NCBI RefSeq assembly: GCF_003014495.1
Contig: NZ_PYGC01000002.1
Coordinates: 620,001 to 684,000 of the forward strand
Source of the DNA: Prolixibacter denitrificans
Lineage (GTDB): Bacteria > Bacteroidota > Bacteroidia > Bacteroidales > Prolixibacteraceae
Reading direction: 5' to 3'
DNA length: 64,000 nt
Part shown: one piece after another, positions 1 through 64,000 of the stretch
Numbering within the stretch: the first letter of the stretch is position 1
Layout of the letters: each line of letters starts with the position of its first letter
Notes under the pieces: generated by a model
The model's database searches: none
What the model was told of the DNA's origin: nothing
What the model saw: the letters and a program-made list of their open reading frames with translations, nothing else
Program-made: the position numbers and the translations under genes

Positions 1-1
1 T

Positions 2-1405
2 CTTCGTATTCCGGCTGCCCTTTCCGCTATGTTGTTGGTTTTCTTCCTGTATAACTTGACGAAAGAACTGACGCGTGACGAACATCTTCCCTTGCTGGCC
101 GGTGGAACCGTTGCAACCAGTTTCTATATATTTTTCATGGCGCGAACCATTACCTGGGACATCTTCTGTCACAGTTTTATGTTGGGCGCCATCTGGATGC
201 TATATCGCGGCTGGAACCGAAAGGAAAAAGCCTGGAAAGAGTTTATGTGGGCGGGTATACTAATGGGACTTTCCTTTCTGAGTAAAGGCCCGGTTTCGTT
301 CTTTGCGCTGCTGTTGCCTTTCCTCATTGCGTTTTTCGTTGCCTATGGTTTCAGCGGTGTGAAGTTGCAATGGAAACCTTTGATGGTAGCATTGGGGATT
401 TTGCTTGCGTTCAGTACGTGGTGGCCGTTGTATATCTATTTCCTGCATCCCGAATTTTCCACGTATGTGGCCGAAAAGGAATCGGCTGCATGGATGAACA
501 GGAGTGTACACCCGTGGTATCACTACTGGAGCTTCCCGGTGCAATCCGGAATATGGGCACTGCCGGCTGCGGCTGCTGTAATTATCCCTTATGCACGGAA
601 GAAAATCGGACAGTTCGGCAACTACAAGTTTTTGGCGCTTTGGGTTTGGGCAGCGGTTATTCTGCTTTCCTCATTTCCTGAAAAGAAAGAGCGTTACCTG
701 ATGCCGGTTCTGATTCCGTTGGCATTAATAACGGCCTATTATTTCCGTTACTTGATGCATGCTTTCAAAGAGAAGGAGCACACCAAAGCCGATACGATTT
801 TATATTCCATCCAGGGATACCTGGTAGGTTTGGTTGGTTTTGCTTTGCCGCTGGCAGTGATGTATCATAATCACCGGTTTAATGATGGTTTATCACTTGG
901 TTTGCAGATAATTATTTTGGTTGTTTTCTGGGCCATTGGCGGATATGTGGTAAGAAGCACCTACCGGAAAAAGGCGTTCCGCCTGTGGAGTGGAACGGTG
1001 GTACTGATTATGGCATTTTGCTTGCTGGTGATTCCCTCGGCGCGTAATTTCTTCCAGAAAAATCCCGATTACCGGCCTTATAACGATTTGCGCCACATGG
1101 AGAAAGTGCAAAATATGCCTTTCTATTTCAATGGCCCCGTACCCGGAAAATTCATTCAGGTGGTTTGGAGTAGCGGACATCTGATTCAGTACTGGGATAC
1201 GTCGAATGCGACCGGAACTCCGGTTGTTACGCCGCTGGTGGTGATGACACACGAACCTCCCGAGGACGTTTTCAACGAAAGTTTTAAGGAGAAGTACGAT
1301 TTTGAGTCGTTGGGACATTACGATCTCGACATGAAGAAAAAAGATGGAATTAAAATATTCTCGAATTATGTGACCATAATTCGGATGAAACAAGATACGC
1401 CGTAA
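2..1405 (+). CDS. GT39/ArnT-like membrane glycosyltransferase, 5' end outside window
   Basis: Polytopic inner-membrane glycosyltransferase of the ArnT/PMT (GT39) type; this family moves a sugar from a polyprenyl-phosphate carrier to an acceptor on the periplasmic side. The frame is open to the window edge: codons from base 2 read LRIPAALSA before the first ATG at 29. That resembles the R-(L/I)-P-(S/A)-A-L segment found inside these proteins, so the N-terminus with the catalytic acidic loop lies upstream. The 467 residues seen hold about nine hydrophobic segments, an LSKGP element near residue 95 and a soluble C-terminal part. The stop overlaps the next start by one base (TAATG), implying coupling with a sugar epimerase and a role in surface-glycan modification. 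The sugar is not identifiable. Confidence 0.8.
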   Translation, partial: LRIPAALSAMLLVFFLYNLTKELTRDEHLPLLAGGTVATSFYIFFMARTITWDIFCHSFMLGAIWMLYRGWNRKEKAWKEFMWAGILMGLSFLSKGPVSFFALLLPFLIAFFVAYGFSGVKLQWKPLMVALGILLAFSTWWPLYIYFLHPEFSTYVAEKESAAWMNRSVHPWYHYWSFPVQSGIWALPAAAAVIIPYARKKIGQFGNYKFLALWVWAAVILLSSFPEKKERYLMPVLIPLALITAYYFRYLMHAFKEKEHTKADTILYSIQGYLVGLVGFALPLAVMYHNHRFNDGLSLGLQIIILVVFWAIGGYVVRSTYRKKAFRLWSGTVVLIMAFCLLVIPSARNFFQKNPDYRPYNDLRHMEKVQNMPFYFNGPVPGKFIQVVWSSGHLIQYWDTSNATGTPVVTPLVVMTHEPPEDVFNESFKEKYDFESLGHYDLDMKKKDGIKIFSNYVTIIRMKQDTP

Positions 1406-2373
1406 TGCAAACTGTTTTAGTGACCGGATGTGCCGGCTTCATCGGTTCACATCTGTGCGAAAGTCTTTTGAATAAAGGATTCCGGGTAATCGGAGTCGAC
1501 AATTTTGACCCGTTTTATAGTCGGGTAATAAAAGAGCGAAACCTGGTTAGCTTCATCGGTCAGCCTTATTGCTCGTTTGCCGAGCTGGATTTGGCCAATA
1601 AAGATGACCTGGCCACTTTTTTGAAAGATAAATCTCCGGATATTATTGTTCACCTGGCTGGGAAAGCCGGTGTACGGCCGTCGATTGATGATCCGGCGGG
1701 CTACATTCGGGCTAATATCACAGCGACGCAGAATATTCTCGATATCATGAAGGAAAAAGGTATCCGGAAAATGGCCTTCGCTTCGTCATCGTCGGTGTAT
1801 GGGAATTGTCCGGAAACACCGTTCCGTGAAGATATGGACGTTTCTAATCCGGTTTCGCCGTACGCTTTTACCAAGAAGAGTTGTGAGCTTATCAACTACA
1901 CTTACCATCACCTTTATCAGCTGGATATTCTGAATATGCGTTTTTTCACGGTGTTTGGTCCACGGCAGCGACCCGATTTGGCCATTCACAAGTTTACCCG
2001 GTTGCTTCGGAATAATGAGCCTATTCCCATGTTTGGCGATGGAGGAACGGCACGTGATTACACATATGTAGCGGATACTGTTGCCGGCATTGAATCGGCG
2101 ATTGACTATTTGTTGAAAAATGAGAATGTGTACGAAACCGTGAACCTCGGAAATAATCATCCGGTGCTGCTCCGCGATATGATTCAAACGATTGCCGAAG
2201 AGGCCGGCGTTAAGCCCGTTATCAATCAGCTCCCGATGCAGGATGGCGACGTGAATATTACGTATGCCGACATTTCCAGGGCGAAAGAGCTACTGGGCTA
2301 TCAGCCGAAAACTTCATTCCGCGAAGGCATTAAGAAATTCCTTATGTGGTACGACGAGATGCATAGCGCGTAA
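1405..2373 (+). CDS. NAD-dependent sugar epimerase (UDP-glucuronate 4-epimerase-like SDR)
   Basis: Extended short-chain dehydrogenase of 322 residues. The Rossmann motif GCAGFIG is at 8-14, the active-site serines SSSS at 127-130, and the YxxxK catalytic pair at Tyr153/Lys157. The segment DNFDPFYS at 32-39 followed by KERNL is typical of UDP-glucuronate/UDP-galacturonate 4-epimerases rather than of GalE or RmlB. It probably epimerises a nucleotide sugar in the cytoplasm using bound NAD. Its ATG overlaps the stop of the glycosyltransferase, so the two are likely co-translated and act on the same glycan. The exact substrate is inferred from family resemblance only; a UDP-N-acetylhexosamine epimerase is the main alternative. 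Confidence 0.85.
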   Translation: MQTVLVTGCAGFIGSHLCESLLNKGFRVIGVDNFDPFYSRVIKERNLVSFIGQPYCSFAELDLANKDDLATFLKDKSPDIIVHLAGKAGVRPSIDDPAGYIRANITATQNILDIMKEKGIRKMAFASSSSVYGNCPETPFREDMDVSNPVSPYAFTKKSCELINYTYHHLYQLDILNMRFFTVFGPRQRPDLAIHKFTRLLRNNEPIPMFGDGGTARDYTYVADTVAGIESAIDYLLKNENVYETVNLGNNHPVLLRDMIQTIAEEAGVKPVINQLPMQDGDVNITYADISRAKELLGYQPKTSFREGIKKFLMWYDEMHSA

Positions 2374-2464
2374 TTTAGAACGCAACCACCTTTTATTTTC
2401 TCGGATTTTAAGGCTGAATCGCTTAGCTTTGATGCTTTAGTAGTTGAAAAACCTGCCAAAGCTT

Positions 2465-3343
2465 ATGAGATCGAAGAATACCAGAATGATCGTTAAGGCC
2501 GGATGGGTCTCGATTATCGTTAATCTGGTGCTGTTTGCCTTGAAATACTGGGCCGGAATTGTATCCGGTTCGATTGCTATTGTAGCGGATGCGTGGCATA
2601 CTCTTTCCGATTCGGTCTCTTCCATCATTGTTATTTTCGGTGCAACACTGGCCGGTAAGCCTGCCGATGACGAGCATCCGTTCGGCCACGGTCGTGCTGA
2701 GCACATCGCCGCCGTGATTATTGGGGTGCTGTTGGCTATTATCTCGTTTGAGTTCCTGCTGCAATCGGTCGATCGACTCCGATCGCACACAGCTGTGCAC
2801 TACGGAATGGTTGCGAAAGTTGTAACGGTTGTTTCGATTTTGGCGAAAGAAGGTCTGGCTCAATATGCTTTTGGGGTCGGACGAAAAGCAAAGTCGTCGG
2901 TTTTAAAAGCCGATGGCTGGCATCACCGTTCCGACGCATTGTCTTCCATCATTATCCTGGCAGGTATTTTCCTCGGCGGTTATTTCTGGTGGATTGACGG
3001 CGTTCTGGGAATTCTGGTGGCTATTCTGATTGCGTATACTGCTTATGAGGTCATGAAAAATGATTTCAGCTTGCTGCTCGGTGAAAGTGCCGATCCTACA
3101 ATGATTGGCCAAATAAGGGAATTGGTCCGGCTAAATGTAGACAGGGAGGTGTATCCCCATCATTTCCATATGCACCGCTACGGACACCATACCGAATTAA
3201 GCTGTCACATTAAATTGCCTCCGGAGATGACACTGGATGAAGCGCATCATATCTGTTCTGTCATCGAAGAAGCCATCGAAAAGGAATTGGGTATCATAAC
3301 GACCATCCATCCGGAACCGCTTCCCATGTCGTACGATGACTAA
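2465..3343 (+). CDS. Cation diffusion facilitator (CDF) family metal efflux transporter
   Basis: Inner-membrane divalent-cation/proton antiporter exporting Zn2+, Fe2+, Mn2+ or a related ion from the cytoplasm. Several hydrophobic helices are followed by a C-terminal cytoplasmic domain rich in His (YPHHFHMHRYGHH). The metal sites of TM2 and TM5 are visible as ADAWHTLSDS and ADGWHHRSDA, each with the family's HxxxD pattern, and a His-containing loop HPFGHGRAE lies between TM2 and TM3. I place the start at the ATG at 2465 (292 aa); an in-frame TTG at 2444 would add seven residues. It converges on the metallophosphoesterase gene with a 6-base gap and no visible terminator. The metal cannot be assigned from sequence. 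Confidence 0.9.
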   Translation: MRSKNTRMIVKAGWVSIIVNLVLFALKYWAGIVSGSIAIVADAWHTLSDSVSSIIVIFGATLAGKPADDEHPFGHGRAEHIAAVIIGVLLAIISFEFLLQSVDRLRSHTAVHYGMVAKVVTVVSILAKEGLAQYAFGVGRKAKSSVLKADGWHHRSDALSSIIILAGIFLGGYFWWIDGVLGILVAILIAYTAYEVMKNDFSLLLGESADPTMIGQIRELVRLNVDREVYPHHFHMHRYGHHTELSCHIKLPPEMTLDEAHHICSVIEEAIEKELGIITTIHPEPLPMSYDD

Positions 3344-3349
3344 ATCAGC

Positions 3350-4522
3350 CTACAACTCGGCCGTCTTCGGTTGAAAGTGAAGATTGAAAACCACAACTTC
3401 CGGTGTGTTTCCGATGCGAACGGGCGGTCCCCACGAACCAAATCCGGAGGAAACATAAATGTTGGTTTTGTCTTTTTTCAGAAATCCCCAGCTGTCTTCG
3501 AATATAGCTTCGGTAACGTAGTTGAGCGGCCACATTTGCCCGTCGTGGGTGTGTCCCGACAGGTGTAAATCGACACCGGCCTGGGCAACCTCTTCCAGGT
3601 TGAACGGTTGGTGGTTCATCACAATGACCGGTTTGCTCATGTCCACGTCTTTCAGTAATTCCGGAAGTTCCTTTCTTCCCCCATCACGATTGCGTGCCGA
3701 CAAATCATCGCGCCCGACAATCTGAACGCCGTTGGGAAGGGTAATCACCTGGTCGCGCAGCACGTTGATGTTGATGCTTTCCAGGTAGGGTAAGGTTTCT
3801 TTTATCCCACCAATGTATTCATGGTTGCCTGGAATAGCGAACATGCCCATCGGTGGCTTGATTTCCTGCAAGTGTCTTCCCAGGTGTTTTCGCAAGACCG
3901 GGGCAATATCTCCGTCCACCATATCACCGCAAAGGAGAACCAAATCGGGCTTTTGCTGATTAATAATGTCGACAAGCTTTTGTTCGCGGCGTTCACCAAT
4001 CAGTGCTCCGAGGTGAATGTCGGAAGCCATCAGCACTTTCATATCCGGGGAACCGGTAACACTTTTGGGTATGGTAATCGAGAATTGCTTGACCCGCGTA
4101 TTCAGCGCATTGAGGTGTCCGAAGAAAACCACCAGGGCTACCAAGGAAAAAACAACAACGCCGGTCCACAGCCTGAGTTGGTCCGGGTTGCTTTTTAGCA
4201 CAGCCGGAACAATGTGAAAGAATTTGTCCAGTAACCGGATGATGTCGATGAAAAGGACAGCGATAAACAGGTACAGCATGAACGAGAGCCAGAAAGCTCC
4301 TATTCGGTACACCCATTCGCCGGCCAGACTGGAATGTGTGTGCTCCAGTATTTCACCAACGATAAAAGTGGAAGCGACAACCCAGAAAAGAATTTTGTAT
4401 ATCGTTTTAAAATTTCCGGTCGCCTGGAAGGCCATTAATCCGTGAACATAGATATAATAATTGACCAGAAAGTAGACTAAAATGACGGTTCCGAAGAAAA
4501 TGGCAAACTGCATGTTTCGCAT
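3350..4522 (-). CDS. Membrane-anchored calcineurin-like metallophosphoesterase (YaeI-like)
   Basis: 390-residue protein with four hydrophobic segments in the first 140 residues, followed by a calcineurin-like phosphoesterase domain. All metal-binding motifs are present in order: DIH at 168-170, GDMVD at 199-203, GNHEY, a VMNHQPF histidine and GHTHDGQ near the C-terminus. Such proteins are dinuclear-metal hydrolases; some relatives act on lipid-linked phosphoesters such as UDP-diacylglucosamine. The soluble domain follows the membrane part, but its side of the membrane is not clear from sequence. The ATG at 4522 gives the hydrophobic N-terminus. It is monocistronic, transcribed away from the DUF6452 gene. 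The substrate is unknown. Confidence 0.85.
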   Translation of the reverse strand: MRNMQFAIFFGTVILVYFLVNYYIYVHGLMAFQATGNFKTIYKILFWVVASTFIVGEILEHTHSSLAGEWVYRIGAFWLSFMLYLFIAVLFIDIIRLLDKFFHIVPAVLKSNPDQLRLWTGVVVFSLVALVVFFGHLNALNTRVKQFSITIPKSVTGSPDMKVLMASDIHLGALIGERREQKLVDIINQQKPDLVLLCGDMVDGDIAPVLRKHLGRHLQEIKPPMGMFAIPGNHEYIGGIKETLPYLESININVLRDQVITLPNGVQIVGRDDLSARNRDGGRKELPELLKDVDMSKPVIVMNHQPFNLEEVAQAGVDLHLSGHTHDGQMWPLNYVTEAIFEDSWGFLKKDKTNIYVSSGFGSWGPPVRIGNTPEVVVFNLHFQPKTAEL

Positions 4523-4675
4523 ATTTAAAGTAGATTGTCGTTCAATGTAAGATCGGCGGCAGTTTTACTTATGTTTTTGTGCCGCAATGGAATTAACGAA
4601 AATAACTTTTTTTTGTTGATGATAAGCCAATTGTTCCTGGTTTACGCTTTTTCAATCTGACATCTTGCTTCATGC

Positions 4676-4703
4676 TTGTTTCCTCTCATTTTGTTTATAT
4701 TTG
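4676..4703 (+). promoter_or_regulatory. Bacteroidota-type promoter for the DUF6452/DUF6048 pair
   Basis: A perfect -7 element TATATTTG at 4696-4703 (consensus TAnnTTTG) is preceded by TTG at 4676-4678 with a 17-base spacer, slightly short of the usual 19 or so. Transcription would start near 4710, 20 bases before the ATG at 4732. The promoter therefore lies inside the longer reading frame that begins at 4672, which argues against that start. Confidence 0.6.
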
Positions 4704-4731
4704 TCAGGCAAGCGGAAACCCGTATCCGGAT

Positions 4732-5223
4732 ATGAAAAAATACATTTTACCTTTACTTGTGGTGCTTTTGGCAATTGTCGTTTCGTGTAGCGAGGCGGAC
4801 AGGTGTTACGATTCCACAGATACTTATCTCATGGCCAAATTCATCGACAGTGATTCAACGACGATTGATTCGTTGATGATTTGGGGCGTTGCCAAAAATG
4901 ATACCGGATGGGTACGCGATACGCTGCCTTCCATATCCAAGCGTTATCCTTTACCGCTTTCGCTTGAACATGATTCCACTGCGTTTGTATTGTTTGTGAA
5001 TGGAGAAGCTGACACGCTGTTCATTTATCATACCATGCAAATGAAACTGGTGTCGGAGGCGTGTGGCTTTGCACCCTATTACAACTTGAAAGGTTTCTCA
5101 TATACGTCCCGAATCGACTCGGTGAATATTTCGGACCCCTCAGTGGGCCCAACATCTATTGAAAAGCCCAATAATGAGCAAAATATTACTGTATATTTCA
5201 ATTTGCCTGCTAACACTCAGTAG
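4732..5223 (+). CDS. DUF6452-like lipoprotein
   Basis: Small secreted lipoprotein of 163 residues. The N-terminus MKKYILPLLVVLL ends in a lipobox with Cys19 (VVSC), so it should be lipidated. The body is beta-rich with repeated D-T/S-L patterns, a conserved-looking SEACGF segment and a final TVYFNL strand, which resemble the Bacteroidota family DUF6452; no biochemical function is known for it. The start at 4732 is chosen because it begins the signal peptide exactly and a promoter occupies the upstream part of the longer frame. It overlaps the DUF6048 gene by 50 bases, and the two are commonly neighbours in Bacteroidota, suggesting an envelope pair. Confidence 0.75.
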   Translation: MKKYILPLLVVLLAIVVSCSEADRCYDSTDTYLMAKFIDSDSTTIDSLMIWGVAKNDTGWVRDTLPSISKRYPLPLSLEHDSTAFVLFVNGEADTLFIYHTMQMKLVSEACGFAPYYNLKGFSYTSRIDSVNISDPSVGPTSIEKPNNEQNITVYFNLPANTQ

Positions 5224-5992
5224 CCCGCTGAAAGCACTGGCTCAGGAGAAACAGAATGCGGATGTTTGGCGTGTGGAAGGACCCCGTATCGGAGTCGATC
5301 TCTCGCGGTTTGCATCTACATACCTGCAATCGGCTGACCGTTGGGGTTGGGAATTGCAGGGAGATATTCCTGTTAAGGGATATTGGTTTCCTACGGTTGA
5401 AGTGGGTATGATGGGGTTGAATGATCGTCGGGATAATTTCCACTACCAGGCAAATGGTGTTTATGGCCGGGTGGGAACGGATTTCAATATTTTGCGCTAC
5501 CGAAATCTCGAAGACGGCGATTTGGTGTTTATAGGTGCGCGTTATGGTTACAGCCGTTTTACTCAACAGGCCAATGATGTCAAATATTCCAATTTCTGGG
5601 GCGATTATAACACATCCATTCCGAAAAGAAATATGAATGCTCATTGGGGCGAGTTCGTGTTCGGGATGAAAGGGGAGATTTTTAAGAATTTTTTCCTCGG
5701 ATGGTCTGTTCGCGTGAAATTCATGGTGAGCGAAACCAAGGATCCGAATATGTCGCCCTATATCGTACCCGGATTCGGGAAAACCAACGTGGATATTCCG
5801 ATGGATTTTTCATACGGTATTTACTACCGGATTCCGTTGTGGAGAACGAAGAAGATGCCGAAAGCACCTAAGATGGAAGGGGCCAAACATATCGACGAAT
5901 CAGCTACGCCGGACAACAACAACCAGAATAATAATCAGCAGAATGGCAGCAACTTCAGGAATCTCCGGGGCGGGCAGTCAGGCGGATTTTAA
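5174..5992 (+). CDS. DUF6048-like outer-membrane beta-barrel protein
   Basis: 272 residues with a signal peptide MSKILLYISICLLTLSSPLKALAQ (cleavage after ALAQ or nearby). The body alternates aromatic and glycine residues in amphipathic beta-strands (for example GYWFPTVEVGMMGL and IPMDFSYGIYYRIPLW), as in a small outer-membrane barrel. It resembles the Bacteroidota family DUF6048. The C-terminus after about residue 235 is low-complexity and rich in Asn/Gln/Gly, probably disordered. The ATG at 5174 begins the signal peptide; a TTG at 5159 in frame would add five residues. It overlaps the upstream lipoprotein gene by 50 bases in another frame, so the two are translationally linked. Function unknown. 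Confidence 0.75.
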   Translation: MSKILLYISICLLTLSSPLKALAQEKQNADVWRVEGPRIGVDLSRFASTYLQSADRWGWELQGDIPVKGYWFPTVEVGMMGLNDRRDNFHYQANGVYGRVGTDFNILRYRNLEDGDLVFIGARYGYSRFTQQANDVKYSNFWGDYNTSIPKRNMNAHWGEFVFGMKGEIFKNFFLGWSVRVKFMVSETKDPNMSPYIVPGFGKTNVDIPMDFSYGIYYRIPLWRTKKMPKAPKMEGAKHIDESATPDNNNQNNNQQNGSNFRNLRGGQSGGF

Positions 5993-6123
5993 TCAATCCT
6001 TCAGTCATGTATGAACGCTGAGTAACCTTATTTTTTATTCGAAGAAGCATGGCTTCATTCCAAATAGGAGTGGTTTCAAACATTAGGTTGCAACAATAAC
6101 CCCGCTATTGGTCGTAATTAAAA

Positions 6124-6147
6124 AAGGGAAACGCAGTGGTTTCCCTT
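6124..6147 (-). terminator. Rho-independent terminator of the alkaline phosphatase gene
   Basis: A perfect 9-bp stem (AAGGGAAAC/GTTTCCCTT) with a 6-base loop. Read on the minus strand it is followed by a T run (TTTTTTAATTA), so it ends the alkaline phosphatase transcript; on the plus strand the T run is absent. Confidence 0.75.
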
Positions 6148-6176
6148 CTAAAATAACCAGAAATTGGTTAGTGCAG

Positions 6177-7337
6177 TTACAGATCCAATAGATCTTTAAT
6201 TTTTTTCTGAATATCGGTGTTTTCCATCATTCCGGTAAATTGCTCAGCGCCCGGTCCAAAAGCATATACCGGAACCATAATTCCTGTATGGTGCCCTGTG
6301 GTATATTCACCAACAACTTTCCCGGTTGCCATGTCGCCTTCGTTGATGGACATTCCGCCCGTTTCGTGGTCGGCTGTCACGATGATCAATGTCTCACCAT
6401 CTTGCGCCGCATGTTTGAGTGCAGCCCCGATGGCCTGATCGAAGTCGAGCATTTCCTCTACTACGTAAGGCGTTTTGTTGGCGTGGCCGCCCCAGTCGAT
6501 CTGGCTTCCTTCAATCATGATGAAATAACCTTTCTTGTTTTGGGACAAGATATTCAGTGCGGTATTAGTCGATTGAACCAGCATATTGCCACGTTCGGGT
6601 TCAGCGGGATTGTGAATCGGTGCCGTGAGCCCGGCCAGTTTACCCGATGTTACCTGGCTGATATTATACATGTTGTACAAAACCTGGTAGCCGTCTTTTC
6701 TCAACTCATCACTCAGGTTCCGGCCGTCTTTACGCTTCTCAAAATGGTCGACGCCGCCACCAATAAAAACATCGATGCCGCTGTTGATAAAATCGGCAGC
6801 AATGGCTTCGTACATGTTTCGTGATGGCTGATGAGCGATAAATGATGCCGGGGTGGCGTGTGTAATGGCCGATGTCGAAACGAGCCCGGTTTCCAAACCT
6901 TTCTTTTCAGCCAGTTCACGGATGTTGACAATCGGCTGTTTTTGCGGATTTACGCCAATCGCACCGTTGTATGTTTTTTCGCCACAAGCCAGGGCTGTTC
7001 CCCCGGCAGCTGAATCGGTGATGTAATTATCGGAAGAATAGGTTTTTGAAAAACCAATGTGTTTGAAATTTTCCAGGTAAAGGTGACCGCCGTTGGCTGT
7101 AAGTCCGGCATAAACCTGGGCGAGTCCCATGCCGTCGCCAATCATCAGGATCACATTCTTCGGACGTTTTTTACGGGTACTTTGCTGATAATGTTTTACC
7201 GGATAGAAGTCACCACCCACATAAGCTTCCTGCAACTTCCGGTTGGCCGGATCCATATACTCATTCTGTGCACAACCGGCAAATGTAAATCCGCCAATGA
7301 TGATACCAATCAAAAAGGCATAGCGGATGTTTTTCAT
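6177..7337 (-). CDS. Alkaline phosphatase lipoprotein
   Basis: Exported metallo-phosphomonoesterase that releases phosphate from organic phosphates in the periplasm or at the cell surface. The chosen ATG (7337) gives a lipoprotein signal with Cys22 in FAGC; an ATG five codons upstream is possible. Alkaline-phosphatase landmarks are present: IGDGMG at 66-71 for the first metal, TDSAAGG with the phosphorylated Ser109, the metal-binding segment EGSQIDWGGH and ADHETGG near the C-terminus. At 386 residues it is slightly shorter than E. coli PhoA. It is monocistronic with a terminator just downstream. Phosphate-starvation control is plausible, but no PHO box was recognised. Confidence 0.92.
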   Translation of the reverse strand: MKNIRYAFLIGIIIGGFTFAGCAQNEYMDPANRKLQEAYVGGDFYPVKHYQQSTRKKRPKNVILMIGDGMGLAQVYAGLTANGGHLYLENFKHIGFSKTYSSDNYITDSAAGGTALACGEKTYNGAIGVNPQKQPIVNIRELAEKKGLETGLVSTSAITHATPASFIAHQPSRNMYEAIAADFINSGIDVFIGGGVDHFEKRKDGRNLSDELRKDGYQVLYNMYNISQVTSGKLAGLTAPIHNPAEPERGNMLVQSTNTALNILSQNKKGYFIMIEGSQIDWGGHANKTPYVVEEMLDFDQAIGAALKHAAQDGETLIIVTADHETGGMSINEGDMATGKVVGEYTTGHHTGIMVPVYAFGPGAEQFTGMMENTDIQKKIKDLLDL

Positions 7338-7398
7338 AAGAAGGTTTCTCATTACTTGATGTTTCTGTAAGGTTTTTAATTGATTAGGATATCAGGTA

Positions 7399-7406
7399 CA
7401 AAATTA
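7399..7406 (-). promoter_or_regulatory. Possible -7 element for alkaline phosphatase
   Basis: TAATTTTG on the minus strand matches TAnnTTTG and lies about 60 bases before the alkaline phosphatase start. No convincing -33 element was found, so this is tentative. Confidence 0.35.
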
Positions 7407-7486
7407 AGAGTTTCTGTGAGAAGTCACGTAATGCTCTTCTGTAAACAAAAGGCTAAATATTTAAGTAGTATTTATGACAAAGAAAA

Positions 7487-7504
7487 AGCACGCCTGAGCG
7501 TGCT
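7487..7504 (-). terminator. Terminator of the LVIVD lipoprotein gene
   Basis: Seven-base GC-rich stem AGCACGC/GCGTGCT with a 4-base loop. It is followed on the minus strand by TTTTTC and lies 30 bases beyond the LVIVD gene's stop. Confidence 0.7.
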
Positions 7505-7533
7505 GTTTTCATTTGAATTGGGTATGAAAAAAA

Positions 7534-9579
7534 CTAGGGATTATCTCTCATCAAAATTTTGAGGCCTCCGGTTCCGTTAGCCACAAAAATGTAGTTGTCA
7601 ACAGCTCTTACGAAGTTGGCTGAGCCATCGTAGTTGTAATTTCCGTATACTTTAAATGTATTTTGGTCGATGACGTATAAGCCACCTGCTCCATTGGCTA
7701 CATACACCAGGCCATGATCAATATCGACACCATTGGTGTCGCCGCTTTGCGGGTTAAACATTTCCAGAGGCGTTCCGGAAGCGTCGTTTGTATCGAAAAC
7801 ATACAATCCGGCCTCGCCTTCACAAACATAAGCGAGTCCGTTTTTCAGGCGGGCTACTGCTTTTCCGTCTTCCGGAATAATGCTTCCCACCGGGATGGAT
7901 CTGACCGGATTTAGGCCATTATTTTCGTTAAATACCGACAGCAAGCCAACGGTACCTCCCTGCAATCCGATAATGGTGTTTCCTTCACTGTCAAAATATT
8001 TGGCAGTAAGTGCATTTCGTTTGCTGATAATCGAACCATTATTAGCATCTGCAGTGATAAACTGACCTCCGGTATTTCCAGTTGCGATATAAAGTTTTCC
8101 GTTTTCAGCGAGGTGTACACAGTTGCCTGAAAAACTGGGCAGGGAATAAAATGTTGGTGCAGCATTGGGTAATTCACCATTTTTTAAATCGATAATGGTA
8201 AAAGTCGCAGGAGTATCAGCGCCGGTTTTGTCCGGATTGGCTCCGCCTGTTACATATAATTTGTTACCATCCACCTCAATGTCGTTAAAGTCGGCATTTT
8301 CGCTCCAGTATTGGCTGACGATCGTAGGAGTTGAAGGGTCAGTAATATCATACACCTCGATAAGGCCACCAAATTCTGCCCCGTGCAGGTGGTATGAAAC
8401 GTATGCATAGTCTCCCTGAATATCCACACTTGTTGCACTCAGTGTATTTCCTCTGCTATCGATTGGGGCCTTAACATTTGCAACCAGTGTAAAAGAATTT
8501 ACCGGGTTGGTACCGTACTGTGGAACACATCCGGTAGCCGGGAAATACACGGATTTAAATGATACCAGCGAGCCCAACAAGTCAGGATCGGAGCTGGTGA
8601 TTTCATTGTCGTAACGGATGTCAATTTTTCCGGTTATCCGTGCGCCCCAGTTCGATTGAAACGAGTTTCGGATAACGATACCTGCGTAGTCGTCGTTGGT
8701 GCCTGAAATTTTCCCGTTAAGGGAAATGTTAGCTACATCGGTTACCGAGTGGGAGCCCAGCATCAGAACACTGCCTCCGTTTATCGTTAACAGGCCATTG
8801 ACTTTTAGGAAGCCGGTGGAATGGGTTAATCCGTTCGACTGCATCTTCGCCGTTTCGAAATGACAAGCGTTGTTGAGGTTCGCGCCGCTGTTCAGATTGA
8901 ATGTTCCATCGGTAATAAATGTCCCGAAGTTGTCTATGACGCCGTTGTTGTTGAGATCTGCGGACAGCGTAATTTTTCCGGTGTTGACCACGTGCCCCGA
9001 ACTATTGTTATTCATGGCATCGAACGATATGATACCATGATTTTCTAGGATGCCGTTCAGGTTGGCGTTCTTTTCGGCATTCCATTCACCGTAGTTAACC
9101 AGTTTCACCCCAGAGTTGAGATTTAGATATTTTGCCGAAAAGACACCGGTTGGATTAATCACCACGGTTCCTGTTCCACTGAGCGTCGAGCCGGCTAGGT
9201 TGCCAACGACCACTAACATTCCGCCATCATTTACTGTAATATTTCCCTCGTATGTCAAGCCTTTGGGCAACAAAACTGTTTGCCCGGAATAGACAGTATA
9301 CGTGGCCGTACTGGACTGGATAATTATTTTATCGAAAACAGTGTTGTAGATATCAACCGCCGGCGTGTAGGTATAGTCTTCCGGCGATTCAGCTGATTTC
9401 AGTGAACTGCTTCCAGCCAGATCGATTCGTTCGTTGACATAGGTAACCCGGTCAGCATTCTCTTTGGAGATTTTTTCTGCATTTGCAGTAAACTCAGTAG
9501 TTATTGTATTGTCTTTCGCACATCCGGCTAGCAGCAACAAAAAGCTACTTGCTAAAGCCAAAATTTGATTCCTTCCCAT
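7534..9579 (-). CDS. LVIVD-repeat surface lipoprotein with beta-solenoid-like N-terminal region
   Basis: 681-residue secreted lipoprotein; the lipobox LAGC places the lipidated Cys at residue 20. Residues of roughly 85-330 contain repeated short strands rich in Asn, Gly, Val and Ile (for example LNLNSGVKLVNYG, NGVIDNFGTFI), suggestive of a right-handed beta-helix. From about residue 385 to the end come LVIVD-type repeats with patterns such as GGLIEVYDITDPSTP, AGLYVFDTNDAS and GGLYVIDQNTF, which are expected to form a beta-propeller. LVIVD proteins occur on bacterial cell surfaces, but their ligands are mostly unknown. It is a single-gene unit with its own terminator. No catalytic residues were recognised; adhesion or binding is the inference. 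Confidence 0.8.
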   Translation of the reverse strand: MGRNQILALASSFLLLLAGCAKDNTITTEFTANAEKISKENADRVTYVNERIDLAGSSSLKSAESPEDYTYTPAVDIYNTVFDKIIIQSSTATYTVYSGQTVLLPKGLTYEGNITVNDGGMLVVVGNLAGSTLSGTGTVVINPTGVFSAKYLNLNSGVKLVNYGEWNAEKNANLNGILENHGIISFDAMNNNSSGHVVNTGKITLSADLNNNGVIDNFGTFITDGTFNLNSGANLNNACHFETAKMQSNGLTHSTGFLKVNGLLTINGGSVLMLGSHSVTDVANISLNGKISGTNDDYAGIVIRNSFQSNWGARITGKIDIRYDNEITSSDPDLLGSLVSFKSVYFPATGCVPQYGTNPVNSFTLVANVKAPIDSRGNTLSATSVDIQGDYAYVSYHLHGAEFGGLIEVYDITDPSTPTIVSQYWSENADFNDIEVDGNKLYVTGGANPDKTGADTPATFTIIDLKNGELPNAAPTFYSLPSFSGNCVHLAENGKLYIATGNTGGQFITADANNGSIISKRNALTAKYFDSEGNTIIGLQGGTVGLLSVFNENNGLNPVRSIPVGSIIPEDGKAVARLKNGLAYVCEGEAGLYVFDTNDASGTPLEMFNPQSGDTNGVDIDHGLVYVANGAGGLYVIDQNTFKVYGNYNYDGSANFVRAVDNYIFVANGTGGLKILMRDNP

Positions 9580-9666
9580 TTTTCAACCCCCTTTTATTAG
9601 CTTTCCCTGATTCTCTTTCTGAAAAGGTGAACCATGGGGCTTTTTTATTTAAACGAAGAGGGGATT

Positions 9667-10329
9667 TTATTTATTATTCCCGGAAAGAATAAAATTGTCT
9701 GTCAGATGGTAATGTACTCCATCTGTCGTTTGTTCAATCTCAATAACTCCGATGGTTATGAGGTTTATTAAGATTCGTTCTGTTTTCCAGCGCGAGATAG
9801 ACATGGAACGGGATAAACGACCCGGATTTATCTTTTGGTGATTGCTCAGATACTGCAGTATTTTTTTCTCTTCTTCGGTATACCGGATGAAGACTCCACG
9901 CGGCTTTTGTTTTTTCTTCCAAACTTCAAGCAGGATCCGGTTGGCGAGGATGTTTTGATCTTCGTGCCGGATGTAGGCCAACCACTTCTGGTTCTCGTCT
10001 TTAGCGTAGTGTGGTTTGTTCGGGCTCGGCGGAATATCAATCTGTAAAACCGTTTTCCCATCGGTGGTATGCCACTGTTGGGTCTCAAATTCAATTTTGG
10101 GTTTGCTGTATAATTTAGCAGCCGCTTCAATCATGTAATATTCTTCCTCGGTCTGCACGCCGGCAATGTTTCCATTGTCTTTTACGCCGATAAGCAACCG
10201 GCCGCCATCGGTATTGGCGAAAGCAACCAGCGAGCGGGCTATCTTTCGCGAATCGTTGATACAAAACTTGAAATCCTGCTGCTGGTGTTCCCCCTCTCGT
10301 ATCATCCTGAATAATTTCGTGTTCACCAT
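9667..10329 (-). CDS. AlbA_2/Schlafen-type putative ATP- or nucleic-acid-binding protein
   Basis: 220-residue cytoplasmic protein. The N-terminal part carries the AlbA_2 (Schlafen group) pattern, with QQDFKF followed by ARSLVAFANTDGGRLLIGV, which is the family's hallmark. Residues beyond about 150 look like a winged-helix domain (EEEKKILQYLSNHQKINPGRLSR and onward). Such proteins are often annotated as ATP-binding or transcriptional regulators, and some act in phage or stress responses; the actual role here is unknown. I use the ATG at 10329; the frame stays open to an ATG at 10434, but those 35 residues have no domain character. It borders the hairpin-rich gene-free region. Confidence 0.7.
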   Translation of the reverse strand: MVNTKLFRMIREGEHQQQDFKFCINDSRKIARSLVAFANTDGGRLLIGVKDNGNIAGVQTEEEYYMIEAAAKLYSKPKIEFETQQWHTTDGKTVLQIDIPPSPNKPHYAKDENQKWLAYIRHEDQNILANRILLEVWKKKQKPRGVFIRYTEEEKKILQYLSNHQKINPGRLSRSMSISRWKTERILINLITIGVIEIEQTTDGVHYHLTDNFILSGNNK

Positions 10330-10507
10330 GGCCGAATTTTTTAGGGTTGACGGCAAGTTATTATTTTTCTCTTTAAACTCCTCGGCCGTTAATGATTTTG
10401 CACCGCTGCATATTCGCGAGGCATCAATTCCCAAAACAAACTTATTATCCTACCGGGAAAAATGGAAATACCCGGATTGTGGTTCTTCCATTTTCCGCCC
10501 CTCTAAA

Positions 10508-10800
10508 TCTCCCCACCCGGGGAGACTTTTGGACCGATGACAGATTCACTAGCGTAGCTTCATTGGGTGCCAGCGTCAAACTTTAGAGGTTTCCTTCGAT
10601 GTTTCACTTAGGGCCTGCCGACCCTGTCCAGGCTGAAGGCCTGATATTCCGAAGCTGGGGGCATCGTCCCCAGAAAAAATCCATGAACAATGAGGGAAGC
10701 CTGAAGGGCTTCCACGATCTTCTTGACGGGCGAATACCAGGTCCAGCCCTACAGGCTGGCGGTTTGCCTGTTGCGCCCGATCCCTGGGGGATGCCCCAGG
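10508..10800. repeat. Cluster of GC-rich hairpin palindromes
   Basis: Six short inverted repeats lie in 293 bases: 10508-10525 (TCTCCCC/GGGGAGA), 10629-10643 (CAGGC/GCCTG), 10655-10673 (CTGGGG/CCCCAG), 10695-10713 (GGAAGCC/GGCTTCC), 10743-10759 (CCAGCC/GGCTGG) and 10783-10800 (CCTGGGG/CCCCAGG). Loops are 4-7 bases and none is followed by a T run, so they are not ordinary terminators. Recurrent words such as CTGAAGG and CAGGCT suggest a degenerate repeat family resembling the dispersed intergenic palindromic repeats of many Bacteroidota genomes. Confidence 0.65.
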
Positions 10801-11038
10801 CTATGGCATTTGTTACACTTCTACTGTGAGGTGAAATTTTATTTGATATATAGTAAATAAAATTTGGTATATGACTAATAAAACCATTAAGAAGACAAAT
10901 AGTCACTACATAAAATATAATAAAACAACAATAATAATTATATCTAATGGAGCAGAAAAATTAAAATCAGATAAGCATAAAATAAAATGATGTATAGATA
11001 AATTAAACTGCAGTTTTAATATAATACTATTCGGTGAG

Positions 11039-11080
11039 TATCTAACGCTATGTGGTGGCTATCTAACGCTGTGTGGTGGG
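11039..11080. repeat. 21-base tandem duplication
   Basis: Two adjacent 21-base units beginning TATCTAACGCT and ending GTGGTGG, differing at two positions. It sits between the AT-rich stretch and the small HTH gene, roughly 100 bases before its start. Confidence 0.8.
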
Positions 11081-11181
11081 AATCTTGTTCTTTGTTAGAA
11101 AAATAGAATAATTTTGTGTAACTTTAAGTAGCCGATGGCTTTTGCGAAGCTTCGGAGAATATCACCACAAAATATTTGGTC

Positions 11182-11538
11182 ATGAATAACGAATTGAAAC
11201 TGCCTTTTCACATCGGGAATGCCATCCGGGAGCGGCTGGCGGAACGGCAACTTACGGTTCCGCAGTTTGCCCGCAGGCTGGGGGTTTCGGAGCAGATGGC
11301 TCATTACATCCTGAACTCGAAGGACGTTAAGATAGGCCGGTTGTGGCAACTATCGGAGGCGCTGGATTTTAATTTCTTTACCCTGATTGCCAAAGCACGG
11401 GCCATCGAAAACCCGGAACGGGAGGAGACCACCCTGTTAAAACAGGAGATGGAAGGGCTGAACCAGCAAATCCACGACCTGGAAATGAAAGTTGAAACCC
11501 TCCGGGAGAGTTTACGGCTTGTCGGAGGAAGAGCCTGA
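11182..11538 (+). CDS. Small helix-turn-helix protein with C-terminal coiled coil
   Basis: 118-residue protein not assignable to a named gene. Residues of about 10-60 look like an XRE/Cro-type HTH: RERLAERQLTVPQFARRLGV then SEQMAHYILNSKDVKIGRLW, with the second helix in the recognition position. The C-terminal 35 residues (LLKQEMEGLNQQIHDLEMK and following) form a leucine-rich heptad pattern expected to make a dimeric coiled coil. The start is the ATG at 11182; a TTG two codons earlier is possible. It likely binds DNA as a dimer. The gene stands alone after an accessory-looking stretch and 50 bases before the GH9 gene, which it might regulate, but nothing shows this directly. Confidence 0.7.
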   Translation: MNNELKLPFHIGNAIRERLAERQLTVPQFARRLGVSEQMAHYILNSKDVKIGRLWQLSEALDFNFFTLIAKARAIENPEREETTLLKQEMEGLNQQIHDLEMKVETLRESLRLVGGRA

Positions 11539-11588
11539 ATGTGACGCACCGTGACCACTTTTCCAAACCTTTTTACACGATCTGATTC

Positions 11589-13232
11589 ATGAGAAAATTA
11601 TTGACGATGCTGCTGTTGTGGCTCACTGCCTGCGGCGCCGGGCCATCGGGCGATACGTACCCGGTCCGCCTCAATTCCGTCGGTTTTCTTCCGGCGAAAG
11701 CCAAAATAGCCACCATTATACAACCCTGCAGCCAGTTCGAAGTGAAACGGTTGGCTGACGACTCCACGGTTTTCAGCGGAAAGGTTACGGGGCCGTTTCA
11801 TCAGAAGGATGTCAACCAAAATGCCTGGCTGGCTGATTTTTCGGCATTCGCCGATACTGGTTCTTACTACCTGGAAGTGCCCGGAGTTGGACGGTCGGTG
11901 GCCTTTCGCATCAGCGATGATATCTTCCGGTTTCCGTACAAAACGGCCATGCGGGCTTTTTATCTTTGGCGTTGCGGCACAGCCGTGGAAGGCGATTTCA
12001 ACGGAAATCATTACGCGCACGCTGCCTGTCACCTCGACGATGCTTACGGCGATTACACAGGACAGAAAGGCGTTATCCGTAACGGTACCGGCGGCTGGCA
12101 CGATGCCGGCGATTATGGGAAATACACGGTGAACGCCGGTATCACGTTGGGCACATTGTTTCTGGCATGGGAACAGTTCCGGCCGGCACTGGAAAATGTG
12201 AAGCTGAATCTACCGGAGACAGCTCCCGGTTTCCCCGAATACCTTGAAGAGTTGAAGTGGGAAACCGACTGGCTGCTGAAAATGCCATACCCCGATGGTT
12301 CGGGCCGGGTGTCGCACAAGTTGACGCGCACGAACTTTGCCGGTTTTATCATGCCTGAAGATGATAAGGGGAAACGCTATTTCACGGAATGGAGTTCGGC
12401 AGCTACCGCTGATTTTGCCGCGGTAATGGCCATGGCGGCCCGCAACTTTCAGCCGTATGATTCCGTGTATGCGAAAAAGTGTCTGACGGCTGCGAAGAAC
12501 AGTTATGCCTTTCTGAAAGAACATCCGGAGATGAAACCGTTTGAGCAGGGCGATTTCAAGACGGGTGCCTACAAAGTGAAGAGCGATAAAAGCGAACGGC
12601 TGTGGGCCGCAGCCGAGTTGTGGGAAACAACGGGCGAGCCGGCTTACCTGGCGGACTTCGAATCGGCGGTGCCGGACATTCATCCGCCGCTCATCGACAG
12701 CGACTGGGACTGGGGCAATGTGAAAAACCTGGCCCTGTTTACCTATGTGCTTTCCGGCAGGAACGGAAGGAACGCGGACCTGCTGAACCGTGTTCAAAAA
12801 GCGATTCTGGCGAATGCCGATACCCTGGTGGCAAAAGGACGAAGGGATATTTACGGACGGCCACTGGCAGGGCGCTATTACTGGGGGTGCAACGGAACGG
12901 TGGCGCGGCAGGCTGTCAACCTGCAGGTGGCCAACGCCATTTCGCCCAACCGGGCCTATACCAACGCAGTGGTCTCCATTGCCGACCATTTGCTGGGACG
13001 GAATGTATATGACCGTTCGTACGTAACCGGCATCGGGTTTCGTCCGCCCATGCATCCGCATGACCGGCGCAGCGCTGCCGACGGGATTGAAGAACCCTGG
13101 CCGGGTTACCTCGTGGGCGGCGGACGTTCGGCCACCAACTGGCAGGATAAACAGTCGGATTATACCACCAACGAAATTGCCATCAACTGGCAGGCTGCGC
13201 TGGTATACGCTTTGGCCGGACTAGTGAATTAG
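11589..13232 (+). CDS. Glycoside hydrolase family 9 lipoprotein (endoglucanase-like)
   Basis: 547-residue exported enzyme with the GH9 architecture: lipoprotein signal (Cys15 in LTAC), an N-terminal Ig-like domain (about 24-108) and an (alpha/alpha)6 catalytic barrel. Catalytic landmarks are GGWHDAGDYGKY with the paired aspartates Asp172/Asp175, the HPHDRRS segment near residue 488, and TTNEIAINW with Glu529 as the likely general acid. GH9 enzymes cleave beta-1,4-glucans such as cellulose, mixed-linkage glucan or glucomannan; some act on chito-oligosaccharides. No SusC/SusD pair or other glycosidase lies nearby, so it is not in a normal polysaccharide utilisation locus. The coding sequence appears more GC-rich than its neighbours. 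A YjjX-type gene follows after 20 bases. Confidence 0.9.
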   Translation: MRKLLTMLLLWLTACGAGPSGDTYPVRLNSVGFLPAKAKIATIIQPCSQFEVKRLADDSTVFSGKVTGPFHQKDVNQNAWLADFSAFADTGSYYLEVPGVGRSVAFRISDDIFRFPYKTAMRAFYLWRCGTAVEGDFNGNHYAHAACHLDDAYGDYTGQKGVIRNGTGGWHDAGDYGKYTVNAGITLGTLFLAWEQFRPALENVKLNLPETAPGFPEYLEELKWETDWLLKMPYPDGSGRVSHKLTRTNFAGFIMPEDDKGKRYFTEWSSAATADFAAVMAMAARNFQPYDSVYAKKCLTAAKNSYAFLKEHPEMKPFEQGDFKTGAYKVKSDKSERLWAAAELWETTGEPAYLADFESAVPDIHPPLIDSDWDWGNVKNLALFTYVLSGRNGRNADLLNRVQKAILANADTLVAKGRRDIYGRPLAGRYYWGCNGTVARQAVNLQVANAISPNRAYTNAVVSIADHLLGRNVYDRSYVTGIGFRPPMHPHDRRSAADGIEEPWPGYLVGGGRSATNWQDKQSDYTTNEIAINWQAALVYALAGLVN

Positions 13233-13252
13233 GAACAAAAACAGTATTCGGA

Positions 13253-13795
13253 ATGATGATAAAACATATTGTGGTAGCCTCGCATAACCCGGTGAAGATT
13301 GAGGCGGTGAAGCGGGGCTTTGAAAAGCTTTTCCCGGACACGGAAATTAAAATAGAAGGTGTGAGCGTTGAGTCTGGGGTTCCCGATCAACCGATGAGCG
13401 ATGAAGAAACCCGGAATGGGGCGCATAACCGGGCCGCCAATGCGCGGGAAAAAGTGCCGCACGCCGATTTCTGGTTTGGCGTAGAGGGCGGCATCGAGCG
13501 GCATAACGGCGGGATGCAGTCGTTTGCCTGGATTGCCGCCTGCGCTGACGGGCAGTTTGGCGAATCGCGCACCACTACTTTTCAGCTTCCGCCGGAAGTG
13601 GTGAAACTGGTGGAAGAAGGACTGGAGCTGGGCGATGCCGACGACCAGGTGTTTGGGAAAACTAACTCGAAACAGGAAAACGGGGCGGTAGGATTGCTCA
13701 CCCGCAACGCCATCACGCGGACGTTGCTTTACGAACAGGCCGTTTGTCTGGCGCTGATTCCGTTTGTCAGGCCGGAGCTTTTCCCCGGAGAATGA
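13253..13795 (+). CDS. yjjX: Inosine/xanthosine triphosphatase (YjjX/DUF84 family)
   Basis: 180-residue cytoplasmic house-cleaning NTPase expected to hydrolyse ITP and XTP so that deaminated purines are not incorporated into nucleic acids. The family signature is complete: VVASHNPVKIEAVKRGF at the N-terminus (phosphate binding), SGVPDQPMSDEET, then GVEGGIE and SRTTTFQLP. The length matches the family norm (about 170-180). Two consecutive ATG codons occur at 13253 and 13256; the first is used. It lies 20 bases after the GH9 gene and is closed by a strong terminator, so the two may be co-transcribed, though no functional link is apparent. Confidence 0.88.
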   Translation: MMIKHIVVASHNPVKIEAVKRGFEKLFPDTEIKIEGVSVESGVPDQPMSDEETRNGAHNRAANAREKVPHADFWFGVEGGIERHNGGMQSFAWIAACADGQFGESRTTTFQLPPEVVKLVEEGLELGDADDQVFGKTNSKQENGAVGLLTRNAITRTLLYEQAVCLALIPFVRPELFPGE

Positions 13796-13804
13796 GATAA
13801 AAGA

Positions 13805-13836
13805 AAAGGGCCTTCCGTAACGAAGACCCTTTTTTA
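13805..13836. terminator. Bidirectional terminator between yjjX and the AhpD-like gene
   Basis: Eleven paired bases interrupted by one C/A mismatch (AAAAGGG-c-CTTC / GAAG-a-CCCTTTT), with a 6-base loop and T runs on both strands. It separates two convergent genes. Confidence 0.8.
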
Positions 13837-13854
13837 TTTGTTTGGGTTGTTGAT

Positions 13855-14202
13855 TTATTCTGCATTCTGCAACTCTTCCCAGTACTCCACGGCACGGCGG
13901 GTGTGGGGAATTACAATGGTTCCGCCCACCAGGTTGGCTACCGAAAACACTTCGAAGAGTTCTTCGGTGGTAACACCTTGCTCATGACATTTCTCCAGGT
14001 GGTATTTCACGCAATCGTCGCAGCGCAGCACCATGGAACTTACCAGTCCCAGCATTTCCTTGGTTTTTGTCGACAGCGCACCTTCCATATAAGTATTGGT
14101 GTCGAGGTTGTAGATGCGCTTCATCACCTTGTTATCGGCGGAAAGAATTTTCTCATTCATCCGGGCACGATAATCCCGGAATTCATCTATCATTTTGCTC
14201 AT
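13855..14202 (-). CDS. Carboxymuconolactone decarboxylase family (AhpD-like) protein
   Basis: 115-residue all-helical protein of the CMD/AhpD superfamily. The redox motif RCDDCVKYH gives Cys61 and Cys64 with His68, the arrangement of AhpD-type peroxidase partners, so a thiol-disulfide role in peroxide defence is more likely than lactone decarboxylation. It lies 6 bases downstream of miaB on the same strand and is probably co-transcribed with it. Its partner peroxiredoxin is not in the window. It converges on yjjX across a shared terminator. Confidence 0.85.
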   Translation of the reverse strand: MSKMIDEFRDYRARMNEKILSADNKVMKRIYNLDTNTYMEGALSTKTKEMLGLVSSMVLRCDDCVKYHLEKCHEQGVTTEELFEVFSVANLVGGTIVIPHTRRAVEYWEELQNAE

Positions 14203-14208
14203 TTCAGT

Positions 14209-15558
14209 TTATTCGGTGGGTTGTCCTATTTTTTCGGTTACCTCGCCAATCAGCGTGGTCTGCGTACTTTCGTTCACTTTTACCCGGACATAATCGCCAA
14301 ACTGCAAATCACCTTTCGGGAAAACAACCATCTTGTTCTGCGAGCTGCGTCCGAAGTATTGCTCGTCGCTCTTCTTCGAAACACCTTCTACCAGCACCTC
14401 CACTACTTTGCCAATGTCCTGACGGTTATTCTCCTGCGAAATCCGGCTTTGCAAGGCAATTACTTCGTTCAGACGGCGCGATTTCACCTCATCCGGCACA
14501 TCGTCTTCGTAATGTTCGTGCGCATAGGTTCCGGGACGAACCGAATACTTGAACATGAAGGCCGAGTCGAAGCGAACTTCCTCCATCAGCGAGAGCGTCT
14601 CTTTGTGATCTTCTTCCGTTTCGCCGCAGAAGCCGGTAATTACGTCGGTTGACAAGCCGCAGTTGGGAATGATTTCGTTGATGGCCTTGATGCGGTCGAG
14701 ATACCATTCGCGGGTGTATTTCCGGTTCATCTTGTCGAGCACCGTCGAGCTTCCCGACTGGAAGGGCAGGTGAATGAACTTGCAAATGTTCGGATATTTG
14801 GCAATCACCTCCAGCAGCTTGTTCGACATATCTTTCGGATGCGACGTGGTAAAGCGTACCCGGACTGTCGGGTCAATCTGTGCTACCATTTCCATCAAAT
14901 CGGCAAACTTCACCGGACGGGTTCCGGGAGCACGGAAGCGGTACGAATCGACATTCTGTCCCAGCAGGGTAACTTCTTTATAGCCTTTGCTGATGAGATC
15001 CTGTACTTCGCTGAGAATATCTTTCGGGTCACGACTTCTTTCCCGGCCACGGGTATAAGGCACAATACAGAACGTGCAGAAGTTGTTGCAACCACGTGTA
15101 ATGGATACAAAACCGGAAATTTTATTGTTCCCAATACGTTTCGGAATGATGGAATCGTATGTTTCGTTGGTGGTTAAATCCACGTTGATGGCTTCCTCGC
15201 CGCGCTTTACTTTGTCGAACAGGTAGGGAAGATCGCGGTAAGCATCGGGTCCTGCCACTAGGTCGATTTTCTTCTTTTCGAGCAACTGGTCGCCAACTCG
15301 TTCGGCCATACAGCCAATCAGACCAACCACTTTTTCAGGTGCTTTCTTTTTATGACTCTGAAACAAATCCAACCGGGCGTGAATGCGCTGCTCGGCGTTG
15401 TCACGAATGGAACAGGTATTAATTAATATGGCATCGGCATCCTGATGGTCTTCGGTCAGGTCATATCCCTTCTCTCCCAATACGGCTGCCACCACTTCGC
15501 TGTCTGCCACATTCATCTGGCAACCGTACGTCTCGATATATAATTTCTTGTTCGCCAT
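14209..15558 (-). CDS. miaB: tRNA-2-methylthio-N6-dimethylallyladenosine synthase MiaB
   Basis: Radical-SAM methylthiotransferase that converts i6A37 to ms2i6A37 in tRNAs reading UNN codons. At 449 residues it has the full three-domain layout. The N-terminal UPF0004 domain holds Cys13 (YGCQMN), Cys49 (NTCSIRD) and Cys83 (IGCMAER) for the auxiliary [4Fe-4S] cluster. The radical-SAM triad CNNFCTFC is at Cys157/161/164, and a C-terminal TRAM domain (GKVVEVLVEG onward) binds tRNA. The NTCSIRD and YGCQMN variants are those of MiaB rather than RimO or MtaB. It diverges from yebC. Confidence 0.96.
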   Translation of the reverse strand: MANKKLYIETYGCQMNVADSEVVAAVLGEKGYDLTEDHQDADAILINTCSIRDNAEQRIHARLDLFQSHKKKAPEKVVGLIGCMAERVGDQLLEKKKIDLVAGPDAYRDLPYLFDKVKRGEEAINVDLTTNETYDSIIPKRIGNNKISGFVSITRGCNNFCTFCIVPYTRGRERSRDPKDILSEVQDLISKGYKEVTLLGQNVDSYRFRAPGTRPVKFADLMEMVAQIDPTVRVRFTTSHPKDMSNKLLEVIAKYPNICKFIHLPFQSGSSTVLDKMNRKYTREWYLDRIKAINEIIPNCGLSTDVITGFCGETEEDHKETLSLMEEVRFDSAFMFKYSVRPGTYAHEHYEDDVPDEVKSRRLNEVIALQSRISQENNRQDIGKVVEVLVEGVSKKSDEQYFGRSSQNKMVVFPKGDLQFGDYVRVKVNESTQTTLIGEVTEKIGQPTE

Positions 15559-15742
15559 TACGGTAAAATCAATTGAGAAAATTAGTTGGGCAAATTTACC
15601 ATCATATTTTGAATTTGGACAATAAGGTGCTGTCTAAATAAGACTTAATTGTCCTTTCCTGAAGGATTTTCTGTAAAAAATGGGATTTTCTTATCTTTAC
15701 AGCCCCGACGATTTCAAAATAGTCAACCCAAAAAAACGAATT

Positions 15743-16492
15743 ATGTCAGGACACAGTAAATGGTCGACGATTAAACGAAAAAAGGGCGCACTTGACGCGA
15801 AACGCGGAAAAATATTTACCCGCCTTATCAAGGAAATCTCAATAGCCGTGAAGGAGGGCGGCCCTGATCCGGATGGAAATCCCCGCTTACGCCTGGCCAT
15901 ACAGAATGCCAAGGGCGAGAACATGCCGAAGGACAATATCGAAAGAGCGATTAAGAAGGCTGCCGGCGCTGACGCTGAAAGCTATATGGAGGTAACCTTC
16001 GAAGGTTATGCCACGCACGGAATTGCTGTTTTTGTAGAGTGTTTGACCGACAATAATAACCGTTCCGTTTCGAGTGTACGTTCCATTTTTAATAAGTACG
16101 GTGGAAGCCTGGGAACGAATGGTTCACTAAGTTTTTTGTTCGACCGGAAGGGAATTTTCCGTATTGCCGCCGATAACATTAACCTCGAGGAGGTCGAACT
16201 CGATTTGATTGACGCGGGTGTTGAGGATATTGAAGAAGAGGACGGCTTTATTATTCTGACCTCTGCGATGGAAGATTTCGGTAACCTGAATAAAAAGTTG
16301 GAAGATTTGAACATCGAGGTAGCGAGCGCCGATTTGCAGCGAATACCCAACGATACCAAGGAGTTGGATGTGGATTCTGCTCAAAAAGTCCTGAAATTAG
16401 TCGAGGCGCTGGAAGATGATGATGACGTTCAGAACGTTTACCACAACCTCGAGATGACAGACGAATTGCAGGAAGCGCTTGAATCAGAATAA
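15743..16492 (+). CDS. yebC: YebC/PmpR family (TACO1-like) regulator
   Basis: 249-residue protein starting MSGHSKWSTIKRKKGALDAK, the invariant YebC N-terminus, followed by the three-domain body ending in KLVEALEDDDDVQNVYHNLE. The family was described as DNA-binding regulators (PmpR); more recent work and the mitochondrial relative TACO1 point to a ribosome-associated role in translating difficult, proline-rich stretches. The ATG at 15743 is preferred because homology begins exactly there, although the frame is open 63 bases further upstream. A strong terminator follows directly. Confidence 0.95.
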   Translation: MSGHSKWSTIKRKKGALDAKRGKIFTRLIKEISIAVKEGGPDPDGNPRLRLAIQNAKGENMPKDNIERAIKKAAGADAESYMEVTFEGYATHGIAVFVECLTDNNNRSVSSVRSIFNKYGGSLGTNGSLSFLFDRKGIFRIAADNINLEEVELDLIDAGVEDIEEEDGFIILTSAMEDFGNLNKKLEDLNIEVASADLQRIPNDTKELDVDSAQKVLKLVEALEDDDDVQNVYHNLEMTDELQEALESE

Positions 16493-16508
16493 TATTTAAA
16501 GATTTGAC

Positions 16509-16532
16509 AATGGCCGGAATTTCCCGGCCATT
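16509..16532 (+). terminator. Terminator of yebC
   Basis: Perfect 9-bp GC-rich stem AATGGCCGG/CCGGCCATT with a 6-base loop, followed by TCTTTTTCC, 16 bases after the yebC stop. Confidence 0.85.
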
Positions 16533-16551
16533 TCTTTTTCCGTTATATTTG
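16520..16551 (+). promoter_or_regulatory. Promoter of the SPOR-domain gene
   Basis: A perfect -7 element TATATTTG at 16544-16551 has an imperfect -33 (TTTC, 16520-16523) 20 bases upstream. The -33 lies in the loop and start of the 3' arm of the yebC terminator. Transcription would begin near 16558, giving a leader of about 16 bases before the ATG at 16574. Confidence 0.55.
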
Positions 16552-16573
16552 CATCCTTAAAGAAAAACAGTTC

Positions 16574-17056
16574 ATGAAGAGGATACTTTCAACTTTCGTT
16601 GTCCTTCTGCTCTTTTGGGGTAATGTGCTGGCACAGAAGCCGGCGCCGGTCAGCGAATACGGTCAGCTTTCGGCGAACGATACGACCCGGATCTGGACAG
16701 GACTCGATGTTCATCAGAACCCGAAAACGAAAGAACTGCTTGAGCGAAAAATACAGCTCAATAAGAATGATCAAACCACGCCGGGGTACAGGGTGCAGAT
16801 TTATTTTGGTTCCGGAAGCTCAGCGCGACTGCGGGCCATGAAGGTGAAAACCGACTTCCTTTCCTCGTACCCGGATGTAAAAGCCTATATCATATACCAA
16901 TCGCCCGATTTTAAAGTTAGGGTTGGCGATTTTCGCACACGGAGCGACGCACTTCGGTTGCAAAAAAAGATTGCCCGGGATTATCCCAATGCTTTTATTG
17001 TACCCGACAATATTCAGTTTCCAGACCTTAACAGCAATTCAACGTCAGAACGATAA
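16574..17056 (+). CDS. Exported SPOR-domain protein
   Basis: 160-residue protein with a Sec signal peptide (cleavage after NVLA near residue 20) and a C-terminal SPOR domain from about residue 71 (GYRVQIYFGSGSSARLRA onward, with a VRVGDFRTRSDA segment). SPOR domains bind glycan strands lacking stem peptides at division septa, so this is probably a periplasmic peptidoglycan-binding factor of the divisome. The short charged linker between signal and SPOR domain carries no recognisable catalytic module. The PurF-type gene starts 20 bases after its stop, and co-transcription is likely, although the functions differ. Confidence 0.85.
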   Translation: MKRILSTFVVLLLFWGNVLAQKPAPVSEYGQLSANDTTRIWTGLDVHQNPKTKELLERKIQLNKNDQTTPGYRVQIYFGSGSSARLRAMKVKTDFLSSYPDVKAYIIYQSPDFKVRVGDFRTRSDALRLQKKIARDYPNAFIVPDNIQFPDLNSNSTSER

Positions 17057-17075
17057 AAAAGCAGAATAAGCTGAG

Positions 17076-18977
17076 ATGAGCGAGCTAATAAAACATGAGT
17101 GTGGTATAGCGATGATAAGGCTTCGCAAACCGCTTGAGTATTACAAAGTAAAATACGGAACCTGGCAGTACGGTTTGAACAAGCTTTACCTGTTGATGGA
17201 AAAGCAACACAACAGGGGACAGGACGGAGCCGGAGTCGTTAGTGTGAAGATTGACATGGCGGCGGGACAGGATTACATTCATCGTCACCGTTCGGTGGAT
17301 GCGAATCCGATTAAAGATGTGTTCGACAATGTTTTTGGCGAATTCAACCATGCTAAAACCAATTTCCCGAAAACATATCATGATCCGGCCTGGGCCAAAA
17401 ATAACCTGCCCTTTGTCAGCGAGCTTTACCTGGGGCACTTGCGGTATGGTACGTTCGGTCGAAACAGTGTGGAATTTACCCACCCCGTGATGCGGCAAAA
17501 TAACTGGCGTTCGCGGAACCTGGTGCTGGCTGGTAACTTCAACCTGACCAACGTCGATGAGTTGTTCGATCTGCTGGTCGATTTGGGGCAGCATCCGAAA
17601 GCGTATACCGATACGGTGACTGTCCTGGAGAAAGTAGGCCATTTTCTGGATGAAGAGAATGAATTGCTTTTCCGCAAGTATAAAAACGAAGGTCACTCCA
17701 ATAAAGAAATATCTCCGCTGATCGAACGAAACCTCGATTTGAGACAAACGCTGGAACGTTCCAGTCGCGATTGGGACGGAGGATACGCTATTGGTGGAAT
17801 CATTGGCCACGGCGATGCTTTCGTGCTGCGCGACCCGTGGGGAATCCGGCCGGCGTATTACTATGCCGACGATGAAATTGTGGTGGTAGCTTCTGAGCGT
17901 CCGGTGATTCAAACCGTGATGAACGTCTCCTGGAAAAGTGTTCAGGAAGTGAAGCCCGGATCTGCGTTGATTGTGAAGAAAGACGGAACCTTGTCCGAAG
18001 AAATGGTCCGTGTTCCGCAGGAGCGGAAATCGTGTTCTTTCGAGCGGATTTACTTTTCCCGTGGTTCCGATCGCGATATCTACCTCGAGCGAAAAAAGTT
18101 GGGGCACTTGTTGGCACCAACCATTATGGATGCTGTGGATGGCGACCTGGAGAATACAGTTTTCTCGTATATCCCCAACACGGCTGAAACCGCCTTTTCG
18201 GGAATGATGGAGGGCATTCGCGACCTGCTGTTGGAGTGGAAAAAAGAGAAGATTCACGCGCTTGGCGAGAACATGACGGAAGAAGCCATTGCTGAAATTA
18301 TCTCGGTTGAGCCTCGTATTGAAAAGATTGCCATTAAGGACGTGAAGATGCGAACCTTCATCACGGATGATTCCAGCCGGGATGATTTGGTAGGTCACGT
18401 GTACGACGTTACTTATGGCGTTGTTAAGAATGAGAAGGATACACTGGTAGTCATCGACGACTCCATCGTTCGGGGGACGACACTCAAGCGAAGTATCCTG
18501 CGTATTCTCGACCGGTTGCATCCGAAACGGATTGTCATTATCTCGTCGGCACCGCAGATTCGGTATCCCGATTGTTACGGAATCGACATGGCGGAGCTTG
18601 GCAAGTTCATTGCTTTTGAAGCGGCCATCACGTTGCTCAAGGAAACTGGCAGAGGACACGTGATTGATGAGACCTACAAGAAATGTAAAGAGCAGCAACA
18701 CTTGCCGAAGGAAGAGATTGTGAACTATGTGAAGGAAATTTATCGTCCCTTTACCGATCAGGAGGTCTCGGATAAAATCGCCCAGTTGTTGAAGCCGGTC
18801 GATTGTAATGCGGAAGTGGATATCGTTTACCAAACGGTGGATAATCTCCACAAGGCGTGCCCGAACGATTTGGGAGATTGGTATTTCACCGGCGATTATC
18901 CAACACCCGGTGGAAACAAAGTAGTGAATACCTCATTCATTAATTATATCGAAGGAATCAAAGGTCGGGCCTATTAA
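17076..18977 (+). CDS. Long-form amidophosphoribosyltransferase-like class II glutamine amidotransferase
   Basis: 633-residue PurF-type protein. An N-terminal class II glutaminase domain has its likely nucleophile at Cys9 (HECGIAM), with QHNRGQDGAG and a GHLRYGTFGRNS segment. A phosphoribosyltransferase domain follows, with the PRPP-binding loop LVVIDDSIVRGTT. It is about 150 residues longer than classical PurF, with extra segments inside the glutaminase domain and at the C-terminus. Classical PurF makes 5-phosphoribosylamine in purine synthesis. Bacteroidota often carry a normal PurF plus a longer form like this, so its substrate may differ. Cys9 would need removal of an eight-residue propeptide to become N-terminal. 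A very strong terminator follows. Confidence 0.85.
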   Translation: MSELIKHECGIAMIRLRKPLEYYKVKYGTWQYGLNKLYLLMEKQHNRGQDGAGVVSVKIDMAAGQDYIHRHRSVDANPIKDVFDNVFGEFNHAKTNFPKTYHDPAWAKNNLPFVSELYLGHLRYGTFGRNSVEFTHPVMRQNNWRSRNLVLAGNFNLTNVDELFDLLVDLGQHPKAYTDTVTVLEKVGHFLDEENELLFRKYKNEGHSNKEISPLIERNLDLRQTLERSSRDWDGGYAIGGIIGHGDAFVLRDPWGIRPAYYYADDEIVVVASERPVIQTVMNVSWKSVQEVKPGSALIVKKDGTLSEEMVRVPQERKSCSFERIYFSRGSDRDIYLERKKLGHLLAPTIMDAVDGDLENTVFSYIPNTAETAFSGMMEGIRDLLLEWKKEKIHALGENMTEEAIAEIISVEPRIEKIAIKDVKMRTFITDDSSRDDLVGHVYDVTYGVVKNEKDTLVVIDDSIVRGTTLKRSILRILDRLHPKRIVIISSAPQIRYPDCYGIDMAELGKFIAFEAAITLLKETGRGHVIDETYKKCKEQQHLPKEEIVNYVKEIYRPFTDQEVSDKIAQLLKPVDCNAEVDIVYQTVDNLHKACPNDLGDWYFTGDYPTPGGNKVVNTSFINYIEGIKGRAY

Positions 18978-18999
18978 ACCGGACCTTGCTAAAATATAA

Positions 19000-19034
19000 A
19001 AGAAGGATGTAGAAACGACATCCTTCTTTTTTTT
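19000..19034. terminator. Bidirectional terminator between the purF-like and M56 genes
   Basis: Perfect 11-bp stem AAGAAGGATGT/ACATCCTTCTT with a 7-base loop, a T run on the plus strand and a T-rich flank on the minus strand, between convergent genes. Confidence 0.9.
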
Positions 19035-19048
19035 GAAATTTGTGCTAT

Positions 19049-20623
19049 CTAAAAGGTAATCGGAAGCGTATAGCTAACTGATACAGGCTTGCCTCTCTGT
19101 TTTCCGGGAGTCCATTTTGGCATTCCCTTAACAATTCCGATCCCATTTTCATCGAGATATTGGGAGCCGCTACTTCTTACAATTTTTACTTCTGCAACGG
19201 AACCATCGGTTTGAACGACAAAATTAACGTAGACTTTCCCTTTTAGTGTTTTTCCTTCGGATTCCGCTTGTTTAAGCATTTCTTCCTTTTTGCTTTCAAT
19301 GTATTCTTTTAATGCTTCATCGCCACCTGGATACTTTGGCATATCCTCTACGACAAAGAAAACCGGGCCATCTTTTTGGGCCTTGCTGTCAGCTTGTTTT
19401 AAATCTGCTGGCGGCGGTGAAGCAGGCACTTCTTTCTTTGCCTGGCTACTTCCCGGATCAATAGCGATTATCGTCCTTTCCATCCGGAATCTCAGGTTGT
19501 CTTTTTTCGGTGAGACTTTTTTGACAATTGTTTCGTAGCCTACAAAAGAAATGACTAACTCACATCCATCTACAGGGATTTCAAGTGAAAATTTTCCACT
19601 TCGATCTACTACGGTTCCTTTGGTCGTATGCCGTATTAAAACGGTTGCCCCGGTCAATGGTTCTCCTTTTTCATTGACAACTGTTCCATGAATTGTTTTG
19701 GTTGCTTCTGACTGGGCTGTATTGGTCGCAGGAGCAGCTTTTTCATATTGAGGTTCGGCGAATGCCACCAGCATAAAAGCCAGGACGGGAATTCCCCAAG
19801 CCATATGGAACAGCTTCTTTTTCGATGTTTTTTGTCTTTTCATCATGTTTAAACGGGTTGGGCCAAGGGCAAAATTCAGATTGTTGGTGATTCCAATGAC
19901 CTGCATGCCCATTAGCTGATTAACTAATAATGCCTGGTACCTGACGGGTGAGTGGCCCCGGGATATCACACCTTGATCGGCCAGGTACTCGTGATTTTGT
20001 TTAATAGCCAGTTCAAATAACCAAATGAATGGATTGAACCAGAAAACGACTGTCAACAGTTCTATGATAAGCAGGTCGACCCAGTGACGCTCGCGAATGT
20101 GCACTTGTTCGTGAGAAAGAATTTCACTGATTTCTCCCTGTTTCAGGTATTTCGGATTGATTAATATATGGTTGAAGAACGAAAATGGAAGGGCGTATTT
20201 GTCATTTTCATGAATGTAATAGCCATCCCGTATTTTCGGTTCTGAAGAGTAGATAACCCGAAGCGGTCTCCATGTTTGAATGAGTAGTCGCAACGCGAAA
20301 AGAGCAGTACCGGTCAGGTAGGCGTAAAGTAAAACCGTGGACCAACTGACTCCATTATTTTCAGGAATATGCTTGCTTCCGGAAATGATCTGGTGGCTAA
20401 GAATACCCGATAAATTGGACAGGGGAGTGCTCGCAGATGGTGTGAGTGTTACCGTATAGTGAAACGGAAAAGCAGCAATTATCAGTGCCAGCAATACCGA
20501 AAGCACCAAGTAGATCCGGTTGGCCGTGAAATGCGTTGATTGCCGTAGTAACAGCCAGTATACAACGAAGAAGAGACTGAGGCCAACAGAGGCATGAAAT
20601 AAAAAGTCGAACCAGTTTTCCAT
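19049..20623 (-). CDS. BlaR1-like M56 metallopeptidase sensor with carboxypeptidase-regulatory and TonB C-terminal domains
   Basis: 524-residue membrane protein. Three hydrophobic segments in the first 115 residues precede a cytoplasmic-loop zinc peptidase: HEQVH at 171-175 and the downstream glutamate in NHEYLADQ (Glu212). A fourth membrane segment lies near 276-295. It differs from BlaR1 after that: instead of a penicillin-binding sensor it has a carboxypeptidase-regulatory-like beta-sandwich (about 308-390, IHGTVVNEKGEPLTGATVLI) and a TonB C-terminal domain (about 420-524). Relatives cleave the cognate BlaI repressor when triggered. Its start overlaps the blaI-like stop, and the two form one operon. 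The signal sensed is unknown; no beta-lactamase gene is nearby. Confidence 0.88.
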   Translation of the reverse strand: MENWFDFLFHASVGLSLFFVVYWLLLRQSTHFTANRIYLVLSVLLALIIAAFPFHYTVTLTPSASTPLSNLSGILSHQIISGSKHIPENNGVSWSTVLLYAYLTGTALFALRLLIQTWRPLRVIYSSEPKIRDGYYIHENDKYALPFSFFNHILINPKYLKQGEISEILSHEQVHIRERHWVDLLIIELLTVVFWFNPFIWLFELAIKQNHEYLADQGVISRGHSPVRYQALLVNQLMGMQVIGITNNLNFALGPTRLNMMKRQKTSKKKLFHMAWGIPVLAFMLVAFAEPQYEKAAPATNTAQSEATKTIHGTVVNEKGEPLTGATVLIRHTTKGTVVDRSGKFSLEIPVDGCELVISFVGYETIVKKVSPKKDNLRFRMERTIIAIDPGSSQAKKEVPASPPPADLKQADSKAQKDGPVFFVVEDMPKYPGGDEALKEYIESKKEEMLKQAESEGKTLKGKVYVNFVVQTDGSVAEVKIVRSSGSQYLDENGIGIVKGMPKWTPGKQRGKPVSVSYTLPITF

Positions 20624-21015
20624 TACGAATCGGTGTTAGATTGGTCTTTTCTGAGTTCCTCTTCGGCCTGTTTCATGATCGATTCCAGGTCCTGAATATC
20701 CAGTTGGTTCTCGCGAGCGAAAAATGTAGCCATCTTCGGAAACGAACCGTTGAAATAGTTTTTCAGCAGCGACGTAAATTGGAATTTGGTGTATTCGGCT
20801 TTGTTAACCAGCGGAAAGAATAAATTGGTATTCCCGATTTTTCGTTTTTCCACAAATCCCTTTTTCTCCAAAACAGTTAGTACTGTGGCCACCGTTGTGT
20901 ACGCGGGTTTGGGTTCGTCGAATTGCTCAACCACATCCTTTACCACTACTTCCTTTAGTCGCCATACAATCTGCATCACTTGCTCTTCGGCATTTGTCAG
21001 CTGTTTTATTTCCAT
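20623..21015 (-). CDS. BlaI/MecI/CopY family repressor
   Basis: 130-residue winged-helix repressor: LTNAEEQVMQIVWRLKEVVV and PAYTTVATVLTVLEKKGFVE are the classic BlaI N-terminal HTH and wing, and the C-terminal third is a helical dimerisation region. In this family the paired M56 peptidase cleaves the repressor near the domain junction to relieve repression. It is the first gene of the operon, and the M56 gene begins in its stop codon. Two palindromes containing TACTA/TAGTA half-sites lie directly upstream, one over its own -7 element, which points to autoregulation. Confidence 0.93.
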   Translation of the reverse strand: MEIKQLTNAEEQVMQIVWRLKEVVVKDVVEQFDEPKPAYTTVATVLTVLEKKGFVEKRKIGNTNLFFPLVNKAEYTKFQFTSLLKNYFNGSFPKMATFFARENQLDIQDLESIMKQAEEELRKDQSNTDS

Positions 21016-21038
21016 GAGGATACACGTTTACTTCAAAG

Positions 21039-21058
21039 TCTACTACAAACATAGTAGA
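21039..21058. promoter_or_regulatory. BlaI-type operator 1 overlapping the promoter
   Basis: Perfect inverted repeat TCTACTA-(6 bases)-TAGTAGA. The half-site TACTA is that known for BlaI-type repressors. On the minus strand the centre contains TATGTTTG (21046-21053), a perfect match to the Bacteroidota -7 element, so repressor binding would block the promoter of the blaI-like operon, about 24 bases before its ATG. Confidence 0.8.
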
Positions 21059-21073
21059 TGTGTTTGTTAATTC

Positions 21074-21111
21074 CTACTATTTTCTTAGAAATTCTACTAA
21101 GAAAATAGTAG
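21074..21111. promoter_or_regulatory. BlaI-type operator 2, long palindrome
   Basis: Perfect 15-bp inverted repeat (CTACTATTTTCTTAG and its complement) with an 8-base spacer. It again has TACTA/TAGTA at the outer ends and a CTACTA inside the spacer region. It covers or lies just upstream of the expected -33 region of the blaI-like promoter. Confidence 0.75.
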
Positions 21112-21167
21112 ATACAAATACGGAATGCTATAGTTTCCTTTCTGTTAGGGGTTTGATGGCAAAAAGA

Positions 21168-21195
21168 AAAGCCTCCTGAAATTTCAGAAGGCTTT
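21168..21195 (-). terminator. Terminator of the glsB-like gene
   Basis: Stem AAAGCCT/AGGCTTT extended inward, past a single mismatch, by CTGAAATTTCAG, followed on the minus strand by TTCTTTTTG. It lies 28 bases beyond the stop of the N-acyltransferase gene. Confidence 0.75.
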
Positions 21196-21222
21196 ATTGT
21201 GTATTCGTTGATTCTGTTTCTT

Positions 21223-22194
21223 TTACTGGAATCTTACTTTCGGATCTTCTCCCTTTTCAACCAGCTCTTCGAGGTAAGTTGAAACGTGCCGGTCGATTTT
21301 GGCGTCGTACATCTCGTCAATGTTGATCATGATGCCGGTCTCTTCCACGTCACCAAAATGGTCGTTGACAACTGTACCGAATGTCCTCATCGATGGAGAA
21401 AGATTCATGTAAGCATTGATGAGCGGCGGAATATTTTCGCCGTAATTACGCACCTCCTGTGAAAGGATTTTATACGCTTCCTGATATTCTTTTCCTTCGA
21501 ACAACGCATTCAGTGCTTCGATATTCCGATGGGTCGGCATCGGTTTTTTAGGCCGTACCAGTTCATCCGGGTCGGCGAAATAGGTCTCGAAGAAGTGAAG
21601 TATCAGGTTGCGCGCTTCCGTGTTGAAGTGCGTGTACATCGTTACTTTTCCGAAAAAGTACTTGATTTCCGGATGGTCTACCGTCAGGGCGCCAAGTCCG
21701 TCCCACAGGTTATCGAGCGCAAACAAACCTTTGGCCCCTGCTTTGCTCGACTGGTAATCGGGTTGCACAAATGAGCGGCCCAGTTCAATTACATGGGGCA
21801 GGTACTCGTCGATAAACTTCTCTGAAAAACGGAAAAGACGGGCTGTTGCCAGTTGTACTTCACCATTCTCATCGCGCGGCAGACCTTTACAGTGAATGTA
21901 ACGGTAGCCTCCCAGGATTTCTCTTCTGACGGGATCCCAAACAATCAATTGCTTGTAGGGATTATTTTCACAGGTATCGTAATCGTCAATATCAATTTCT
22001 TTGCCGGTTCCGCCCCCTGCTTGTCTGAAAGTAAGTTCCCTCAGTCGACCTATCTCCTTCATCGTGTTCGGAGCCTCGTGATAGGTGAATATGTAAATCT
22101 CGTTCCCGGCTTTGTTCGTCTTGCGTTGGAATTTATCCTCGGTAAGTTCCGACTCAATTAGCTCCCGTGGAACGGGAGGAATGATTTCCTTCAT
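21223..22194 (-). CDS. glsB: GlsB-like amino-acid N-acyltransferase (glycine-lipid synthesis)
   Basis: 323-residue GNAT-fold enzyme of the OlsB/hemolysin-like type. The acyl-transfer core runs from about residue 50 (LRELTFRQAGGGTG) through ILGGYRYIHCKGLP, VIELGRSFV and FGKVTMYTHF. In Bacteroides the pair GlsB/GlsA makes glycine lipids: GlsB attaches a 3-hydroxyacyl group to the amino group of glycine, and GlsA then acylates the hydroxyl. The adjacent downstream-coded acyltransferase (start 23103, transcribed first) fits that pair. An ornithine-lipid role is the alternative, since OlsB uses the same fold. Located in the cytoplasm or at the inner face of the membrane. It has its own possible -7 element and a terminator. 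Confidence 0.8.
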   Translation of the reverse strand: MKEIIPPVPRELIESELTEDKFQRKTNKAGNEIYIFTYHEAPNTMKEIGRLRELTFRQAGGGTGKEIDIDDYDTCENNPYKQLIVWDPVRREILGGYRYIHCKGLPRDENGEVQLATARLFRFSEKFIDEYLPHVIELGRSFVQPDYQSSKAGAKGLFALDNLWDGLGALTVDHPEIKYFFGKVTMYTHFNTEARNLILHFFETYFADPDELVRPKKPMPTHRNIEALNALFEGKEYQEAYKILSQEVRNYGENIPPLINAYMNLSPSMRTFGTVVNDHFGDVEETGIMINIDEMYDAKIDRHVSTYLEELVEKGEDPKVRFQ

Positions 22195-22219
22195 GTTTCG
22201 AACATTTGATTTAAGGTTT

Positions 22220-22227
22220 CAAAAATA
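22220..22227 (-). promoter_or_regulatory. Possible -7 element for the glsB-like gene
   Basis: TATTTTTG on the minus strand matches TAnnTTTG in the 66-base gap between the two acyltransferase genes, about 26 bases before the glsB-like ATG. No clear -33 was seen. Confidence 0.35.
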
Positions 22228-22260
22228 AGAAATAATAGACAGGATATGTGTAAAGTACAC

Positions 22261-23103
22261 TTATTTTTGAGTACTCGGTGCCATATCGTAAACCTTCGAT
22301 TTTACCCAGGCTGCCCAATTGTTTTGCGACTTTTCTTTTGAAAAAGTTTGCCACGAAATGGGTTCGCCGAATGTAATACTTACCTCTTTTCCCCTCTGCT
22401 TGAATGTTTCGTCAGGCAAAAAAAACATTTCGATATTGAATTTCAAACCGATGAACTTGCGGAAATTGGCGAATCGGTAAAAAAATCCGGAATTTCGGCC
22501 GGAAATGTGAACCGGTATCACATCTCGCTGATACTGAATCGATTTTTGTATGAAGTGTTTGTGCCATGCCAAATCGACTACTTTCCCATTGATTCGTCTC
22601 GAAGCCAGTCCTGATGGAAAAATAAGTATTTGGTTGTCCGATTCATACGCATCCTGTATCACTTTGGCGGCTTTTCGCTGACTGCCGTGTTTGTTGATCG
22701 GGACAAAAACAGGAGCCAGCGGTGGAATCTTTGTTAGCTCATCTCTTACCAGGAATTTGGAAGGTCCCATTTGGTGCGTTACCTGGCTAAGGAGTAGCAG
22801 TCCGTCGAAGCCACCCAGTGGATGATTCGATGCAAAAATGTATCGTCCTTCCCCGGGAAGATTATTGAGTCCGTGAAAATCGAATTTGATTTTAAAATCA
22901 CTGATAACGGCATCACAGAATTCTACTCCTGTCAGGTGTCCATAATCCCGGATGATCTGGTTGACCTCCTTAATATGTAATTTGTAGTTCAGATAACGAT
23001 ACACAAATCCCGGAATCCGGGACGCCAGTTTAGGGCTTTTATCCGCGATAAGCTCTTTTAGTACAATCGGTTTCAACTTTTGAACCGGTTCTCTTTGCTC
23101 CAT
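22261..23103 (-). CDS. glsA: GlsA-like O-acyltransferase (PlsC superfamily)
   Basis: 280-residue membrane-associated acyltransferase. The catalytic block is ASNHPLGGFDGLLLL with His94 and Asp100, a variant spacing (HX5D rather than the usual HX4D) that is typical of this Bacteroidota group, followed by FVPINKHGS and FPSGLASRR for substrate binding. Paired with the GlsB-type N-acyltransferase, it should place the second acyl chain on the hydroxyl of the N-acyl glycine. Such lipids are abundant in Bacteroidota and affect stress resistance and host signalling. It diverges from mraZ across a 297-base region. Confidence 0.8.
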   Translation of the reverse strand: MEQREPVQKLKPIVLKELIADKSPKLASRIPGFVYRYLNYKLHIKEVNQIIRDYGHLTGVEFCDAVISDFKIKFDFHGLNNLPGEGRYIFASNHPLGGFDGLLLLSQVTHQMGPSKFLVRDELTKIPPLAPVFVPINKHGSQRKAAKVIQDAYESDNQILIFPSGLASRRINGKVVDLAWHKHFIQKSIQYQRDVIPVHISGRNSGFFYRFANFRKFIGLKFNIEMFFLPDETFKQRGKEVSITFGEPISWQTFSKEKSQNNWAAWVKSKVYDMAPSTQK

Positions 23104-23296
23104 AGGAATTGTCGTTCAACTGTGGCGAAATTTACTAAAAAATTGATCGTGCGAAGAATGGTCGACAATTTAAAGCCGTTGTAGAATGGATTTCCCAAAT
23201 GAAGTGTATCTTTGAAATCCAAAGACAGAAAAACCTCTCTCAACTTTAAGATTTCAACAATTGCAAGGTGTTTATCAACATGGTTATGAACATTGA

Positions 23297-23315
23297 TGTC
23301 AACAAAATGTTGACA
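23297..23315. promoter_or_regulatory. 8-bp palindrome upstream of mraZ
   Basis: Perfect inverted repeat TGTCAACA-AAA-TGTTGACA, 53 bases before the mraZ -7 element and just upstream of the TGTC direct repeats. It is not followed by a T run. It looks like a binding site for a dimeric regulator, identity unknown. Confidence 0.5.
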
Positions 23316-23325
23316 AATTTGCTAA

Positions 23326-23360
23326 GTGTCTCAATGTGTCATACTTTGTCAGATAGTGTA
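23326..23360 (+). promoter_or_regulatory. Putative MraZ operator: direct repeats with 10-base period
   Basis: TGTC occurs at 23327, 23337 and 23347, with TGTA at 23357: four units exactly 10 bases apart. In E. coli, MraZ binds TGGGN repeats separated by 5 bases, also a 10-base period, in front of its own operon. The array overlaps the -33 element, consistent with autorepression. Confidence 0.6.
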
Positions 23361-23375
23361 AAAAAGATACCTTTA
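23345..23375 (+). promoter_or_regulatory. Promoter of the division/cell-wall operon
   Basis: -33 element TTTG at 23345-23348, a 19-base spacer, and -7 element TACCTTTA at 23368-23375 (one mismatch to TAnnTTTG). The predicted start near 23382 leaves about 19 bases before the mraZ ATG. A second candidate -7, TATCTTTG at 23207-23214, would give a much longer leader. Confidence 0.55.
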
Positions 23376-23400
23376 CATGAAAATGTAGGTAATTTGAGCC

Positions 23401-23862
23401 ATGATCTCTTTCACCAGCGTATATCCTGTAAATGTTGACGGTAAAGGCCGTGTCGTGCTTCCGGCTCCTTTCAAGAAGGAGATGGGAGACGCGTTGGAGG
23501 TGGTGTACGTGGTCGAGAAGGATATCTATGACAAATGCCTGAACGTTTATCCGCTCTCGGCCTGGCGCCGGAAAGTGGATAAACTTCGTCAGCGGGTTAA
23601 TATGGACGATCCGCTTCATAGCAAAATGCTTTCCCGTTATTTCGAAGAAGTGGTGAAAGTAAATATGGCTGATAACGGAAGGCTCAATGTTCCCAACGAA
23701 ATGCTGGACTATGCAGGAATCGGCAAAGAAGCCATTTTTGCCGGTCAGGGCGAACGGATGAGATTGTGGGAACCTGCCAGACATGAAGCTTCACGGATTT
23801 CTGACGAAGACTTTGTGCGGCTTTACAAAGAGTTGCTCGGTGGTCCGGCCGATAGTTTTTGA
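23401..23862 (+). CDS. mraZ: Transcriptional regulator MraZ
   Basis: 153-residue double-AbrB protein. The first swapped-hairpin half is NVDGKGRVVLPAPFK and the second ADNGRLNVPNEMLDYAGI; both carry the conserved DxxGR(V/L) signature. MraZ forms octamer or dodecamer rings that bind direct repeats upstream of the dcw operon and usually repress it. It is the first gene of the cluster, with a 10-base-periodic TGTC array at its own promoter. The rsmH ATG follows 19 bases after the stop. Confidence 0.95.
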   Translation: MISFTSVYPVNVDGKGRVVLPAPFKKEMGDALEVVYVVEKDIYDKCLNVYPLSAWRRKVDKLRQRVNMDDPLHSKMLSRYFEEVVKVNMADNGRLNVPNEMLDYAGIGKEAIFAGQGERMRLWEPARHEASRISDEDFVRLYKELLGGPADSF

Positions 23863-23881
23863 CCCTTCAAATTGCTGAGTG

Positions 23882-24781
23882 ATGAGTGAATACCATGTAC
23901 CCGTGTTGTTGGATGCAAGTGTTGATGGTTTGGCGCTGAAACCGGGTGGCGTATATGTGGATGTGACGTTTGGCGGAGGAGGACACTCGCGCAGAATTCT
24001 GGAAAAACTGGAGGGCGGCAAGCTGCTGGCTTTCGACCAGGATGTGGACGCCCGGCAAAACCTCATTGATGACGATCGTCTCATATTTGTTCAGCATAAT
24101 TTTCGGTTTCTGAAGAATTTCCTCCGCTACTACGGATTGGAGAAAGTGGATGGGATATTGGCCGATTTGGGCGTTTCGTCGCATGAATTCGATGAGGCAG
24201 ATCGCGGTTTTTCCTTTCGCTTCGACGGAAAACTCGATATGCGGATGAATCAAACCGCTGAAAAAGATGCGGCATCGATTGTGAATGAGTATGAGGAGAG
24301 TGAGTTGATGCGAATTTTCAGAACCTACGGAGAAGTTAAAAATGCCAGAAGGTTGGTTTCATTAATCACAAATGCAAGATCAGAGGAGCCGGTTAATACG
24401 ATTGGTCAGTTTCTGAAAGTGATTGAACCTTGTGTGCCGGCGAAAACTGAGAAAAAATACCTGGCGCAGGTATTTCAAGCGCTTCGAATTGAGGTAAACC
24501 GGGAGATGGATGTGCTGAGAGATTTTTTGGAAGCCATTCCTGAAGTGTTGAATCCCGGAGGTCGGTTCGTTGCCATCACATATCATTCGCTGGAAGACCG
24601 GATGGTGAAGAACTTTGTCAGGAGTGGCAAGGTAGAAGGAACGATTGAGAAGGACTTGTACGGAAATTATGAAGTCCCGGTGAAGGCGGTCAACCGGAAG
24701 CCGATTGTGCCGGATGAAGATGAGATAAACGATAATCCGCGGGCGCGAAGTGCCAAATTGCGGATTGCAGAAAGAATATAA
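23882..24781 (+). CDS. rsmH: 16S rRNA (cytosine(1402)-N4)-methyltransferase RsmH
   Basis: 299-residue SAM-dependent methyltransferase modifying C1402 in the ribosomal P site. It shows EYHVPVLLDASVDGL, the SAM loop DVTFGGGGHSR, ILADLGVSSHEFDEADRGFS and the C-terminal ITYHSLEDRMVKNF, all diagnostic of MraW/RsmH. The start is the ATG at 23882; a GTG immediately before it is also in frame. It is the second gene of the dcw operon, and FtsL starts two bases after its stop. Confidence 0.96.
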   Translation: MSEYHVPVLLDASVDGLALKPGGVYVDVTFGGGGHSRRILEKLEGGKLLAFDQDVDARQNLIDDDRLIFVQHNFRFLKNFLRYYGLEKVDGILADLGVSSHEFDEADRGFSFRFDGKLDMRMNQTAEKDAASIVNEYEESELMRIFRTYGEVKNARRLVSLITNARSEEPVNTIGQFLKVIEPCVPAKTEKKYLAQVFQALRIEVNREMDVLRDFLEAIPEVLNPGGRFVAITYHSLEDRMVKNFVRSGKVEGTIEKDLYGNYEVPVKAVNRKPIVPDEDEINDNPRARSAKLRIAERI

Positions 24782-24783
24782 TT

Positions 24784-25131
24784 ATGCCGGAAAAGAACAA
24801 CCGAAAGAGATACCGAGTTTCGTTACGGACCATTTTGAATGGCCGTATCCTGGAAAGTGACTGGCTGAGGAGAAACCGGTTGTTGATTTTTGTCGTGGTG
24901 GTCATGTTGCTGGTTAATATCTCCATTCGGTATAAGTCGGAGAAAACCATTAGGCATATTACCGCCCTTCAGGATTCGCTGAAGGAATTGCGTTCTGAAT
25001 CTGTTGCGGTGGCCGCGGAGCTGATGAAAATGAGCCGGCCTTCGGAAGTGATGGACCGAGTGGAGAAAAGTAACCTGGGGCTCGAGGTATCGAAGGAACC
25101 TCCCAGAAGATTGTATGTAGATAAAGAATAG
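24784..25131 (+). CDS. ftsL: FtsL-like bitopic division protein
   Basis: 115-residue protein with a basic cytoplasmic N-terminus, one membrane segment (LLIFVVVVMLLVNISI, about 38-53) and a periplasmic coiled coil (TALQDSLKELRSESVAVAAE). In position and shape it is FtsL, which with FtsB and FtsQ activates FtsW/FtsI at the septum. It is one of the least conserved dcw genes, so the call rests on topology and on its place between rsmH and ftsI. The ATG follows the rsmH stop by two bases. Confidence 0.8.
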   Translation: MPEKNNRKRYRVSLRTILNGRILESDWLRRNRLLIFVVVVMLLVNISIRYKSEKTIRHITALQDSLKELRSESVAVAAELMKMSRPSEVMDRVEKSNLGLEVSKEPPRRLYVDKE

Positions 25132-25137
25132 TGGTGG

Positions 25138-27273
25138 ATGGAAATCCGGAAAACCATACTAACCCGATTTAGCCTGTTTTACGTGGCTGCAATAATTTTT
25201 GCCCTCCTTCTGATGGGCAATATTTTTATTATTCAGCAGGATAAAAGCTGGGATCAGAAAGGTGAGCGGCTTGACGTAAAAGAGGTGACAATCCCGGCCC
25301 GGCGAGGTGATATTTGTGCCGACGACGGGAGGCCACTGGCTACATCGGTTCCTTATTATGAGTTGCGAATGGATTTAGCGGCGCCGGGTGTGAAAGAGGT
25401 CTTCAACGCGAAGGTTGATTCGTTGGCTTATTGCCTGGCCCACTTTTTCAAGGATAAATCGGAAGCAGCTTACCGGCACGAATTGCGCTCAGCTTATCGT
25501 CAGGGAGCCCGCTATCATCTGATCAATCCACGAAAAGTGAATTACCTGGAGCTGCAAAAAATTGAGAAGTTCCCCATTTTCCGTCGCGGACGAAACCGGG
25601 GTGGCCTAATCGCCGAGCAGGAAAATCTTCGGGTTTACCCTTTTGGGAATATGGCTACAAGAACGCTGGGACGAATGAGTAGTACGGTGTATGGTGGAAC
25701 CCATGGAAGCGTTGGTTACTACGGACTGGAAGAAGCGTACGAAAGTTACCTGAAAGGTGAAGACGGTCTGGCTTTGAAACGCAATTTGTCGGGAAGATGG
25801 TTGTACGTGAGCAAGGAAGATCCACAGGATGGTTACAACTTGATAACAACCATCAATGTCAATTTTCAGGATATGGTGATGCATGCCTTGAAGAAAGAGA
25901 TGGTTGATAGTAGGGCTAAATATGGAACGGCCGTTCTGATGGATGTCAAAACCGGCGATATTAAGGCGATTGCGAATTACGGGCGAGATGACAATGGCGA
26001 TTTGGTTGAGGGCTATCAAAATTATGCCATCGGTAATTCCGGAAATGCTGAACCAGGATCGACTTTCAAGCTGGTATCGCTGATGGCGGCGCTGGAAGAT
26101 GGAAAAGTCGATACATCGACGATAGTGGACACCGGAAACGGTGTGTGGAAATATAAGGACCGAACGGTGTACGACAGTGACTGGCGACACGGAGGACATG
26201 GAAAAATTACCATGAAACAGGTCTTCGAGTTGTCGTCGAATGTTGGGGTTGCCAAAATCATTACCAAGGCTTATGCCGGTCACGAACGGGATTTCGTTGA
26301 CCGGATTTACAGTTTTGGCTTGAATCAGCCCGTCGATTTGGGCATCAAAGGGGAGGCGAAGCCATTCATCAAGTATCCCGGTGGCGGTAATGGCTGGTCT
26401 GGAGTTACACTGGCCTGGATGTCGTTTGGGTATGAGCTGAAATTGACTCCGTTGCAGATGCTGACTTTTTATAATGCCGTTGCCAATAACGGACGGATGG
26501 TCGAGCCACGGTTGGTGCAGGCAATCGAGAGAAACGGACGTGAGGTCAAGGAATTTAAAACGAAGGTGATGAATCCGAAAATCTGTTCTTCCGAAACGCT
26601 TAATAAGGTGCACGATATGTTGCGCGGCGTCGTGGTGCGGGGAACGGCCAAATCGTTGAATACACCGGCGTACGAAATTGCGGGAAAAACAGGTACAGCA
26701 CAAGTGGCAAACCAAAGCGAAGGATACTTCCATGCTTCGGGACGGATTTACCAGGCGTCATTCGTGGGATATTTTCCGGCTGATAAACCGCGGTACTCGT
26801 GTATTGTGGTCATCAATGGCCCGAAAGGCGCTTATTACGGTGGCTCGGTTGCCGGACCGGTTTTCCGCGAAATCTCGGACAACGTGTACGCCAGCGACCT
26901 GCGGATGCACGATGATTTGGATATTTCGGCTTTCGCCGGAAAACAGGACTATCCCGGAGAAGTTTCGGGTAAACGAAAAGATTTGGAAGAGGTGCTGGAT
27001 GATGCCGATTTACTGCATGGCTGGTTTCACGGTAGCAGCGAATGGGCCGAAATGGATACCACCAACCATGATGTGGAGCTGAATCCGTTGAAGGTTGTTC
27101 CGGGCGTGATGCCCAAAGTGACAGGCATGGGTGCATCGGATGCTGTTTACATTTTGGAAAACCGGGGCCTGCGTGTTTCTGTTTCCGGTCGTGGTAAAGT
27201 GCTGATGCAGTCGATACCGGCTGGAACGAAATACCAAACCGGGCAGTCGGTGAGATTAAGATTAGGAGAATAA
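25138..27273 (+). CDS. ftsI: Septal peptidoglycan transpeptidase FtsI (class B PBP) with PASTA domain
   Basis: 711-residue class B penicillin-binding protein that cross-links septal peptidoglycan together with FtsW. Membrane anchor about 11-32; pedestal with the PARRGDIC motif. The transpeptidase has all active-site motifs: Ser308-x-x-Lys311 (EPGSTFKL), Ser366-Ser-Asn368 and Lys517-Thr-Gly519. A C-terminal extension of about 140 residues contains an acidic linker and one PASTA domain (VPGVMPKVTGMGASDAVYIL), a muropeptide-binding module found in some FtsI/PBP2x proteins. It starts six bases after the ftsL stop, and its stop abuts the murE start. Confidence 0.95.
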   Translation: MEIRKTILTRFSLFYVAAIIFALLLMGNIFIIQQDKSWDQKGERLDVKEVTIPARRGDICADDGRPLATSVPYYELRMDLAAPGVKEVFNAKVDSLAYCLAHFFKDKSEAAYRHELRSAYRQGARYHLINPRKVNYLELQKIEKFPIFRRGRNRGGLIAEQENLRVYPFGNMATRTLGRMSSTVYGGTHGSVGYYGLEEAYESYLKGEDGLALKRNLSGRWLYVSKEDPQDGYNLITTINVNFQDMVMHALKKEMVDSRAKYGTAVLMDVKTGDIKAIANYGRDDNGDLVEGYQNYAIGNSGNAEPGSTFKLVSLMAALEDGKVDTSTIVDTGNGVWKYKDRTVYDSDWRHGGHGKITMKQVFELSSNVGVAKIITKAYAGHERDFVDRIYSFGLNQPVDLGIKGEAKPFIKYPGGGNGWSGVTLAWMSFGYELKLTPLQMLTFYNAVANNGRMVEPRLVQAIERNGREVKEFKTKVMNPKICSSETLNKVHDMLRGVVVRGTAKSLNTPAYEIAGKTGTAQVANQSEGYFHASGRIYQASFVGYFPADKPRYSCIVVINGPKGAYYGGSVAGPVFREISDNVYASDLRMHDDLDISAFAGKQDYPGEVSGKRKDLEEVLDDADLLHGWFHGSSEWAEMDTTNHDVELNPLKVVPGVMPKVTGMGASDAVYILENRGLRVSVSGRGKVLMQSIPAGTKYQTGQSVRLRLGE

Positions 27274-28740
27274 ATGAAGAATTTAAACGAAATATTATCG
27301 GGGTTAAGCGGGCTGGAAGTTTCCGGATTCACGGATATTCCGGTTGCTGGCGTTGCTTTTGATTCACGTAAAGTGAAGCCGGGGTTTTTGTTTGTTGCTG
27401 TACCCGGAACACAGGTAGATGGCCATCAGTTTATTGAAAATGCCATCGCTGATGGAGCGGTAGCTATTATTTGTGAGCGTTTGCCGGAGAAGCAGAATCC
27501 GGATGTGGCATGGATTCAATGTGAAAATTCTGCCAGGGTGTTGGGTAAAGTTGCTTCTCGTTTTTATGGAGAACCATCGGCGCAAATGAAGGTGGTAGGC
27601 GTAACCGGGACAAATGGGAAAACCACTATCGCGACATTGTTGTATCAGCTTTTCGGAATGCTCGGTTATAAAACGGGTTTGCTTTCAACTATCTGCAATT
27701 ATGTGGGTGATGAAAAGCGACCATCGACGCATACCACGCCCGATCCGGTTCAGATTCACGAGCTGATGGCGGAAATGGTAGAAGCCGGTTGCAACTATTG
27801 CTTTATGGAGGTGAGTTCGCACGCTATTCACCAGCAGCGCATTGCCGGCATTCAATTCGATGGAGGAATTTTTACAAACCTGACACACGATCATCTCGAT
27901 TATCACAAAACATTCATCGAATACCGGAACGCCAAGAAAATGTTTTTCGATGGACTGAGTAAAGAAGCATTTGCATTGACCAACTCTGACGATAAGAATG
28001 GTATGGTGATGCTTCAGAATACCGATGCGCAGAAGCTGACGTACTCGATGCGTTCGTTGGCTGATTTTCGGGTGAAAGTACTCGAAAGTCATTTCGATGG
28101 GATGTTGTTGAGTGTAGACGGAACGGAAGTTTGGTCGCATTTTATCGGCAACTTCAATGCAATGAATTTGCTGGCTGTATATGGAACCGCTGTTTCGCTG
28201 GGGGCGGGGAAAGACGAAGTATTGCAGCAAATGAGTTTGCTGAAACCAGTGGATGGTCGATTTGAAATTATTCGTTCTCCGCTGGGTGTTTTCGCCATAG
28301 TCGATTACGCGCACACGCCCGATGCCTTGAAGAATGTGCTCTCGTCGATCAATGAAATTCGTACCCGGAATGAAACGCTTTTCACGGTAGTGGGAGCCGG
28401 AGGAAATCGCGATAAGACGAAGCGGCCCGAGATGGCCCAGGAAGCAGCTTCTGCCAGTGACCGTGTAATTCTGACGGCCGACAATCCGCGTTCGGAAGAT
28501 CCGGAAGCAATTATCGCCGATATGATGACCGGTGTGGAAGCACATCAACGAAACAAAGTGTTGGCGATATCGAATCGGAAAGAGGCGATTCGCACAGCGG
28601 CCATGATGGCGCGGCCCGGCGATATTATCCTGGTGGCCGGGAAAGGACACGAAACGTACCAGGAAATTAAAGGAGTGAAACACCATTTTGATGATCGTGA
28701 AGTTATTCGGGAAATATTCGGTGTAACCGGACAAAACTAA
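27274..28740 (+). CDS. murE: UDP-MurNAc-L-Ala-D-Glu:meso-diaminopimelate ligase MurE
   Basis: 488-residue cytoplasmic Mur ligase adding the third residue of the stem peptide. The ATP loop GVTGTNGKTTIATLLY is near residue 110, the carbamylated-lysine/metal region around DYHKTFIEYRNAK, and TADNPRSEDP near residue 407 contains the DNPR motif that selects meso-diaminopimelate over lysine. The length is normal for MurE. It is the first of the Mur ligases in the cluster and follows ftsI with no gap. murF and ddl are not in this window, as is common in Bacteroidota clusters. Confidence 0.96.
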   Translation: MKNLNEILSGLSGLEVSGFTDIPVAGVAFDSRKVKPGFLFVAVPGTQVDGHQFIENAIADGAVAIICERLPEKQNPDVAWIQCENSARVLGKVASRFYGEPSAQMKVVGVTGTNGKTTIATLLYQLFGMLGYKTGLLSTICNYVGDEKRPSTHTTPDPVQIHELMAEMVEAGCNYCFMEVSSHAIHQQRIAGIQFDGGIFTNLTHDHLDYHKTFIEYRNAKKMFFDGLSKEAFALTNSDDKNGMVMLQNTDAQKLTYSMRSLADFRVKVLESHFDGMLLSVDGTEVWSHFIGNFNAMNLLAVYGTAVSLGAGKDEVLQQMSLLKPVDGRFEIIRSPLGVFAIVDYAHTPDALKNVLSSINEIRTRNETLFTVVGAGGNRDKTKRPEMAQEAASASDRVILTADNPRSEDPEAIIADMMTGVEAHQRNKVLAISNRKEAIRTAAMMARPGDIILVAGKGHETYQEIKGVKHHFDDREVIREIFGVTGQN

Positions 28741-28746
28741 TTTAAT

Positions 28747-29997
28747 ATGCTCTATTACCTGTTTAAATATCTTGAATCGTTGAATTTCCCGGGTGCGGGG
28801 ATGTTCGAGTATCTTTCGTTTCGGTCGGCCCTGGCGATCATCACCGCCCTGTTGTTTTCCACTTTCGTGGGAAAGAAAATCATCCGCATTCTGCAGCGCC
28901 AGCAAATTGGCGAGGAAATTCGCGACCTGGGTCTCGAGGGACAATTGCAGAAACGGGGAACGCCGACCATGGGTGGAATTATTATCCTATCGTCGTTGTT
29001 GGTGCCGGTGCTTTTGTTCGCCAAGCTTGATAATGTTTACATCCTGCTGATGATTATCACAACCGTATGGCTTGGCTTCATCGGTTTTGTAGACGATTAC
29101 ATCAAGGTATTCCTGAAAGATAAAGAAGGTTTAGCCGGCAAATTTAAGATTCTGGGACAGGTTTCACTGGGATTAATTGTAGCAGCTACGCTCTATTTCA
29201 GCAAGGACGTGGTCATCCGAGAGCGGGTAATGAATCCTGATGGAAAGGTAAAAACAGAAATTCTGGTGAACAGTATGACGGGTGAACAACAGGTCAGCCA
29301 GGTAACCCGCGATGTGAAATCGACTAAAACTACGATCCCATTTGTGAAGAATCACGAATTCAATTACAAATGGCTGGTTTGGTTCATGGGCAATAAAGCT
29401 TCTGAGTGGGGCTGGCTCGTTTATGCCCTGGTCATCATTTTTATTATAACCGCTGTGTCGAACGGTGCCAATCTCACCGACGGTCTGGATGGTCTGGCGA
29501 CAGGGACTTCCGCGATAAGCGGGACAACGCTTGGGGTGTTTGCCTACCTCAGTGGTAACCTGATATATGCCGATTACTTGAATATTATGTATATACCACA
29601 GGTTGGTGAGCTGACCGTTTTTATGGCAGCCTTCATCGGTGCGGCTATCGGATTTTTGTGGTATAACTCTTTCCCGGCGCAGGTTTTCATGGGCGATACA
29701 GGAAGTCTGGCCATGGGAGGAATTCTGGCCGTGTTCGCCATCATCGTCCGGAAGGAAATTCTGATCCCGCTGTTGTGCGGTGTTTTCTTGGTCGAGAACC
29801 TGTCGGTAATGATCCAGGTGGCTTATTTCAAACATACGAAACGGAAATACGGTGAAGGGCGCAGAGTTTTCCTGATGTCGCCGCTTCATCATCATTATCA
29901 GAAAAAAGGCATTCCTGAAGCCAAAATCGTTACGCGGTTCTGGATTATCGGGATTTTACTGGCTGTACTGACCGTGGCAACATTGAAAATGCGTTAA
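28747..29997 (+). CDS. mraY: Phospho-N-acetylmuramoyl-pentapeptide-transferase MraY
   Basis: 416-residue polytopic enzyme making lipid I from UDP-MurNAc-pentapeptide and undecaprenyl phosphate. Diagnostic segments are [12 protein letters not shown], the catalytic [23 protein letters not shown] and the HHHYQKKG loop. It is longer than E. coli MraY (360), because of an extra loop of about 45 residues after TM4 ([19 protein letters not shown] onward). That loop is common in Bacteroidota and of unknown role. It sits six bases after murE. Confidence 0.96.
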
Positions 29998-29999
29998 TC

Positions 30000-31340
30000 A
30001 TGACCCCAAAAAAACTGGTCATATTAGGCGCAGGCGAGAGCGGAATTGGTTCTGCAATTCTCGGTCAGAAGAAAGGATTTGACGTGTTCGTTTCGGATAG
30101 CGGAACGATAAAAAATAAATACAAAAGCGTTCTTTACGAGAATGGAATCCGGTGGGAGGAAAAGCAGCATACTGAGACTGAAATCCTGTCGGCCGATTTG
30201 GTGATGAAAAGTCCGGGTATTCCCGAAAAGGTACCATTGGTGCAAAAACTGGTGGAAAAAGGAGTTCCGGTCATTTCAGAAATTGAATTCGCCGGAAGGT
30301 ATACGCAGGCAAAAACCATCTGCATTACCGGAAGCAACGGAAAAACAACCACTACCCTGCTCATTTACGATATGATGAAAAGGGCAGGATTGAATGTAGG
30401 CGTTGCCGGAAATATGGGTAAAAGCTTTGCGTGGCAGGTCGCTGAAGAAAATTTCGACCTGTATGTGATTGAGCTTTCCAGCTTTCAGCTTGACGGGATG
30501 TATGAATTCCGGGCTGATGTGGCGATTCTTCTGAACATCACTCCCGACCACCTCGACCGCTATAATTACAAGATGCAGAATTACGTGAATTCGAAGTTCC
30601 GCATTTTGCAAAACCAGCGGCCGGAAGACTATTTCATCTATTGTGCCGATGATGAGAACATCACTTCCGAGATTGAAGATCGGGATATTCACGCACAGAT
30701 GATTCCGTTTTCCATTCAAAATAAACTGGCCTTCGGGGCCTGGATTGAAGACAATGAACTAAAAGTTAGCATTAATCATAATTCATTCGCAATGTCCATA
30801 TTCGATTTGGCTTTACAAGGAAAACACAACATGTACAACTCCATGGCGGCAGGTTTGTCGGGAGTCGTTTTCCGGTTACGAAAAGAGAAGATTCGCCAGT
30901 GTCTCACCGACTTTCAGGGAGTGGAACACCGGCTCGAACGCTTCATCAGGGTACATGGTATCGAATTCATCAACGATTCGAAGGCCACCAACATCAACTC
31001 AACCTGGTATGCGCTGGAAAGCATGAATACGCAGGTAGTATGGATCGTTGGCGGAGTCGACAAAGGCAACGATTATTCGATGCTCTACGATTTGGTGAAG
31101 GCCAAAGTGAAAGCCATTGTTTGCCTCGGAAAAGACAATCGGAAGATTGTCGATGCATTCAGCGGTATGGTAAAAGACGTTATCGACACGGATAGCATGG
31201 AAGAAGCGGTTCGGAATGCATATTTCCTGGCCGGCGAAGGTGACACCGTTTTGTTGTCCCCGGCTTGTGCCAGTTTCGACCTGTTTCAGAATTATGAAGA
31301 ACGCGGCCAGATGTTCAAACAGGCTGTACGAAACCTTTAA
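30000..31340 (+). CDS. murD: UDP-N-acetylmuramoyl-L-alanine:D-glutamate ligase MurD
   Basis: 446-residue ligase adding D-Glu to UDP-MurNAc-L-Ala. N-terminal UDP-binding fold (VILGAGESGIGSAILG), ATP loop ITGSNGKTTTTLLIYD near residue 107, ELSSFQLDG and the ligase motif NDSKATN near residue 325 are all present; ELSSFQL and NDSKATN are MurD-specific. It begins two bases after the mraY stop and feeds MurE in the same operon. Confidence 0.96.
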   Translation: MTPKKLVILGAGESGIGSAILGQKKGFDVFVSDSGTIKNKYKSVLYENGIRWEEKQHTETEILSADLVMKSPGIPEKVPLVQKLVEKGVPVISEIEFAGRYTQAKTICITGSNGKTTTTLLIYDMMKRAGLNVGVAGNMGKSFAWQVAEENFDLYVIELSSFQLDGMYEFRADVAILLNITPDHLDRYNYKMQNYVNSKFRILQNQRPEDYFIYCADDENITSEIEDRDIHAQMIPFSIQNKLAFGAWIEDNELKVSINHNSFAMSIFDLALQGKHNMYNSMAAGLSGVVFRLRKEKIRQCLTDFQGVEHRLERFIRVHGIEFINDSKATNINSTWYALESMNTQVVWIVGGVDKGNDYSMLYDLVKAKVKAIVCLGKDNRKIVDAFSGMVKDVIDTDSMEEAVRNAYFLAGEGDTVLLSPACASFDLFQNYEERGQMFKQAVRNL

Positions 31341-31352
31341 CCGGATTGAAAG

Positions 31353-32579
31353 ATGGGATTTGGCGTTTACCGGAAATATTTCAAAGGCGATAACATCATC
31401 TGGGCAGTGCTGGTGGCGCTCTCCATAGCTTCCATGCTGATTATTTACAGCTCGACGGGAGCACTGGCTTTTCGTGTAGCAGGTGGAAACACCGCTCACT
31501 ACCTGATTCGCCAGACGTTGATGCACTTGCTCGGATTTGGAATTATCCTGGTGATGGTCAATATCATTCCTGTTAAGTTTTACAACCGGACTGCGAATTT
31601 AGGTATGCTAACCGCGTTCTTTTTCATCATCATGGGATTGGTTTTTGGCCGGGCTAGTGGTGGAACAGGACGTACCTTGCCGCTTGGATTTATCACTTTC
31701 CAGCCAGCCGAGCTGGCGAAAGTGGCGCTGGTTATTTGGGTGTCCCGTATTCTGGCCAACAACCAGACCAGTAAAGAGAGCTTGAAAAAAGCGTTTGGAA
31801 AAACATTGTTGGGGGCAGCCGCCATTTGTGCCCCGATTGCCGTGGCCGACTTTTCAACTGCCGGCCTGCTTTTTACAACAGTGGTCATCATGATGTTTGT
31901 TGGGCGCGTTCCTTTCAAATACATGATGCTGCTTGCTATGGCCGGAGTCGCGTTGGTAGCTATACTATATTTTATTGCGCCTCATCTTCCCGATGGAGGT
32001 CGTTCAGGACGTATCAAAACCGTGCGGGCCCGGATTGAGCGCTACATACACGGCGATAAACGCTCGGAGAAAGGATTGACGCAGGCCGATTTTGCAAAAA
32101 TTGCGATTCACCGCGGTGGATTTGGCGGTGTAGGTACCGGAAATAGCACGGTGAGTAATTTTATGAGTGCGGCCTATAATGACTTCGTTTATTCCATTAT
32201 TATTGAGGAATATGGAATGTTTGGCGGAGGAGTCATTCTGTTGTTTTACATCATGTTGCTGACGAGGGGAGGAATTTTGCTGAAGAAGAGTAACCGGACG
32301 TTCCCGGCTTTTCTGGCTACCGGAATAACAGTGCTGCTGTTTATGCAGGCCATGATCAATATGGGGGTGTCGGTGGGGATTTTGCCCGTAACCGGACAGC
32401 CGTTGCCTTGGATAAGCTGGGGAGGAACATCACAGCTGTTTACGGCCATTGCTTTTGGACTATTGCTGAGCGTAAGCTCCCAAAATAACAAAGAACGTCG
32501 TGAGGAGATTGAGCACAAGTTCCACTCGACGGAAGATTTGCCTGATGAGGATGTGCAGTTGAAAGAAGAAACGGTTTAA
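31353..32579 (+). CDS. ftsW: Septal peptidoglycan glycosyltransferase FtsW (SEDS)
   Basis: 408-residue SEDS protein with about ten membrane segments. SEDS hallmarks include FQPAELAKVALVIW, KRSEKGLTQADFAKIAIHRG with the large periplasmic loop, YNDFVYSIIIEEYG and the C-terminal GQPLPWISWGGTSQL. It polymerises lipid II at the septum together with FtsI from the same operon. A charged cytoplasmic tail of about 30 residues follows the last helix. It is FtsW rather than RodA by operon position between murD and murG. Confidence 0.94.
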   Translation: MGFGVYRKYFKGDNIIWAVLVALSIASMLIIYSSTGALAFRVAGGNTAHYLIRQTLMHLLGFGIILVMVNIIPVKFYNRTANLGMLTAFFFIIMGLVFGRASGGTGRTLPLGFITFQPAELAKVALVIWVSRILANNQTSKESLKKAFGKTLLGAAAICAPIAVADFSTAGLLFTTVVIMMFVGRVPFKYMMLLAMAGVALVAILYFIAPHLPDGGRSGRIKTVRARIERYIHGDKRSEKGLTQADFAKIAIHRGGFGGVGTGNSTVSNFMSAAYNDFVYSIIIEEYGMFGGGVILLFYIMLLTRGGILLKKSNRTFPAFLATGITVLLFMQAMINMGVSVGILPVTGQPLPWISWGGTSQLFTAIAFGLLLSVSSQNNKERREEIEHKFHSTEDLPDEDVQLKEETV

Positions 32580-32619
32580 CTGTTTCCTGCCGGGAATAAG
32601 TTTTTTGAATCGGAAGAAA

Positions 32620-33732
32620 ATGAAAACATACAAATTCATCATTAGCGGAGGCGGAACCGGAGGTCATATTTTTCCGGCAATTTCCATTGCCGACGGTCTG
32701 AAGCAACGGTATCCGGATTGTGAGATCCTGTTTGTGGGAGCTGAGCACAAAATGGAGATGGAGAAAGTTCCGGCGGCTGGTTACACCATCGAAGGTCTGC
32801 GGGTAGCGGGTTTCCATCGCGGCGAGATTTGGCGCAACCTGTCGTTTCCGTTCAAGTTGCTTCGTTCGATGATGAAAGCACGTAAAATTGTCACTTCGTT
32901 TCGCCCCGATTGTGTGATTGGCGTAGGTGGTTATGCCAGCGGCCCGGTGCTCAGGGTTGCCACCAACAAAGGATTGCCTACAGTTATTCAGGAACAGAAT
33001 TCTTTTGCGGGTGTGACCAACAAAATTCTGGCGAAGAAAGTCGATAAGATTTGCGTGGCCTACGATAAGATGGAGCGCTTTTTCCCGGCCGGGAAGATTG
33101 TTTTCACCGGAAATCCAATACGAAGCAACCTGCTTGAAGGGCAGAAGAATATTGAGGAGGCGCGGAAATTTTTCCAGTTGGAAGAAAACAAACCCGTTCT
33201 GTTGATTGTCGGCGGAAGTTTGGGAGCCCGTTCCATCAACGACAGTTTGCTGGTGCAGTTTGATGCATTGAAAGATTCCGGAATAGAGGTGATCTGGCAA
33301 ACAGGAAAATTCTATTATAAAACCATCAGCGAAAAGCTGGAAGGAAAACTTCCCGGCCACATTCATCTGATGGAATTTATCCCGCGAATGGATTTGGCTT
33401 ATGCTGTGGCCGATTTGGTCATCTCACGGGCCGGAGCGGGAACGATATCTGAACTTTGTCTGGTAGGCAAACCATCCATTCTGGTTCCGTCGCCTAACGT
33501 GGCAGAGGATCACCAGACCCGAAACGCCATGGCGTTGGTAGAAAAAGAAGCGGCCGTATTGGTTAAAGACAGCGAAGCAAAAGAGAAGCTGGTTCCTGAG
33601 GCTTTGAAGTTGATCACTGATAAGCTCCAGTTGGAGAAACTGGCAGCGAACAGCACAAAAATGGCTTTGCCCAATGCGACCCGCGATATTGTAGAGGTTA
33701 TTGCTGAATTGCTCGAAAAAAGAGAGTCATGA
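32620..33732 (+). CDS. murG: UDP-GlcNAc:lipid I N-acetylglucosaminyltransferase MurG
   Basis: 370-residue GT-B enzyme converting lipid I to lipid II at the inner face of the membrane. It shows the G-rich N-terminal loop SGGGTGGHIFPA, GVGGYASGPV, QEQNSFAGVTNK, the second G-loop VGGSLGARSIN and the UDP-GlcNAc-binding SRAGAGTISEL. The ATG at 32620 is preferred over a TTG at 32605, because homology to MurG begins with KFIISGGGTGGH. The stop overlaps the murC start by four bases (ATGA), indicating coupling. Confidence 0.96.
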   Translation: MKTYKFIISGGGTGGHIFPAISIADGLKQRYPDCEILFVGAEHKMEMEKVPAAGYTIEGLRVAGFHRGEIWRNLSFPFKLLRSMMKARKIVTSFRPDCVIGVGGYASGPVLRVATNKGLPTVIQEQNSFAGVTNKILAKKVDKICVAYDKMERFFPAGKIVFTGNPIRSNLLEGQKNIEEARKFFQLEENKPVLLIVGGSLGARSINDSLLVQFDALKDSGIEVIWQTGKFYYKTISEKLEGKLPGHIHLMEFIPRMDLAYAVADLVISRAGAGTISELCLVGKPSILVPSPNVAEDHQTRNAMALVEKEAAVLVKDSEAKEKLVPEALKLITDKLQLEKLAANSTKMALPNATRDIVEVIAELLEKRES

Positions 33733-35114
33733 ATCTGGAGAAGGTACATAGGGTTTATCTGCTGGGTATCGGCGGCATCGGGATGAGTGCCCTGGCACGT
33801 TATTTCCGTTTTCACGGAATGCGCGTGGAAGGTTACGATCGCACCGAAACGGAGTTGACCCGTGAGTTGGAAGAGGAGGGAATTTACGTTCACTACGAGG
33901 CCGACTTAAAATATGTACCGCCATTTAACGCATTGGATAATACGCTGGTGATTTATACGCCTGCTATCCCGGAATCAAACATTGAGTTACAGTTCTTCCG
34001 GAAAACCGGAACGGCGATATACAAACGTTCTCAGGTGTTGGGCATTATTGCTGCCGAGAGTCAGTGCATCGCAGTAAGCGGAACACATGGCAAAACATCG
34101 GTAACAACCATGACCGCTCATTTGCTGCATCAGTCATCCGTTGGTTGCACCTCTTTTATGGGAGGAATTTCGAGGAACTACCATACCAACCTCATCCTTC
34201 CCGAAAAGGAAACCAATGTGGTAGTGGCTGAAGCTGATGAGTTCGATCGGTCCTTTTTACGGTTGTTCCCGCAAAGGGCAGTGATTACCTCAATCGATCC
34301 GGATCACCTGGATATTTACGGCGACTTTTCGCATCTGCTCGATGCATTCAAAAGTTTTGTCGGGCAGGTGAACAAATGCGGAGAGGTATTGTACAAAAAG
34401 GGACTTCCGGTAGAGGCAGCCTGGAATGAGGAGGCTAAGTTCTACACGTATTCCATTAAAGGGAAAGCCGATTTTTATGGGACGAATATCCGGGTGGAAG
34501 ACGGAGCCTATCATTTTGATTTGGTGACACCTTTCGGTGAATTTGCCGATTTGCGACTGGCTTACCCGGGACTGATGAATGTGGAGAACGCGGTGGCCGC
34601 TTGCGGATTGGCTTTGCTTTCCGGTGTGACCGGTGATGAAATTCGGGAAGCGTTAGCCAGCTATGTGGGTGTTGTTCGTCGTTTCGATATTCGTTTTCGC
34701 GGAAAGAAGGTGGTATACATAGACGATTACGCGCATCATCCGAAAGAGCTGGAGGCGACGATTCATTCGGTTCAGGATATGTTTCCTGATAAGAAAGTGA
34801 CAGGGATTTTTCAGCCACACCTTTATTCCCGGACACGGGATTTGGCAGAAGACTTTACCGCGAGTTTGAGTTTGTTGGACGAATTGATTTTGCTCGATAT
34901 CTATCCCGCAAGGGAAGAACCGATTCCGGGGGTGGATTCGCAATTAATACTGGAAAAAGTAACGATAAAAGATAAAATACTTTGCCATAAAGAGGAATTA
35001 CCCGAAGTAGTTGAAAAACTCGAAACCGGTGTTTTACTGACGTTGGGCGCCGGCGATATCGACCAGTGGGTAGAACCGATTGTGGAAGTATTGAAGAAGA
35101 AAGAAGATGTTTAA
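33729..35114 (+). CDS. murC: UDP-N-acetylmuramate:L-alanine ligase MurC
   Basis: 461-residue first Mur ligase. Rossmann segment LLGIGGIGMSALARYF, ATP loop VSGTHGKTSVTTM near residue 120, EADEFDRSFL, and the MurC-specific DDYAHHPKELEATI near residue 335 with FQPHLYSRT. It overlaps murG by four bases upstream and ftsQ by eight bases downstream, the tightest part of the operon. As in other Bacteroidota, ddl does not intervene between murC and ftsQ. Confidence 0.96.
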   Translation: MNLEKVHRVYLLGIGGIGMSALARYFRFHGMRVEGYDRTETELTRELEEEGIYVHYEADLKYVPPFNALDNTLVIYTPAIPESNIELQFFRKTGTAIYKRSQVLGIIAAESQCIAVSGTHGKTSVTTMTAHLLHQSSVGCTSFMGGISRNYHTNLILPEKETNVVVAEADEFDRSFLRLFPQRAVITSIDPDHLDIYGDFSHLLDAFKSFVGQVNKCGEVLYKKGLPVEAAWNEEAKFYTYSIKGKADFYGTNIRVEDGAYHFDLVTPFGEFADLRLAYPGLMNVENAVAACGLALLSGVTGDEIREALASYVGVVRRFDIRFRGKKVVYIDDYAHHPKELEATIHSVQDMFPDKKVTGIFQPHLYSRTRDLAEDFTASLSLLDELILLDIYPAREEPIPGVDSQLILEKVTIKDKILCHKEELPEVVEKLETGVLLTLGAGDIDQWVEPIVEVLKKKEDV

Positions 35115-35859
35115 GAAGTTTCTGCATATCATTCTGTGGGGCGCGGCTATTGTGCTCATTGTCTTTTCGCTGGGGTTTTCCGCACGAAAATACAAGCAGA
35201 CGCGTTGTGTCGGGCTGGTGGTCGATGTGAGTGATTCGGCTCAGTACCGGTTCATCGACAATGATGATGTGGAGAGATGGATACAAAAGAAATATAACGG
35301 GGTTTTTGGTAAACGGCTCGATTCCATCAACACCCGGACAATTGAGGATGGCTTGGAGAAGTTGCAAGCCATTGGGAAGGCGCAGGTGTATACGACTTTG
35401 TCGAGCAATACAGGAGACAAAGGCGGTTCGCTGGTTGTGCATATCGAGCAGCGTCGCCCCATTTTCAGAGTGTTTACCAGCGGTCTGGATTACTATATGG
35501 ACAAAGAAGGAAATGTGATGAACTGGACACCCAAATATACGGCAAGGGTTATCCTGGTGGGCGGTTCGGTTACCCGGAAATTTGCCAAGGAGACCTTGGT
35601 TCCGTTGGTGTCGTACATCGATTCGGATGATTTCCTGAAAGCCCAGATTGACCAGATTTACGTGGATGATGACAGCGATTTGACCTTGATTCCACGAATT
35701 GGTGAGCAACGAATTGAATTTGGAAAAGCCGATGATTACCGGATTAAGTTCAGGAATCTGAAGGCGCTATATACTGAAGGTTTTCGACATGGAGGATGGT
35801 CGAAATACAAAACCATTAACCTCAAATACAGAAATCAGATAGTGTGCACAAAAAAATAA
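35107..35859 (+). CDS. ftsQ: Cell division protein FtsQ
   Basis: 250-residue bitopic protein with a short cytoplasmic N-terminus, one membrane helix (about 7-24) and a periplasmic POTRA/FtsQ region (DNDDVERWIQKKY, GKAQVYTTLSS, VHIEQRRPIFRVF). It forms the FtsQLB complex that regulates septal synthesis. Sequence conservation is low, so position between murC and ftsA and topology carry much of the call. It overlaps murC by eight bases, and ftsA follows after six. Confidence 0.88.
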   Translation: MFKKFLHIILWGAAIVLIVFSLGFSARKYKQTRCVGLVVDVSDSAQYRFIDNDDVERWIQKKYNGVFGKRLDSINTRTIEDGLEKLQAIGKAQVYTTLSSNTGDKGGSLVVHIEQRRPIFRVFTSGLDYYMDKEGNVMNWTPKYTARVILVGGSVTRKFAKETLVPLVSYIDSDDFLKAQIDQIYVDDDSDLTLIPRIGEQRIEFGKADDYRIKFRNLKALYTEGFRHGGWSKYKTINLKYRNQIVCTKK

Positions 35860-35865
35860 CTTCCT

Positions 35866-37206
35866 ATGAGTTCAATGAAAGAAATGACCGCTGCAGTAGA
35901 TATAGGTACTGCGAAAACGACTGCCATCATTGGTCGCTATACCATTGATCGGAAACTGGAGGTCGTTGGCTATGGAAGTACGGATACCCGCGGTGTCAGG
36001 AATGGCGTTGTGGTGAATATTGAAGAAGCCGGACAATCGATACGTGAAGCGGTGGATGTGGCTTGCCGCGGATTGAAACTGAAAGTTCGTAGCATTTATG
36101 CCGGTTTGTCGGGACAGAAGATTCGTACCCGGTCGGCCAGCGGCTACCGGATGATTGATGAGGATGGTGAAGTTACCCGCGAACTGGTGTCATCGCTGTA
36201 CGAAGAAGTGGGACGATACTCTCTTCAGCCCGGCGAAAAGATCTTTCACGTGGTTCCCCAGGAATTCATTGTGGATGGAGAAATGGGAATTCAGCAACCT
36301 GTTGGGATGGCCGGTAATCGCATCGATGCCATGTTCAATCTGATTCTGGCTCCCGATTCTTACCGTATCAATCTCCGTCGTTGTGCCGAAAAAGCTGGTT
36401 TCGAGCTGGCCGGTGTATTTGTCAATCCTTTTGTGCAGGGAGAGGCTTATCTCACCGAGGACGAGAAAGAAGCCGGTGTTGTTTTGGTTGATTTTGGTGC
36501 CGGAACGACTGGCGTTTCAGTATACTATGAGAACAGACTCCGACTGGCCGCTGAACTGCCTTTTGGTGGTGCCGTCGTTACCCGCGATATCAAAGAAGGA
36601 TGCAACATTATTGCCCGGCACGCTGAGCTTTTAAAGGTACAGTTTGGACGAGCACTGGCTGAGCTGGCACCCGACAATAAAGTCGTGCAGATTCCAGAAT
36701 CGGACGGATGGCCTGCCAAGGAAGTGAGTTTCAAGAACCTTTCTCATATCATTCAGGCCCGGATGGAAGAAATTCTGGAAGGTATCAGTTACCAGATCGA
36801 ATCAACAGGACTGATGCATAAGCTAGGGGCAGGAATCGTGATAACCGGAGGTGGAGCAGGAATGGCCGATATGGAGAAGCTCATCAGCTTTAAAACTGGT
36901 CTGGATGTTCGTTTTGGACGCCCGGTGATTCCGATGAAAGAACTACTTTTTGCTGAACAGGTGAATGGACCGGAAGCGGCTAATATTCTCGGTCTGTTGG
37001 TGAAGGGATTGAAGAAGCGCGAAGGAATGCGTAACGTCGATGCGATGGTTATTCATGAAGACGAAGAAGAGGAAAGACCAACCAACCATCGTCAGCAACA
37101 CAGGCAGAATGGAAACGGATTTAAAGGCGTATTCAACAATCTGTTCGAAAAAGCCCGGGATGGTCTCGGAAACCTGATCTCGGATGAAGATATGGAAATG
37201 AATTAG
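35866..37206 (+). CDS. ftsA: Cell division protein FtsA
   Basis: 446-residue actin-like ATPase that tethers FtsZ filaments to the membrane. The phosphate 1 segment is AAVDIGTAKTTAIIG, SHS2/1C region about 80-165, phosphate 2 VLVDFGAGTTGVSVY, and adenosine motif VITGGGAGMADME. After a charged, Gln/Asn-rich linker (about 390-418), residues 419-438 form an amphipathic helix (GFKGVFNNLFEKARDGLGNL), the usual membrane-targeting sequence, followed by the acidic end SDEDMEMN. The same end occurs on the next gene product, FtsZ1. Confidence 0.96.
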   Translation: MSSMKEMTAAVDIGTAKTTAIIGRYTIDRKLEVVGYGSTDTRGVRNGVVVNIEEAGQSIREAVDVACRGLKLKVRSIYAGLSGQKIRTRSASGYRMIDEDGEVTRELVSSLYEEVGRYSLQPGEKIFHVVPQEFIVDGEMGIQQPVGMAGNRIDAMFNLILAPDSYRINLRRCAEKAGFELAGVFVNPFVQGEAYLTEDEKEAGVVLVDFGAGTTGVSVYYENRLRLAAELPFGGAVVTRDIKEGCNIIARHAELLKVQFGRALAELAPDNKVVQIPESDGWPAKEVSFKNLSHIIQARMEEILEGISYQIESTGLMHKLGAGIVITGGGAGMADMEKLISFKTGLDVRFGRPVIPMKELLFAEQVNGPEAANILGLLVKGLKKREGMRNVDAMVIHEDEEEERPTNHRQQHRQNGNGFKGVFNNLFEKARDGLGNLISDEDMEMN

Positions 37207-37239
37207 ACTAGGAGGTAAAACAACCAAAAGCAATACGGT

Positions 37240-38592
37240 ATGTCATCAGAAGAAGATCTGCTCAATTTTGGTTTTAAGCATAACCAGGATTCCATTATTA
37301 AGGTCATAGGTGTTGGTGGAGGCGGTGGAAACGCGCTGAACTACATGTACCGGAATGGAATCAGCGGCGTCGATTTCATCATTTGCAACACCGATGCGCA
37401 GGCGCTGGAGAATAGTCCTGTTCCCGTAAAGGTTCAGCTGGGAGTCTCGCTGACCGAAGGGCGTGGGGCAGGTAACAAACCCGAGCAGGGTGAACAGGCT
37501 GCCATCGAAAACCTGGCTGATATTCGGAAGGTGCTGGCGAATAATACCCGGATGGTTTTTGTAACCGCTGGAATGGGAGGTGGAACCGGAACGGGTGCTG
37601 CCCCGGTAATTGCTCAGCTGGCTCGTGAGATGGATATTCTCACCATTGCAGTAGTGACACTTCCGTCGGAAAAAGAGGGAAAGCGACGGTTTGATCAAGC
37701 TATGGCCGGTGTTGGCAAACTGAAGAAATTCGTAGACAGCTTGTTGGTGATCAGCAACGAGAATCTGCATAAGATTTACGGCGATCTACCAGCATCAAAA
37801 GCATTCGCCCAGGCGGATAATATTCTGGCGACAGCCGTGAAAGGTTGTGCCGAGATCATCACCCTGCATGGTAATATCAACATTGATTTTGCCGATGTGA
37901 ATACCGTGATGCGCGGCAGTGGCGTCTTCATCATGGGGTCGGGAATTGCCGATGGTGAGGACCGGGCCATGCGGGCGGTGAAGGAGGCGTTGATTTCTCC
38001 GCTTCTGGATAGCAATGATATTTATGGAACAGAAAATATACTACTGAATATTACTTCAGGTGATGAGGAAATCCTGATGGGCGAGATCGGGCAGATCATC
38101 GATTACCTACAGGATGCAGCGGGCGATGACGCCAATATTATCTGGGGTAACGGTCGGGATGAAAAACTGGGCTCTAAGATTTGTGTAACACTGATTGCTA
38201 CCGGTTTCCAAACAAACCCGAATCGTCGGATGGATCCGGAACAGGAACCTACAAAAGTTTCGTTGCAGGATGCAAAAACTGAATCCACAAGCGGGGAGAT
38301 GAAACTTCCGCTTATCGAGGAAAAACACATCGAGCCGGAGGGGGAAATTTTTGAACCGGTGTCAAGGCAAAAAAGTTATCTCGATGAAGATGATCTTCAG
38401 GTAGAAAATGATTTTCGAGATGAACCGGAGAGACCTTCCTATCAGAAGAAGAACCAGCGGAAGAAGAGCGATGAGAAGAAGCATCGCAGCAAAAAAGAGA
38501 AGGAAGAAGTGACAGCAGAACCCATTACCAATTGGTTTGTCAAGCAGTTCAATACGTTCTTCAGTGACAACGATATGGAAATGGATGAATAA
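37240..38592 (+). CDS. ftsZ: FtsZ paralogue 1 with non-canonical, FtsA-like C-terminal tail
   Basis: 450-residue tubulin-like GTPase. The core (about 18-325) is intact: the tubulin signature GGGTGTG at 113-119 and the T7 catalytic loop NIDFAD at 214-219, so it should polymerise and hydrolyse GTP. The linker (326-427) is long and ends in a Lys/Glu-rich stretch. The tail lacks the standard Bacteroidota FtsZ end present in the next gene. It has an aromatic, amphipathic segment [14 protein letters not shown] (428-441) and then SDNDMEMDE, which repeats the FtsA ending. The tail may bind the membrane directly or share a partner with FtsA. A perfect AGGAGGT lies 23 bases before the ATG, too far for normal use. 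It is one of two adjacent ftsZ genes, probably an old duplication. Confidence 0.93.
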
Positions 38593-38630
38593 TATTTGAA
38601 TTAGGTAGAATTAAACTAAAAGAGTGAGAT

Positions 38631-40055
38631 ATGGCCGAACTGATGAATTTTGAATTGCCGGAGAAGCAGAATTGCATCATTAAGGTAATAGGTGTTGGAG
38701 GAGGCGGTGGAAATGCGGTCAACCACATGTTCCGGGAAGGGATAAAAGATGTAGATTTTGCTGTTTGTAATACCGATGCACAGGCATTGTCGAGCAGCCC
38801 GGTACCTACACAAGTACAACTGGGTGCTTCGCTGACCGAAGGACGCGGCGCTGGTAACAAACCCGACGTGGGGCGGGAAGCTGCCCGGGAGAATATAAAA
38901 GAGGTGGAAGAGATTCTTTCGCATGGTACAAAGATGGTCTTTATTACCGCTGGTATGGGCGGTGGTACCGGAACGGGAGCTGCTCCGGTAATTGCCGAAG
39001 CAGCACGGAAGCTGAATTTGCTGACGGTTGGTATTGTGACGATTCCTTTCCGGAATGAGGGAAGAAGACGTATTGAGCAGGCCATTAAAGGCATTCGGGA
39101 AATGGAAGGCAATGTAGATTCGTTGCTGGTCATTAACAACGAGCGAATCCGTGAGATGTATGGTGATTTTCCTATTTCAAAAGCCTTTTCCAAAGCCGAC
39201 GATGTGTTGGCCATTGCCGCCAAAGGTATTGCTGAAATCATTACGTATCACGGTTTTATCAACGTGGACTTCGAGGATGTGAAAACGGTGATGAAAGAGT
39301 CAGGTGTTGCCGTAATGGGCTCATTCCGGGCAACCGGAGAAGAGAGAGCTTTAAGAGCGGCTCAGGGAGCTTTGAATTCGCCGTTGCTGAATAATAATGA
39401 CATTCGGGGCGCACGCAATATTCTGGTGAATATTACTTCCGGCGACAAGCAAGAGGTGACGATGGACGAGATGAACCTGATCAACGAATATGTGCAGGAA
39501 AAAGCCGGGAATTCAGCTGATTTGATTTATGGTGTAGCTATCGAACCATCGTTGGAAGATTCTATTTCGGTGACGGTGATTGCTACCGGATTTAAAACGA
39601 GCTCGATTCCTGAGTTGAGGACTGATAAGAAAGAACCAGCTGAAAAAGTTTCCTTGCGGGACGAAAAGGAAAAAGTACCCACCAATATTACTGGTCAGGT
39701 AGGATTGTCGGATGATGATAAGGATTTGAAGAAATCAAGCACCCCGGTTTTTGAAGGTGAACCGGAAGATGAGTTCGCGCCGTTATATGGACCTTCTCAG
39801 AAGGAAAAAAAGCCCGGAAACAGCCGTGTCGTGGAGCAACGTAAGCAAGTAATGCAGGTCGATTTTTCTACGCTTTCGGATGATGAGATTGACAAGATAA
39901 GTAACGAGCCTGCCTATGTGCGCCGAATGATGCGCCTGGAGAATGAGAAAAAGAGAAAGGCGGCCGAGGTTTCCCGCTTTTCGCTTTCGGATAATAAAGA
40001 TGAAGGGCCCAAGCTGCGGCGAAACAACTCTTTCTTACATGACAAAGCTGATTAA
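38631..40055 (+). CDS. ftsZ: Cell division protein FtsZ (canonical Bacteroidota form)
   Basis: 474-residue FtsZ. GGGTGTG is at 110-116 and the T7 loop NVDFED at 211-216; the globular domain ends near 320. The long acidic linker leads to EPAYVRRMMRLENEKK and then SRFSLSDN and LRRNNSFLHDKAD at the very end, which closely follow the usual Bacteroidota tail (xPAYxRR, SR(F/Y)xLS, LRxNNSFLHD). This is therefore the orthologue of the single FtsZ of other Bacteroidota and should form the Z-ring. It starts 38 bases after FtsZ1 and is followed by yqeY after 24, the standard order. Confidence 0.96.
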   Translation: MAELMNFELPEKQNCIIKVIGVGGGGGNAVNHMFREGIKDVDFAVCNTDAQALSSSPVPTQVQLGASLTEGRGAGNKPDVGREAARENIKEVEEILSHGTKMVFITAGMGGGTGTGAAPVIAEAARKLNLLTVGIVTIPFRNEGRRRIEQAIKGIREMEGNVDSLLVINNERIREMYGDFPISKAFSKADDVLAIAAKGIAEIITYHGFINVDFEDVKTVMKESGVAVMGSFRATGEERALRAAQGALNSPLLNNNDIRGARNILVNITSGDKQEVTMDEMNLINEYVQEKAGNSADLIYGVAIEPSLEDSISVTVIATGFKTSSIPELRTDKKEPAEKVSLRDEKEKVPTNITGQVGLSDDDKDLKKSSTPVFEGEPEDEFAPLYGPSQKEKKPGNSRVVEQRKQVMQVDFSTLSDDEIDKISNEPAYVRRMMRLENEKKRKAAEVSRFSLSDNKDEGPKLRRNNSFLHDKAD

Positions 40056-40079
40056 TTAACGCATTAATACCCAATAATC

Positions 40080-40529
40080 ATGAGTTTGTTCGATCAAATC
40101 AATGCCGATATTAAAGCGGCTATGCTTGCCCGCGAGAAGGCGAAGCTGGAAGCTTTGCGGAACATAAAAAAAGTACTCCTTGAAGCCAAAACTGCAAAAG
40201 CAGGACAGGAAGAACTGTCGGATGATGTTGCTTTGAAAGCCATTGCCAAGTTGGCTAAGCAGGGAAAAGATTCTGCCGAAATCTACAAAGGACAGAATCG
40301 GCAAGACCTGTATGACCAGGAAATGGAGCAGGTGAAGGTGTTTGAAGCTTATCTTCCGTCGAAGATGAGCGATGAGGAATTGACGGCTGCCGTGAAGGAA
40401 ATTATCGTTGAACTTGGTGCCGAATCGATGAAAGACATGGGAAAAGTTATGGGAGCTGCGAATGCGAAGCTGGCTGGACGTGCTGAAGGAAAAGATATTG
40501 CGACTAAAGTGAAAAGTCTGCTTTCCTGA
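40080..40529 (+). CDS. GatB/YqeY domain-containing protein
   Basis: 149-residue helical protein of the YqeY family, related to the tRNA-binding tail of GatB/GatE amidotransferase subunits. It shows the family pattern LFDQINADIKAAMLARE, LRNIKKVLLEAK, YEAYLPSKMS-like FEAYLPSKMSDEEL and the C-terminal GKVMGAANAKLAGRAEG. The role of stand-alone YqeY is not settled; a tRNA-related function is assumed. It closes the dcw operon, as is usual downstream of ftsZ in Bacteroidota, and a strong terminator follows. Confidence 0.9.
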   Translation: MSLFDQINADIKAAMLAREKAKLEALRNIKKVLLEAKTAKAGQEELSDDVALKAIAKLAKQGKDSAEIYKGQNRQDLYDQEMEQVKVFEAYLPSKMSDEELTAAVKEIIVELGAESMKDMGKVMGAANAKLAGRAEGKDIATKVKSLLS

Positions 40530-40622
40530 TGATTGTCAGCCATCGTCTGTTTTATTAACCATACCTTTCTTTCCTCCGGGAATCGTAGTTTCGCAGCTTT
40601 TTTATTCCGGAGTTGATAAAAA

Positions 40623-40656
40623 GAAAACCCCGCAAGTAATTGCGGGGTTTTCTTTT
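40623..40656. terminator. Bidirectional terminator of the dcw operon and the nadB-ppiD operon
   Basis: Perfect 13-bp stem GAAAACCCCGCAA/TTGCGGGGTTTTC with a GTAA tetraloop and T-rich flanks on both strands, between convergent operons. Confidence 0.92.
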
Positions 40657-40692
40657 ATATCTATGTTTTCCGGTTGTCCGGAAGAAATTTCA

Positions 40693-42801
40693 TTAATAGA
40701 ATTTCGACCGTTTGTCAACGATGTCAGATTCTTTCTTCAGTGTTTCGAAAGCCTGCGTATTTGCCTGGTAGCTCTGAGTCATCATCATCTGAGCTTTGTC
40801 TCCGGCAACGTCAGTATCCGTACCCTGCTTAATATTGGTCACTTCCAGCATATACACGCCGTTGTTACCTTTAATCGGATTCGAAACTTTGTGCAGACCA
40901 AGTGTGGTAGCTGCTCCGATGACTGCAGGTTCAACACCGGCACCCGGAACTGAATATGAATTGAAGGTCAGGTTCTGAGCCTGTTTCTCGTTCACATTTA
41001 ATGCAGCTGCTAACGCTACCAGGTTGGATTTGCCTTCCATTTGCTTAGCGATGTAGTCACCTTTCATCTGCTTCCTTACGGCGAGTTCAACACGGTCTTT
41101 TACAGCCGAGAAAGGAGCAATACCTTTTTCCTGGATTCCTGTAACTACAGCGATAACGAAATTGTCACCCAGTTCGAAGATTGGTGTTCCTTCGTAGCTG
41201 ACAATGAGTTTTCCTACGTCGGAATTGTTAAATGCTGAACGAACCAGTATACGGGCGTCTTTGAGGCCATTGATATTTTGCTGGTCCTCTTTGATGGTTG
41301 CATATCGTTTATCCAGTCCTTCTTTAGCGACAGCCTTGTTAAAAGCATCTTCTGTTTGGTTCTCTCCAGCGAATTTTGAAGCCTGGGAGTAAACATTCTG
41401 GTAAGTCTGGCTACTCGGCTCAATTTTACGGCTGATAGTGGCCAACTGAACGTTTGGAGCTGTTTTCCCGCGCTTGGTAACCTGAAGCAAATGAATACCA
41501 TACTGTGTTTTCACTTCGTTCACGTCGTTTACTTTAGCTGAGAAGGCTACATCATTAAAGGCTTTCACCATTGTTCCGCGACGGAACCAACCAAGGTCTC
41601 CACCATTGTTGGCAGAACCCGGGTCCTGTGAGTATTTCTCTGCCAGCGTAGCGAAGTTGGCACCTTTCTGAATCAATGTTTTCAAACTGTCGGCCAAAGC
41701 CTGTGCTTTAGGCGCGTCAGCCTGACTGGTAACACGAATTAAAATGTGACGAGCCCTAACTGAATCGGGAAGATTTTCAAATTTTTCGATTTTGGTCAGT
41801 TTCCAGGTTTCGCCCTCTTTATACGGACCGTAAATATCACCTACTTTTCCGCTGAAAGCGAAATCACCCAGTTCTGGTGACAATTCATCTTTCTTGTAAT
41901 AGGAATCATCGAACGGAACATCGGAATTGACATTGACAAATGCCACGTCATCGTTGGCACTGGCAAATTCACTTTTGATTTTCTCAATCCATTGGTGAGT
42001 ACTTGCCTTATCCGATTCTGAGGGCTCGACAGGGAAGACCACATATTCGATCCGGCGCGCAGCATCCTGCTTGTACAATTCCTGATGATTGTTGTAGTAG
42101 GTCTGCATTGCAGCATCGGATACAGTGACAGCACTATCGGGTACGGATGCGTATGTTTTTGCAATAAAATTGATGTCAACCTGATGATTTTTGTTGGCTA
42201 CATCTTGCTTCGCTTCTCCGGTGGTAACATAAAGTCCCTTTGATACCAAATCGTTGTACTTCGTGAATTCACGTTGCGAAACAATTTGTTTTTCCATGAA
42301 CAGCCAATATGCTTTTTGCTGTGCTGTTCCATTCGTTTCCAGATGTTTCAGGAATTGAAGGACAGCCGAACGGTTTACCTGGCCGGTTTGCGGATCGCGG
42401 AAAAGCTGTTGAACAATGGGACTAATGTTATTTCCCTGAACCATATCGAAAAGTTCATCAGAACTTACACCGATTCCCAGGTCTTTATAAATACCGGTCA
42501 TCACGTAGTGACGGACCATGTTTTGCCAGGTTTGCTCACGAATCTGATCCAGTGTTTTTTGATCAACGGAATTCGTTCCCGAATTCATTTTGTAAATCTC
42601 GGTCAGTTCGTCAAGTTTCTGCTGGAACTCTTTGTAGTCGATACTTTTTCCGGCAATCTCAGCAATTTCCATCTGTTTTCCCCGCAAAAGGGAACGTCCG
42701 GAACGAAGCATATCGCCCAGAATGAACGCCAACAGAGCCAAACCAATAATTACTGCAACCAGAACACCAGCCTGGTTCCTAATTTTCTGTAATGTTGCCA
42801 T
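40693..42801 (-). CDS. ppiD: PpiD/SurA-type periplasmic peptidyl-prolyl isomerase chaperone
   Basis: 702-residue envelope foldase anchored by one N-terminal membrane helix (VLVAVIIGLALLAFILGDML, about 13-32). A SurA-like chaperone region covers residues 40-230 or so. The parvulin domain follows near 345-445 (ARHILIRVTS, FATLAEKYSQDPGSANNGG, DLGWFRRGTMVKAF, QYGIHLLQV), and the C-terminal half resembles a second, degenerate parvulin-like region. It probably helps outer-membrane and secreted proteins fold after translocation. It is the last gene of the nadB operon, 95 bases behind the CNNM gene, and may have an additional promoter there. Confidence 0.9.
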   Translation of the reverse strand: MATLQKIRNQAGVLVAVIIGLALLAFILGDMLRSGRSLLRGKQMEIAEIAGKSIDYKEFQQKLDELTEIYKMNSGTNSVDQKTLDQIREQTWQNMVRHYVMTGIYKDLGIGVSSDELFDMVQGNNISPIVQQLFRDPQTGQVNRSAVLQFLKHLETNGTAQQKAYWLFMEKQIVSQREFTKYNDLVSKGLYVTTGEAKQDVANKNHQVDINFIAKTYASVPDSAVTVSDAAMQTYYNNHQELYKQDAARRIEYVVFPVEPSESDKASTHQWIEKIKSEFASANDDVAFVNVNSDVPFDDSYYKKDELSPELGDFAFSGKVGDIYGPYKEGETWKLTKIEKFENLPDSVRARHILIRVTSQADAPKAQALADSLKTLIQKGANFATLAEKYSQDPGSANNGGDLGWFRRGTMVKAFNDVAFSAKVNDVNEVKTQYGIHLLQVTKRGKTAPNVQLATISRKIEPSSQTYQNVYSQASKFAGENQTEDAFNKAVAKEGLDKRYATIKEDQQNINGLKDARILVRSAFNNSDVGKLIVSYEGTPIFELGDNFVIAVVTGIQEKGIAPFSAVKDRVELAVRKQMKGDYIAKQMEGKSNLVALAAALNVNEKQAQNLTFNSYSVPGAGVEPAVIGAATTLGLHKVSNPIKGNNGVYMLEVTNIKQGTDTDVAGDKAQMMMTQSYQANTQAFETLKKESDIVDKRSKFY

Positions 42802-42896
42802 TAATGTTCAGGTTATTTATTAAAATCTTTTGTTTAATTCTTTGGGCTACGAAGATAATAATTTTAGAGTACCCATCGCTTTTGATGGAATCAAAA

Positions 42897-44165
42897 TTAC
42901 GTGTTATCCAATATTTTCAGTTCAATGAGCTCAATTCTCGTCTTGGATCCTCTCAATACTTTAAACTGAAATTTGTCGATGTCTATAATGGTATTCATGG
43001 TGGGAATACTTCCGTACTGATGCAGAATGTATCCGGCGATGGTTTCGTAGTTGTCGTCAACCGGTAAACCGAGGAAATATTTTTCGTTGATCTGGTCGAT
43101 TTTCATTCTACCCGAAAAGATGTAATGCTTGTCGTCAATCTTGCGTTCGACCAACTCAACGGTGTCGTGCTCATCTTCAATCTCTCCAAAAATTTCTTCC
43201 AAAATATCTTCGGTGGTAACGATGCCTGCGGTTCCTCCAAACTCATCAACTACAACGGCCAGGCTTTTGTGCTCATGCAGAAATTTCGTTAGCAGCTTGC
43301 TGGCTTCCATGGTTTCCGGTACAAAGATGACTTTTCGGAGAGAAGTTTTAATGTTTTCCTGATTGTGAAAGAGGTCAGATGAATGGAAGTAGCCGATGAC
43401 ATTATCGATGCTTTCGTTGAAAACAATGATTTTGGAAAAACCTGTTTCGATGAAACGCTGGCGCAGATCATCCATTGGCGTATCAACTTCTACTGCTTCA
43501 ATTTCAGGTCGCGGTACAAGGCATTCTCTCAATTTTACTTTCGAAAAATCGAGTGCATTTTTGAATAGCTTGATTTCATTTTCAACTGTTTCGGAAACTT
43601 CCCCTGCCGAAGCTTCGCTTTCACCGATGAATTTATTCAGATCGACGCGGCCAAATACCAATTGCTCCTGCTCTTGTACAATCTCTGTTTTGAATACTTT
43701 CCTGAGCAGTAACCTGGATATCTCCATGGTGAACCAGGTGATTGGATAGAAAAGGAGGTAAAAAATACCTACCGGGATGGCGAAAATGTTAAGGGCTAGG
43801 TTCGGTTTTAACCGAAAAAGCGTTTTGGGCAGGAATTCAGCCACGAAAAGAATAACGAGAGTTGAGAGGAGTGTCTGAGTTATTAACGAGAGCGTGTCGT
43901 TGGTAACAATGGGAGTGACGATGGGATCCAGCATTTTGGCAAATGCGATACCGTAAACGACCAGTGCCACGTTGTTGCCAAGAAGCATCGTGGCGATGTA
44001 ATGCCCTGGTTTCCGGGTATACAGAGTGAGTAACCTGCTGTTTAAAAAGTTCCTGTTTTTTTCTAACTCAAGGCGTAGCTTATCGGAAGATACAAATGCC
44101 ATTTCCATCCCTGAAAAAAAGGCGGAAGCGGCAAGTGTTCCAAATATGATTAGAAAAACGTTCAT
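42897..44165 (-). CDS. HlyC/CorC-family (CNNM plus CBS) membrane protein
   Basis: 422-residue protein with an N-terminal CNNM/DUF21 membrane domain of about four helices (NVFLIIFGTLAASAFFSGME onward). A CBS pair follows (LVPRPEIEAVEVDTPMDDLR; LLTKFLHEHKSLAVVVDEFG), then GTAGIVTTEDILEEIFGEI and a C-terminal CorC/HlyC domain. Family members are linked to Mg2+/Co2+ efflux; in gliding Bacteroidota the related GldE is a gliding-associated protein, but gliding genes are not seen here. The ATG at 44165 is preferred to the TTG at 44183. It is 18 bases downstream of lptC in the same operon. Confidence 0.88.
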   Translation of the reverse strand: MNVFLIIFGTLAASAFFSGMEMAFVSSDKLRLELEKNRNFLNSRLLTLYTRKPGHYIATMLLGNNVALVVYGIAFAKMLDPIVTPIVTNDTLSLITQTLLSTLVILFVAEFLPKTLFRLKPNLALNIFAIPVGIFYLLFYPITWFTMEISRLLLRKVFKTEIVQEQEQLVFGRVDLNKFIGESEASAGEVSETVENEIKLFKNALDFSKVKLRECLVPRPEIEAVEVDTPMDDLRQRFIETGFSKIIVFNESIDNVIGYFHSSDLFHNQENIKTSLRKVIFVPETMEASKLLTKFLHEHKSLAVVVDEFGGTAGIVTTEDILEEIFGEIEDEHDTVELVERKIDDKHYIFSGRMKIDQINEKYFLGLPVDDNYETIAGYILHQYGSIPTMNTIIDIDKFQFKVLRGSKTRIELIELKILDNT

Positions 44166-44183
44166 GTTAGGCAGGTTCAGCAA

Positions 44184-44795
44184 TTATTGATCTTCGTTTA
44201 CGTAAAGTGTTCCTTTCGGTTGAAGGATTTTCCAGTTTTTTAGATTTTCATCCGACTCGAGACCGATACCAGTAATCACCTGGTCACTTCGGATGATGCG
44301 AACATATTTATCGGAGAAAATACGTTTTTCTTTTTGCAGCCAGGTTAGTTTTTCGGTCTTCAACGTATCCCCGTCAGCATTCACTGCCACCACATTACCA
44401 ATAGCCACCCATTTCTGCTCTTTTTCGAAATGTTTGCCGTAGTTGGCTGAAATGCCGGAAGTAATCTTCTCGTTCTTATCGAACTCAACAATATGAAAGC
44501 CGTCAGGAAATTCGGTGTAAGGTTCTTTTTTATTGTCGTACTGAAGCAAACGCGGGGTTGTCAGTCGGTAACGCACCACGCCTGAGTCAGTGTAAGTCAT
44601 CTCGAAATTGTTGGCATCAACTGTCGGTAATTCCTCCTGCTCGATCAGTTTTGACGGGAGGTCAGCTTCAACCTTAGACTGACAAGACAAAAGAAGCATT
44701 GCTGCTCCTAATGAAAGGGCAGCAATGCTTGACTTAATCAGTATTTTAAATTTGTATGCCGTAGTATTAACGGAGTCGTACTTTTGTTGTTTCAT
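44184..44795 (-). CDS. lptC: LPS export protein LptC, lipoprotein form
   Basis: 203-residue LptC/YrbK-type protein with the OstA-like beta-jellyroll (FEMTYTDSGVVRYRLTTPRL, GISANYGKHFEKEQ, WVAIGNVVAVNADGDTL, VITGIGLESDENL) that passes LPS from the LptBFG transporter to LptA. Unlike E. coli LptC, which keeps a membrane helix, the N-terminus here ends in a lipobox LLLSC (Cys38), so it is probably anchored by lipid. An N-terminal extension of about 17 residues precedes the hydrophobic stretch. It overlaps the upstream TPR gene by 29 bases in a different frame. Confidence 0.85.
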   Translation of the reverse strand: MKQQKYDSVNTTAYKFKILIKSSIAALSLGAAMLLLSCQSKVEADLPSKLIEQEELPTVDANNFEMTYTDSGVVRYRLTTPRLLQYDNKKEPYTEFPDGFHIVEFDKNEKITSGISANYGKHFEKEQKWVAIGNVVAVNADGDTLKTEKLTWLQKEKRIFSDKYVRIIRSDQVITGIGLESDENLKNWKILQPKGTLYVNEDQ

Positions 44796-46392
44796 TAATC
44801 CAGCCTCCTACTTTGTAAGTATCTCCGGCATTGTATCCCTGGAAGAAAGCATTCTCCTTGTTCGGGAAATATTGTTTGTAAATGTTGATATTCTTATTGG
44901 CTTCTGCCGCAACTGACGGGTCTACTGCTTTTGCTTTTTCAAAGTAGTCAACCGCCAATACAAATACCATTGCTTTTTCAAAGTCCTTATCGCTGAAAGT
45001 TTTCGCTGAAGCAGCATAAATGCTTCCCATCAACAGGTAAGGCTTACCGTTGTTCGGTTCCAGCTTGATGGCTTCGCGAGCATCATTCCGTGCAGCCTGG
45101 TATTGTTTCTGGCTCAGCTCAACAGTACCCAGTTCGTACAGGTCAAGTGCTTTTTGTTTCGCATCTTTTTCCAGCGAGATAGCCTCTTTGTAATACTTTA
45201 TGGCTTTGGCAAAGTCCTCTGTTTTGATGTACAAACGTGCCATTGAGAATGCAGACTGTGCAGACGGCTCCAATTGATAAAGCTTATCGGCTGCATTTTC
45301 GTAAAGCTTGCTGTCGGTACAGTTTTCACTGTTCAGCAAATACAACATCTTGCGCAGCATGTCAACATCATTCGGATTTTTCTCGAATTTCGGCGTATAC
45401 AGCTTGATCAGGGTTTCGCAATCGGCAGCACCTGAGTTTTCGAAGATGGTATTAATATTATCCGCAGCTATCTGGTATGCCTTGTCGTTGGGGTCTTTAG
45501 CCAGGTTTGCATTGGCTACAGCCAACGTTTTGTCATACACCTCCATTACTTTATCCGACTGGAATTCACCGGTTTTGAAAAGAACAGAAGTACCCTGCAT
45601 CAACTGAACCAGCACCGCTGCTTCTGTTTTATTACCCTGCAGCTCCAACGACTGTTGCAACCAATCGTAACCGGTTTTGTAAATTTCATTCAATTGGTCG
45701 TCTGTTAGCTCATCTGCGTGTTCAAGTTTGTATTTCAGGTATGTAGTGGCTTTACGTCCCAACAGGAATCCTTTGTCATCGAAGTACTTCATTCGCTTGT
45801 CGTAGATAGACAGCAACTTGTCAAGCAAAGCCGGTTTTTCTGAATCGGAAGCCTTGGAAAGCATATCCTCGTACATCTTGATACCTACGATGTAGACATT
45901 GACAGATGATTTAGGATACTTCTTGTAAATATGTTCCCATGGCTTAAGTGCCGATTTATAGTCTTTCATCTGGTAGAACTGGTCATACAATGAGTAGCTA
46001 CTCATGTAATCCTTGTCCTTGGCTTTAATCAGCTGCGATTGAGTACGAAGGTCAACTCCGGCTTCATTTTCTTCTGTTTTGTCCGGCTTTTTACCGATGT
46101 ACATGTTGATGACATCTTTATTGTTTCCTTCGATGTCCAGTTTTTCTTCGCCGGCAGGATAACTGAATTTCAGATATTTGGTCTTGTCACTTATCTGCAG
46201 TTTGTATTTGCCGTCGAAACTTGTAAAGAATGAATCGTTTGTACGGTTGGCAGTAACAGTAACACCCGCAGCGGGTTTACCATCAATATATACCGTACCA
46301 GTAACCGTTCGCTGTGCCATTGCGCCAGCGATTCCCAACGTGTAGGTCAGGATGAGTACTAAAGCTGTTCTGATAATCGTCTTCATATCCAT
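44767..46392 (-). CDS. Exported TPR-repeat protein with carboxypeptidase-regulatory N-terminal domain
   Basis: 541-residue secreted protein: signal peptide (cleavage after AGAMAQ), a carboxypeptidase-regulatory-like beta-sandwich (about 28-100, RTVTGTVYIDGKPAAGVTVT) and at least five TPR-like helical pairs from about 130 to 510, clearest at AKAIKYYKEAISLEKDAKQK and KPYLLMGSIYAASAKTF. TPR arrays bind other proteins; the location between an outer-membrane barrel and lptC suggests a periplasmic scaffold in envelope assembly. A second ATG two codons in is equally possible. The 3' end overlaps lptC by 29 bases. Confidence 0.82.
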   Translation of the reverse strand: MDMKTIIRTALVLILTYTLGIAGAMAQRTVTGTVYIDGKPAAGVTVTANRTNDSFFTSFDGKYKLQISDKTKYLKFSYPAGEEKLDIEGNNKDVINMYIGKKPDKTEENEAGVDLRTQSQLIKAKDKDYMSSYSLYDQFYQMKDYKSALKPWEHIYKKYPKSSVNVYIVGIKMYEDMLSKASDSEKPALLDKLLSIYDKRMKYFDDKGFLLGRKATTYLKYKLEHADELTDDQLNEIYKTGYDWLQQSLELQGNKTEAAVLVQLMQGTSVLFKTGEFQSDKVMEVYDKTLAVANANLAKDPNDKAYQIAADNINTIFENSGAADCETLIKLYTPKFEKNPNDVDMLRKMLYLLNSENCTDSKLYENAADKLYQLEPSAQSAFSMARLYIKTEDFAKAIKYYKEAISLEKDAKQKALDLYELGTVELSQKQYQAARNDAREAIKLEPNNGKPYLLMGSIYAASAKTFSDKDFEKAMVFVLAVDYFEKAKAVDPSVAAEANKNINIYKQYFPNKENAFFQGYNAGDTYKVGGWINETTKVRLR

Positions 46393-46411
46393 ACCAATAT
46401 GTGTGTAATTG

Positions 46412-47695
46412 TTAATCGAATTTACGTTTAATAAACCATCGTTCGTTAAGCAAGAAATGCAAAGTCAGTTTCGCATAGTCTTCTTTCAACAAGTTATTGC
46501 TCGTCGTTCCTAATCTTCCGAATTCAGCTGAAAGGTTCAGGGTAGACCGGGAACGGCTCAGTGGTAAACCTATACCAAAGGTCATGCCATAACTGTTAAT
46601 CTGTGTCCCGTTGAGGTAAAGATAGGAATTCTCGTAAAACATTCCCATGCGATAGTAGGCTCGATTCCAGTAACTTCTGATAGAATACTGGTTCGGGTTC
46701 CATTCAACACCGGCTGAATAACGATTCCTGTCGGTTAAGTAGGACGGTGTTTGCCCGAATACAGTGGCCTGCGACCACGACTGGTGATAATAATCGGCAC
46801 CCAGCGTGATTTTATTCTTGATAACATAAGAAACTCCGGCTCCATATGTTACGGGTAATTTCGTTAGTTGTGAACGATCCTCGATATGGGTAAGTGTATC
46901 GGTGATTTGATTGGATGTTCCGCGGAAAAGGGCTTTTTCCTGGTGAAGCGTATATTTTGACTGGTATTTCTGAGAAGGCTCAAAAGTACCTCCCACTACC
47001 CATTGGTTATTGCTCTTGGTTTTGAAATGATATTGTACTCCGAGATTGAAACCATAGTCGTGAATCATCAGGCTTTTAACTTCAGAGTAATCGTACATAT
47101 TCGGGTCCGTAAGGTAATTTCGGTAAATATTGTCGCTTAAGGTTCCAAACAGGTACCATGCGTTAAAGCCTAACGAGAAATTTGGAGTAATATTAAAACC
47201 ATTTCCCCAGAATACTTTAGTAAGGGTTCCTTTGCCGTTGAAATCTGTCGCAATCTGATTGCCTTCAACCTCGGAAGTGAGATTAACCTGGTAGCCTTTG
47301 TCGGAATAAGGCATGATACCCAATACGGTCGCCCACCAGTGCGTAATCGGAAATGAGATGTCAATGTTGCTTAAGTTGGTATTGTTATCACCGTTTTTAC
47401 TCGTCGCTGATTTGAATTCAGTATGGCGCGAACTAAGTCCAAAGTCCATTAGGAAGGTCATACTATCAATGGCGGTGTACGAAGCCGGGTTGGCCGTATT
47501 AATCTGATCGGAAAAACGTGTTCCAATTCCAATCCCGCCCATGGCAGAGGAGCGCCCCTGCCCATAATCACGCAGTTTTCCCAATCCGTACCTTGAATAC
47601 GGAGAGCTGGTGTCATTATTTTGTTGTGCCATTGCGGCAACAGAGGTTACAAATACAACAACAACCGTAGCTACTATTCTAATCGTTTTTGACAT
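46412..47695 (-). CDS. Outer-membrane beta-barrel protein (FadL-like/OmpP1-type)
   Basis: 427-residue protein with a signal peptide (MSKTIRIVATVVVVFVTSVA, cleavage near AMAQ). The mature start SSPYSRYGLGKLRDYG is typical of a Bacteroidota barrel family conserved next to coaX. Strands with alternating aromatics run to the C-terminus (for example TFGIGLPLSRSRSTLNLSAE, LTLHFLLNERWF). It resembles FadL-type porins in length and in its polar loops, but the ligand is unknown. It overlaps coaX upstream by 17 bases, and the TPR gene begins 19 bases downstream, so it is mid-operon. Confidence 0.8.
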   Translation of the reverse strand: MSKTIRIVATVVVVFVTSVAAMAQQNNDTSSPYSRYGLGKLRDYGQGRSSAMGGIGIGTRFSDQINTANPASYTAIDSMTFLMDFGLSSRHTEFKSATSKNGDNNTNLSNIDISFPITHWWATVLGIMPYSDKGYQVNLTSEVEGNQIATDFNGKGTLTKVFWGNGFNITPNFSLGFNAWYLFGTLSDNIYRNYLTDPNMYDYSEVKSLMIHDYGFNLGVQYHFKTKSNNQWVVGGTFEPSQKYQSKYTLHQEKALFRGTSNQITDTLTHIEDRSQLTKLPVTYGAGVSYVIKNKITLGADYYHQSWSQATVFGQTPSYLTDRNRYSAGVEWNPNQYSIRSYWNRAYYRMGMFYENSYLYLNGTQINSYGMTFGIGLPLSRSRSTLNLSAEFGRLGTTSNNLLKEDYAKLTLHFLLNERWFIKRKFD

Positions 47696-48413
47696 TATAT
47701 TCGAGGATTCGGTTCAACCCCAGCAGGGTAATTTCAAATTTTACAAAGATGGAACTTTTTAACTTTTTATCAAAGAATTCAGCATCGCCCCCGGTCATAA
47801 TTATTCTTAAATCCGGCCAGCTGGATTTCACCTTGTTAATCACGCTTTCCACTTCCGAAATAATACCGGTTTGAACCCCGCTGTGAATGGCTTCTTCAGT
47901 TGTTGTGCCGATGTCGGGCCATTGGTCTGTTGGCGCGAGTAACGGAAGGCGCCCGGTGAAATGGTGCAACGAACGGAACCGGGTTCGCAGGCCCGGTGAG
48001 ATATTTCCACCAAGGAAGCCTTTCTCCTTGTCGACTACATCGTAGGTAATGGCGGTTCCTGCGTCGATGATCAATAGATCCTTACCAGGAAACAAAGTAA
48101 CCGCACCTACGGCTGCAGCCAAACGGTCGAGACCGAGTGTTGCTTTTGACCGGTAATTGTTCTTGATTGGTACAGGCGTTGTCGCTGAAAGTTCCAAAAA
48201 ATAAGAGAACTCCGTTTGCAGGAGTTGAAGTAGCGCTGAATCATGTTGGGTTACCGACGAAAGAATAGCTTTGTCCAACTGCGAGTACTTGGTCTTCAGT
48301 TGAGAAATCACTTCCCGGTCGAACTCTTCCAGTTGAACAGTTTCAACCAACTTGTCCTGGTCAAACACGGCCAGTTTGGTGCGACTATTTCCTATGTCGA
48401 TTACCAGATTCAA
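47679..48413 (-). CDS. coaX: Type III pantothenate kinase CoaX
   Basis: 244-residue ASKHA-fold kinase phosphorylating pantothenate, the first step of coenzyme A synthesis. Phosphate 1 motif VIDIGNSRTKLAVFD at the N-terminus, LGLDRLAAAVGA, phosphate 2 LIIDAGTAITYDVVD, GGNISPGL and a C-terminal TGGDAEFF match CoaX. This enzyme type is refractory to CoA feedback. It follows nadC by eight bases and overlaps the outer-membrane protein gene by 17. Confidence 0.94.
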   Translation of the reverse strand: MNLVIDIGNSRTKLAVFDQDKLVETVQLEEFDREVISQLKTKYSQLDKAILSSVTQHDSALLQLLQTEFSYFLELSATTPVPIKNNYRSKATLGLDRLAAAVGAVTLFPGKDLLIIDAGTAITYDVVDKEKGFLGGNISPGLRTRFRSLHHFTGRLPLLAPTDQWPDIGTTTEEAIHSGVQTGIISEVESVINKVKSSWPDLRIIMTGGDAEFFDKKLKSSIFVKFEITLLGLNRILEYNVKND

Positions 48414-48421
48414 CAGGAGCT

Positions 48422-49273
48422 TTATTTTTGATTTACATCGATATTCATACTAATATCCAGTGCGGTCACACTGTGGGTCAGGGCTCCGATGGAAATAAAA
48501 TCGACTCCGGTAGCGGCAACTCCTTTCAACCGTTCCAGTGTCATATTACCCGAAGCTTCTACTTTGGCCCGGCCATTGACCAGTTCCACGGCGCGCTTCA
48601 TCGTTTCGTTGTCCATGTTGTCCAGCATGATGATATCGGCACCGGCGGCAATGGCTTCTTTCACTTCTTCGAGATTGGTGGTTTCGACCTCTATTTTAAT
48701 GTTGTCGGAAATGGTTGGTCTGATGGCTTCAACTGCCTCGGTAATTCCTCCGGCTACCTTGATATGATTGTCTTTAATCATCACCATGTCGTATAAACCA
48801 ATGCGGTGATTGGTGCCGCCACCCATTTTTACAGCGTATTTATCCAGTAATCTGAGTCCGGGAACTGTTTTCCGGGTATCGAGAATTTCGGTCTTGTATT
48901 CTTCCACGGCTTTTACATACCTGGATGTTTCGCTAGCAATTCCGCTCATCCGTTGCAGGAAGTTAAGAGCGAGCCTTTCTCCGGTCAACAGGGCACGAAA
49001 AGAACCTTTTACCTGAACGAGTACATCGCCTTTCTTCACAAAACTGCCATCTTCAATGTAAGTGGTCCATTCAATATCCGGATTCAGTTTACGAAATACC
49101 CTTTCAGCAACAGGAAGCCCGGCAACCACACCATCCGCTTTGGCTGTCATGGTCGCAGTTGTCTGCATTTCTCCGGGTATCACTGCATTTGTGGTAATAT
49201 CGCCGTCACCGATATCCTCATTTAGCGCATAGTCAATGCTGGGATCGATGACGTCAAAATTCAGTATACTCAT
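48422..49273 (-). CDS. nadC: Nicotinate-nucleotide pyrophosphorylase (carboxylating) NadC
   Basis: 283-residue quinolinate phosphoribosyltransferase producing NaMN, CO2 and PPi from quinolinate and PRPP. The family landmarks EDIGDGDITTNAV, RLALNFLQRMSGIAS, ILDTRKTVPGLR, KMGGGTNHRIGLYD and IMLDNMD are all present. It starts one base after the nadB stop. NadA, which makes quinolinate from iminoaspartate, is not in the window, so that step is encoded elsewhere. Confidence 0.96.
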   Translation of the reverse strand: MSILNFDVIDPSIDYALNEDIGDGDITTNAVIPGEMQTTATMTAKADGVVAGLPVAERVFRKLNPDIEWTTYIEDGSFVKKGDVLVQVKGSFRALLTGERLALNFLQRMSGIASETSRYVKAVEEYKTEILDTRKTVPGLRLLDKYAVKMGGGTNHRIGLYDMVMIKDNHIKVAGGITEAVEAIRPTISDNIKIEVETTNLEEVKEAIAAGADIIMLDNMDNETMKRAVELVNGRAKVEASGNMTLERLKGVAATGVDFISIGALTHSVTALDISMNIDVNQK

Positions 49274-49274
49274 T

Positions 49275-50855
49275 TCACTTTTTTATTCTTACAGGTTCGT
49301 ATTGGATATCTTTTCCTAATTGCTGAATGATGTGTTTTGCCTGTTCTGCAACTTCTTCCGGATGATCTTCACGAATGTGACCACCTCTGCTCTCTTTTCT
49401 CAGGATTGCCGATTGAATGATTAACCGGCAGATGTCTGTCAGATTCTTAATCTTATGGTGATTGTAGTCATTTGACGGGCTATCGTACTTCGACGACAAT
49501 TGGTTGACCTCTTCAAGAGCTGACTTCAGACCTTCGTGGTTGCGCAAAATGCCTACATGCGAATTCATTAAATCAGCCAGCTCATTTTTCACCGAAAGGA
49601 ATTCCTGATCTGTTTCCTTGTTCAGAAAGATGGGGGCCGGATCTTCTGTTGTTTTGATTTCCTGCAAATTTCTTCGTGCTTTTTCGATGGCTCTCTTTCC
49701 ATAGACGAGACATTCGAGAAGAGAGTTGCTTGCCAACCGATTTGCCCCCATCACACCCGTTGAAGCCACCTCACCACACGCATATAGACCGGACAGACTG
49801 GTTTGTCCCCACAAATCGGTGCGAATACCGCCAACCATATAATGAGCAGCCGGTGCTACCGGAATTAAATCCCGGGTCATATCGATTCCCAATTTGGTGA
49901 GATGCGCATCGATGGAGTGGAACCGGTTGCGAATGTATTCAGCATCGAGGTGTTTCAGACTCAAATAAACATAGGAGGAATCTGTTTTTTTCATCTGCCG
50001 GAAGATGGCCGCTGCTACTACATCGCGTGGTGCCAGTTCTGCCAATGGGTGAATTCCTTCCATAAACCGTTCGCCATTCACATCGAGTAGCCTGGCACCT
50101 TCGCCACGAACTGCTTCACTTACCAGGAAGGCGTCTTCTCCCGGAAGGGAAAGAGCAGATGGATGAAACTGGATGAACTCCATATCAGCCACTTTTACTC
50201 CGGCGCGCCATGCCAACGCGATTCCGTCTCCGGTTGCTGTATGTGGATTGGTTGATCGGGTGTAAAGGCGGGACAATCCGCCTGTAGCCATCACGGTAGC
50301 TTTCCCCTTAAAGAGAATATTCTCGCCATTGATGAACTGTAGTGTCTGTACTCCGTGGCAACGATTTTCGTCGACCAGAATGCGAACAGCTGCTGTGTAT
50401 TCGAAAGTGGAAATATTTTTCTTCTCGAGGACTTTTTTCAGCATGAAGCTGGTCATCATTTTTCCGGTAGCATCACCGCCGGCATGCAAAATCCGCCGGT
50501 GCGTGTGACCTCCTTCCAGACCCAGAAATAATTCGCCGCTTTCATCGTGGTCGAATTCCATTCCACAGGAAATGATCTCTTGAATGCACTGTTGGCCCTC
50601 TCTGACTAAAATGTCCACAGCATCGTGATCGCAAAGGCCTCTGCCGGCAGTCAGCGTGTCCTGAAAGTGGTTCTCAGGGCGGTCGTCTTTGTCAATGGCT
50701 ACAGCAATTCCTCCCTGAGCGTGATATGAATTACTCACATCCAGCTCTGATTTGGAAATTAAAGCAACAGTTCCATGGTTAGCAGCATGATAAGCAGAAA
50801 TTAATCCGGCCAGTCCGCTGCCAATAATAACAAAATCAAATTCAAGGGTCTTCAT
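49275..50855 (-). CDS. nadB: L-aspartate oxidase NadB
   Basis: 526-residue FAD enzyme oxidising aspartate to iminoaspartate, the first step of de novo NAD synthesis. The dinucleotide fold VIIGSGLAGLISAYHAA starts near residue 9. SNSYHAQGGIAVAI, the substrate-binding GGHTHRRILHAGGDATG, HYMVGGIRTDLWGQTS and CGEVASTGVMGANRLASNS identify NadB rather than succinate dehydrogenase. It is the first gene of an eight-gene minus-strand operon ending in ppiD, with a likely -7 element 36 bases before its ATG. Confidence 0.96.
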   Translation of the reverse strand: MKTLEFDFVIIGSGLAGLISAYHAANHGTVALISKSELDVSNSYHAQGGIAVAIDKDDRPENHFQDTLTAGRGLCDHDAVDILVREGQQCIQEIISCGMEFDHDESGELFLGLEGGHTHRRILHAGGDATGKMMTSFMLKKVLEKKNISTFEYTAAVRILVDENRCHGVQTLQFINGENILFKGKATVMATGGLSRLYTRSTNPHTATGDGIALAWRAGVKVADMEFIQFHPSALSLPGEDAFLVSEAVRGEGARLLDVNGERFMEGIHPLAELAPRDVVAAAIFRQMKKTDSSYVYLSLKHLDAEYIRNRFHSIDAHLTKLGIDMTRDLIPVAPAAHYMVGGIRTDLWGQTSLSGLYACGEVASTGVMGANRLASNSLLECLVYGKRAIEKARRNLQEIKTTEDPAPIFLNKETDQEFLSVKNELADLMNSHVGILRNHEGLKSALEEVNQLSSKYDSPSNDYNHHKIKNLTDICRLIIQSAILRKESRGGHIREDHPEEVAEQAKHIIQQLGKDIQYEPVRIKK

Positions 50856-50890
50856 GCAATTGCTTTAAGGTCATCCAAATCAACGCCCGA

Positions 50891-50898
50891 CAAAAATA
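50891..50898 (-). promoter_or_regulatory. Possible -7 element of the nadB operon
   Basis: TATTTTTG on the minus strand matches TAnnTTTG; transcription would start near 50884, about 30 bases before the nadB ATG. A TTG lies 23 bases upstream, slightly far for the -33 position. Confidence 0.4.
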
Positions 50899-51047
50899 AC
50901 ATTTCTGCAACAGTTTTAAACCAATGCGTCTTTTTTGTATCCAAGCAGGGAATAAAAAAATGAACCTTCTCTCTTTATCAACACATGAAGTGGGTGGGGT
51001 GTTTGTTTTTTTGGCAATGAACAACATTTTTTAGGGGCATAAAACAC

Positions 51048-51055
51048 TACATTTG
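51048..51055 (+). promoter_or_regulatory. Possible -7 element of the RND efflux operon
   Basis: TACATTTG followed by CA, a common Bacteroidota form. No good -33 element and a distance of 350 bases to the first gene keep this tentative. Confidence 0.3.
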
Positions 51056-51405
51056 CAATTGAAATAACCAGACTAAATTGTAGTAATTTGTCTCCCGTAT
51101 GCTTTCGCATTCTGCAGACTCTCCAATAAGGAGAGAGATTCAGTTGCGATTGTTTATGAAGAAGTTGGAGTGGTCGGCTTGCTTTTCCGTTTTTTGACCA
51201 GTCGCTAAAAGCTCCTTCTCTGAATAGTTGTTTTTCTGTGAATCCGAATACCAATCCGGAGTTCGGCGTATTTTTTTGTTATAGCCTGTAACTGAAACAG
51301 CTCAGGTTATACTGATACGTAGCTGCCGGAAGGATTGCTTGTTTTTCTGTAAGAATAGAAACTAACGATTGTAACTGATTTAAATTCCTCATAATCAAAT
51401 TAACC

Positions 51406-52542
51406 ATGTCGAAGAGAAGAATAATAATTGTCAGCGTTGGCCTGATTGTACTTTTGGGCTTTTCGTTTGTCCTGATGCAGGTTTTGGTGGGAATGAAACC
51501 TGAACCTCCGAGAAAAGCCGAGGAAGTTGTGAAAAGATTTGTGAAGGCTAAACCAGTTGCCTACCACACGGTTACTGCTTCGGTGAAAGCACCGGGACGG
51601 GTACTGGCAACAAAGGAAGTGATGTTGGTTGCTGAAGCTTCGGGGCGGATTGAACCGGGCGAAGTAGCCCTGAAGAAAGGAGCCCGTTTTCGGAAAGGGC
51701 AGAAACTATTGAATATCTATAAAGATGAGGCCGAGATGGCACTGCGTTCGCGAAAATCTCAATTCCTGAATAGCCTGGCCAATATGCTTCCGGATATTAA
51801 AATTGACTATCCTGATTTTTATGATCAATTCCAGCAATTTTTCTCATCAGTTCGCCTGGACCGCGATTTGCCGAATCTGCCTACCGTGGCTATCGGGAAT
51901 AATGAGCAGTTAAAAGTTTTCCTGGCCAGTCGGAATATTCTGAGCGATTACTATTCCATTAAGAAAGATGAGATGGCGCTGAAGCGTTACACGCTGTATG
52001 CTCCGTTTGACGGAACATTTACGCAAGTGAATTTTGAAGTGGGCGCTTTTGTGAATATGGGCACGCAACTGGCAAAAATGATTAGTACAAACAATCTGGA
52101 GGTTGAAGTGCCGGTGGAAAACCGACAGAGTGAATGGATTAAAGTGGGCTCTCCGGCCATTATTCACTCAACCAGCCGCAATAAAAACTGGCAGGGGCAC
52201 GTAGTTCGCAAAGCGGATTTTGTCGCTTCTAGTACACAGTCAAGGAGCATCTTTGTAAAGGTCGATCCGGATAATGCACGCGATGTTCTTTCGGGCGAAT
52301 ACCTGGATGTGGAATTTAAAGGACAGGAAATTCCCGATGCCATGGAGATTCAGCGAAGCGCCGTTTTCAATTCCAATATCGTTTTCACGGTAGTGGACGG
52401 GCGGTTAAAAAAGGAACCTATCAACCTGATTAAGTACAACGAGGAGACAATTGTGTTCAACGGTTTGGAACCGGGAACTGAACTCGTGGTGGAACCATTA
52501 ATTAATGCGAAGGAAAAAACCGAGGTAGAGATTATCAGGTAA
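51406..52542 (+). CDS. RND efflux periplasmic adaptor (HlyD/AcrA-type membrane fusion protein)
   Basis: 378-residue adaptor linking an inner-membrane RND pump to an outer-membrane TolC channel. It has an N-terminal membrane anchor (IIIVSVGLIVLLGFSFVLMQ) rather than a lipobox. The lipoyl/barrel-sandwich halves are visible around VLVAEASGRIEPGEVALKKG and YTLYAPFDGTFTQVNFEVGA; the intervening helical hairpin is short. The beta-barrel and membrane-proximal regions follow (EVEVPVENRQSEWIKVG, VKVDPDNARDVLSGEYLDVE). It is the first gene of the adaptor-permease-TolC operon. No regulator gene is adjacent, and substrates cannot be inferred. Confidence 0.88.
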   Translation: MSKRRIIIVSVGLIVLLGFSFVLMQVLVGMKPEPPRKAEEVVKRFVKAKPVAYHTVTASVKAPGRVLATKEVMLVAEASGRIEPGEVALKKGARFRKGQKLLNIYKDEAEMALRSRKSQFLNSLANMLPDIKIDYPDFYDQFQQFFSSVRLDRDLPNLPTVAIGNNEQLKVFLASRNILSDYYSIKKDEMALKRYTLYAPFDGTFTQVNFEVGAFVNMGTQLAKMISTNNLEVEVPVENRQSEWIKVGSPAIIHSTSRNKNWQGHVVRKADFVASSTQSRSIFVKVDPDNARDVLSGEYLDVEFKGQEIPDAMEIQRSAVFNSNIVFTVVDGRLKKEPINLIKYNEETIVFNGLEPGTELVVEPLINAKEKTEVEIIR

Positions 52543-52652
52543 ACACCAAAGCTGAACCTGTTATTCATTGAAACGAGCCAAAGCAATTATTTCACTACAG
52601 CTAACCGCTTGCGACGGCGCGTTTCATGTGAGCCTAATTAATTTGTAAGCAC

Positions 52653-55600
52653 ATGAAAAAACTTGTATCACAATTTGTCAAGTTTCCGTTTTACGCCAAC
52701 CTAATCATAGCATCACTTCTTCTGGCCGGTGGTATCAGCATCATGACCATGAAGAAGTCTTTCTTTCCCGAAGTAAAGTCCCGTTACATCTATGTCACGG
52801 TGTTTTATCCCGGAGCGTCACCGCTGGAGATGGAAGAGGGGGTGACTACCCGCATTGAGGAAGCCATTCGGGGGATTGTTGGTATTAAAGAAACCACTTC
52901 CACCTCGTCGGAGAACATGACCAGTGTTCGTATTGAAACGACAGGTGAATACGATATCGATGAAACATTGATGGAGGTGAAAAATGCCGTCGATGGTATT
53001 TCATCTTTTCCAACGGCGGCCGAACGTCCGATTGTGTATAAACAACGAACGACCAGTATGGCCCTTTTTATGTCCCTTTCGGGAGATGTCGATTTGATGA
53101 CCCTGAAAGAATACGGACAAAGGGTCGAGGAAGATTTTCTGAATTCCGGAATTGTCAGTCAGGTGTCCTTGTCCGGTTATCCATCCCCTGAAATTTCGGT
53201 AGAGGTTGACGAGGATAACCTGGTTCGCTACGGTATCACTTTCGACCAGATTATGCAGGCGATTTCGGCGAACAACCGGGATATATCAGGAGGACAAATT
53301 CGGTCAGAAGATGAGGATATTCTGATACGCTTACGGTCGCGAAGTGCCGATCCCGATAAAATTGGAAACATCATTTTGCGGGGAACGCCGGATGGAGGTT
53401 ACATCCGCATCCGCGATGTGGCAACAGTGAAAAAACAGTTTGCCGATGTTCCGCAGAAGTCGCTGAAAAAAGGAAAGCCGGTTGTTTCACTTCGGGTCAG
53501 TAAGCTGAACTCGGAAGACCTGGAAGAGATTACCCAGTATTGCGAGGACTACGCAAAAAGTTTCAATGCCCGGAATAATGGAGTGGAAATGTCAGTCGAA
53601 TTTTCGTTCCTCGATTTGTTGAGAAGTCGTTTGGACCTGTTGCTTTATAACGGAATGACCGGACTGATCATGGTTATTATTTCACTGGCACTTTTCCTTA
53701 ACTTCCGCTTGTCACTTTGGGTTGCCTGGGGAATTCCTTCATCGTTCCTGGCCATGTTTATCGTTGCCAACCAGATTGGCATCACCATGAACATGATTTC
53801 CCTTTTCGGGATGATCCTGGTGATTGGTATTCTAGTGGATGATGGAATTGTAATCGGGGAAAATATTTACCAGCACTTCGAGCGAGGGAAGTCTCCCATG
53901 CGATCGGCGGTTGATGGTACAATGGAGGTAATGCCGGCTGTTGTTACATCGGTGACAACGACCATCGTTGCTTTTATGCCGCTTCTCTTCCTAAGGAACC
54001 AGATGGAGCGAATGCGCGAAATGGCTATCGTTGTTATTCTGAGTCTTTTATTCTCGTTGCTGGAAGCTTTCTTCGTACTTCCTGCGCACCTTTCCAATCC
54101 GCGGGTCCTTAATCCGCGAGCGATAACCAACGAGAGTCGAGGCTTGAAAAAGTACCTGGAGAATGCTATTCGCTGGCTTCGTGATCGGGTTTATCAACGA
54201 GCTCTGAAATGGATTCTGCATTACCGGTACCTGATGTTGGGCGTGCCTGTTGCACTGTTCCTGATTACCATCGGATTATTGGGCTCAGGAAAAATCCGGA
54301 CCACGATATTCCCGGCAATGGAGTTTGACAGTTTCGAGATAAACATTGCGTTTACACCAGGTTCGGGCGAAAAACAGACGATGGCTTATCTGAAGAAATT
54401 TGAAAAAGCCGTCTGGGAAGTAAACGATGACATGCTGAAAGAGTATCCCCACGCTTTTGATGATGTCAAACCGACCTTGTGGAGCAAACTCACCGGAAAT
54501 AAAATTGATACAGCTCACACTTTCATCGATCATACCTTCGTCAATCTGGGCTCGGCCTTCGATGGACTGGAGAGTGGGGCTCATGCCGGACAGGTTTCGG
54601 TATTCCCGCGAAACCTGGAGGGTACAGGAATCAGTTCATACGAAATAATCAACCGTGTCCGGGAAAAAATCGGACAAGTTCCGGAGGCAGAGAAAATGAC
54701 GGTCGCCGGAAGGGTAATGTTCGGGAAACCGGTTTCTTTATCCTTATTGGGAAGGAATATTGACGAATTGGAACAGGCCCGCGATTTCATGTTCCAAAAG
54801 CTGGGCGACATGCCGCAGCTCAAGGATATTGTCGATAACAATGCCATGGGTAAGCAGGAAATCAGGTTGAAACTGAAGCCGAAAGCCTATTTGTTAGGAC
54901 TCAACGAAATGACCATTGCTAACCAGGTTCGCCAGGGATTTTACGGCGGTCAGGCACAGCGTCTGCAGGAAGGTCGCGACGAATTGCGTATTTGGGTGCG
55001 TTTCCCCAGGAAAGACCGCGAGAAAATTGGTCAGTTGGAGAACATGAAGATCATGACGCCACAGGGCGAATATCCGTTGAATGAGCTGGCAACTTATAAA
55101 ATGGAGCGTGGACCGGTTGCCATCAAGCGGTATAATGGCATGCGCGAAATTCGGGTGGAAGCAGATGTGGTAGACCGGAACGCATCGGTAACAGACATCC
55201 TCAATCAGGTGGAGAACGAGATTTTGCCGGAATTGCATGCCAAATTCCCGGGTGTTAGAATGGTGGCGCAAGGACAGCAACGAGAAGGGCGCGAAGCCAT
55301 GCAGGTTATCTTCCTTTACTACGGTATTGCTTTCTTCATCATTGTCATGATCCTGATGATTCACTTTAAGTCTTTCGAACAGCCACTTCTGGTATTAGCG
55401 ATGATTCCGATGTCGTTGCTCGGTGCAGTTTGGGGACACGGAATCGTCGGAAAACCGGTATCCATGTTATCGATGTGGGGAATGGTGGCCCTGTCGGGGG
55501 TAATCATCAACGATGCTGTCGTCTTCCTGTCGCGGTACAACGATTTGTTGTTACAAAAACTTCCCGTGAAGGAAGCCATCATCGAGGCTGGTAAATCGAG

Positions 55601-55931
55601 GTTACGCCCGATTTTGCTGACGACCATTACGACTACCGTAGGATTATATCCGTTGATTCTGGAAAAGAGTTTCCAGGCACAGTTCCTGATTCCTATGGCG
55701 ATTTCGCTGGCGTATGGTGTAGCTATCGGAACATTCTTTATTCTGATTTTCTTCCCGGCTTTGATTCTTATCCTGAATGACCTGCGCGTAGCACGGTATC
55801 ATTTGTGGAATGGAGTGAAACCGGAGCGGGAAGAAGTGGAAATTGCGCTTATTCACAGTCAGCGACGTATTGACGGAGAAGATGAAGCACCGGATGTGAA
55901 TAAAGTGGTCGGTGACCTCGAATTGGAGTAA
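52653..55931 (+). CDS. RND family efflux permease (AcrB/HAE1-like)
   Basis: 1092-residue proton-driven pump with the duplicated layout: TM1 (about 12-30), a first porter region (35-330), TM2-6 (330-490), a second porter region and TM8-12 at the C-terminus (870-1040). TM4 carries VDDGIVIGEN with Asp396/Asp397, equivalents of the AcrB proton-relay aspartates. The start FFPEVKSRYIYVTVFYPGAS is typical of the Bacteroidota hydrophobe/amphiphile group rather than of heavy-metal pumps. A cytoplasmic acidic tail of about 40 residues follows the last helix. It lies 110 bases after the adaptor and 25 before the TolC gene. Confidence 0.93.
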   Translation: MKKLVSQFVKFPFYANLIIASLLLAGGISIMTMKKSFFPEVKSRYIYVTVFYPGASPLEMEEGVTTRIEEAIRGIVGIKETTSTSSENMTSVRIETTGEYDIDETLMEVKNAVDGISSFPTAAERPIVYKQRTTSMALFMSLSGDVDLMTLKEYGQRVEEDFLNSGIVSQVSLSGYPSPEISVEVDEDNLVRYGITFDQIMQAISANNRDISGGQIRSEDEDILIRLRSRSADPDKIGNIILRGTPDGGYIRIRDVATVKKQFADVPQKSLKKGKPVVSLRVSKLNSEDLEEITQYCEDYAKSFNARNNGVEMSVEFSFLDLLRSRLDLLLYNGMTGLIMVIISLALFLNFRLSLWVAWGIPSSFLAMFIVANQIGITMNMISLFGMILVIGILVDDGIVIGENIYQHFERGKSPMRSAVDGTMEVMPAVVTSVTTTIVAFMPLLFLRNQMERMREMAIVVILSLLFSLLEAFFVLPAHLSNPRVLNPRAITNESRGLKKYLENAIRWLRDRVYQRALKWILHYRYLMLGVPVALFLITIGLLGSGKIRTTIFPAMEFDSFEINIAFTPGSGEKQTMAYLKKFEKAVWEVNDDMLKEYPHAFDDVKPTLWSKLTGNKIDTAHTFIDHTFVNLGSAFDGLESGAHAGQVSVFPRNLEGTGISSYEIINRVREKIGQVPEAEKMTVAGRVMFGKPVSLSLLGRNIDELEQARDFMFQKLGDMPQLKDIVDNNAMGKQEIRLKLKPKAYLLGLNEMTIANQVRQGFYGGQAQRLQEGRDELRIWVRFPRKDREKIGQLENMKIMTPQGEYPLNELATYKMERGPVAIKRYNGMREIRVEADVVDRNASVTDILNQVENEILPELHAKFPGVRMVAQGQQREGREAMQVIFLYYGIAFFIIVMILMIHFKSFEQPLLVLAMIPMSLLGAVWGHGIVGKPVSMLSMWGMVALSGVIINDAVVFLSRYNDLLLQKLPVKEAIIEAGKSRLRPILLTTITTTVGLYPLILEKSFQAQFLIPMAISLAYGVAIGTFFILIFFPALILILNDLRVARYHLWNGVKPEREEVEIALIHSQRRIDGEDEAPDVNKVVGDLELE

Positions 55932-55956
55932 TCATTAATTAGTTTGACGTTTCATC

Positions 55957-57291
55957 ATGAAAATGAACATACATAAATACACAGTTGGTTTACTTTTCCT
56001 GCTTTTGATTTCGCAGATATTGCCGGCACAGGCGCAAGATTCGTTGAGCCTGACCAGCGCGATTCAGGTTGCCCTGGAAAAGAACTACGATATCCGCCTG
56101 ATTAAAGGTGACCAGCAAATTGCCGCGTTGCGTAATCGCTGGGGAACTGCGGGACGGTACCCAACGATTAGCTTCAGTGCCAATTCCCTCAATCAGCGGA
56201 ATAATAATGAGCAGGACGATTATACGCAGAATACGCTTAGTGGCGGCGTTGCGCTAAATTGGGTCTTGTTTAACGGATTTACGGTTAATATTTCGAAAGC
56301 CCGGTTGGGGGATTTAGAACAACTGTCAGCCGGGAATACAGCAGTGGTGGTTGAAGGGACCATTCAGTCGATTATTTTGGGTTACTACAGAGTACTGTTG
56401 GCCCGGAAACAGTTGGATGTACTGAAAAGCGTTATGAAGCTTTCGGAAGACCGGTATAATTACGAGAAAACAAAACAGGAAATCGGCAGTTCGGTGACCT
56501 TCGACGTGTTGCAGGCGCAAAACGCTTACCTGGTCGACAAAGCCAATTACATGAGCCAGGAGGTGGCCTATCGCAGTGCTTTGCGTGATTTGAATTACCT
56601 GATGGGCGTGGAAGCACAGAAACACTGGAAGCTGACAGACAAATTTGAACCGGAAACGAAGGCTTATCAACTGGGCGATCTGGAAGAAAAGATGTTGAGC
56701 GATAACAATACCCTGAAAAATCAATTCCTGAACCAGTCATTGCTGGAACGCGAAGTGGCACTTGCCAAAGCAGGGTATTTTCCGAGGTTGTCGCTTAGCA
56801 GCGGAATCGACGGAAACCACAACCGGAGGAATTACGATGCGCAGGGCGAAAGCACATCCAATTCGTGGAGTTACTATGGTAACCTGACCCTGAGCTATAA
56901 CCTGTATAATGGCGGAGTGCGTCACCGGGCATTGCAGATTGCCAAAATCAACCAGGATTTGGGACAGATTGATGTCGAATCGCTGAAACACAGTTTGGTT
57001 AACCAGCTGCTTAATTTGTACGAATATTACAATGTTCGCAACGAGTTGATGACGGTAGCGAACGAAGCACTCGACGCGGCTAAACTGAATATGCAGATTG
57101 CCGGCGAAAAGTTTCGGAACGGTGCCATCAATTCGTTTAACTATCGTGATGTGCAGCTTATATATGCCAATGCAGCACTGAGTCAGTTACAGGCCGTTTA
57201 CAATCTGATTGAGTCGGATGTTTCACTGATGAGAATTACCGGTGGAATTATTTCGGAATACGGCGAAACAGAGGGGGCGCAGTCTAACTAA
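55957..57291 (+). CDS. TolC family outer-membrane efflux protein
   Basis: 444-residue outer-membrane factor. The signal peptide ends near PAQAQ. The mature chain has the internal duplication of TolC: two halves, each starting with a helix pair and a strand segment (SLTSAIQVALEKNYDIRLIK at about 31 and LSLSSGIDGNHNRRN at about 275), with long coiled helices between. It completes the tripartite pump encoded upstream. A methionine two codons in is an alternative start. A very stable terminator lies 12 bases beyond its stop. Confidence 0.92.
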   Translation: MKMNIHKYTVGLLFLLLISQILPAQAQDSLSLTSAIQVALEKNYDIRLIKGDQQIAALRNRWGTAGRYPTISFSANSLNQRNNNEQDDYTQNTLSGGVALNWVLFNGFTVNISKARLGDLEQLSAGNTAVVVEGTIQSIILGYYRVLLARKQLDVLKSVMKLSEDRYNYEKTKQEIGSSVTFDVLQAQNAYLVDKANYMSQEVAYRSALRDLNYLMGVEAQKHWKLTDKFEPETKAYQLGDLEEKMLSDNNTLKNQFLNQSLLEREVALAKAGYFPRLSLSSGIDGNHNRRNYDAQGESTSNSWSYYGNLTLSYNLYNGGVRHRALQIAKINQDLGQIDVESLKHSLVNQLLNLYEYYNVRNELMTVANEALDAAKLNMQIAGEKFRNGAINSFNYRDVQLIYANAALSQLQAVYNLIESDVSLMRITGGIISEYGETEGAQSN

Positions 57292-57302
57292 AAGGCTGTT
57301 GG

Positions 57303-57350
57303 CTTAAAAGAACAAACCCGGCTGACAACAGCCGGGTTTGTTCTTTTAAG
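57303..57350. terminator. Very long bidirectional terminator
   Basis: Perfect 22-bp stem from CTTAAAAGAACAAACC to its complement with an ACAA tetraloop; the arms supply A and T runs for both strands. It ends the efflux operon, and its 3' arm overlaps the stop codon of the minus-strand LOTUS gene (57346-57348). Confidence 0.9.
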
Positions 57351-57573
57351 TCTGATTTATCAGCCGGGCGTAAACCACAGGCGGTTGCCGGCTTTCATCA
57401 ATACGGGTCTCAACTAATTCGGGGAACCGGGAGATGAATTTGGATAATTTGCCGTATTTAACTCCATTCTCTCTCAGTACGCCTCCGATTTCTGCCAAGT
57501 TTGCCCATCCATCTTCATTGGTACAGGCAGTTATGGCTTCCGTTAAAGCTTTTTCATTTTCAACGTTTTCCAT
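57346..57573 (-). CDS. Stand-alone LOTUS/OST-HTH domain protein
   Basis: 75-residue protein consisting of almost nothing but one winged-helix-like domain. The stretch DGWANLAEIGGVLRENG, followed by YGKLSKFISRFPELVETRID, closely follows bacterial OST-HTH/LOTUS domains, which normally sit behind an NYN nuclease domain and bind RNA, with a reported preference for G-rich or quadruplex RNA. Here no nuclease domain is attached. The downstream-encoded response-regulator operon runs on the same strand further left, but it starts elsewhere, so this gene is probably its own unit. The stop codon lies inside the terminator stem. Confidence 0.7.
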   Translation of the reverse strand: MENVENEKALTEAITACTNEDGWANLAEIGGVLRENGVKYGKLSKFISRFPELVETRIDESRQPPVVYARLINQT

Positions 57574-57685
57574 GTTTTATGATATTAAATCCGACTAATT
57601 ACACGTGACGTGACGAATGATTAATAATGATAGAATAGCATAAAACGCTGTGATAAAGTTAATGTATTTTCAGTAAAAGAAATAC

Positions 57686-58375
57686 CTATTCGTCCGTAAT
57701 AATGAACCCACTTCCGTGAATATTTTTGATTTCGATGGACGGATCGTCTTTCAGGTATTTCCTTAATTTCGTGACAAATACATCCATGCTGCGGGTGGTA
57801 AAGTAACCATCTTCTCCCCAAATCCTTTTCAATGCCACTTCTCTTGGAAGAAGTTGGTTTTTATGTTCGCAAAGTAGATGGAGCAGCGCCGATTCTTTGG
57901 GCGATAACTGGCGAATATCTCCGTTGAGGTCGATGGTTCGCAGATGTGGATCGAAAACGTACTGGCCAATCGATAGTGCCTGATCGGGGTCGGTGGTTCG
58001 TTCATTTCCCCTTTTCAGGATGGCTTCTATTTTACAGAGCAGCACTTCCGTATCGAATGGTTTGGTGATGTAATCGTCGGCCCCGATTTTGTATCCGTTG
58101 AGGATGTCCTCTTTGAGTGCCTTGGCGGTTAGATAAATCATCGGCACTGTCGGAGAAAGGGTGCGAATTTCCCGGCCAATGGAAAAACCATCCACGTTGG
58201 GTAGCATTACATCGAGGATGCACAATTGATAATCGCCGCTGTGAAATTTTTCGACGGCGTACTTGCCATCATCCACCCAGGTCACATCGTAGTTGTTGAT
58301 TTCCAGGTAGGATTTCAGAACGGCTCCGAAACTCAGATCGTCTTCAACGAAAAATATGTGTTTCTTCTCATCCAT
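57686..58375 (-). CDS. OmpR-family response regulator
   Basis: 229-residue two-component regulator. Receiver domain (1-120): acidic pocket Glu11-Asp12-Asp13, phospho-acceptor Asp55 (CILDVMLP), Thr in YLTAKA and the switch Lys in ITKPFD. A C-terminal winged helix (about 130-229, LSPKESALLHLLCEHKNQLL, GYFTTRSMDVFVTKLRKYLK) makes it OmpR/PhoB type. The ATG at 58375 is used, because the receiver fold begins there, although the frame is open 30 codons upstream inside the kinase gene. It overlaps the kinase stop by eight bases, so the pair is co-translated. Targets probably include the divergent proline-rich protein gene, which is inference. Confidence 0.94.
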   Translation of the reverse strand: MDEKKHIFFVEDDLSFGAVLKSYLEINNYDVTWVDDGKYAVEKFHSGDYQLCILDVMLPNVDGFSIGREIRTLSPTVPMIYLTAKALKEDILNGYKIGADDYITKPFDTEVLLCKIEAILKRGNERTTDPDQALSIGQYVFDPHLRTIDLNGDIRQLSPKESALLHLLCEHKNQLLPREVALKRIWGEDGYFTTRSMDVFVTKLRKYLKDDPSIEIKNIHGSGFIITDE

Positions 58376-59996
58376 TTTCCAGCGTATAAGGAATGAAAAT
58401 GACGAAGCGGCTGCCTTTGCCGGCTTCACTGTGAACTGTAATGGTTCCCTTGTTGGCATCGACAACAGCTTTTACGTAGCTGAGCCCCAGTCCAAAACCT
58501 TTGGTGTTGTGAATATTCCCGGTAGGTTGCCGGTAAAAGCGCTCGAATATTTTTGCCTGAACAGCGCGGTTCATTCCAATACCGTGATCTTCTACCGTTA
58601 TGGAAATCCCTTTGCTGACCGAGGAGGTTCGTAAAACGATCTCCGGTTTATCGGATGAGTATTTAACGGCATTATCCAGCAGGTTGTATATCACATTGGT
58701 GAAATGCGTTGCGTCCGTCACCACCACCGGATTGGAAGCTTTCAGGTAGGTGTCAATCTGTCCCTTGCGTTTTTCAATTTGCAGGGAAATACTCTGGATC
58801 GCTTTTTCAATCAGTTCGTGTGCGTTGACTGCTTCGAAGTGATAATCGCCGTTATTGCGATCCATGCGGGCAATCTGGAGGATTTTCTCGACTTGCGAGT
58901 TCATCCGGCGGTTTTCTTTCTTGATCATCCCGGCGAAATAACGCAGCTTCTCTTCGTCCGAAATCACTTTTTCATTCACGATGGAATCAGCTGCAACCCC
59001 GATGGTGGCTATAGGTGTTTTAAATTCGTGTGTCATGTTATTGATGAAGTCCGATTTCATTTCAGAAATTTTCTTCTGCCTTAGAATGAAAAGGATGCTC
59101 AAGGTAAAAGTCAGCAAGATGACGATGGTGAAAAGAAGCGAAAGCCCCAGCAGCCAAAACATGTTGCGGCCCACAAATGAATCCTTGTCAGGAAAGAATA
59201 CAGTTAGTTTCAGGTTTTGCCTGAATACATCGTAGGGGAATAATCCCGTCTGATAGGTTTGCGCATTTTCCGGGATGACATTTTCAGGCAAATCGCCGCC
59301 AATCACGCTGTCATTGGCCAAGACTGTGAAATGGAAATCGATGGGAATATCCTTTCGTTCGAATTCTTCTTTCAGTACATGATGGATTTGTTTCATGTCC
59401 AGATCGCGGCCTGCATGCCAATCTTTGATTTCAACCACCATCTGTTTGGCCAGATCTTTTAATTGCTTAGCCTTGTCTTCAATTCGTTTTTCAAACTCCG
59501 GACGAAGTATCATCGAGTCTTTCACAATAATTCTGGCCAGGTTGCTGTCCTGTATACTTTTCTCAATTTTTTTTTGCGTGATAAACTGTATCAGGCTGTC
59601 GTTTACATGGGTTTTATGTAAGGTTATAATCGAATCCCGTTTCGACGTAAACACCTGAATTTCATTCTCAATTTTGTTCATCTTCGGTTCGATCTTTATT
59701 CGATAGCTGGTGGTTCCCCGCGCATGTATTTTATGCTTCGGAAGTGGAGGAGGTGGAGGTGGGGGATCGGGAGTCCATTGGAGCGAATCGTTGAAAAAGT
59801 ATTGGTTGACTATCGGATAATCCTGCATGGTTTGCAACCGCTTCGAAGCGCTGGTTAAAGCTTCATTCACCGAACGGTCGAAAAGCTCATTGCGGACCTT
59901 GGCCGCACTGTGAAACCAATAATACTGTACGGCAACAATTCCTAGCAGGGAGATTCCCATTAATACAACCAAACCGATAAATCGCTTCTTGTTCAT
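58368..59996 (-). CDS. Sensor histidine kinase with proline-rich periplasmic region
   Basis: 542-residue membrane kinase. TM1 is about 7-27 and TM2 about 280-305, enclosing a 250-residue periplasmic sensor that starts with a run of seven prolines (78-84) and continues in charged helices. The cytoplasmic part has the HisKA phospho-acceptor His323 (NNMTHEFKTPIA), then the N box (NVIYNLLDNAVKYS), G1 (VEDHGIGM), the F box and the G2 segment GFGLGLSYVKAVVDA. No HAMP or PAS domain is visible. It is encoded directly before its response regulator. The ligand is unknown; envelope stress is a reasonable guess from the divergent exported partner. Confidence 0.94.
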   Translation of the reverse strand: MNKKRFIGLVVLMGISLLGIVAVQYYWFHSAAKVRNELFDRSVNEALTSASKRLQTMQDYPIVNQYFFNDSLQWTPDPPPPPPPLPKHKIHARGTTSYRIKIEPKMNKIENEIQVFTSKRDSIITLHKTHVNDSLIQFITQKKIEKSIQDSNLARIIVKDSMILRPEFEKRIEDKAKQLKDLAKQMVVEIKDWHAGRDLDMKQIHHVLKEEFERKDIPIDFHFTVLANDSVIGGDLPENVIPENAQTYQTGLFPYDVFRQNLKLTVFFPDKDSFVGRNMFWLLGLSLLFTIVILLTFTLSILFILRQKKISEMKSDFINNMTHEFKTPIATIGVAADSIVNEKVISDEEKLRYFAGMIKKENRRMNSQVEKILQIARMDRNNGDYHFEAVNAHELIEKAIQSISLQIEKRKGQIDTYLKASNPVVVTDATHFTNVIYNLLDNAVKYSSDKPEIVLRTSSVSKGISITVEDHGIGMNRAVQAKIFERFYRQPTGNIHNTKGFGLGLSYVKAVVDANKGTITVHSEAGKGSRFVIFIPYTLENG

Positions 59997-60094
59997 AACG
60001 TAAAGATAGTCAATATCTGCAGCCGAAATTTGGCTTTAACTTTTCCTTAACTGTTTTTCACAAGGCATTAACCGGCTATTCGTCAGTCTGTTCG

Positions 60095-60102
60095 TAATTT
60101 TG
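60095..60102 (+). promoter_or_regulatory. Possible -7 element for the proline-rich exported protein
   Basis: TAATTTTG matches TAnnTTTG, 48 bases before the ATG at 60150, in the 153-base region divergent to the histidine kinase. No clear -33 element. Confidence 0.35.
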
Positions 60103-60149
60103 ATTGTGAAAGATGTATCAACAAGTGCCATTCACTAATAACCATAGAT

Positions 60150-60890
60150 ATGAAAAGGAAATTGATGTTTTTACCAACCGGAGCAGCCGTGATTTTGATT
60201 CTTTCTGCTTTTACTTTTAGTGCGTCTGCTCCAATGCCGGAGGAGGCGTTTCAACCGCAGAAGAAAGAAGTTACCCGCCATGTAACGATTAAGGTGGACG
60301 AAAACGGAAAAACAGCTAAGCTGGACACGGTTTTCACCGGAATGACGGATGAAGAAATCCAACAGGAGGTCGACAAATTCATGCAGGAGCATGATGTGGC
60401 GAAAAAGGAATTCAATGTGCAGATGAAATTTTTTGCCGATTCGATGAAATCGATGATGAAACCCCGAATCGATTCGCTGAGAAAGGAAATAATCATCATG
60501 CAGAAAAGTATGCCGAAGTCTCACATTCGGGTATTCCATGACAAGGCATTGAGAGATTCCTTGCTTCAATACCGGGTCGAAGTTGTTGAAGGAGATTCGA
60601 TGAAGGTGTTTGTGCATAAAGGAAAAAATGACAGCGATGTCATCGTTTGGAATGGGGAAATTAACATTCCACCGGTTCCACCGATGCCCAAACTCCCGCC
60701 TATGCCACCGAAAGTGATGATGCATGGTTTTCATTTCGACCGTTATTCTTTCGATTCAGGCGATAAGAATGTTATTTCTTACCAGCGGAAGAAGCTGAGT
60801 AACGGACGGGAGAAGATTACTATTATCCGCAAAGTTCCAAAGGATGAGAAGGTGCAGGAGTTTGAATTTCAATCGAAAGAAACGAAGTAA
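60150..60890 (+). CDS. Exported proline-rich protein of unknown function, divergent from the two-component system
   Basis: 246 residues, not matched to a named family. An N-terminal signal peptide (hydrophobic AAVILILSAFTF, cleavage near SASA at about 25-28) is followed by a beta-hairpin-like segment VTRHVTIKVDENGKTAKLD. A long amphipathic helix rich in Met, Lys and Asp comes next (about 66-120), then a proline-rich stretch at 173-188 (IPPVPPMPKLPPMPPK) and a charged C-terminus. It is likely periplasmic. The neighbouring kinase sensor also carries a polyproline run, so the two may interact or share a binding partner. Its position suggests control by, or feedback on, that system. Confidence 0.75.
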   Translation: MKRKLMFLPTGAAVILILSAFTFSASAPMPEEAFQPQKKEVTRHVTIKVDENGKTAKLDTVFTGMTDEEIQQEVDKFMQEHDVAKKEFNVQMKFFADSMKSMMKPRIDSLRKEIIIMQKSMPKSHIRVFHDKALRDSLLQYRVEVVEGDSMKVFVHKGKNDSDVIVWNGEINIPPVPPMPKLPPMPPKVMMHGFHFDRYSFDSGDKNVISYQRKKLSNGREKITIIRKVPKDEKVQEFEFQSKETK

Positions 60891-60919
60891 CAGTAATAGC
60901 TAAATTGCCTAAAATGAAA

Positions 60920-60948
60920 AAAGGGGTAACCAATAAGGTCGCCCCTTT
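60920..60948. terminator. Bidirectional terminator after the proline-rich protein gene
   Basis: Stem AAAGGGG/CCCCTTT extended by an imperfect inner stem (ACC/GGT), with a T-rich flank on the plus strand and TTTTTTCATTTT on the minus strand. It separates convergent genes. Confidence 0.75.
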
Positions 60949-60980
60949 CTTTTCATAACCTATAAATCAATCAATGCAGA

Positions 60981-62474
60981 TTAAGCAGGCATGTCAGGTA
61001 AAGTAAAACCTTCACGATAAGTATGCTTAATCAATTCATTGGCAAAAGCTTTTGCGTTCATTGGATCCGTCCATACCCTGTTGAAGGTCGGGTCGCCATC
61101 TTTAATGGTGAAATTATCTTCAACGCAGATGCGCAATGAGTCAGTATCACCAATGTTCGTGAATTGCATATTGGCGCCATCCCAATCCAGTTCTTTGTTC
61201 AGACCCTGCAGACGAACGGCGAGTACGCCCATCACAACCATTTCGTTGAATGGCCCGGCTTCGCTGAACGGAGAGGAAGGTTGAACCCGGTTTTCGGGAC
61301 TTTCTTTACAGGCGCGAATCCAATCCTGTTCGTGACCGCCTTGCATAGCGTTCTCTACGCGACGAAGCGTTTTCGGAACATTCGGCGTTCTTCCTGAAAG
61401 CAGCCACGGGTCTTTTCCGTAACAACCACAAATCAGTTTATCCTTGGTTCCATGGAAAATCACGCCACCGCCGGCATCGTTCATGTTCTTGCCTTCCGGC
61501 CAACCTTCCGGCTTCTTCGGTTGAAGACCGCCATCGTACCAGGTAACTTCCACTTCCGGAAGATTCATTTTTACATCTTTTGGTTTTTCCCTTTCGGGGA
61601 AGGTCAGGTTAACCATTTGCGCATTAGGCGCACAATCCGTCAGCAACAATGTGGAACTTCCCTGTGCTTTTGTCGGGTATCCGAGTTTCAGTCCCATAAA
61701 TACCGGGTGCAAAACGTGGCAGGCCATATCACCCAGTGCGCCGGTTCCGAAATCCCACCATCCGCGCCAGTTCCATGGCGTGTAAATGGAATTGTATTCA
61801 CGGAAAGCAGCCGGGCCGATAAAAAGATCCCAATCCAGCGTATCCGGAACAGGCATTACTTCTTTGGGACGGTTCAGTCCTTGCGGCCAAATGGGCCGGT
61901 CGGTGAAAGCTTCCACTTTCGTGATATCACCAATTTCTCCGTTCCACATCCATTCGCAAGCCTGGCGAACGCCTTCGCCTGACGAACCCTGGTTACCCAT
62001 CTGGGTCGCAACTTTGTATTTATCGGCCAGCTTGGTTAGCAGACGAGACTCGTAAACCGAGTGAGTTAGCGGTTTTTGCACGTAAACATGTTTGCCCAAT
62101 GTGATGGCGTGCGCAGCAGCAGCAGCGTGTGAATGGTCGGCGGTAGCCACCAGAACAGCATCAAACTGATCGCTCATTTCATCGTACATCTTGCGCCAGT
62201 CCTTATAACGCTTGGCGTTAGGGAAATAATCAAAAACCCGTTTACTGTACCCCCAGTCGACATCGCAGAGAGCTACGATATTCTCGGTTTCCATGTTCTT
62301 CAGGTTGGCAAAACCCATTCCGCCGATTCCTACAGCAGCAATGTTCAGTTTGTCACTTGGTGCTTTGTGTCCAAGTCCTGCGATGGTGTTCGAGGGAAGG
62401 ATGGTTATCCCTGCAGCAGCGGCAGCGGATGTTCCCAAAAATCTCCGACGGGAGACATTATTCTTTCGATTCAT
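60981..62474 (-). CDS. Tat-exported Gfo/Idh/MocA family oxidoreductase, copy 1
   Basis: 497-residue NAD(P)-dependent sugar oxidoreductase-type protein. A twin-arginine signal (SRRRFLG at 8-14, then an Ala-rich hydrophobic stretch) directs the folded, cofactor-loaded enzyme to the periplasm. The Rossmann core begins LNIAAVGIGGMGFANLKNME, with the family's substrate-side EKP-like element present as VYVQKPLTHSVYE. The C-terminal half has WNWRGWWDFGTGALGDMACH, typical of the large Bacteroidota/Planctomycetes group often found with carbohydrate catabolism. Substrate unknown. It follows a closely related gene on the same strand, probably a tandem duplication in one operon. Confidence 0.88.
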   Translation of the reverse strand: MNRKNNVSRRRFLGTSAAAAAGITILPSNTIAGLGHKAPSDKLNIAAVGIGGMGFANLKNMETENIVALCDVDWGYSKRVFDYFPNAKRYKDWRKMYDEMSDQFDAVLVATADHSHAAAAAHAITLGKHVYVQKPLTHSVYESRLLTKLADKYKVATQMGNQGSSGEGVRQACEWMWNGEIGDITKVEAFTDRPIWPQGLNRPKEVMPVPDTLDWDLFIGPAAFREYNSIYTPWNWRGWWDFGTGALGDMACHVLHPVFMGLKLGYPTKAQGSSTLLLTDCAPNAQMVNLTFPEREKPKDVKMNLPEVEVTWYDGGLQPKKPEGWPEGKNMNDAGGGVIFHGTKDKLICGCYGKDPWLLSGRTPNVPKTLRRVENAMQGGHEQDWIRACKESPENRVQPSSPFSEAGPFNEMVVMGVLAVRLQGLNKELDWDGANMQFTNIGDTDSLRICVEDNFTIKDGDPTFNRVWTDPMNAKAFANELIKHTYREGFTLPDMPA

Positions 62475-62563
62475 AAATCTGGTTAATTAATTGGTTATAA
62501 CTAGGATTTCTAAATTTATTTTTATTTACCGGTTTCTACAAAAATTTTAAATTGTATTTCATA

Positions 62564-62599
62564 CAAAAAAAGAGGTTGCCTCTTTTCAGAAACAACCTC
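62564..62599 (-). terminator. Terminator after the upstream Gfo/Idh/MocA gene
   Basis: Stem GAGGTTG/CAACCTC (62572-62578 with 62593-62599), followed on the minus strand by TTTTTTTG. An alternative compact hairpin AAAAGAGG/CCTCTTTT (62568-62586) shares part of the same bases. It lies 25 bases beyond the stop of the window-edge gene, so the two oxidoreductases may be only partly co-transcribed. Confidence 0.65.
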
Positions 62600-62623
62600 A
62601 TCCTCGAAATAAATTTATACGAA

Positions 62624-64000
62624 TCAAATCTGTTGCCAGCCTTCACGGTAGTGGTGACGAATCCACTCTTCCGCTGCTTTCTTGGCATTCATGGTATCGT
62701 ACTTGGTATCAAATTTCGGGTCGCCATCAACTACTTCGAATTTGTCGGAGGTTACCACGCGAATCTGGTCATTATCGCCAATGTTGGTAAACTTCATGTT
62801 TTCACCATCCCACTCGAGACGACGTTTCAGATCCTGTAGACGAACAGCCAACACACCCATTACCACCATCTCGTTCAGCGGTCCTGAATAGTTGAAGTTG
62901 GACGAGGCTTCCAGACGGTTGCTCTTGTCTTCCTTACAAGCGCGAATCCAATCTTGCTCGTGGCCACCTTCCATTGCTTTCGGGATACGACGCAATGTTT
63001 TTTCAGGTTGTTTGAAGGTTTCCATCTTCTTGGTAGGAAGCAATTGCGGATTACGTGCATACGTACCGCACATAATTTTTCCTTTCGAACCAACGAAGAT
63101 GACACCGCCACCCCAGTCGCCCATCATTTCGCCGTCTTCCAGCTCTTCAGGACGTTCGGGTAACAGACCGCCGTCGTACCAGGTAACTTTAACAGCCGGC
63201 ATGGCTACTTTGGGTAAGTTATCCCTTTCGGGGAACCAGTAAGTCACTTTTTGTGCCTCAGGAGCCGACTCGGTATTGATTTGCGTAGAACTGCCTTCAA
63301 CAGCAGTCGGGTATTTCAGCTTCAGTGCTTTGAATACCGGGTCGAGAATGTGGCAGGCCATGTCGCCTAATGCTCCGGTTCCAAAGTCCCACCAGCCACG
63401 CCAGTTCCACGGTGTGTAGATGGGGTTGTACGGACGGTAAGCTGCCGGGCCGAGGAACAGATCCCAATCGAGGGTTCTGGGTACGCGGACTTTTTCAGTA
63501 GGACGCTCGAGACCTTGAGGCCAGATTGGACGGTTGGTCCAGGCATGTACTTCCTTGATGTCGCCGATAGTTCCGGCCCAAATCCATTCACAAATTTCAC
63601 GAATTCCTTCGCCTGAGTTACCCTGGTTTCCCATTTGGGTGGCTACGCCCATTTCGTTAGCCGTATTGGTCAGCAGGCGCGATTCGTAAACCGAGTGGGT
63701 TAACGGCTTCTGAACGTACACATGTTTACCTAGTTTCATGGCTTCGTAAGCAGCCAGGGCATGCACGTGGTCAGGAGTAGCGACCATCACGGCGTCAATA
63801 TCCTTCTGCTTGTCGAGCAATTCGCGGAAATCTTTGTAACGGACCGCGTTTGGATAATCGTTGAATGTTTTACCGGCGTATTTCCAGTCAACATCGGCCA
63901 ATGCAACGATATTCTCCGTATTCATGTTTTTCAGGTTGGTACGGCCCATTCCGCCCACACCAATTCCGGCAATGTTCAGCTTATCGCTGGGCGCTTTGTG
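62624..64000 (-). CDS. Gfo/Idh/MocA family oxidoreductase, copy 2 (5' end outside window)
   Basis: Paralogue of the neighbouring oxidoreductase. The frame is open through the window edge: codons from 64000 read HKAPSDKLNIAGIGVGGMGR, matching the other copy just after its Tat signal, so the signal peptide lies outside. Shared landmarks include VYVQKPLTHSVYE, WNWRGWWDFGTGALGDMACH and EGGHEQDWIRACKE. The 458 residues seen include the full Rossmann and C-terminal domains. The two proteins differ mainly in a loop near the middle and at the extreme C-terminus. Probably periplasmic; substrate unknown. Confidence 0.87.
   Translation of the reverse strand, partial: HKAPSDKLNIAGIGVGGMGRTNLKNMNTENIVALADVDWKYAGKTFNDYPNAVRYKDFRELLDKQKDIDAVMVATPDHVHALAAYEAMKLGKHVYVQKPLTHSVYESRLLTNTANEMGVATQMGNQGNSGEGIREICEWIWAGTIGDIKEVHAWTNRPIWPQGLERPTEKVRVPRTLDWDLFLGPAAYRPYNPIYTPWNWRGWWDFGTGALGDMACHILDPVFKALKLKYPTAVEGSSTQINTESAPEAQKVTYWFPERDNLPKVAMPAVKVTWYDGGLLPERPEELEDGEMMGDWGGGVIFVGSKGKIMCGTYARNPQLLPTKKMETFKQPEKTLRRIPKAMEGGHEQDWIRACKEDKSNRLEASSNFNYSGPLNEMVVMGVLAVRLQDLKRRLEWDGENMKFTNIGDNDQIRVVTSDKFEVVDGDPKFDTKYDTMNAKKAAEEWIRHHYREGWQQI

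Follow-up and report, generated by a model that had tools for sequence, protein, structure and literature searches.

The division gene cluster of Prolixibacter denitrificans raises the question of what a second FtsZ does in a bacterium that keeps FtsA, and how the polymer of this FtsZ would be held at the membrane. We analyzed a stretch of 64,000 nucleotides from this organism (the window), in which an extra ftsZ lies inside the dcw cluster, between ftsA and ftsZ. This placement is unlike that in the few other bacteria reported to possess two ftsZ genes, where, according to the passages of PMC9871819 cited here, the extra copy is located outside the dcw cluster. A preliminary description had noted that the first of the two FtsZ proteins (FtsZ1) ends like FtsA, and had proposed that it either binds the membrane itself or competes with FtsA for one common partner. 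Both proposals were followed through the family Prolixibacteraceae and the order Bacteroidales.

Organization of the division locus

The window carries ftsA followed by the tandem genes ftsZ1 and ftsZ2, all on the forward strand (Table 1). Upstream of ftsA are genes which we take, from their translations, to be murD, ftsW, murG, murC and ftsQ. FtsZ1 of the window matches the Pfam domains Tubulin (152.9 bits) and FtsZ_C (74.8 bits) and reaches 351.8 bits against TIGR00065, with a cut-off of 295.2. Both FtsZ1 and FtsZ2 lie above the cut-off of this curated FtsZ model, and the model match stops before the tail. The GTP-binding motif GGGTGTG and the T7 synergy loop are both present in all 35 aligned FtsZ1 rows of the family, and FtsZ1 is probably a second FtsZ competent for polymerization.

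The translation confirms the two protein ends as they were first described. FtsA closes with an amphipathic segment, GFKGVFNNLFEKARDGLGNLI, which by analogy may be a membrane-targeting helix, and with SDEDMEMN (terminal letters GFKGVFNNLFEKARDGLGNLISDEDMEMN). FtsZ1 closes with an aromatic amphipathic segment and SDNDMEMDE.

Table 1. Features of the ftsA-ftsZ1-ftsZ2 region, with positions in the window.
Feature	Position	Strand	Basis
ftsA, 446 aa	35866-37206	+	ORF; Pfam FtsA and SHS2_FTSA; TIGR01174 above cut-off
FtsA C-terminal amphipathic segment	37117-37179	+	Sequence; best 11-mer moment 0.66
FtsA acidic end, SDEDMEMN	37180-37203	+	Sequence
ftsZ1, extra ftsZ, 450 aa, GGGTGTG and T7 loop intact	37240-38592	+	ORF; Pfam; TIGR00065
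FtsZ1 variable linker	38215-38520	+	Low conservation; net charge +6, residues -55 to -26 from the end
FtsZ1 aromatic amphipathic tail, 14 residues	38521-38562	+	W432 and F441 each 0.97 in 36 rows
FtsZ1 acidic end, SDNDMEMDE	38563-38589	+	Sequence
ftsZ2, canonical ftsZ, 474 aa	38631-40055	+	ORF; TIGR00065 above cut-off
FtsZ2 EPAYVRR, like the FtsA-binding peptide, absent from FtsZ1	39906-39926	+	Position by alignment
FtsZ2 terminal motif, NNSFLHDKAD	40023-40052	+	Sequence; alignment

The FtsA-binding peptide and other anchors

The FtsA-binding peptide, of the type (I/E)PA(Y/F)xR, was searched for as [VILE]PA[YFC]xR after position 330. This pattern was found in none of the 35 FtsZ1 rows of the family, which bears out the earlier remark that FtsZ1 lacks the standard peptide. 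It is present in 26 of 35 FtsZ2 rows, and six of the nine rows missed are cut by the end of the locus. The pattern is an imperfect detector: of the 34 single or last FtsZ proteins in the order, 15 escape it as well. Past the peptide of the FtsA-binding type, FtsZ2 closes with another conserved motif, NN(S)(F/Y)LHDxxD.

No match to SepF or ZipA was found among 41 relatives, where the positive controls matched in 7 of 14 named genomes for SepF and in 1 of 14 for ZipA. Because ftsA adjoins ftsZ1 in all 37 family loci and SepF and ZipA gave no match, the anchors visible in these genomes are FtsA and, if the reading proposed below holds, FtsZ1. An additional anchor of another kind may exist.

Conservation of the FtsZ1 tail in the family

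At least two ftsZ genes were found in each of the 37 sampled family genomes. One of these genomes (G019) also encodes, on a contig other than that of the division cluster, a further protein of some 370 aa that distantly resembles FtsZ (L058, 1862-2971, + strand). FtsZ1 ends in W[F/L]x[R/K/Q]x[F/L] in 36 of 37 family loci, a count made up of 34 of 35 aligned rows by pattern plus L019 and L031 by eye; the aligned rows omit L019, L031, L058 and L149. The exception is L036, whose FtsZ1 ends in a different amphipathic segment, MFDGIKKIFGKLVK. Mean conservation of FtsZ1 is 0.78 in the core, falls to 0.36 in the linker and rises again to 0.61 in the tail, where W432 (0.97), F437 (0.89) and F441 (0.97) stand out in 36 rows.

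Codon comparisons among four congeners agree with this profile. The last 24 codons of ftsZ1 show 1 to 8 synonymous and no non-synonymous changes per pair, whereas the 101-codon linker shows 10 to 39 non-synonymous changes per pair (38 of 101 codons between L001 and L003). The difference between tail and linker gave Fisher p values of 0.0095 and 0.0047 in two of the six congener pairs, which are not independent of each other. Conservation of the tail rules out that it is merely anonymous linker. In the FtsA helix of the family, conservation is 0.22 to 0.59 per column (424-438), in an alignment with gaps nearby. On this alignment the FtsZ1 tail has the higher sequence specificity of the two, which could point to a protein partner.

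Amphipathicity and charge of the tail

Median hydrophobic moments of the best 11-mer place FtsZ1 (0.665, n = 35) beside family FtsA (0.577, n = 37) and other FtsA (0.707, n = 35), apart from FtsZ2 (0.376, n = 27) and single or last FtsZ proteins (0.343, n = 34). Thresholds of 0.6 for the moment and 0.35 for mean hydrophobicity were both reached by 24 of 35 FtsZ1, 9 of 37 family FtsA and 25 of 35 other FtsA, against none of 27 FtsZ2 and none of 34 single or last FtsZ proteins. In moment and hydrophobicity the FtsZ1 tail is within the range of FtsA tails and outside that of FtsZ2 and single FtsZ proteins. Its best angle, 85 to 90 degrees, is near that of a helix and unlike that of a strand.

With composition fixed, the order of residues in the FtsZ1 tail exceeded column permutations in amphipathicity only weakly (p 0.074-0.111), and the tail of the window alone gave p 0.08. 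Own shuffles were beaten at p < 0.05 by 14 (11-mer) and 7 (14-mer) of 35 FtsZ1 tails, by 2 and 12 of 37 family FtsA tails, by 20 and 25 of 35 other FtsA tails, and by 0 and 1 of 11 extra FtsZ proteins from other families. In a background of 271 ORFs, taken from 400 kb of the same genome, 13 ends matched or exceeded the tail moment of the window and 14 contained as many aromatic residues. Amphipathicity alone is therefore no proof of a membrane anchor, given the weak effect of order, the few tails that beat their shuffles and the 13 background ORFs that equal or exceed the window. A combined criterion, chosen after the window had been seen, asked for a tail moment of 0.6, a hydrophobicity of 0.35 and a hydrophilic character of the 60 residues before the tail. 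It was passed by FtsZ1 of the window and by none of the 271 ORFs; in the family it admits just 10 of 35 FtsZ1 and 1 of 37 FtsA, and so does not test likeness to FtsA.

The linker of the window FtsZ1 carries +6, against medians of +3 for FtsZ1 and +2 for FtsZ2, and is not distinctive. The acidic end has a net charge of -5 in its last nine residues, and the median for the last nine residues of FtsA is -4 in the family and -2 elsewhere in the order. Such an end is not ideal for anionic membranes, though FtsA of the family shares it. The tail follows a linker and sits at the very C-terminus, as does the membrane-targeting helix of the FtsA type, and it shows local likeness to the end of E. coli FtsA (p 0.016 against shuffles; p 0.011-0.044 for five other rows). 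The case for a membrane anchor, read from sequence, would thus combine amphipathicity, position, conservation, the missing FtsA-binding peptide pattern and likeness to FtsA ends.

The DMEM match between FtsA and FtsZ1

The preliminary description had pointed to shared DNA at the two 3' ends. The string GATATGGAAATG does have precisely two perfect copies in the window, one in ftsA (37189-37200) and one in ftsZ1 (38572-38583), and it adds nothing beyond the peptide match. Only four codings are possible for DMEM. The three codons before it read tcg gat gaa in ftsA but agt gac aac in ftsZ1, and in two of the four congeners FtsZ1 uses gac atg gag atg where FtsA still has gat atg gaa atg, the peptide being unchanged. 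Because neighboring codons differ and two congeners have changed inside the DMEM codons, the DNA match follows from the shared peptide, and for the same reasons a recent copy of the 3' end of ftsA is rejected as its source. The two tails may nevertheless be related by older common descent.

Alignment of the orthologous C-termini separates two parts of the original observation: the aromatic tail of FtsZ1 is conserved throughout the family, and the DMEM match is confined to the genus of the window. DMEM is present in FtsA and FtsZ1 alike in 4 of 37 family loci, all of this genus, and was rejected as a family-wide motif. What is common to the family is an amphipathic segment followed by an acidic end.

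Distribution outside the family and number of origins

Among the 24 genomes of other families covered by the family search, 18 had one FtsZ match, two had two and four had none. A survey of the order comprised 158 genomes, three of them in the family; of the other 155, 15 had at least two matches and five had none. Stretches were taken from 13 of these 15 genomes (L038, L039, L139-L144 and L149-L153; G092 and G157 were left out). Eight of the 13, from six other Bacteroidales families, carry one or two additional ftsZ genes each, 11 in total, in the interval from ftsA to the last ftsZ. The remaining five have one ftsZ in the cluster, which in one case is ended by the contig end.

The 11 extra FtsZ proteins all keep the catalytic motifs, and none shows the FtsA-binding peptide pattern. 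Several have ends like that of FtsZ1 (SNWIQTTFDVLFNADEE, FGWIGSLFDEKDDELK and NNWLKRKIGTLFSDEE); the ends are less clear in the first copy of L141 and in L144. The thresholds for moment and hydrophobicity are reached by 4 of the 11. Three tandem ftsZ genes follow ftsA in L139, L140 and L141, which represent two other Bacteroidales families; the first copy scores lowest against the FtsZ proteins of the window and the last is canonical. In L129 and L131, from uncultured Bacteroidales with one FtsZ seen in the locus, this FtsZ has a short basic aromatic end, PFGWIRRK or PFAWIRRK.

In a sample of 148 genomes from the phylum, each of the 36 genomes of the same class besides that of the window had one match. 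Second matches were found in the genome of the window and in eight genomes of a distant family (f128). Genomes of f128, such as G278 and G289, have two or three FtsZ matches, and the extra matches in G255 and G270, the two among those listed, are 37% identical to the query.

Phylogenetic analysis used 96 of 129 FtsZ rows. Within the 19 family genomes represented, FtsZ1 forms one clade (100/100) and FtsZ2 another (97/99). The quick tree required six changes for the tailed FtsZ proteins, and in its AU test a tree with all 30 tailed rows together was better by 47.6 log units (p 0.925). The careful tree also gave six changes, of which its starred branches force two, and none of 200 bootstrap trees had a single change, in a bootstrap that had not settled. 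One tailed clade was 20.6 log units worse in the AU test of the careful tree and was not rejected (p 0.263).

Proposed self-anchoring and its alternatives

Self-anchoring, as first proposed for FtsZ1, is the best reading of these data, because the FtsA-binding peptide pattern is missing, the tail is conserved in the family and unchanged in four congeners, and its moment and hydrophobicity resemble those of FtsA and not those of FtsZ2. FtsZ1 would polymerize, possibly mixed with FtsZ2, and its flexible linker would span to the inner membrane, where the W-F-F-FF face of the tail would insert. The ring would then be anchored directly by FtsZ1, and FtsZ2 would be held via FtsA. We infer polymerization, helix formation, membrane insertion, co-polymerization and this division of labor from the sequences, and consider it reasonably likely that FtsZ1 polymerizes and grips the membrane directly with FtsZ2 held by FtsA.

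The main rival, on account of the greater sequence specificity of the FtsZ1 tail, takes this tail for a short linear motif bound by a protein, which could be FtsA, a Bacteroidota-specific anchor or another division factor, with the aromatic residues in a groove and not in lipid. The tail is conserved residue by residue, at its highest in W432 and F441, and more so than the FtsA helix of the family; a generic membrane helix would have no need of a fixed W-F pattern, and the column order is amphipathic only weakly. However, in L036 and in other families the end stays hydrophobic-polar although its residues are quite unlike those of the family motif, as would be expected under selection for physical character and not for sequence, and the tail falls within the FtsA range of hydrophobicity and moment. 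We regard a protein-binding motif as possible but rather unlikely.

Competition of FtsA and FtsZ1 for one partner that reads the acidic DMEM-type end was the other initial proposal. The two tails of the window do align better than shuffles (score 32, p 0.0005), and a score as high over the last nine residues was found in 3 of 529 FtsA-FtsZ1 pairs from 23 genera, the window's own pair included. Tails from one genome are also marginally more alike than permuted pairs (p 0.040, 0.053 and 0.010 for the last 9, 12 and 24 residues; 23 genera, kinship not controlled), but kinship alone could explain this small excess. A 4-mer within the last 12 residues is shared by 2 of 23 own-genus pairs and 23 of 506 cross pairs, and DMEM in both proteins is limited to one genus. 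The idea that SD(E/N)DMEM is a common binding motif was therefore not sustained, and a shared partner appears improbable. Still further from what we would expect is that FtsZ1 is a paralogue in decay or with a regulatory role alone, and that its tail is a remnant or marks it for degradation. FtsZ1 is indeed additional to the ordinary FtsZ and its end has diverged, and in L037, a member of the family, the core branch is long (1.48); yet all 37 family genomes have FtsZ1, all 35 rows keep the catalytic motifs, and the last 24 codons are free of non-synonymous change in four congeners. We consider this reading very improbable.

Relation to known self-anchoring FtsZ proteins

Plastids are not known to have FtsA. 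In the chloroplasts of Arabidopsis, FtsZ1 has a C-terminal membrane-binding motif, RR/KLFF, with no binding to the anchor protein in land plants, and the C-terminal motif of FtsZ2 binds the membrane protein ARC6, according to the passages of PMC11285052 cited here. The pair proposed from sequence in the window would be similar, with one self-anchored FtsZ and one held by a partner. Unlike FtsZ1 of the window, Arabidopsis FtsZ1 is plastidial and its motif is short and located at the very end; we infer a separate origin. In Odinarchaeota, OdinFtsZ1 is described as binding the membrane directly by an amphipathic helix, and the other FtsZ as attached to it via SepF (PMC12583498). This again resembles the proposed arrangement of two FtsZ proteins, one self-anchored and one attached via an anchor, but the helix of OdinFtsZ1 is N-terminal, the host is an archaeon, and SepF takes the place of FtsA.

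Mycoplasma genitalium is a bacterium without a cell wall. Its FtsZ is reported to have a membrane-binding motif of its own (Dutta et al. 2025, as cited in PMC12583498) and is thus, like the proposed FtsZ1, a bacterial FtsZ with its own membrane motif; the passage of PMC12583498 on this protein makes no mention of a pair of FtsA and a second FtsZ. Fusions of FtsZ with a membrane-targeting sequence (FtsZ-MTS) are the classical engineered case. A membrane-binding part brings such engineered FtsZ onto flat membranes, as described in PMC7320174. These constructs are artificial, whereas FtsZ1 of the window is apparently natural.

The preliminary description had called a self-anchoring FtsZ a new variant of Z-ring attachment. 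Since self-anchoring FtsZ proteins have been reported in Mycoplasma, chloroplasts (FtsZ1) and Odinarchaeota (OdinFtsZ1), this novelty is tempered, and the label of a new variant may apply to the FtsZ pair of bacteria that have retained FtsA. No paper on such an FtsZ pair in Bacteroidota was present among the matches listed by a full-text search, which was judged by title and start of abstract and covered few subscription journals.

The pair is of fair interest, being natural, family-wide in our sample and testable. The reason why FtsZ uses an anchor of its own kind apart, and the role of a second FtsZ, are being studied in plastids, archaea and engineered fusions. More tentatively, and at less than even odds, several Bacteroidales families might build the ring as a mixed polymer in which FtsZ1 inserts into the membrane and FtsZ2 is bound to FtsA. 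The membrane-inserting form would have arisen repeatedly, through duplications within the division gene cluster and in parallel to chloroplasts and Odinarchaeota; FtsA would then be just one of two anchors. With such a pair occurring naturally alongside FtsA, and with the genus Prolixibacter in culture, both modes of anchoring would become comparable within one ring.
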